From a virus: a DNA stretch of 29,234 nucleotides. The position numbers were made by a program, and so were the translations under genes. Numbering within the stretch: the first letter of the stretch is position 1; every line of letters begins with the position of its first letter. The stretch lies in the IMG/VR virus record IMGVR_UViG_3300025674_008457, positions 1-29,234 of that record, one strand, 5' to 3'. The notes beneath the pieces are model-generated. The model was not told where the DNA came from. It ran no database searches and was given only the letters and a program-made list of their open reading frames with translations. Shown here in pieces: positions 1 through 29,234 of this stretch.

Positions 1-2
1 TC

Positions 3-1694
3 AGAGAGAATGTAATTTCTCTTGCAAGAAATATTGGATATGTTCCAAGGTCAAGAAGATCTGCAAAAGCAAAAATATCATTCTTTGTTGATACAACCAA
101 TTTTACAAATGTTCCAACGCAACTAACACTTAAGTCTGGTGTTGTCTGCACTACACGTTCATTTGGAACAGAAAGTTATTCATTTATTATTCCTTCAGAC
201 ATTACTGTACCAGTTACAAACAACATCGCAGAGTTTAATGATGTTGAAGTATATGAAGGAACACAAATTGTTCAAAACTTTACTGTAAATTCATTTGATT
301 TAAATCAAAGATTCATACTTGATAACGCTGGGATTGATACTCGCACTATTAAGGTTAGTGTAAAACCAAGTGAAGCATCCTCTGTTACAAGAACCTATAA
401 TTTAGCAAATAGTTTATTTGATATTAATTCAGAATCTGCTGTTTTCTTTATTCAAGAGATAGAAGATGAAAGATATGAATTAATTTTTGGTGATGGTATT
501 TTTGGAAGAGCATTAGAAGAACCAAATTACGTTACTGTTAGATATATTGTATCAAATGGATCCGATGCAAATGGTCTCTCATCATTTGTTTTTAATGGAA
601 CTCTGGTAGATCAGAGTCAAAGGTTGATTACATCTGGTATTTCCTTGCTTACCACACTAGAAGCTTCGCAGTTAGGAGATTCTATTGAAACGGTCGAATC
701 AATTAAAAAGTATGCAACTAGAATATATGCTTCAAGAAATAGAGCAGTAACTGCTGCAGACTATGAAGCATTAATTCCTTCCATCTATCCAGAAGCAGAA
801 TCAGTTTCAGCATATGGTGGAGAAGAATTATCACCACCACAGTTTGGGAAAGTCTTTATAAGCGTCAAACCATATAATGATCGTTACTTATCAAACTTAA
901 TTAAGGATAATATTAAGAGAGAACTTAGGCAATATTCTGTTGCTGGTATCATTCCAGAAATTGTTGATTTAAAATATTTGTATGTTGAAGCATCATCTAA
1001 TGTTTATTATAATCCCAATTTAGCACCGTCTGCAAACGCCGTTAAGACCGTTGTTTCTACCAATGTGGGGGAATATGCCGATTCAACGGAATTAAATAAA
1101 TTTGGTGCTAGATTTAAATACAGCAAATTTTTGAACATAATCGACGAAAGTCATCCGGCAATCACTTCAAATATTACAAATATAGTAATTAGAAGAGATT
1201 TGAGAGCATCATTAAATACTTTTGCTGAATATGAAATATGCTTTGGAAACAGATTCCACATTAAAAATGTAAATGGGTATAACATTAAATCATCTGCATT
1301 TAATGTGAGTGGAATAGGAAGTCCTGTTTACTTTATGGATATTCCAAATTCAAATCAAGAAACTGGAACTATTAATATTTTTAGATTGAATTCACCATCT
1401 CAACCACAAATTGTGAAAAGAAACGTTGGAACAATTGATTATGTAAAAGGTGAAATTAAGTTATATCCGATCAATATAACTTCTACAGCATTGAACAAAG
1501 GTGCTCCAATTATTGAGATATCAACATCACCATATTCAAATGATGTGATTGGATTACAGGATCTTTATTTGCAACTAGATATTAATAACACTTTTATTAA
1601 CATGGTTTCAGATACTATATCATCAGGTGCTGATATTTCTGGAACAAATTATACAGTCACTTCAAGTTACTCCAACGGAATTTACGTAAGATAA
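3..1694 (+). CDS. 6: Baseplate wedge subunit gp6, 5' end cut by the window
   Basis: The frame is open from base 3 to the stop at 1692-1694, giving 563 residues with no start inside the window. T4 gp6 is about 660 residues, so roughly the first hundred are missing. The first visible residues (RENVISLARNIGYVPRSRRS) resemble the early part of T4-like gp6. The middle has FGDGIFGRAL, and the C-terminal half has YPEAESVSAYGGEELSPPQ followed by FGKVFISVKP, the baseplate-J/gp6 signature, then IPEIVDLKYLYVE. gp6 dimers form the inner ring of baseplate wedges around the hub. A TTG at 624 could be taken as a start, but coding clearly continues upstream of it. The next gene begins 6 bases after the stop, fitting one late transcript and the T4 order gp6-gp7. 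Confidence 0.92.
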   Translation, partial: RENVISLARNIGYVPRSRRSAKAKISFFVDTTNFTNVPTQLTLKSGVVCTTRSFGTESYSFIIPSDITVPVTNNIAEFNDVEVYEGTQIVQNFTVNSFDLNQRFILDNAGIDTRTIKVSVKPSEASSVTRTYNLANSLFDINSESAVFFIQEIEDERYELIFGDGIFGRALEEPNYVTVRYIVSNGSDANGLSSFVFNGTLVDQSQRLITSGISLLTTLEASQLGDSIETVESIKKYATRIYASRNRAVTAADYEALIPSIYPEAESVSAYGGEELSPPQFGKVFISVKPYNDRYLSNLIKDNIKRELRQYSVAGIIPEIVDLKYLYVEASSNVYYNPNLAPSANAVKTVVSTNVGEYADSTELNKFGARFKYSKFLNIIDESHPAITSNITNIVIRRDLRASLNTFAEYEICFGNRFHIKNVNGYNIKSSAFNVSGIGSPVYFMDIPNSNQETGTINIFRLNSPSQPQIVKRNVGTIDYVKGEIKLYPINITSTALNKGAPIIEISTSPYSNDVIGLQDLYLQLDINNTFINMVSDTISSGADISGTNYTVTSSYSNGIYVR

Positions 1695-1700
1695 AAAGAT

Positions 1701-4700
1701 ATGTCAGAAACAAGAGTAAAGGTTCAGTCTATCGTTGAGAATCAACTTCCAAATTTTATTGCTGAGGATTCACCTCTTCTTGTAGAATTCCTCAAGCAAT
1801 ATTATGTTTCACAGGAATATCAGAGTGCTTCTGCCGATATAATTCAAAATATTGACAAGTACTTAAAACTTGAAGAAAATGCTTCCGTAACTGAATTTAC
1901 TTATCTTTCTGCAGATGTAGAATCTTACTCTACAACAATTCCAGCAGGTGCTCTCGGTGTTGGTGGACTTATCAGTAAATTTACTCAAGGATTTCCTGAT
2001 AGATATGGTCTCCTTTTAATTGATAATGAAATCATCACATACGAATACAAATCACAATATGCATTTGAAAATTGTAAAAGGGGATTTAGTGGTGTTACTT
2101 CATATACAAAAACAAACACTCCAGACGAACTAAAATTTGAAAGTTCTGCTGCAGCAAGTCATACTAGACAGACAAAAATTTATAATCTCAGTTCTTTATT
2201 TTTAAAAGAATTTTTACAAAAAATCAAGAGACAATTTGTTCCTGGATTTTCTGATAGAACACTTGATTCCGATTTAAATCAAAGAAGTTTTATATTAAAC
2301 TCTAAGGATTTTTATACTTCAAAAGGAACCGACAAATCCTTCAAAATTCTTTTTGGCGCTTTATATGGCGAAGATGTTGATGTAATCAAACCAAGAGATT
2401 ATCTGTTCAGACCATCAGATGCTGGATATAGAGTAACAAAAGATCTTGTTGTAGAAGCATTATCAGGAAATCCACTGGATCTTTTAAATAAGACTCTATA
2501 TCAAGATGAATATTCTGATTATAATATTGAAAATTCTTATGCTTCAATCACCGATGTTAAAAAAATATTTTTAGGTGGTAAGGAGTACTATCAATTAGGG
2601 TTTGATGCTGATTACGACAAAGATCTTATTCTTCAAGGATCTCTTTATGGTAATTTTTCATCACACCCAAAAACAATCGTTGTTTCTCAAGTATCTGCTG
2701 GTGCAACTGTAATAGATGTTGATTCTACTATTGGTTTCCCAGATTCAGGAACTTTAATATCTACTTTTTCTAGTGGAACAGAAGTTGCTCTAACTTATAG
2801 TGGAAAATCAGTAACACAATTTTATAATGTTTCAAATGCAACTTCAGAAATATCTCCAGAAACAGAAATTAGATTAGATGTATATGCGTATGGATACGCA
2901 GGAATTACAACACAAAATCCCATTAAGGTAAGAATTGGATCAGTTTTGAGTGAAGTTGTTATACCGGACAATACAAAACTTTTCTCAAAGAATGATACTG
3001 CTAGAATCAAAACTTTAGGCATTTCTTCAGAAAGTGTTAGAAGAAATAATTGGATTTATAATATTGCAAACACATATAAAGTCAATTCATTTATTTTAAG
3101 GGATAGTTCTAATTATACGTATGATTTGACAACATTTGATTCAAACAATTTTAAAATTGGCGATAAATTAAAAATCACCGATAGTGGGTCTGTATCAAAG
3201 GATTGTACTGTTGTAGACATTATTTCAGAAAAAAGTTTTTCAATTCGTGGTCAAGGTCAACTGAACACAAATCTTACTTATACTGTAAGTAGATACATTT
3301 TAAAACCAAACTCCTCATCATATCCATACTTAAACAATAATACGGCAAACGTACAAAACGTATATACAAACTATTCTGATGAAGTTTTAGTTGCATCACC
3401 ATCCCTACCAGCATACTATGACCAACTTTTAAATCCATATAATAAAAAAGTAACCATATCTGGTACTTTTAGTGGTGAAGTTTTACAAATAACATCTGGT
3501 TCTGATCATGGTTTTTATACCGGAGATAAAATTTACTATAGACCATATGAAGTTGTTACCACACAACTTGATGATGATTTAAATGAGATTACAACAACTA
3601 CTACTAGCAAATTTCCAGAATTATCTGAGGGTTTATATTATGCAAAGAGAGTAAATTCTACAAGCATAAGTCTTGCTAAGAGTCCATCAAACTTAGAGAA
3701 TGGTGAATATATTTCAGTATCAGGAACGGTTATATCAAATACTTTTGAATATTATGATTTTGCAAACAAAATTTTAAAACCACAAAATATTTTAAGAGAA
3801 ATAAAAGAACCAACCAATAAGAGTGGTAATTATACTACAGTTCCAGGAAAAACGGGAATCCTGGTCAATGGTGTAGAAATTTTAAACTATAAGTCTTCGG
3901 AGACGGTGTTTTATGGACAAATTGATAATATTGATGTAACGGCACAAGGTGGTGGATATGATATTATAAATCCACCCAGTCTTGATGTATCAGATTCACA
4001 AGGAATAGGTGCAACTGGAATTTGTGCAGTTAACGGTTCTCTGCAAAGAATAGAAATTATAGATGGTGGTTTTGACTATGTAAACAAACCAACAGTTACT
4101 ATCACTGGGGGAAATGGTGTTAATGCTTCTGCAGATATCAATATGATTTCTGTTGATCATAATGTTTTCTTCAATGCAGAATCTACTTCTTCGAATGTAA
4201 ACTTATTTACTGATACTATTGGATTTTCTACATATCATAAATTTAGAGATTATGAGAGAGTAATTTATTTACCAGATAACCAAAAATCTGTCGCAGGTCT
4301 TACTACAGAATCTTCATACTATGTTTCGGTTATTGACGGATTTAATATTAAACTTCATGAGAAGCAAAGTGAAGCTATATCAGGTATCAACACAGTCAAT
4401 CTTAACGATTATGGAACTGGTATACACAGATTTAAATCTGCTGTTAAGAAAGAAATTATATCCGAAATAATAGTAAAAAATTCTGGTGAGGGATATCAAA
4501 ATAAGCAAAGAACATCACAAACAAGTGGTATCAGCACATCATTAAATGAAATTAATATCAAATCTCATGGTTACTTTACAGGAGAAGAGATTACATATTC
4601 AACTACTGGATCTGTAATATCAGGTCTTAACACAACATCAACATATCTTGTTAAAAAAGTTAGTGATGATTCGTTTAAATTAGCACCTGTTGGATTAGGA

Positions 4701-7700
4701 ACTACCGCAAGAAACAATTTCTTAGATTCTGAGCAATTTGTTGATTTTTCTTCTACTGGTTCTGGAGTACATTCATTTAACTATCCACCAATTAATGTAA
4801 AAATAGTTGGAAATATTGGGGTTTCTACTTTATCTGGTCAAGATTTTTCAGCTAAAGTTCAACCAATTTTTAGAGGTAGTATTGATTCTATCCATTTGAC
4901 TTCAAATGGTGCAAATTATGGATCTGAAGATATTATCAATTACAATAGACAACCAATTTTTGATTTTAGAAGTGGAACTGGTGCAGAATTGATTGTTATA
5001 ACAAATGATAGAGGAGGAATACAAGAAGTCTTAGTTACAAGACCTGGATCTGGATACAATAGCCCACCAAATTTAGTCATCAATGGTAAAGGTAATTACG
5101 CTAAACTTACTCCAATAATTGAGAATGGACAACTGATTGAGGTTAAAGTAATTAAAAGTGGAATCGGATATGATGGAACAACGACCGTAGACGTAATTTC
5201 TGCCGGCGAAAATTGTAGGTTATTTGCAAATATTCAAAAGTGGACTGTTAATCTGTTCCAAAAGTATTTCAACACAATTACCCCCGATGATGGAATTGTT
5301 ACTACATCAGATAGGGATTCTTATGGATTGCAATACTGTCATTTGTATGCACCAAGAAAACTCAGACAATCTTTATATTCAAAATCACAAAGCGGCGATA
5401 CTAATGTAATAAGAGATCTAATCTTATATGGAATTTTTGATTTAAGAGAAGTTAATAATGAAGAAATATCTTCATCATATCACTCACCAATTATTGGTTG
5501 GGCATATGATGGCAATCCAATCTATGGACCATATGGATTTTCAACTCCAACTGGCGGTGTTGCAAAAGCAATGCAATCTGGTTATCAGTTAGTATCAAAA
5601 TCAAATAGACCGTCTTTAGTATATTTCCCTCAGGGATTTTTCAATGAAGATTATGAATTTAAAAATAATGGTGATTTAGATGAGCACAACGGCAGATTTT
5701 GTGTAACTCCAGACTACCCAAATGGTGTTTATGCTTACTTCTCAACCATCAGTTCGGATTTAGTTGATACTGATGGTCCATTTAAGGGATATAAAAGACC
5801 ATCTTTCCCATACTTCATTGGTTCCAGTTTTTATTCACAACCTATAAATTTCAATTTCTCTAAAGAATCAAATCAAGACGACTATTCATTTACTGGATTT
5901 AAGTGGTTTAGAAATACTACCAACTATAAACTAAAAGGTTCAAACAGTTCCTATAATTATGTTTTTAATCCAGATAAAGTAAAAAATCAAACAGTAAATG
6001 TAAATTATGCCTCCACAGGAAAAGTTAAAAGAGTTGGTATATTAACCGGTGGTACAAATTACAATGTAAATGATAGATTGCTTTTTGATAATTCAGGAAC
6101 TGGTGGAAATAATGCTGCTGCAAGAGTTGAAAAAGTCTTTGGCAAGTCCGTGTTATCTGTTAGTGCAGCGACAACATCTTTCTCATCTGTTGAGTTTGCC
6201 ACTTTAGATGGAACTGGAAGTGTAATAGGTTTTACTACTGCACCACATGGATTAAAGAATCTTGAACTGATTAACTTATCTGGATTTAACACATATTTTT
6301 CAAGTCTGGAAGGATCTTATACTTTAGGTATAAGAACAGATAATTTTGTTACTACTTTAGGAATTTCTACAATCGGGATAACAGGATTAACAACTTATTT
6401 TTATGTTTCTGGAATTTTAGAATTCCCATACATCAGAGAAAATGATATTTTAGGTATTGGAACACAAGAAAAAGTTAAGGTTCTGAACGTAGATTCGACT
6501 GTTGGCAGAATTAGAGTTCTTAGGGAATATGATTCTACTGTAAGTTCCGCATATAGTGCAACAACCGTCCTTTATGAGGATCCCAGAAAATTAAGAATTA
6601 ATACTGGATTTAAAACCGATTATTCATATTCGACAAACAGTGAACTTTATTTTGAACCAAAAGAGTCTGTTGGAGTTGGGACAATTGCTTCTGTTGGTAT
6701 TGGAACAACTGTTGTTTTCTCTCTTCCAGGTGCTGGTTTAACCCAAGTCTTTGTTCCATATCAATCAATTTATCTTCCAAATCATAATTTAAAAACCGGC
6801 GAAAAAGTTGAATATTCAACTCATGGTGGAACCGAAATAACAGTTTTTAATGGAAATATATCTTTTGCACTTCCACAAAATCAAGATCTTTATGTTGCTA
6901 AAATTTCCAACAACCTTATTGGAATATCTACAGTAAAAGTTGGACTTGGCACAACAGGTTCTTTTGTTGGAGTCGGAACAACAAATGCAACAGGACTTCT
7001 CTTCTTTGAAAATTTTGGTACTGGTGATTATCATAGTTTCACCACTAAGAAGCAGTCAATTGTTGGAGAAATTTCTAAAAACATCGTAACTGTAGCAACT
7101 GCATCTACTCATGGTCTTTTGACTGGAGATAGTATTGAATTTTCATCTATCCCCATCAATCAGGAAACTATAGTAGTAAAATATGATGATAGTAATAGAA
7201 GATCTGTCTTTAATCCCAAATCATTTGAATCTGCTGATATAGATGTATCCGAGGATACAATTTATATTGAAAATCACAATCTTAATACTGGCGATAAAGT
7301 AATTCATACATCAACATCACCTTCTGGTGGATTAGTAAATGAAAAAATCTATTATGTTTTATACTTTACTAAAGATAAAGTAAGACTTTGCAATACACGG
7401 TACGATCTCTCATTGAGTATTCCAAACTATGTTGATATAACAAGTGCATCTGACGGTGTTCTTTCTTTAGTAAACCCACAATTAAATCTTTATAGAAATA
7501 AGATTATTAAATTTGATCTGTCAGATTCGTCATTGTCTTATTTGAGTGGACCAACTTTATATTCAGCTTTCCAACTCAATTTCTACTCAGATTCACACTA
7601 TCATTATGAATTTGATGGAACTGGAACTTCTAATAATTTTGAAGTAGTTAGAACAGGTAAGGTTGGTATTGATACTACTGCAAGTGTATCACTTATTTTG

Positions 7701-10700
7701 AATGATTATGTTTCGGATACTTTATACTATAGATTGGAAAATGTTAATTCTGATTTTATAAGTGATACAAAGAAAGAAATAATCACGGACAATGATGTCT
7801 TTAATAATAATCAAATTAATCTTATTGATAGTGTTTATTCTGGAACTCACAGAATCACCGGTATTGGAACAACAAACACCTTTACCTTCAACTTGACAAG
7901 TTATCCAGAAGAGTCGTCTTATACAGCATCCAATGCAAATCTTTATTATGAGACAACATCAACCACTGCTTATGGATCAATATCTAAAGTTAATGTAATT
8001 AATGGGGGAAGTAATTATCAATTTACCCCAGGAATTAGTTCGGTAATTACAAGTTATGGTAGTGGTGCTATCTTTGAATCCGATAGCGATTCTATTGGTA
8101 AAATTGTTAAGAGTGAAATAGAAAATATTGGATTTGACTATCCAACAGATTTGACATTATCACCTTCATTAAATCTACCCGAAATACTTAATATTGAACC
8201 ATTAACTTCTTTTAATAGTATTGGTATTACTTCCGCAGGTAAAAATTATTTAACCTCGCCTGGATTAGTTGTTATTGATGGGTTTACCAAAAAAGTAGTA
8301 TCTGATGTTGATTTAAGATATGATCTTGGTGCAACAAATGTGAGAATAGTGAAGAATACATATGGAATGTATAATACTACACCAACAATTATTCCAATTT
8401 ATAATTCCAATGGTGTCGGAATTAATACAATTTCATATAACTCAACCACAAAAGATGTTACCGTTGGATTTAACACAGGATTTAGTGATTCATTCCCATT
8501 TGCAGTTGGCGATGAAGTTTTAATTGAAAATACAAGCGTTGGTGTTGGATCAACAGCAAGAGGATTTAATTCATCTGGTTATGATTATAAGTTATTTACT
8601 TTAACATCTGTAAATCCTGCTTTAGGTGGAAACACTGGTTCAGTTACATATAATATATCCGAATATCTTACAACTAATGAATTCCCAGGAATTTTTGATG
8701 AATTAAATTCTGCAGGAAGAATTGTTAATAAAAATGATTTCCCTGTTTTTGACATTAAACTGAGAAAAAATGATTTCTTTGAGGGTGAACAAGTATTTTC
8801 TCAATCGGGTTCTGGTATTGTAGAAAGTTGGAACAATAAAATTGAATATCTTAAGGTATCTACAGATAGTGATTTATTGATAGGAGAAGTTCTTACTGGA
8901 CAATCTTCAAATACTAGAGGTGTAGTAAAGAAAAAGATAGATTTTGATTCCTTTGTAAAATTAGCACCAATTTCTTTACTCAATAAAGGATGGACTTATG
9001 ATACTGGATTCTTAAACAATAATGTACAAAGAATTGCTGATAATAATTACTATCAATATTTCTCATATTCGTTGAAGTCTAGAGTTCCATATGAAACCTG
9101 GGAAGAACCTGTACAATCATTAAATCATACTGGAGGATTTTTGAAATTCTCTGATTTAATGATTGAAAATCAAGATGGTGATAGAAATTCTGCAATCGTT
9201 TTCTCTGATGATAGTATTACAGATGTAGTTGTTGACCTGGTTGGTAGTGGAAATCTTAACTGCGTTTATACATTTGATTTGGCAACAGAAACTACAACTA
9301 GAATTGGTACAGGTTTAGTTTCTGATGAAGTAATACTTCAAAACAGAATTCTCACTGATTATTTTGAGTCTGTAGGAAATAGAGTTCTTATTATTGATGA
9401 TATAAGTGATCAATTTAATGACAGAGCAAGACCAACAAGATTCAGTACTATTGATCAATTTGAATTGGATTCTGTTAGAACTAAAAAGTATTTTACATTT
9501 GTAAGAGATAAGAGATACACATTAGAAAGACAGATTATGGTAGTATCATTACTACATGACAATGTTAATGGGTATCTTAATCAATATGGCAGAGTAGAAA
9601 CATATTTGGATCTTGGATCTTTTGATTTTAGTATAACATCAACTTTAGGACAACTTAATTTTTATCCAATTAAGTACTCAGTAAATGATTATGACATTTC
9701 ATACATTTCGCATGATTTGAAAGATTCTGTATCAGGTATAGGTCAGAGTTCATTGGGCAATGTTGTTAACATCAATTCTACACAAACCACATTTGCTTCT
9801 GGTTCATCTTCTGCAGGAACTATAGTTTCAATAGCGGATACTTATCGATCTGCAAAAGTTCTTGTTGAAATCGGTGGAGTTGATGGTTCTTATTACGAAT
9901 TCGATGAGATTAATCTTTTACAAGATGGAACTAATGTTGATATTGTTGAGTATGGACAATTAACAGATCATACATCTATTAATCCTTATGGTGTTCCAGG
10001 TCTTGGCACATACATTCCATATATTGATGGTTCAAATATTAAGATTGACTTTAAACCAAATGCAGCTCTTGGAGTTGGTGTAACAATCAACACATTAGTT
10101 GTATCAATAGCAAGTTCCACATCAGCATTCGTTGGTGTAGGAACAGAAGAGTTAAAGTCGGGATATGTAAGTTCTGGTATTGCTTCAATTACTGCTTCTG
10201 GTTCCCCTGTGGAAACTGTGATTACTGAATATCCAAATAATAGTTCTTGTGCATATTATATTGTAAGTGTTGAAGATACTACAAACCAAAGATATCAAAT
10301 GTCTGAGGTTATAGTCATTGATGATGGAGCAGATGTTTCTATGACTGAATATGGAATTATTCAGTCACACACATCTTTAGGAAATGTTGGTGCTGCAATA
10401 AGCACAAACGGAACTCAACTAACTTTTACACCAGAACCAAGTATTGATGTTCAAGTAAGAGTCTTCCAAAATGCACTGGGTCTTGTTAAAGATTCTGTAT
10501 CCAATACATCAATCGATCTTAATAATGCTGAAATTGTTAGCAGTTATGGAAACTATGATGGAACAGAAAAATCTGTTAAAAGAAGTTTCGACTTAACTCA
10601 CAACCAAAATCCAATATTCTTAAGATACTTCAATGGAAGTAGTTCAGATATTGTTAATGTATCAACGGATTCTATTTTCATTCCTGATCATTATTTTGTA

Positions 10701-13700
10701 ACGGGTGAAGAAGTAAGATATTCTTATGCTGGTGCTGGAACAACGCAAGCAATTGGAATTGCTGCAACCGTTGTTACTGGTATTGGTTTGACCGATAAAC
10801 TTCCATCATCAGTTTATGTCGTAAAAGTGAATGAAAGTACTATTAAATTGGCAGAAAGTGCTTCTAATGCATTAAAACCAACACCGGTTATTTTTGATAT
10901 TACATCTGTTGGAATTGGAACATCGCACTCTTTCACCGCAACTAATCAGAATGCAAAAGGTCTTATTGCAATTGATAATTATATTCAATCACCAATTGTT
11001 GGAACATCAATTACCACAACTTTAGCAAAAAATATAACTACTGTTGACAATCGCCTCACCTTTACTGGAGTTACTTCATTCTTTAGTGGGAACTTGATTC
11101 AAATTAATAACGAAATTATGAAGGTCAATACAGTTGGTCTTGGAAGTACTAATATTGTATTAGTTGATAGACCTTGGATGGGAACTGGATTATCAACTCA
11201 TTCTTCTGGTGATGTTATTAGAATTATTGATGGAAATTACAATATTGTTGAAAATACAATTCACTTTGCAGAAGCACCACACGGATTAACACCTATAGGA
11301 AGTGTAACAAATCCTCCAAATGAGAGAGATTGGGTTGGAATTGCTACACATTCAACTTTCCAGGGCAGAACATTTATGAGAAGTGGTGTTACAAACACTG
11401 CACAAGAGACCTATGAAACCAACTATATCTTTGATGGAATATCTAATCAGTTCACTGGAATTGGTAAGACATTTACTTTGACTGCAGACAACCAAAATAT
11501 AACTGGTTTCTCAACAAATAATGCAGTAATCCTTATCAATGGAGTGTTCCAAGGTCCACAAGGAGCACAAGCAGAATTGGAAGATTATACGCTGATAGAA
11601 AGTGCAGGCATTTCAAGTATCAGATTTATTGGAACAGCATCTTCTGTTGGATATGATGTCAATAATGCAAATGTTCCTGTTGGTGGTGTAATTGTTTCTG
11701 TTGGTTCTTCTACAGGATTTGGATTACAACCTTTGGTTTCTGCTGGTGGCACTGCTGTTGTTTCTGCTGCTGGAACTATTTCAGCAATTAGTATCGGAAA
11801 TAGTGGTTCTGGATATAGAATTGGAATACAAACCGTAGTTAATGTTGGAGTTCAAACTGCAAGCACAGGAACACCAAATATTGAGTTTATTGGAACTGCT
11901 TCGGTAAGCAATGGTCATATCATTGGTGTTGCGATTACTAATCCTGGATTTGGATACACTACAACTAATCCACCAATTGTTGTTTTTGATGATCCTCTCT
12001 CTTACTCCAATATTCCTTTGATTTATAGTTCTTCCTCTTATCAAGGAATAGGAACTGAAGCAAAAATTGATGTTGTTGTTGGTCAAGGTTCTAGTGTAAT
12101 TGATTTTACAATTAAAAATACTGGATATGGATATGGTCAAGGAGAAATTCTGACAGTTGAAATTGGTGGTAACACAGGTATTCCAACAGATACCACAAAA
12201 CCATATGAACAGTTCCAAGTTACAATTGATAAAACATATAATGACTTATTCGCAGGATGGGTTCTTGGACAGTTAGAAGTTCTTGATAGTTTTGAGGATC
12301 TATTTGATGGCACAACTAAGAAGTTCCCATTAAAACTTGGTGGAAACCTGGTTACAATCCGTGCAGCAAAAGGATCTAACATTGATATAAAATCAACACT
12401 CCTTATATTTGTCAATGATATTCTTCAAAAACCAGGTGAAGCGTACTACTTTGAAGGTGGTAGTGTTGTAGAGTTTAGTGAAGCTCCTAAAGAAGGTGAT
12501 TTTGTAAAAGTTCTATTCTATAAAGGAAGTGGTGATATTGATGTAATCTTTAGAGATGTTTTAGAATCAATTAAGGTTGGTGATGAAATTACTTTGAACT
12601 ATGAACCAGGTTTTGGGCAAGGACCAGGACTTCAAGAAGAAGTTAGAGTTATTACTGGTATCAATACTACAGATTCCTTAGAAACAAACCCATATTCTGG
12701 ACCAGGAATTACTACAGATGATACTTTGGTAAGACCAGTTAAATGGTGCAGACAAACTTCTGACAGAATCATTAATGGTAGAATTGTTGGAAAAGATAGA
12801 ATTCATTATGAACCCCTGATTAATCCTTCATCATATCTAATTAATGCTGTTGGTATTGGGTCAACAACAGTTTATGTGGACAATATCAAACCATTCTTTG
12901 ATGCACAGAATGAAAGTCCTTTGTTGAGTTTCCAAAATAAAGTTACATTTACATCTCAAGATTCACTAGTAGCAGCATCTGCAACAGCAATAGTTTCTGC
13001 CGCAGGAACAATAACCTCAATTAGTATTACTGATGGTGGATATGGTTATTCTTCTGCTCCAGTGGTTACACTGCAAAGTCCTGTTGGTCTTGGTTCTACA
13101 TTAAGAGCATCAGCGACTTCTACAATATCGTCAGGTATTGTTGATACTATTACAGTTACTGATCCTGGAACTGGTTATACAACCACAAATCCACCAGTAG
13201 TTCTTATTGAACCACCATCTTTGTTAGATGAAACTGTAGATACAAATTTATATTCTGGTGATGCAGGTGTAATTGTTGGAGTTGGTACTACAACGATAGA
13301 GACAATATTTGATTTTCATATTCCAACCGATTCTTTCTTAAGAGATCCTTCTATAGTTGGATCTGCTATCACTATTAGTGGTATTTCTACAGGAGACTTC
13401 TTTGTCGTTTACAATTCTAATGTTGGACTTGCAACAACTTCAATCAATTCTTTTGATACTTCCAATAATATAATTGGTGTTGGGACACAATATCTAGATA
13501 ATGTTTATTTCGTATCATCATACGTAGATGTTTCTACAAATATTATTGGAATTGGAACAACAAATATTAGAAGAGTTTATGCAAGAACAACCGCAGGGTT
13601 AGGCACAATTAATTTCAGCACTACCAATATTACATTTGATTCTACTTCATACGAATTTAGTTCTGTTGATGTTAGTAGTGGTTCTTTCTTAGGCATTTCA

Positions 13701-13865
13701 ACATCAAATTATTATGGCAACTTTAGTTGGGGCAAAATTGTTCTTTCAGAACCACTGGAAAATGGTGTATTTAATTCTTATACAACCAATGGAGTAGGTG
13801 GAATATCATCCTCCACTTTAGTCAATAGAACCGCATCTTTGAAATATTTAAATTACACCAGTTAA
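1701..13865 (+). CDS. 7: Giant gp7-like baseplate wedge protein with repeat modules and a YHYH domain
   Basis: 4054 residues, about four times T4 gp7 (1032). Residues 1-250 look homologous to the C-terminal part of T4 gp7: IVENQLPNFIAEDSPLLVEF near residue 11 and DFYTSKGTDKSFKILFGALY at 203-222. From memory T4 has DFYSTKG...SYKFLFKVLY. The rest is a chain of beta-rich modules: H-G-x-x-T-G-[DE] modules, G-x-G-Y modules, a YHYH domain (about 1254-1380, GWAYDGNPIYGPYG at 1266 onward), two copies of a ~100-residue domain (2705-2926), an IQINNEIMK/H-S-S-G module near 3130, and an FVNDILQKPGE...FSEAPKEGD module near 3570-3600. No signal peptide or membrane segment is seen. Position directly between gp6 and gp8 supports gp7, the wedge initiator. 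The modules presumably extend the baseplate periphery (inference). The frame is unbroken over 12 kb. The start ATG at 1701 follows a weak A-rich leader. Confidence 0.8.
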   Translation: MSETRVKVQSIVENQLPNFIAEDSPLLVEFLKQYYVSQEYQSASADIIQNIDKYLKLEENASVTEFTYLSADVESYSTTIPAGALGVGGLISKFTQGFPDRYGLLLIDNEIITYEYKSQYAFENCKRGFSGVTSYTKTNTPDELKFESSAAASHTRQTKIYNLSSLFLKEFLQKIKRQFVPGFSDRTLDSDLNQRSFILNSKDFYTSKGTDKSFKILFGALYGEDVDVIKPRDYLFRPSDAGYRVTKDLVVEALSGNPLDLLNKTLYQDEYSDYNIENSYASITDVKKIFLGGKEYYQLGFDADYDKDLILQGSLYGNFSSHPKTIVVSQVSAGATVIDVDSTIGFPDSGTLISTFSSGTEVALTYSGKSVTQFYNVSNATSEISPETEIRLDVYAYGYAGITTQNPIKVRIGSVLSEVVIPDNTKLFSKNDTARIKTLGISSESVRRNNWIYNIANTYKVNSFILRDSSNYTYDLTTFDSNNFKIGDKLKITDSGSVSKDCTVVDIISEKSFSIRGQGQLNTNLTYTVSRYILKPNSSSYPYLNNNTANVQNVYTNYSDEVLVASPSLPAYYDQLLNPYNKKVTISGTFSGEVLQITSGSDHGFYTGDKIYYRPYEVVTTQLDDDLNEITTTTTSKFPELSEGLYYAKRVNSTSISLAKSPSNLENGEYISVSGTVISNTFEYYDFANKILKPQNILREIKEPTNKSGNYTTVPGKTGILVNGVEILNYKSSETVFYGQIDNIDVTAQGGGYDIINPPSLDVSDSQGIGATGICAVNGSLQRIEIIDGGFDYVNKPTVTITGGNGVNASADINMISVDHNVFFNAESTSSNVNLFTDTIGFSTYHKFRDYERVIYLPDNQKSVAGLTTESSYYVSVIDGFNIKLHEKQSEAISGINTVNLNDYGTGIHRFKSAVKKEIISEIIVKNSGEGYQNKQRTSQTSGISTSLNEINIKSHGYFTGEEITYSTTGSVISGLNTTSTYLVKKVSDDSFKLAPVGLGTTARNNFLDSEQFVDFSSTGSGVHSFNYPPINVKIVGNIGVSTLSGQDFSAKVQPIFRGSIDSIHLTSNGANYGSEDIINYNRQPIFDFRSGTGAELIVITNDRGGIQEVLVTRPGSGYNSPPNLVINGKGNYAKLTPIIENGQLIEVKVIKSGIGYDGTTTVDVISAGENCRLFANIQKWTVNLFQKYFNTITPDDGIVTTSDRDSYGLQYCHLYAPRKLRQSLYSKSQSGDTNVIRDLILYGIFDLREVNNEEISSSYHSPIIGWAYDGNPIYGPYGFSTPTGGVAKAMQSGYQLVSKSNRPSLVYFPQGFFNEDYEFKNNGDLDEHNGRFCVTPDYPNGVYAYFSTISSDLVDTDGPFKGYKRPSFPYFIGSSFYSQPINFNFSKESNQDDYSFTGFKWFRNTTNYKLKGSNSSYNYVFNPDKVKNQTVNVNYASTGKVKRVGILTGGTNYNVNDRLLFDNSGTGGNNAAARVEKVFGKSVLSVSAATTSFSSVEFATLDGTGSVIGFTTAPHGLKNLELINLSGFNTYFSSLEGSYTLGIRTDNFVTTLGISTIGITGLTTYFYVSGILEFPYIRENDILGIGTQEKVKVLNVDSTVGRIRVLREYDSTVSSAYSATTVLYEDPRKLRINTGFKTDYSYSTNSELYFEPKESVGVGTIASVGIGTTVVFSLPGAGLTQVFVPYQSIYLPNHNLKTGEKVEYSTHGGTEITVFNGNISFALPQNQDLYVAKISNNLIGISTVKVGLGTTGSFVGVGTTNATGLLFFENFGTGDYHSFTTKKQSIVGEISKNIVTVATASTHGLLTGDSIEFSSIPINQETIVVKYDDSNRRSVFNPKSFESADIDVSEDTIYIENHNLNTGDKVIHTSTSPSGGLVNEKIYYVLYFTKDKVRLCNTRYDLSLSIPNYVDITSASDGVLSLVNPQLNLYRNKIIKFDLSDSSLSYLSGPTLYSAFQLNFYSDSHYHYEFDGTGTSNNFEVVRTGKVGIDTTASVSLILNDYVSDTLYYRLENVNSDFISDTKKEIITDNDVFNNNQINLIDSVYSGTHRITGIGTTNTFTFNLTSYPEESSYTASNANLYYETTSTTAYGSISKVNVINGGSNYQFTPGISSVITSYGSGAIFESDSDSIGKIVKSEIENIGFDYPTDLTLSPSLNLPEILNIEPLTSFNSIGITSAGKNYLTSPGLVVIDGFTKKVVSDVDLRYDLGATNVRIVKNTYGMYNTTPTIIPIYNSNGVGINTISYNSTTKDVTVGFNTGFSDSFPFAVGDEVLIENTSVGVGSTARGFNSSGYDYKLFTLTSVNPALGGNTGSVTYNISEYLTTNEFPGIFDELNSAGRIVNKNDFPVFDIKLRKNDFFEGEQVFSQSGSGIVESWNNKIEYLKVSTDSDLLIGEVLTGQSSNTRGVVKKKIDFDSFVKLAPISLLNKGWTYDTGFLNNNVQRIADNNYYQYFSYSLKSRVPYETWEEPVQSLNHTGGFLKFSDLMIENQDGDRNSAIVFSDDSITDVVVDLVGSGNLNCVYTFDLATETTTRIGTGLVSDEVILQNRILTDYFESVGNRVLIIDDISDQFNDRARPTRFSTIDQFELDSVRTKKYFTFVRDKRYTLERQIMVVSLLHDNVNGYLNQYGRVETYLDLGSFDFSITSTLGQLNFYPIKYSVNDYDISYISHDLKDSVSGIGQSSLGNVVNINSTQTTFASGSSSAGTIVSIADTYRSAKVLVEIGGVDGSYYEFDEINLLQDGTNVDIVEYGQLTDHTSINPYGVPGLGTYIPYIDGSNIKIDFKPNAALGVGVTINTLVVSIASSTSAFVGVGTEELKSGYVSSGIASITASGSPVETVITEYPNNSSCAYYIVSVEDTTNQRYQMSEVIVIDDGADVSMTEYGIIQSHTSLGNVGAAISTNGTQLTFTPEPSIDVQVRVFQNALGLVKDSVSNTSIDLNNAEIVSSYGNYDGTEKSVKRSFDLTHNQNPIFLRYFNGSSSDIVNVSTDSIFIPDHYFVTGEEVRYSYAGAGTTQAIGIAATVVTGIGLTDKLPSSVYVVKVNESTIKLAESASNALKPTPVIFDITSVGIGTSHSFTATNQNAKGLIAIDNYIQSPIVGTSITTTLAKNITTVDNRLTFTGVTSFFSGNLIQINNEIMKVNTVGLGSTNIVLVDRPWMGTGLSTHSSGDVIRIIDGNYNIVENTIHFAEAPHGLTPIGSVTNPPNERDWVGIATHSTFQGRTFMRSGVTNTAQETYETNYIFDGISNQFTGIGKTFTLTADNQNITGFSTNNAVILINGVFQGPQGAQAELEDYTLIESAGISSIRFIGTASSVGYDVNNANVPVGGVIVSVGSSTGFGLQPLVSAGGTAVVSAAGTISAISIGNSGSGYRIGIQTVVNVGVQTASTGTPNIEFIGTASVSNGHIIGVAITNPGFGYTTTNPPIVVFDDPLSYSNIPLIYSSSSYQGIGTEAKIDVVVGQGSSVIDFTIKNTGYGYGQGEILTVEIGGNTGIPTDTTKPYEQFQVTIDKTYNDLFAGWVLGQLEVLDSFEDLFDGTTKKFPLKLGGNLVTIRAAKGSNIDIKSTLLIFVNDILQKPGEAYYFEGGSVVEFSEAPKEGDFVKVLFYKGSGDIDVIFRDVLESIKVGDEITLNYEPGFGQGPGLQEEVRVITGINTTDSLETNPYSGPGITTDDTLVRPVKWCRQTSDRIINGRIVGKDRIHYEPLINPSSYLINAVGIGSTTVYVDNIKPFFDAQNESPLLSFQNKVTFTSQDSLVAASATAIVSAAGTITSISITDGGYGYSSAPVVTLQSPVGLGSTLRASATSTISSGIVDTITVTDPGTGYTTTNPPVVLIEPPSLLDETVDTNLYSGDAGVIVGVGTTTIETIFDFHIPTDSFLRDPSIVGSAITISGISTGDFFVVYNSNVGLATTSINSFDTSNNIIGVGTQYLDNVYFVSSYVDVSTNIIGIGTTNIRRVYARTTAGLGTINFSTTNITFDSTSYEFSSVDVSSGSFLGISTSNYYGNFSWGKIVLSEPLENGVFNSYTTNGVGGISSSTLVNRTASLKYLNYTS
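3495..4780 (+). repeat. H-G-x-x-T-G-[DE] modules, first group (three copies)
   Basis: Three copies of a ~75-residue module, at about 3495-3740, 4216-4440 and 4557-4780. The pattern is H-[GN]-[LFY]-x-T-G-[DE]-x-[IV]-x-Y, then a YYV/YLV strand with a short charged turn and [IF]-x-L, then G-[TS]-G-[IV]-H-x-F. Examples are HGFYTGDKIYY, HGYFTGEEITY and YYVSVIDGFNIKL. The copies are diverged at DNA level. A G-x-G-Y block separates the first copy from the second. Confidence 0.75.
3921..4139 (+). repeat. G-x-G-Y repeat block in gp7-like protein, block 1
   Basis: Encodes two successive ~35-residue units of the form [IV]-x-x-[IV]-x-[IV]-x-x-x-G-x-G/F-Y-x-x-x-P-x-[VL]-x-[VI], ending in a GxGAxA-type turn (GGGYDIINPPSLDVS and GGFDYVNKPTVTITG). 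This is the founding example of a module that recurs in five genes of the window. Confidence 0.72.
4867..5210 (+). repeat. G-x-G-Y repeat block in gp7-like protein, block 2
   Basis: Three units with the cores SNGANYGSEDI, RPGSGYNSPPNLVING and KSGIGYDGTTTVDVI. The block ends shortly before the YHYH domain. A further single unit, TGGTNYNVNDRLLFD, lies just after that domain at about 6018-6170. Confidence 0.7.
5460..5835 (+). other. YHYH domain within the gp7-like protein
   Basis: Residues about 1254-1378 of the giant protein. Y1260-H1261 is followed by GWAYDGNPIYGPYGF, then YEFKNNGDLDEHNGRF, then TPDYPNGVYAYF and PYFIG. This succession is the signature of the YHYH domain family, found in bacterial secreted proteins and marine phage virion proteins. 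Its biochemical function is not established as far as I know. It is flanked by G-x-G-Y repeats on both sides, so it looks like an inserted globular unit. Confidence 0.85.
6190..7480 (+). repeat. H-G-x-x-T-G-[DE] modules, second group
   Basis: Further copies at about 6190-6420 (degenerate, HGLKNLELINLSG), 6765-7040 (HNLKTGEKVEY ... LYVAKISNNLIGI ... GTGDYHSF) and 7080-7480 (HGLLTGDSIEF, then HNLNTGDKVIH ... YYVLYFTKDKVRL). The GIGTT/GLGTT/GVGTT pentapeptide is concentrated between them. One more copy lies at 10670-10935 (HYFVTGEEVRY ... VYVVKVNESTIKL). Confidence 0.72.
7975..8295 (+). repeat. G-x-G-Y repeat block in gp7-like protein, block 3
   Basis: Three diverged units with the cores NGGSNYQFTPGISSV, NIGFDYPTDLTLSP and SAGKNYLTSPGLVVIDG. 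Confidence 0.62.
9813..10478 (+). repeat. Tandemly duplicated ~100-residue domain in gp7-like protein
   Basis: Two copies, at 9813-10113 and 10203-10478. Copy 1 contains AKVLVEIGGVDGSYYEFDEI, then VDIVEYGQLTDHTS, then an LGTYIPYIDGSNIKIDFKP stretch. Copy 2 contains AYYIVSVEDTTNQRYQMSEV, then VSMTEYGIIQSHTS, then LGNVGAAISTNGTQLTFTP. The order of conserved elements is identical, with clear amino-acid divergence, so this is an old internal duplication. Confidence 0.75.
11752..12195 (+). repeat. G-x-G-Y repeat block in gp7-like protein, block 4
   Basis: Three units with the cores NSGSGYRIGIQTVV, NPGFGYTTTNPPIVVF and NTGYGYGQGEILTV. The lead-in VVSAAGTISAISI is nearly the same as the lead-in of the block at 12976 (IVSAAGTITSISI). 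Confidence 0.75.
12976..13215 (+). repeat. G-x-G-Y repeat block in gp7-like protein, block 5
   Basis: Two well-conserved units, DGGYGYSSAPVVTLQSP and DPGTGYTTTNPPVVLIEPP. The second is almost the same as the 11940-11990 unit (NPGFGYTTTNPPIVVFDDP). This is the clearest recent-looking duplication of the family inside this gene. Confidence 0.78.
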
Positions 13866-13868
13866 TAA

Positions 13869-13876
13869 AATAAATA
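13869..13876 (+). promoter_or_regulatory. Candidate T4-type late promoter (AATAAATA) before the fibre gene
   Basis: The 30-base gap after the gp7-like gene contains AATAAATA, one base from the T4 late -10 element TATAAATA recognised by gp55-type sigma. It ends 19 bases before the ATG at 13896, leaving room for a start site and a very short leader. The surrounding 18 bases (13862-13879) recur almost exactly at 17377-17394. Confidence 0.6.
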
Positions 13877-13895
13877 AAAGAAAACCTAAGTAACA

Positions 13896-15722
13896 ATGGC
13901 AAGAGTAGCAATAAACACCGGTTCAATAGCAAATGATGGAACAGGGGATACTCTGCGTGCTGCTGGTGGTATTATAAATTCTAATTTTTCTGATATTTAC
14001 AATTATTTTGGTGATGGAACCAATTTGAATTTCTCTGGCGGTAACTGGGAAGTTACCGCTGTTGGAATCAATACACTATCAAGTGTTGGAATAGGAACTA
14101 CAAATCCAAGGTTTGCATTAGAAGTTGGTGCTGTAGGTGCATCTGGCACGTCATTATGGGTAAATGGTAATGCAAGAGTAACTGGAATACTAACAGTAGG
14201 AACAGCATCAATTACACTCGACGGGTCTTCAAATACAATCAGTGTGGGATCTGGTGTAACTATTAATGGTTCTACAGGAATTATTGATGCAACATCAATT
14301 GTTGTTGGTGGAACTACTCTTACTGGCGCAGCAGTTACAAGAATTGAAGCTGGGTCTGGAATTTCTGTAGATCAAAATACTGGTCAAGTTACAATTACTG
14401 CTACTGGTGGTGGTGGAGAATCGTATTGGTCCCAAAATGCCACAGGTATTAATACAACATCAAATATTGGTATAGGAACTACAACGGCATCTAGTGCTCT
14501 TACAGTTCAAGGTAATACTTCTCTTGAAACTCTGAATGTTTCTGGGGTTTCTACTTTTAGTGGTGCAATTGACGCAAATTCTACCGCTAATTTCCAAGGA
14601 GATGTTACTCTCCAATCTAACTTAATTCTTGGAGATAATGACGAAATACAATTGGGTGCTGCTAGTGGTGGTGATCTTTTAATTACTCATCTATCATCTA
14701 CAAATAATTCACTAATTAGAAATAAAAATACTTCTGGATCATTTATTATTGATACTGCTACTGGAAGTCCTATTGAAATAAGACATAGTAGTGGTGGAGA
14801 ACCTATGGGGATATTTACTCCAAATGGTTCAGTAGATCTTTATTATGATAACTCTAAGAAGTTTGAAACTTTTGGTGCTGGTGTAACAATCACTGGAACT
14901 ACTTTTACTGACCAATTAAGTGTTTCTGGTGTTTCTACGCTTGGTACTGTTACTGGTGCTACTTACTATGGTGATGCTTCAAATGCTGCGGATGGCAGAT
15001 GGAATCTTTCTGCAAGTGGAACAGATCATTATATCTTTAGTGGTATTGGTATTACTGCAGGACTACAAAATGATCCAACTTTACATCTTCAAAGAGGTAG
15101 AGTTTATGAGTTTGTGAATGAAATGGGAGCACATCCATTCCAAATTCAACTTGATTATCAAAATACTTCAGGACAACCTTATAATGTTGGTGTGGTTAAT
15201 AATGGTGTTTCTAATGGCACTTTAAGATGGGAAGTTCCATTTAATGCGCCAAATACTCTTTATTATCAATGCACTTCTCACGTTGGTATGAGTGGTACTA
15301 TTCATATTGCACCATCTGGTTATGATGAACCAATAGGATTTAGAACAACTAGAACTGTAACTACAAGTTCTCTTGGTGCAGGTTCTTCAGAAAGCGTTAG
15401 TATCCAAGGATTCAAAACATATGGTTTGCTTAAAGTTGATATTGGAAATGCTGCTTGGGTAACTTTATATACAGACTCTGCATCTAGAACTGCCGACGCT
15501 TCAGCTAGAACACATTTACAAGATCCCGAACCAGGTTCTGGTGTTATTGCTGAAGTTTATACGGAAACTACAGGATCTAGTAGTTTTAAAATGTCTCCAG
15601 GAGTTATTGGGTGGAATAATGATTCCCCAACCGAAAATACAATTTATCTTCGAGTTTTAAATAATGAATCAACTTCAACTGCTATTGGTGTCACAATAAC
15701 ACTGGTCAAAATGGAGGACTAA
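13896..15722 (+). CDS. Tail-fibre-like virion protein with a cupredoxin (type-1 copper) domain
   Basis: 608 residues. Residues 1-50 (VAINTGSIANDGTGDTLRA, then IINSNFSDIYNYFGDGTNL) match an N-terminal segment shared by many marine phage fibre-like proteins. Residues 55-370 are fibre-type repeats, with VGIGTTNP at 64-71, IGIGTTT at 191-197 and LNVSGVSTFSG. Residues about 385-480 form a cupredoxin-like domain: a hydrophobic strand, MGAHPFQI with H413, NNG, LRWEVPFNAP, then YYQCTSHVGMSG with C459, H462 and M465. The C-x2-H-x2-M spacing is that of amicyanin-type blue copper proteins. Residues 490-608 (LYTDSASRTADASAR, GVIAEV, PGVIGWN) look like a C-terminal beta domain seen in other marine phage structural proteins. 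No T4 counterpart lies between gp7 and gp8. It is probably a peripheral baseplate fibre; the receptor is unknown. Its stop overlaps the protease start. Confidence 0.8.
   Translation: MARVAINTGSIANDGTGDTLRAAGGIINSNFSDIYNYFGDGTNLNFSGGNWEVTAVGINTLSSVGIGTTNPRFALEVGAVGASGTSLWVNGNARVTGILTVGTASITLDGSSNTISVGSGVTINGSTGIIDATSIVVGGTTLTGAAVTRIEAGSGISVDQNTGQVTITATGGGGESYWSQNATGINTTSNIGIGTTTASSALTVQGNTSLETLNVSGVSTFSGAIDANSTANFQGDVTLQSNLILGDNDEIQLGAASGGDLLITHLSSTNNSLIRNKNTSGSFIIDTATGSPIEIRHSSGGEPMGIFTPNGSVDLYYDNSKKFETFGAGVTITGTTFTDQLSVSGVSTLGTVTGATYYGDASNAADGRWNLSASGTDHYIFSGIGITAGLQNDPTLHLQRGRVYEFVNEMGAHPFQIQLDYQNTSGQPYNVGVVNNGVSNGTLRWEVPFNAPNTLYYQCTSHVGMSGTIHIAPSGYDEPIGFRTTRTVTTSSLGAGSSESVSIQGFKTYGLLKVDIGNAAWVTLYTDSASRTADASARTHLQDPEPGSGVIAEVYTETTGSSSFKMSPGVIGWNNDSPTENTIYLRVLNNESTSTAIGVTITLVKMED
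15132..15290 (+). other. Putative type-1 copper site in the fibre protein
   Basis: All four canonical ligands are present in the expected order: His413 (codon at 15132), Cys459 (15270), His462 and Met465. The preceding LQRGRVYEFVNEMGAHPFQI resembles the G-D-x-V-x-F/W-x-N ... H-x-[VF] lead-in of plastocyanin/amicyanin-type domains. Copper loading is inferred, not shown. Confidence 0.72.
15713..15717 (+). promoter_or_regulatory. Strong Shine-Dalgarno (GGAGG) inside the fibre gene end
   Basis: GGAGG sits four bases before the protease ATG at 15722, and the fibre stop TAA shares its last base with that ATG (TAATG). This is the classic layout for translational coupling and fixes the protease start. 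Confidence 0.85.
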
Positions 15723-17371
15723 TGGATAAGTACATAGTTGCAGTTAAAAAAGGAACTGACATTCAACAATTTTATGATGATATGGAAACTTCTGGTGGGA
15801 GTGAAACAATTCCGGAAAGAGAAGTTTCCTGCTATGACAGAAGACCAATTAGTAGAAACACTGGATATGATTTAACGGAGGATGAAGTTAATAATTTGCT
15901 TAATGATGAGAGGGTAATTGGTATCAGTAAGCAGTCGGTAATTGATTCTTTAATTAACAGACCTCTTTGGGAACAAACATCAAGTGATTTTGATAAAAGC
16001 GCATCAATATCAAACACCAACATAAATTGGGGACTTTATAGATGCACAAGAGGAACTCAAGTTTCAAATTGGGGGTCAGATGGTACAGTTGATGCATCTG
16101 CTACAATAAGAACTACTAGTTCTGGAAAAAATGTTGATGTTTTGATAGTTGATGGACATTTGAATCCAGACCATCCAGAGTTTGCAGTAAATCCTGATGG
16201 AACTGGTGGATCAAGAGTTCAGCAATTTAATTGGTTTTCTCTTACCAATCAAGTCACAGGAGGTGCTAATGGAACTTACACATATCGTTCTGGTACATCT
16301 CTAAACAATGCTAATGATAATCATGGAATGCACGTAGCAGGAATAGTTGCTGGGAATACTGTAGGTTGGGCAAGAGACGCAAACATTTATTATGTGAGTC
16401 CATATGACTCTCAAATAGCAAATCAGTATTTGTTTGAATATGTTAGAGCTTGGCATAATCAAAAAGAAATAAATGCATCTACAGGTAGAAGAAATCCAAC
16501 TATAGTCAATAATAGTTGGGGATCTTATAATGGAATCCCAAGAGATTCAAATACTTATGTATCTTATAGGGGAGTTAATAGTGGCACAAATCCAAGTGAC
16601 GGTGATTTAAATTCTCGTGGTGTTCTTTATTATGATGTATCAACCATTTATGTCGGGTATCAGGATCCAACTCTTGTTGCGGACATTGAAGATTGTGTTG
16701 ATGATGGAATAATTTTTGTTGGGGCTGCTGGAAATGAAAGTGAAAAGATAGATCAATATGGAGGAACTGACAGAGATAATGCTGTTATCTATGGCGGACC
16801 TTATTATTACATGAGAGGTTCTTGGAACACTGCAGCATTGCGTCCCAATAGTACAACTCGACTTAGTGTTTGTGTTGGTGCAGCAAGTGCATTGGTAAAT
16901 GAGTCAAAGGCAACTTTTAGTGACTGTGGACCACGAGTTGATATTTTTGCTCCTGGGGATAATATTATTTCTGCCGTGAATGATGGAACAGTAACGGGTG
17001 GAACGGTAACCACAGTTAATGACAGTAGAAATTCTTCATATAAATTTGCAAAATACGATGGAACAAGTATGGCATCCCCACAGGTTTGTGGTGTTCTTGC
17101 TTGTCTTCTTGAACAATATCCAGCAATGATGCAAAGTGATATTTTTGATTATATCGAGCAGCATCAAACAACAGGTCAAATGACAACCACAAGTGGCGGA
17201 GTCACTGATAATACAGATTTGCAAGGTGCGGGAAATTATTATCTTTTTTATTTTAAAGAAAGACCTGAAGAAGGCATATCTGTTCCAAGATATACTGTTA
17301 ATCCAAGAAGAGGAACTTCTAGTGGTGTCAAATATCCAAGGAGTAGAGTAAGACTTACAAAAGCATCATAA
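15722..17371 (+). CDS. Subtilisin-family (S8) serine protease
   Basis: 549 residues. Residues 1-80 look like an I9-type inhibitor propeptide (KYIVAVKKGTDI, then LTEDEVNNLLNDERVIGI). The catalytic domain follows, with Asp144 in VDVLIVDGHLNPDHPEF, His201 in NHGMHVAGIVAGN, oxyanion-hole Asn338 in FVGAAGNES, and nucleophile Ser449 in DGTSMASPQVCGVLACLLEQ. IVNNSWGS at about 261 is the usual S8 core strand. The full catalytic set is intact, so it is probably active. There is no signal peptide or membrane segment, and the C-terminal tail is basic (NPRRGTSSGVKYPRSRVRL). It is translationally coupled to the fibre gene, suggesting the two work together, for instance in fibre or baseplate maturation or as a virion-borne enzyme degrading host surface protein. 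Neither role is shown by sequence. T4 has no S8 protease here. Confidence 0.93.
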   Translation: MDKYIVAVKKGTDIQQFYDDMETSGGSETIPEREVSCYDRRPISRNTGYDLTEDEVNNLLNDERVIGISKQSVIDSLINRPLWEQTSSDFDKSASISNTNINWGLYRCTRGTQVSNWGSDGTVDASATIRTTSSGKNVDVLIVDGHLNPDHPEFAVNPDGTGGSRVQQFNWFSLTNQVTGGANGTYTYRSGTSLNNANDNHGMHVAGIVAGNTVGWARDANIYYVSPYDSQIANQYLFEYVRAWHNQKEINASTGRRNPTIVNNSWGSYNGIPRDSNTYVSYRGVNSGTNPSDGDLNSRGVLYYDVSTIYVGYQDPTLVADIEDCVDDGIIFVGAAGNESEKIDQYGGTDRDNAVIYGGPYYYMRGSWNTAALRPNSTTRLSVCVGAASALVNESKATFSDCGPRVDIFAPGDNIISAVNDGTVTGGTVTTVNDSRNSSYKFAKYDGTSMASPQVCGVLACLLEQYPAMMQSDIFDYIEQHQTTGQMTTTSGGVTDNTDLQGAGNYYLFYFKERPEEGISVPRYTVNPRRGTSSGVKYPRSRVRLTKAS

Positions 17372-17378
17372 TACCTTT

Positions 17379-17390
17379 AATAAATAAATA
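17379..17390 (+). promoter_or_regulatory. Candidate late promoter (overlapping AATAAATA pair) before gp8
   Basis: AATAAATA occurs at 17379-17386 and again at 17383-17390 in the 33-base gap between the protease stop and the gp8 start. The surrounding TTAATAAATAAATAAAA (from 17377) differs from 13862-13879 by one missing A. No good Shine-Dalgarno precedes the ATG at 17405. Confidence 0.6.
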
Positions 17391-17404
17391 AAAACTCCCG
17401 TCAA

Positions 17405-18973
17405 ATGGCTGCAATAATTACTGATCAACTTCGTATATTAAATGCAAAGAACTTTATAGCAGGAGTTGCTTCTACTAGTAACTCCTACTATTCGTTCGTT
17501 GGACTTCCAAATCCAACTGATTATGATACTGACTGGAATACAAGTCCACCTTCACCTGTGGACAATTTTAATCAAGAGAACAATCATTGGGACACAATGA
17601 TTGCATTGAAAAAAATATCTAAAACAGATGTCAGACAGGTTATAAGAAAAACTACTTGGACTTCTGGTGTTACATATGATATGTATCGCCATGATATCAG
17701 GGCAACAAATCCATCACAACCATCAAATGCTGTTGATCTATATTCTGCAAATTATTATGTCCTAAACAGCGATTACAGGGTTTATATTTGTTTACAGAAT
17801 GGAACTTCTCCAGAAAACCCATCTGGAAGACCTTCTCTTGATGAACCAACATTTACTGATTTAGAACCAAGAGAAGCAGGAACAAGTGGTGACGGTTATA
17901 TTTGGAAATATCTCTACACAATTAGTCCAAGTGACATTGTAAAGTTTGATTCTACAAACTATATGCCAGTTCCACAAAACTGGGATACAAGTTCAAGAGA
18001 AGCAGCAGTTAGAAATAATGCAGCATCAAGTGGACAGTTAAAAATTATAACCATTACTAATAGAGGTGTTGGTTTAGGGACTGCAAACAGAACCTATACA
18101 AGAGTTCCTGTCAGGGGTGATGGATCTGGTGCTGAAGCAACAGTTGTTATTAATAATGATTCTAAAGTTGAAAGTGTAACAATTTCTAATGGTGGATCTG
18201 GATATACTTTTGGTACATTAGATCTTGTTGGGGGTAATGTTCCAACAGGTACAACTTCACCAGTTTTCAATGTTATTATTCCACCACAAGGTGGTCATGG
18301 TGCAGATGTTTATAGAGAACTTGGTGCTTATAATGTTCTTCTTTATTCTAGAATCGAGAATGATACAGAAAATCCAGACTTTATTACTGGAAACCAAATC
18401 GCTAGAGTTGGTATTGTAGAAAGTCCATTGAGTTATGAATCTGATAGTATTTTAACTCTAGATAAAGCAAGTGCTGTTTATGCACTTAAACTAACTGGTA
18501 TTGGTTATAGTTCTGTCGTCTTTAATGCAGATACACAAATCACCCAAACTATCGGTGTTGGATCAACTGCTTTTGGTAGAGTAATTTCTTACGATCAAAA
18601 TACCGGTGTTCTGAAGTACTGGCAAGACAGATATCATTGTGGTTTTAATACCAATGGTACTCAAAATACATCACCAACCTATGGGTTTACTTTACATAGA
18701 TTTACTGCTGATATTGGTAGTGGTGGATCCTTTAATGTTCTTGGTGGAAGTGCAACATTAGGAATCCAAACAACATTTGGAAGTGAAAGTAATCCGGGTA
18801 TCAGTACCATAATAAATAGTAGGACATACTATTTGGGCCAACAGTTTGTTAAGGGTGTGTCACAACCAGAAGTCCAAAAGTATTCTGGAAACATCATTTA
18901 CGTTGATAATAGACCATCAATTACACGGTCAACAAACCAAAAAGAAGATATTAAAGTCATTTTGCAATTCTAA
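17405..18973 (+). CDS. 8: Baseplate wedge subunit gp8, enlarged
   Basis: 522 residues against 334 in T4. The N-terminus (MAAIITDQLRILNAKNFI, then TSNSYYSFVGLPNPTDYDTDW) and the following VRQVIRKTTWTSGVTYDMYR, then YVLNSDYRVYICLQNG, then DGYIWKYLYTISPSDIVKF, are typical of gp8 from marine T4-like phages. gp8 dimers sit on the outer face of the baseplate wedge with gp7 and gp6. The extra length includes one G-x-G-Y unit near residues 245-275 (VESVTISNGGSGYTFGTLDL), and a turn at residue ~375-405 (TQTIGVGSTAFGRVISYDQN) resembles the SGA module of the DUF4815 protein. It lies 33 bases after the protease and 6 bases before the next gene. Assignment rests on recalled family similarity and gene order. 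Confidence 0.88.
   Translation: MAAIITDQLRILNAKNFIAGVASTSNSYYSFVGLPNPTDYDTDWNTSPPSPVDNFNQENNHWDTMIALKKISKTDVRQVIRKTTWTSGVTYDMYRHDIRATNPSQPSNAVDLYSANYYVLNSDYRVYICLQNGTSPENPSGRPSLDEPTFTDLEPREAGTSGDGYIWKYLYTISPSDIVKFDSTNYMPVPQNWDTSSREAAVRNNAASSGQLKIITITNRGVGLGTANRTYTRVPVRGDGSGAEATVVINNDSKVESVTISNGGSGYTFGTLDLVGGNVPTGTTSPVFNVIIPPQGGHGADVYRELGAYNVLLYSRIENDTENPDFITGNQIARVGIVESPLSYESDSILTLDKASAVYALKLTGIGYSSVVFNADTQITQTIGVGSTAFGRVISYDQNTGVLKYWQDRYHCGFNTNGTQNTSPTYGFTLHRFTADIGSGGSFNVLGGSATLGIQTTFGSESNPGISTIINSRTYYLGQQFVKGVSQPEVQKYSGNIIYVDNRPSITRSTNQKEDIKVILQF
18130..18240 (+). repeat. Single G-x-G-Y unit in gp8
   Basis: Encodes GSGAEATVVINN, then KVESVTISNGGSGYTFGTLDLVGGN. Compare VTNAGIGY in the DUF4815 protein and ITNGGGGYTSAPPVTF in gp14. 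Confidence 0.7.
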
Positions 18974-18976
18974 GGA
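18972..18976 (+). promoter_or_regulatory. Shine-Dalgarno (AAGGA) overlapping the gp8 stop
   Basis: AAGGA overlaps the gp8 TAA and sits three bases before the ATG at 18980. The spacing is short, but no better site is visible, and the layout suggests coupled translation from gp8. Confidence 0.6.
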
Positions 18977-18979
18977 ATT

Positions 18980-21900
18980 ATGTCTCAAGAAACCAACCTC
19001 AACGTAGCTCCATATTTTGATGACTACAATCAACCAGTGATTGGTGGTAAAGATAATAATTATTACAAGGTTCTCTTTAAACCTGGTTATCCAGTACAAG
19101 CTAGAGAACTGACTACTTTACAGTCAATCCTTCAAAATCAAGTTGAGCAATTTGGCAATCACTTCTTCAAAGAAGGTGCGAAGGTAATTCCAGGAAACCT
19201 TACATATATCCAAAATTTTTATGCAGTTGAGGTTGAAAGCAACTTTTTAGGCATTCCAGTATCATTATATCTCGATAATTTAGTTGGATTGCAAATCAGA
19301 GGAGAAACTTCTGGTGTTGTTGCAATTATTAAAAAGGTTATTACCTCAGATGAGTCTGAAAGAGGAAATATCACTCTATATGTTGACTATTATCAGTCAA
19401 ACCAAAATAATTTGTCTTCAAGAGATTTTGAAGATGGTGAAAATCTAATTACTGATTCAAATATTTCTTTTGGCAGTACATTTATTTCTGCAGGAGAAGG
19501 ATTTGCTAGGACTATTGCTTCAAATGCAAATTCGGTTGGTTCTGCCTTTGCTTTAGGTGCTGGAGTTTATTTTCTTAGAGGTTATTTTGTTGATGTTGAT
19601 GATGAAATTTTAATTTTAGATCAATATACAAATACACCAAGTTATAGAATTGGTTTTGATATTATAGAAGAAGTTATATCAGCTGATGTTGATAAGAATT
19701 TAAGTGATAATGCAAATGGATTTAATAACTATGCCGCACCAGGTGCCGATAGACTAAAAATATCTGCTATTTTATCAAAGAAACCTTTAGATAATTATGA
19801 TTATCCAAGTTTTATTGAATTAGCAAATGTAAAGGATGGTGTACTCAGAAAGATTAACAAAAATACAGAGTACAATCTTTTAGCAGACGAACTTGCTCGT
19901 AGAACTTTTGATGAATCGGGTAACTACTACATAAAATCTTTCAGTACTTTTTGTAAAGAAAGTTTGAATGATGGAAAAGGAAATAATGGCATTTACTTAG
20001 AAAATCAAAAGACATCTTCTGGGGTTTCTCCATCAGAAGATTTGATGGTTTATAAAATTAGTCCAGGAAAAGCATATGTAAAGGGATATGAAGTAGAAAC
20101 TATTTCTCCAGTCCTTTTGGATGCACCAAAACCAAGAACCACAAACTTAATCCAAAATCAAGCAGTTAATTTTAGTTTTGGTTCTACCCTCAACTTAAAC
20201 AGATCTTCTGGTGCTCCTTCTATTGGTATTAATACCTCATCAACGATTAGTCTTAGAGATGCTAGGGTTGGTTTAAGTTCATATGCACCTGCGGGCAAGG
20301 AAATAGGTGTAGCAAGAGTCTATGATTTTGCTCTGGAATCTGGTTCTTACGAATTAGAAAATCAAAATATTAACAGATGGGATATTTCTTTATTTGATGT
20401 TCAAACATTTGGTGACCTGAGTGTAAATGAAGCAGTTACTTTAAGCACACCAACATACATTAAGGGCGATTCTAGTGGTGCTACAGCGTTCCTCAAGCAT
20501 AATGTTTCTGCTGGTGTAGCACTGACTGTATATCAAATTTCAGGTAACTTTATTAATGGCGAAAAGTTAATATTTGATAGCGTCAATGATACTAGAGTTA
20601 GCATTGGATTTAGTAATTATGGACTTTCTGGTGTTAAGTCTCTTTATGCAAATGTTGGAGCATCAAAAACTTTCTCTGCAGATACCATCCAATCAGTATC
20701 AACTTTAGTTGGAAATGGTAATGCATCTATTTCTGGTTTTTCTGCTGGTGTTTCTACTATTACTAGCCCAACTGTAGCATTCCCTGGAATTGTTACAACA
20801 GGCAATTTAATTCAATATACAAGACCAGAATTTACAACCAAATCTTTTGCAAGAGTTGATCAAGTATTAACAAACTCTATTATTGTTAGTGGAATTACTA
20901 CAGTAAATGGTGTTTGTGATGGTGGATTGCCTTCTGCAGTTTCTACTGAAGTAAACGATCTTTCCGTTCTTTATACCAAACTTCAAGTAACTCAAAATAA
21001 TAATAGACTATTTTCACCGTTACCAAAAGTAAATATTGAATCTGTTGATCTTACAAATTCTTCTTTGGTTATTAGAAGAGAATTTGATATTACTATCACA
21101 GATAATTCAACAAATACAGTAACTGCAGCAGCAAATCAAGTATTTTTGCCTTTTGATGAAGAGAGATATATTCTGTCGAGATCTGATGGAACTTTGGAAA
21201 TTCTCACAGAAGACAAATTCCAATTTACAAATGGTTCTACTGAACTTGTTATTAATGGATTAGGTTCAAATGATACTGGTGCAAAATTAGTAGCAACTTT
21301 AAGAAAAGAATCAGTAACTTCAAAAGTAAAAAGAAAAGCGCCTATTGGATCTTTGATTGTTGATAAATCCAAATATGATTATTCTGGCACTGGAACTACC
21401 ACAAAGAATGATGGATTAACATTTGGAACCTATCCATTCGGAACTCGTGTTCAAGACGAAAAGATTTCTTTAAATATTCCTGATGTAATAAAGATTCATG
21501 GAATTTACGAGTCTAGCGATACTTCCGATCCAGTTCTTCCAAACTTGGTAGTTGGTTCGTTAGATGGTCCAACAGCAAAAACTGATGATTTAATTATTGG
21601 AGAAGAATTTGTTGGATCCATTAGTGGTGCAAGAGCGATTTATGCAGAAAGATTAGATAGCAGCAAAATATCTCTTGTTTATTTAAATAAAAATGTTTTC
21701 CAAAATGGCGAAATTGTCAAGTTTTTGGAATCTAATGTTAATGGAATTGCATTTACATTAAATCAAGGAAGTAAAAATATTACTGATAATTTCACTTTCT
21801 ATAATGGACAAACAGCAACTCATTATGACTATAGTTATATTTTAAGAAAACAAAATACCAAAGAACCCACAAGAAAAATAAAAATTGTCTATTCTAACGG

Positions 21901-24900
21901 TTATTATGACACTTCAGAAACTGGTGATGTAACAACTGCAAATTCTTATGATCTTTTTGATTATGGAAAGGATATTCAATCAGTAAATCAGTTCAGAAAC
22001 ACTGATATTTTAGACGCAAGACCTAGAGTTAGTAATTTTACAGTTTCTGCTGGATCTAGATCACCATTTGAATTTGAAGGAAGAACATTTACTAGTGGAA
22101 ATCATAGCACCAACTATGTTTTAGCATCTGATGAATCTGAAACACTGTCATTTACATATTATCTCCCAAGAATTGATAGAATTTATTTGACAAAAGAGGG
22201 TATTTTCCAATTAAAGGTTGGAGAACCAGCAGATAATCCAAAACTTCCTGAAGAAGTATCTAACGGACTGAATATTGCAAATATTGCTTTACCTCCATAT
22301 CTTTATGATGTTAGAGATGCCGAAGTAAGTTTTGTTGATCACAAGAGATATCAGATGAGTGATATCTTTAGACTTGAAAATAGAATTAAGAATCTTGAAT
22401 ATTATACAAGTCTTTCATTGCTTGAGAATAACACTGCTAACTTGTTTATTTCTGATTCTCTAGGTTTAAATAGATTCAAGTCAGGATTCTTAATTGATAA
22501 CTTCTCTTCTGTTGGTGTTCAGGATAATACTGTTGGTGTAAAGAATAGTTTAGATATTCAAAATGGACATCTTAGACCATCACACTATACAACCTCACTC
22601 AATCTTGAGTTAGGTTCTGATGCAATTGCAGGAATTGGAACAACAACCAATGCAAATCAAGACAAAAATTATCTAAGCAATATTCTTGGAACAAATATCA
22701 GAAAAACTGGTAGTGTTTTAAGTTTGGATTATGATGATGTTCTTTGGGTTGAGCAACCATTTGCTACAAGAGTTGAAAATGTAACTCCATATCTTGTAAA
22801 GACATGGGAAGGATCAATTGAACTTGAACCAACTGTTGATGTTTGGATTGATGTAAATCGTCTTGAACTTAGAGATGTAAGAATGGAAGGTTCTTTCCTC
22901 GGTGTTGCAGAAGCACTGAGAGCAGAGGTCACCGACCAAGCAGATGGTTCAAGATTGGGTGTAAGTCCTATTATTTGGAATTCTTGGGAAACAAATAATA
23001 TCAGACAAGACCTTGGACTTACTTTAAGTGCAAGTATGTCTTCTTCCTCAAGCACAACTGATGTTGGTGGCGGACAACAGGAAGTTTCTACAACAACTAG
23101 TATTGATATTGGGGGAAGTGTAAGTCTTACAACTAACTTAGACCAAAGAAGAACTGGTGTTCAGCATACAGTTAGAGAGCAAATTGATACAGAATCTCTT
23201 GGCGATAGAATTGTAAGCAGAAATATTATTCAATTTATGCGCTCCAGAAACATTCAGTTTACTGGTAAGCGCCTGAAACCAAATACTCAGGTATATGGAT
23301 TCTTTGATAGTATTGATGTAAACAGTTTCTGCACACCAAAACTGTTGGAAGTTTCAATGACTTCTGGAACATTCCAAGTTGGTGAAAACATTATCGGTAC
23401 AATGCCAACAGCAAATATAGTTGATGGTTTTGATACAAGCACACTTCCTTATATTTCGTTCCGTCTTGCAGTTTCAAATCATAAGTATGGACCTTATGAT
23501 AGTCCTACAGATTTTTATGTACAAAATCCATATGACAGACAAAATAATGTTCCAGAAAATTATTCATCAACCAGCACATTACTGAACATTGATACATTCA
23601 GTCTGTCAAATGAAAGACAACCAGAATTTTGGGGTTGGGCAAGAACTGGAATGATTCTTAGAGGTCAAACCAGTGGTGCTGTTGCAACAGTTTCAAACCT
23701 CAGAATGGTGACCGATAACATTGGCACTGTAATTGGTACTTACCTTGTTCCTGATGGTAATGTTCCAGGAAATCCAGTATTTGAAACAGGAAGAAGTGTA
23801 TTCAGATTAACGAATAGTTCTACAAATAGTAGAATTGGTGGTGTTGTAACAACATCTGCTGAAGAAATCTTCTATTCACAAGGTGATATTGATAATACTC
23901 AGGAAGTCACTCTTTCCCTCAGAAATGCTAGGGTTGAGCATCAAGATTTTGAAGAGACAAGAACTTTAACCGCATCTTCTGTTGCAACCGCTAACGCAGG
24001 ATCCACAACTTCTTCATCTACACAGATTCAATCACAGGTAGTTAATAATATTACCAATGTTACTAACGTAACAAGAAATGTCACACAAAACATAACACAA
24101 AACATAACACAAAATATACAGCAACAACAAAGAAGAGACCCACTTGCACAATCATTCTACGTTGATGATGCAACTGGTATCTTTGTAACTAAGTTGAATG
24201 TATACTTTAGAACAAAAGATTCGACTTTACCTGTATATTGTCAACTCAGGGAAATCAAAGTTGGTCTCCCAACGTTGAAGATACTTCCATTCTCGGAAGT
24301 TGAATTAACTCCCGATCAAGTTAACGTATCCGAAGATGCATCTGTTCCAACAACAATTGAATTTGATTCTCCAATCTATTTGAATGGTGAAACAGAATAT
24401 GCAATTGTGTTGCTTTCAGATTCTACAGAATATACTGTTTGGATTTCTCGTCTTGGTGAAGCAGATGTTACCTCTGCAGCAACAGAGGCAGGTCAAATTC
24501 TTGTATCTTCACAACCAATTCTTGGTTCACTCTTCAAGTCACAAAACGCTTCAAGTTGGGATGCAAGTCAGTATGAAGACCTTAAGTTTGAACTTTATCG
24601 TGCTAACTTTGTTTCTAGCGGATCAGTACAATTCTTCAATCCAACATTACCGACAAATGGTGTAGATGTACTGAGAAAAGATCCGTTTGATATTGATTCA
24701 AAGACTGTTAGAATTGGAATTGGAACAACAGTTCAGGATACTTTAACAAATGGAAATACATTTATTCAGTTACAATCTGGCGCAACAGGAACTCTTGTTG
24801 GCACTGCTGGAACAGTAGCAACTTTAAGTGTAACAAATGCAGGTATTGGATATACACCAAGCGCAGGTGCTTTTACCTACAATAATCTTGTTCTTACTAA

Positions 24901-26584
24901 TGTAACTGGAACAGGTAAGAATGGTACTGCAAATATAACAATTGATAGTGGTGTTGCAGTTGCTGCAACTGTTGTCAATGGTGGAAATGGATATGCTGTT
25001 GGAGATCTCCTCACAGTTTCTTCTATCGGAATATCGTCTATTGGAAGAAATCTAAGATTAAGTGTTTCTGCTCTGAGTGGTGTTAATGAATTGGTAATTG
25101 ATGATGTTCAAGGCGACTTTACTGTTGGAGCAGGATACACACTAACCTATATTAACAACTCTGGTGTAACCACAACATTGAATAGTGCTTATGGTGGCAA
25201 TGTTACTATAACACAACCAGTTGAAGAAATTTATGATGGATTACATTTCAAGGTCAATCAAAGAAACCACGGAATGCACTCTGATGTCAATAAAGTCACA
25301 ATTATTAGTGCAAAATCTGATGTAGCACCAACATCGCTTTCTCTTGATTATGAAGCAACATCTACAGCAAGTATTTCTGTTGCCAGCACTTCAAACTTCA
25401 CATCTTTTGAAAATGTAAGTGTTGCAAGCACAAACCCAGGATATGTTTTAATTGGAAATGAAATTATCAAATACACTGGTGTTTCCGGAAATACTTTAAC
25501 AGGTATAACCAGAGAAGTAGATGGAACTAAAGCATTTACACACAACAATGGTGAATTGGTCTATAAGTATGAACTTAATGGCGTTTCACTTTTGAGAATT
25601 AACAAGACTCATGATTTAAGTGATGCTGATATTAATGAACAGATTGGATTGGATTATTACTATCTGAAAGCTGATATGAGTTCTGGAACTGACCTCACTG
25701 ATAGAACAGGTTCTGGTTCATTGCCTGCACTGTTCTTCAGCGAGACCAAGAAAACAGGTGGTCTTAATGTTTCTGCAACATATAATGTACCATTTGAACT
25801 TATTACCCCTTCAATTAGAACAATCAGTCCAAAGTTCACAACAATCTCTGCTGCTGTAAGAACTGTAAGTGGTCAAAGTATTGATGGCACTGAAACACCT
25901 TACCTTGATAAGGGATTCCAACCAATTTCATTAAACAATACAAACTATTTTGATTCACCAAGAATTATTGCGTCACAAGTGAATGAAGATGCAAGATTAA
26001 CAAGTTTACCTGGTAATAAGTCCTTTACAATGAATATGAATTTATTAAGTGTTGATCAAAGATTATCTCCTTGCATTGACCTTACAAAAACTAACATAAT
26101 CTTTACATCAAACAGAGTTAATCAACCAGTCACAAACTATATTACTGATAATAGAGTAAATGGAATTGAGAATGATCCAAATTCGTTCTACTATGTTTCC
26201 AAACCAATTACATTACAGACTTCAGCAACATCAGTTAAGATTATTCTTACTGGTGCAATAAATGAACAGAATGATATTAGAGCATTCTACTCTATTCAAA
26301 ATGACGCAAGCGAATCTCCAATATTTACCGCTTTCCCTGGTTATTCAAATCTTTCCTCTGGACAGGTTATTGATCAATCATCTAACACAGGATTACCCGA
26401 TACACTAATATTGAAAAATTCATTCTATGATTATGTTCCAACTCCAAGATCATTTAAGGAATATGAATTTACTGTTGATAATTTGCCTTCATTCAAGAAT
26501 TTTAGAATTAAACTTATTATGACTTCCACAAATCAGGCTATTGTTCCTGTAATTCAAGATCTTAGAGTTATTGCACTTGCTTGA
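18980..26584 (+). CDS. Giant DUF4815-type baseplate/fibre structural protein
   Basis: 2534 residues. The N-terminus (MSQETNLNVAPYFDDYNQ, YYKVLFKPGYPVQARELTTL, QNQVEQFGNHFFKEGAKVIP) is the DUF4815 signature. This family extends to the conserved IDRIYLTKEGIFQLK ... HKRYQMSDIFRLENRI region near 1070-1140. It then has SRNIIQFMRSRNIQFTGKRL, a low-complexity stalk of N-[IV]-T-x repeats (about 1688-1720), and the DPLAQSFYVD ... LPVYCQLREI beta domain common in marine phage tail proteins. Next come two G-x-G-Y units, a GNEIIKYTGVSG/GITREVDGT module and a C-terminal beta region. Four SGA modules are dispersed (about residues 100-160, 491-542, 870-918, 1557-1610). It occupies the slot of T4 gp9-gp12, so it may replace the gp9/gp10 fibre-attachment layer (inference by position). 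No catalytic motif is seen. Confidence 0.82.
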   Translation: MSQETNLNVAPYFDDYNQPVIGGKDNNYYKVLFKPGYPVQARELTTLQSILQNQVEQFGNHFFKEGAKVIPGNLTYIQNFYAVEVESNFLGIPVSLYLDNLVGLQIRGETSGVVAIIKKVITSDESERGNITLYVDYYQSNQNNLSSRDFEDGENLITDSNISFGSTFISAGEGFARTIASNANSVGSAFALGAGVYFLRGYFVDVDDEILILDQYTNTPSYRIGFDIIEEVISADVDKNLSDNANGFNNYAAPGADRLKISAILSKKPLDNYDYPSFIELANVKDGVLRKINKNTEYNLLADELARRTFDESGNYYIKSFSTFCKESLNDGKGNNGIYLENQKTSSGVSPSEDLMVYKISPGKAYVKGYEVETISPVLLDAPKPRTTNLIQNQAVNFSFGSTLNLNRSSGAPSIGINTSSTISLRDARVGLSSYAPAGKEIGVARVYDFALESGSYELENQNINRWDISLFDVQTFGDLSVNEAVTLSTPTYIKGDSSGATAFLKHNVSAGVALTVYQISGNFINGEKLIFDSVNDTRVSIGFSNYGLSGVKSLYANVGASKTFSADTIQSVSTLVGNGNASISGFSAGVSTITSPTVAFPGIVTTGNLIQYTRPEFTTKSFARVDQVLTNSIIVSGITTVNGVCDGGLPSAVSTEVNDLSVLYTKLQVTQNNNRLFSPLPKVNIESVDLTNSSLVIRREFDITITDNSTNTVTAAANQVFLPFDEERYILSRSDGTLEILTEDKFQFTNGSTELVINGLGSNDTGAKLVATLRKESVTSKVKRKAPIGSLIVDKSKYDYSGTGTTTKNDGLTFGTYPFGTRVQDEKISLNIPDVIKIHGIYESSDTSDPVLPNLVVGSLDGPTAKTDDLIIGEEFVGSISGARAIYAERLDSSKISLVYLNKNVFQNGEIVKFLESNVNGIAFTLNQGSKNITDNFTFYNGQTATHYDYSYILRKQNTKEPTRKIKIVYSNGYYDTSETGDVTTANSYDLFDYGKDIQSVNQFRNTDILDARPRVSNFTVSAGSRSPFEFEGRTFTSGNHSTNYVLASDESETLSFTYYLPRIDRIYLTKEGIFQLKVGEPADNPKLPEEVSNGLNIANIALPPYLYDVRDAEVSFVDHKRYQMSDIFRLENRIKNLEYYTSLSLLENNTANLFISDSLGLNRFKSGFLIDNFSSVGVQDNTVGVKNSLDIQNGHLRPSHYTTSLNLELGSDAIAGIGTTTNANQDKNYLSNILGTNIRKTGSVLSLDYDDVLWVEQPFATRVENVTPYLVKTWEGSIELEPTVDVWIDVNRLELRDVRMEGSFLGVAEALRAEVTDQADGSRLGVSPIIWNSWETNNIRQDLGLTLSASMSSSSSTTDVGGGQQEVSTTTSIDIGGSVSLTTNLDQRRTGVQHTVREQIDTESLGDRIVSRNIIQFMRSRNIQFTGKRLKPNTQVYGFFDSIDVNSFCTPKLLEVSMTSGTFQVGENIIGTMPTANIVDGFDTSTLPYISFRLAVSNHKYGPYDSPTDFYVQNPYDRQNNVPENYSSTSTLLNIDTFSLSNERQPEFWGWARTGMILRGQTSGAVATVSNLRMVTDNIGTVIGTYLVPDGNVPGNPVFETGRSVFRLTNSSTNSRIGGVVTTSAEEIFYSQGDIDNTQEVTLSLRNARVEHQDFEETRTLTASSVATANAGSTTSSSTQIQSQVVNNITNVTNVTRNVTQNITQNITQNIQQQQRRDPLAQSFYVDDATGIFVTKLNVYFRTKDSTLPVYCQLREIKVGLPTLKILPFSEVELTPDQVNVSEDASVPTTIEFDSPIYLNGETEYAIVLLSDSTEYTVWISRLGEADVTSAATEAGQILVSSQPILGSLFKSQNASSWDASQYEDLKFELYRANFVSSGSVQFFNPTLPTNGVDVLRKDPFDIDSKTVRIGIGTTVQDTLTNGNTFIQLQSGATGTLVGTAGTVATLSVTNAGIGYTPSAGAFTYNNLVLTNVTGTGKNGTANITIDSGVAVAATVVNGGNGYAVGDLLTVSSIGISSIGRNLRLSVSALSGVNELVIDDVQGDFTVGAGYTLTYINNSGVTTTLNSAYGGNVTITQPVEEIYDGLHFKVNQRNHGMHSDVNKVTIISAKSDVAPTSLSLDYEATSTASISVASTSNFTSFENVSVASTNPGYVLIGNEIIKYTGVSGNTLTGITREVDGTKAFTHNNGELVYKYELNGVSLLRINKTHDLSDADINEQIGLDYYYLKADMSSGTDLTDRTGSGSLPALFFSETKKTGGLNVSATYNVPFELITPSIRTISPKFTTISAAVRTVSGQSIDGTETPYLDKGFQPISLNNTNYFDSPRIIASQVNEDARLTSLPGNKSFTMNMNLLSVDQRLSPCIDLTKTNIIFTSNRVNQPVTNYITDNRVNGIENDPNSFYYVSKPITLQTSATSVKIILTGAINEQNDIRAFYSIQNDASESPIFTAFPGYSNLSSGQVIDQSSNTGLPDTLILKNSFYDYVPTPRSFKEYEFTVDNLPSFKNFRIKLIMTSTNQAIVPVIQDLRVIALA
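24083..24118 (+). repeat. Three 12-bp tandem repeats encoding TQNI in a fibre stalk
   Basis: ACACAAAACATA occurs twice exactly and once with a single C-to-T change. In frame it encodes T-Q-N-I three times (residues 1702-1713), within a longer stretch of N-[IV]-T-x units beginning near residue 1688 and ending in QQQQRRDPLAQSF. The repeat number could change by slippage without breaking the frame. Confidence 0.9.
24799..25030 (+). repeat. G-x-G-Y units in the DUF4815-type protein
   Basis: Encodes LSVTNAGIGYTPSAGAF, then AATVVNGGNGYAVGDLLTV. A GGAATTGGAACAACA copy (the GIGTT codon block) lies just upstream at 24716-24730. Confidence 0.72.
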
Positions 26585-26587
26585 GGT
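26583..26587 (+). promoter_or_regulatory. Shine-Dalgarno (GAGGT) deciding the small-gene start
   Basis: GAGGT, overlapping the DUF4815 gene stop, lies four bases before the ATG at 26592. It makes that ATG a much better start than the in-frame TTG at 26571. Confidence 0.7.
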
Positions 26588-26591
26588 AAGA

Positions 26592-26816
26592 ATGAATTTA
26601 GTACCAGTTGAAGGTGAAAATCATCTTTATAGAGATACAAATACTAATGCTATTGTGAGCACAAATCAATCTGAACATGCAATGTATCTTTCTAGAAAGA
26701 AAATTCAAGAAAATGAAAAAGATAGAATTAATAATATAGAATGTGAAGTTATCTCTATCAAAAATGATTTGGATGAAATTAAAACATTACTAAAAAATCT
26801 GTCAAAAGGACTATAG
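26592..26816 (+). CDS. Small conserved coiled-coil protein, function unknown
   Basis: 74 residues from the ATG at 26592. The N-terminal part (MNLVPVEGENHLYRDTNTNA, then IVSTNQSEHAMYLSRKK) has the PVEG-x-x-x-L-[YF]-R-D form that I associate with a small protein recurring among late genes of T4-like marine phages. Residues 35-72 are charged and heptad-like (RINNIECEVISIKNDLDEIK, then TLLKNL), predicting a coiled coil. It starts 7 bases after the giant gene and precedes the late promoter of gp13, so it belongs to the gp8 transcript. It may be a minor virion component or an assembly helper; nothing in the sequence decides this. Confidence 0.75.
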   Translation: MNLVPVEGENHLYRDTNTNAIVSTNQSEHAMYLSRKKIQENEKDRINNIECEVISIKNDLDEIKTLLKNLSKGL

Positions 26817-26828
26817 GTTTCAACTAAA

Positions 26829-26836
26829 GATAAATA
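26829..26836 (+). promoter_or_regulatory. Candidate late promoter (GATAAATA) before gp13
   Basis: GATAAATA lies in the 42-base gap before gp13 and ends 22 bases before its ATG. AGAGG at 26843-26847 provides a ribosome site 11 bases before the start. It would let the neck genes gp13-gp14 be transcribed separately from the baseplate genes. Confidence 0.62.
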
Positions 26837-26858
26837 TTTTCTAGAGGTTATTAAGTAA

Positions 26859-27707
26859 ATGGCGCAACCATCTTCCAGACAGGATTTGATAGATTACTGC
26901 AAGAGAAAACTGGGTGCGCCAGTTTTGGAAATTAACGTTGCAGATGAGCAAATTGACGATTTAGTTGATGATGCAATTCAATTTTTTCAAGAGAGACACT
27001 TTGATGGTGTCTCTCAAATGTACTTAAAGTATCAAGTTACTCAAGAAGATATTGATAGAGGTAGAGCACCTAACGGAGCAAATCCAACAGCAGGAATTGT
27101 TACAACAACAGCATCTGCAACAATAGCAGGTGCTGCAACAACATTTTCATACAAAGAAAACAGCAATTATTTACAAATTCCACCATCAGTTATTGGTATT
27201 ACAAAAATATTCCACTTTGATGGAACAAACACTGTAACTAATAATATGTTCAGTGTTAAGTATCAGATGTTTTTGAATGATATTTACTATTGGGGTTCAA
27301 CAGAATTATTAACATATGCAATGGTCAAGACATATCTTGAGGATATGGATTTTCTGTTGACAACACAAAAACAAATCAGATTTAATCAAAGAATGGATAG
27401 ATTATATCTTGATATTGACTGGGGAAGTGTTAGTGTTGGCGATTATTTTGTTATTGATTGTTTTCGTGCGTTAGATCCAAATGATTTTAGTCGTGTGTGG
27501 AACGATTCGTTCTTAAAAATTTATTTGACCGCTCTTATCAAACGCCAGTGGGGTCAAAACCTAATCAAATTCCAAGGAGTAAAACTTCCTGGTGGTGTTG
27601 AACTAAATGGTAGACAAATATACGATGATGCACAAAAAGAATTAGACACCATAATGGAAAGAATGTCTAATACATATGAACTTCCACCACTGGATATGAT
27701 AGGTTAA
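26859..27707 (+). CDS. 13: Neck protein gp13
   Basis: 282 residues against about 309 in T4. The N-terminus (SSRQDLIDYCKRKLGAPVLE, then INVADEQIDDLVDDAIQFFQ, then ERHFDGV) is the characteristic gp13 opening of T4-like phages. MFLNDIYYWGSTELLTYAMV and a later FRALDPNDFSRVWNDSFLKI ... LIKRQWGQNLIKF segment are also typical, and the C-terminus has DAQKELDTIMERM. gp13 forms the neck with gp14 and links the filled head to the tail. A small Ala/Thr-rich insertion (about residues 72-98, TTTASATIAGAATTF) appears to be a loop. The gp14 gene follows after 4 bases, and the adjacent placement is the T4 order. Confidence 0.93.
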   Translation: MAQPSSRQDLIDYCKRKLGAPVLEINVADEQIDDLVDDAIQFFQERHFDGVSQMYLKYQVTQEDIDRGRAPNGANPTAGIVTTTASATIAGAATTFSYKENSNYLQIPPSVIGITKIFHFDGTNTVTNNMFSVKYQMFLNDIYYWGSTELLTYAMVKTYLEDMDFLLTTQKQIRFNQRMDRLYLDIDWGSVSVGDYFVIDCFRALDPNDFSRVWNDSFLKIYLTALIKRQWGQNLIKFQGVKLPGGVELNGRQIYDDAQKELDTIMERMSNTYELPPLDMIG

Positions 27708-27711
27708 TCAT

Positions 27712-29097
27712 ATGTTGAATCCATTTTTCCAACAAGGTTCAAAAACAGAACAAAGTCTGATACAAGACTTAATTAATGAGCAATTAAAAATATATGGTGT
27801 GGAAGTATATTATCTTCCAAGAAAATATGTTACGAAAAAAACTATAATTAGAGAAGTAATTGAATCTAAATTTGATAATGCATATCCAATAGAAGCATAT
27901 GTTGATACATATGAAGGATATAATGGACTAGGAACTTTGATGTCAAAATTTGGCATCCAAGAAATGGATGATCTTATTCTGACAATCTCAAAAGAAAGGT
28001 TTGAAGAATATATAACACCATTAACTAAAAGTTTAAGCAATATAGAACTTGCAAGTAGACCGAAGGAAGGGGATCTAATCTATTTTCCTTTAGGAGATAG
28101 ATTATTTGAAATCAAATATGTAGAACACGAAAAACCATTTTATCAATTACAAAAAAATTATGTTTATCAGTTGACTTGTGAACTGTTTAGATATGAAGAT
28201 GAGGTAATTGATACTGATGTTGCAGAAATTGATGACAATATTGTTGACCAAGGATACAATATTACACTCACGATGGTTGGTTTAGCATCAACTGCATCTG
28301 CGATAACAGGAATTGTAAATGGTGGAGTAAGATTCATAACATTAACAAATCGCGGCGATAATTATACTTCTGCACCTAGAGTTGCTATTTCCTCCGCACC
28401 TTCTGGAGGATTGACTGCAGTTGGTATTGCTACAATGATTACTGGATTGGTTGATTGTATTGGCATCACTGACGACCAAAAAGTTCAAGGTGTTGAACTT
28501 ATCAATCCAGGTTATGGATATACTGTAGCACCAGGCGTTGCTTTTATCAGTGGTGGTGGTGCAGGAGCTGCAGCAACTACACAAATCGCTGATGGTATTG
28601 TAGGTGTCGTTACTATCACTAATGGTGGTGGTGGATATACTAGTGCGCCACCAGTAACCTTTAGTGGACCTATTGGTGTAGGAACAACAGCAACAGGAAC
28701 TGCTCTTATTAGTTCTGCAGGCATTGTTACTGCAATTAGAATTACTGATGCTGGTGTTGGATATACAGCAGCACCAACAATTACAATTGGATCGCCAAGC
28801 GGTCTTGGAAATACTGGAAGTTATTCTTACAACGAGATAGTAACAGGTTCAGTAAGTGGAACTACAGCATATGTCAATTCTTGGAATGCCACAACAAACG
28901 TCTTAGAACTTAAGATAGTTTCTGGCACATTCTTAACTGGTGAAACACTTGTTGGTTCAGCAAGTAGTGCAAGTAGATCAATATTAACAGTTAATACATA
29001 CGATATTATTGATCCATATGCAGATAATGACAATATTGAAACCGAAGCTGATGCAATATTAGATTTTACTGAGAAGAACCCATTTGGGACGCCATAA
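27712..29097 (+). CDS. 14: Neck protein gp14 with an inserted repeat domain
   Basis: 461 residues against 256 in T4. Residues 1-185 are the gp14 core: MLNPFFQQGSKTEQSLIQDL, then EQLKIYGVEVYYLPRKYVT (T4 gp14 has VECYYVPREYV), then FGIQEMDDLILTISKERFEE, RPKEGDLIYFPLGDRLFEIK and YVYQLTCELFRYEDEVIDT. The last ~20 residues (DNIETEADAILDFTEKNPFG) are a typical marine gp14 end. Between them, residues about 190-430 hold four G-x-G-Y units and one SGA module (VTGSVSGTTAYV ... GTFLTGETLVGSASSASR), the same families found in gp7, gp8 and the DUF4815 protein. The neck protein thus carries an added beta-rich appendage, perhaps projecting outward like neck decorations (inference). The start overlaps no other gene, and AGGTT at 27701 may serve as a weak ribosome site. 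Confidence 0.92.
   Translation: MLNPFFQQGSKTEQSLIQDLINEQLKIYGVEVYYLPRKYVTKKTIIREVIESKFDNAYPIEAYVDTYEGYNGLGTLMSKFGIQEMDDLILTISKERFEEYITPLTKSLSNIELASRPKEGDLIYFPLGDRLFEIKYVEHEKPFYQLQKNYVYQLTCELFRYEDEVIDTDVAEIDDNIVDQGYNITLTMVGLASTASAITGIVNGGVRFITLTNRGDNYTSAPRVAISSAPSGGLTAVGIATMITGLVDCIGITDDQKVQGVELINPGYGYTVAPGVAFISGGGAGAAATTQIADGIVGVVTITNGGGGYTSAPPVTFSGPIGVGTTATGTALISSAGIVTAIRITDAGVGYTAAPTITIGSPSGLGNTGSYSYNEIVTGSVSGTTAYVNSWNATTNVLELKIVSGTFLTGETLVGSASSASRSILTVNTYDIIDPYADNDNIETEADAILDFTEKNPFGTP
28285..28815 (+). repeat. G-x-G-Y repeat block inserted in gp14
   Basis: Four units: NRGDNYTSAPRVAISS, NPGYGYTVAPGVAFISG, NGGGGYTSAPPVTFSGP and DAGVGYTAAPTITIGSP. These are the most regular copies in the window, with the consensus [ND]-x-G-x-G-Y-T-x-A-P-x-[VI]-x-[FI]. 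Confidence 0.85.
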
Positions 29098-29100
29098 ATA
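29093..29100 (+). promoter_or_regulatory. Candidate late promoter (CATAAATA) overlapping the gp14 stop
   Basis: CATAAATA includes the gp14 stop codon (29095-29097) and lies 43 bases before the gp15 ATG. It is the closest approach in this window to the T4 consensus ATAAATA core in an otherwise empty 46-base gap. Confidence 0.6.
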
Positions 29101-29143
29101 ATCTTACGAATTTGTTCGCTATTTTACAAATAACTTTTTTCAA

Positions 29144-29234
29144 ATGTTTGAATATTTTTACCACGAAATATTAAGAAAGACTGTAATTGCTTTTGGTACA
29201 CTGTTTAATGGGATGACTATTAAACATACCGATA
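29144..29234 (+). CDS. 15: Tail completion and sheath stabiliser gp15, 3' end beyond the window
   Basis: Thirty residues are visible: MFEYFYHEILRKTVIAFGTL, then FNGMTIKHTD. T4 gp15 begins MFGYFYNSSFRRYATLMGDL then FSNIQIKR (from memory), so the MFxYFY start, the basic RK/RR at the same place and the GxLFxxxxIK run agree. gp15 caps the tail tube and sheath and joins the tail to the neck. Immediate placement after gp13 and gp14 is the T4 order. No clear Shine-Dalgarno is visible (CTTTTTTCAA precedes the ATG). Confidence 0.85.
   Translation, partial: MFEYFYHEILRKTVIAFGTLFNGMTIKHTD

Follow-up and report, generated by a model that had tools for sequence, protein, structure and literature searches.

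A Cupredoxin Domain with a Predicted Type-1 Copper Site in a Baseplate Connector of a T4-Like Cyanophage

The Locus and the Connector Gene

The window, that is, the whole stretch of DNA that was analysed, comprises 29,234 nucleotides of the IMG/VR virus record IMGVR_UViG_3300025674_008457. The features that are of interest here, with their positions in the window, are:

3–1694, gp6-like gene, upstream of the connector gene
1701–13865, + strand, 4054-aa open reading frame (ORF) with a YHYH domain, upstream of and adjoining the connector gene
5466–5756, + strand, YHYH domain (PF14240, E = 2.4e-24) within the 4054-aa ORF
13896–15722, + strand, connector gene, 608 aa, gp9/10-type baseplate wedge/tail-fibre connector carrying the cupredoxin domain
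13908–14282, + strand, T4 gp9/10-like N-terminal attachment domain, residues 5–129 (PF07880; phmmer to T4 structures)
14991–15314, + strand, cupredoxin-like domain, residues 366–473, ~108 residues (AlphaFold2, Foldseek and profile matches)
15132–15134, + strand, putative copper ligand His413, motif GAHPFQIQ, just before strand 415–418; conserved 91%
15270–15272, + strand, putative copper ligand Cys459, at the end of strand 454–459; conserved 95%
15279–15281, + strand, putative copper ligand His462; conserved 93%
15288–15290, + strand, putative axial copper ligand Met465; conserved 93%, Gln in one relative
15339–15716, + strand, C-terminal beta-sandwich domain, residues 482–607 (phrog_9627, phrog_15343; model pLDDT 92.9)
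15722–17371, + strand, subtilase-like virion protein (PF00082, E = 1.9e-27; phrog_9158)

The conservation percentages refer to a non-redundant set of copies (n = 45, mean identity 34%).

The initial annotation had taken the 608-residue product for a phage fibre protein. Its place among the virion proteins stands, whereas the fibre has to give way to a gp9/10-type baseplate wedge/tail-fibre connector. The profile phrog_677 matches residues 1–473 of the ORF with E = 4.5e-39, PF07880 (T4_gp9_10_N) scores 26.4 bits, above its cut-off of 25, and the phmmer comparison of the N-terminal domain with the structures of T4 gp10 and gp9 gave a best E of 7.3e-5. Moreover, the gene is flanked by gp6-like and gp8-like genes; both the profile match over the length of the protein and this gp6–gp8 neighbourhood are those of a T4 gp9/10-type connector (PHROG 677), which is predicted by homology to sit at the junction of baseplate and fibre in the virion.

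On the 3' side of the connector, the order of the genes is subtilase-like, gp8, a 2534-aa DUF4815 protein, a head-tail adaptor and a gp14-like neck gene, and the start codon of the subtilase-like gene overlaps the final base of the connector gene (15722), within the baseplate cluster. The relatives of gp8 are cyanophages of the S-SM2, S-B43 and RB11-B kind, with up to 68% identity. Given these relatives and the neighbourhood of baseplate genes, the source contig is, as far as sequence tells, of T4-like cyanophage type, and the protein is a connector and not a fibre. Apart from YHYH, Pfam gives no confident domain in the 4054-aa ORF, and the model of the C-terminal domain of the connector retrieved only weak, mixed matches with Foldseek and no clear fold relative. 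PHROG 677, the cyanophage gp9-type connector, is the same gene and its profile includes the cupredoxin domain at positions 307–410, although its description names neither copper nor a cupredoxin domain; the copy in the window has the C-terminal domain in addition.

Fold of the Domain and Arrangement of the Ligands

A blue-copper domain had been annotated at about residues 385–480. This location was correct, and by profile the domain extends slightly wider, over residues 366–473. The codons of His413, Cys459, His462 and Met465, read directly in the ORF, confirm the order and the C-x2-H-x2-M spacing that had been described, and Cys459 is the single cysteine in all 608 residues. An AlphaFold2 model of the domain, built from an alignment of 65 relatives, has eight strands (pLDDT 94.9, pTM 0.87) and places His462 and Met465 in the loop after the Cys459 strand, which is the ligand arrangement of cupredoxins; thus, the order His...Cys-x(n)-His-x(n)-Met is found in the expected loops. 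When the model was compared with the PDB by Foldseek, all of the best 50 matches listed were copper proteins, with probability 1.00 to cupredoxins. The best match was nitrite reductase (1.6e-5), and rusticyanin, laccases, CueO and pseudoazurin were also retrieved, with modest TM-scores (0.4–0.59) and large rmsd. AlphaFold2 and Foldseek agree in giving an eight-stranded Greek-key beta barrel/sandwich, so the structure prediction proposed as a check came out in favour of a cupredoxin fold. In BFVD, the model also matched, with E about 1e-7, proteins of Pithovirus and Marseillevirus relatives that are named "beta-sandwich proteins".

The profile search that had likewise been proposed leads to the same proteins. 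The family profile finds copper nitrite reductase (E = 1.6e-4), amicyanin and plastocyanin, and in the alignments the Cys, the second His and the Met fall on the known ligands of amicyanin and plastocyanin. His413 lies two residues before their canonical His, because the phage motif reads His-Pro-Phe and theirs Pro-His-Asn. The family profile was needed for this, as the search of the PDB with the single sequence gave only a marginal match to copper nitrite reductase (E = 0.57). Against PF00127, with a cut-off of 21.2 bits, the window sequence scores 14.3 bits and the best relative scored singly 20.2; weak matches to this model occur in 38 of the 65 family members. PF25489 (At5g54830-like domain) also matches weakly in 33 of the 65, with a best E of 7.6e-6, and is below its cut-off in each member checked individually. 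Since no Pfam cupredoxin model is above cut-off among the members scored singly, we think that the phage domain is best filed, on its sequence, as a cupredoxin-fold family of its own. The presence in a virion protein of a cupredoxin domain with a complete predicted type-1 ligand set is thus supported by sequence and model.

Conservation and Loss of the Ligands

The non-redundant set consists of 45 copies with less than 62% identity (mean pairwise identity 34%), of which 44 have readable ligand columns. The four ligand columns are 91–95% conserved in the 45 copies and are among the most conserved of the domain. All four ligands are kept in 40 of the 44 readable copies, so that the ligands are far from being lost in most homologues; two copies have none, one has Met alone and one has Gln in place of Met. 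Losses of His413 and Cys459 go together (Fisher p = 7.6e-5, a value that is not corrected for relatedness), and one copy reads Y-A-D-L at the four positions.

Part of this set (L023–L100) was fetched with a pattern that contained the Cys and the second His and is therefore biased for them, so that two sets chosen without the ligand pattern carry more weight. In the first, taken from whole phage records, H-C-H-M is found in 32 of 37 rows, with a few places counted in two rows; the other rows are either fragments or copies that have lost several ligands. The second comprises 52 loci that were retrieved with nothing but the C-terminal domain of the connector. A cupredoxin lies upstream in 17 of them, with H-C-H-M in 16 and one cut by the contig end; the connectors of the remaining loci are without the module, in some cases because the contig ends there. 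One of the 52 loci (L200) has an extra copy (L200_1, residues 37–143) with Gln for the axial Met. The module is thus optional in connectors, and the complete copies there keep the metal site intact. A domain shared so widely, with these four residues among its most conserved columns, is more than chance, and the conservation together with the optional module indicates selection for a putative metal site that is not required by baseplate assembly.

Distribution and Association with YHYH

By tblastn, the domain occurs in 330 phage records, from Synechococcus and Prochlorococcus phages, cyanophage isolates and three marine single-cell viruses. P-SSM2 has four matches and P-HM2 five, whereas whole-record searches gave no match in P-SSP7 and one ligand-incomplete fragment in S-PM2. 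In Syn9 and P-SSM7, gp9 has the site intact. The copies lie in gp9-type connectors, in subtilase-type proteins (phrog_9158), in which the cupredoxin is at the C-terminus, and in YHYH proteins. In P-SSM2 and S-SCSM1 they occupy the N-terminal part of proteins that bear the annotation proximal tail fibre, and P-SCSP2 has one in a podophage protein. Contigs assigned by binning to MAGs of Rickettsiales, Planctomycetota and Rhodopirellula (L102, L101 and L104) also hold close relatives of the phage domain. Contig L102 has a gp9/10 N-terminal match alongside and is, by this, probably mis-binned phage DNA. Further relatives lie on contigs that look cellular or are uncertain (L105–L107). We do not claim a cellular origin for the domain, since the relatives on genome contigs are partly mis-binned phage DNA.

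The association with YHYH takes several forms. In the window, the YHYH ORF and the cupredoxin connector are adjacent genes. In S-SSM4, ACG-2014d and S-RIM14, the YHYH domain of the gene that follows the connector is split by a cupredoxin whose four ligands are all present; the same insertion can be recognised in Syn9 and S-SSM5, in which its ligands are gone and the connector copies are intact. A single 4458-aa chain of P-HM2 unites YHYH with two cupredoxin copies, and in a Neomarinimicrobiota genome YHYH and cupredoxin are 6 kb apart. A published prediction makes YHYH a zinc-dependent hydrolase of the tail, in a work that does not mention a cupredoxin (PMC7824862). It is a speculative and, in our opinion, unlikely extension that the tails of marine cyanophages would combine a redox-active copper protein and this predicted metal-dependent hydrolase into a copper-dependent machine that acts on the host surface in the course of infection.

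Relation to Known Metal Proteins

The likeness to amicyanin that had been pointed out holds for the C-x2-H-x2-M loop, with its identical spacing, and not elsewhere: the amicyanin model TIGR02657 scores 14.3 bits where its cut-off is 110.2, and the first His is in an HPFxIx motif. With amicyanin and plastocyanin (PF00127, TIGR02657, TIGR02656) the phage domain has the cupredoxin topology in common; however, their first His stands in Pro-His-Asn, whereas the phage ligand precedes the Pro. Furthermore, they are free soluble electron carriers and the phage copy is a domain within a virion protein. The cupredoxin domains of copper nitrite reductase, rusticyanin and multicopper oxidases are the best Foldseek and profile matches, at TM-scores of at most 0.59, and differ from the phage domain in its short C-x2-H-x2-M loop. 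The type-1 His of multicopper oxidases precedes a Pro, as in the phage HPF motif, but oxidases have the HPFHxH histidines of the trinuclear cluster and the phage domain, with HPFQIQ, is without these. The single replacement of the axial Met by Gln is a known type-1 alternative, as in stellacyanin.

As for phage tails, structural iron is known in virion fibre tips and has been proposed for cyanophages as well (PMC11705849). The HxH tip of T4 gp37 likewise holds a transition metal in a tail fibre component; its octahedral His sites lie on the trimer axis, whereas the connector would have a Cys-His-His-Met site inside a cupredoxin (PMC11705849).

Possible Roles of the Copper Site

We think that the baseplate wedge/tail-fibre connector of this T4-like cyanophage carries, in residues 366–473, a cupredoxin module whose type-1 copper site is complete. 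By analogy with trimeric T4 gp9, several copies of the domain would be expected per virion, and the site would hold copper there; sequence and model together make a real copper site in the phage domain highly probable. With less confidence, we infer that the copper would serve a function other than folding, most likely one at the surface of the host when the phage adsorbs. The module might be redox-active or a metal-dependent contact module, and it may act together with nearby tail domains, YHYH among them. Such a function is suggested by the loss of the site all at once rather than by erosion and by the module being optional, and this modularity also speaks against its taking part in the assembly of the baseplate. 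Taken as a whole, a type-1 copper module on the connector with a host-surface/redox or metal-dependent contact role is the explanation that we favour, and we consider it reasonably probable. The chances of a redox or host-contact role, as opposed to a pure structural clamp, seem to us about even.

The clamp is the main rival: copper or another soft metal would only stabilise the beta-sandwich, with no redox role. The location of the module in a structural protein and the precedent of the iron in the fibre tips discussed above make this reading possible, if tentative. Nevertheless, a clamp would have no need of a soft axial Met that is conserved with the strictness of the Cys, and copies without the whole site still score in the same fold family, so that metal is not needed for folding. 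The strict Met and the all-or-none loss point to copper chemistry rather than to a bare scaffold. The same pattern bears on a domain used for adhesion only, a cupredoxin-derived beta-sandwich that binds no metal and keeps its residues by ancestry. Some copies persist without ligands, and the shuffling of modular tail domains is frequent; yet ancestry alone would erode the ligands one by one, and they are lost in concert and otherwise 91–95% conserved at a mean identity of 34%. We regard it as improbable.

Two further proposals concern adsorption itself. Virion copper could be a lure recognised by a copper-handling surface protein of the host, a copper analogue of the Ferrojan Horse suggested by the analogy with iron-bearing tail fibres (PMC11705849). 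No such host receptor is known, however, and some picocyanobacterial phages lack an intact site, as P-SSP7 and S-PM2 illustrate, so we consider the lure very unlikely. Even less credible to us is a light- or redox-dependent switch behind the failure of some cyanophages to adsorb in the dark. In darkness P-HM2 fails to adsorb and P-SSP7 infects (PMC7112961), which agrees with their five matches and none, but a comparison of two phages that differ in tail type is no test, and the P-HM2 copies lie in other tail proteins, one of them without its ligands. Checked against P-HM2, P-SSP7 and S-PM2, light-dependent adsorption was unsupported beyond this two-phage coincidence.

Perspectives

Cupredoxins are known, and so are metal-bearing phage fibres; for a cupredoxin with an intact type-1 site in a virion baseplate connector, we found no description in the open-licence literature. 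Should the site hold copper, its blue colour would be a clear biochemical handle on tail proteins whose role is unknown, and the metal or redox dependence of cyanophage adsorption would become directly testable with isolates, already at hand, that have or are without the site. Blue-copper tail proteins would then be a feature of a large group of viruses that are abundant in the ocean, and virions would be linked to copper chemistry in the way that has been proposed for iron.
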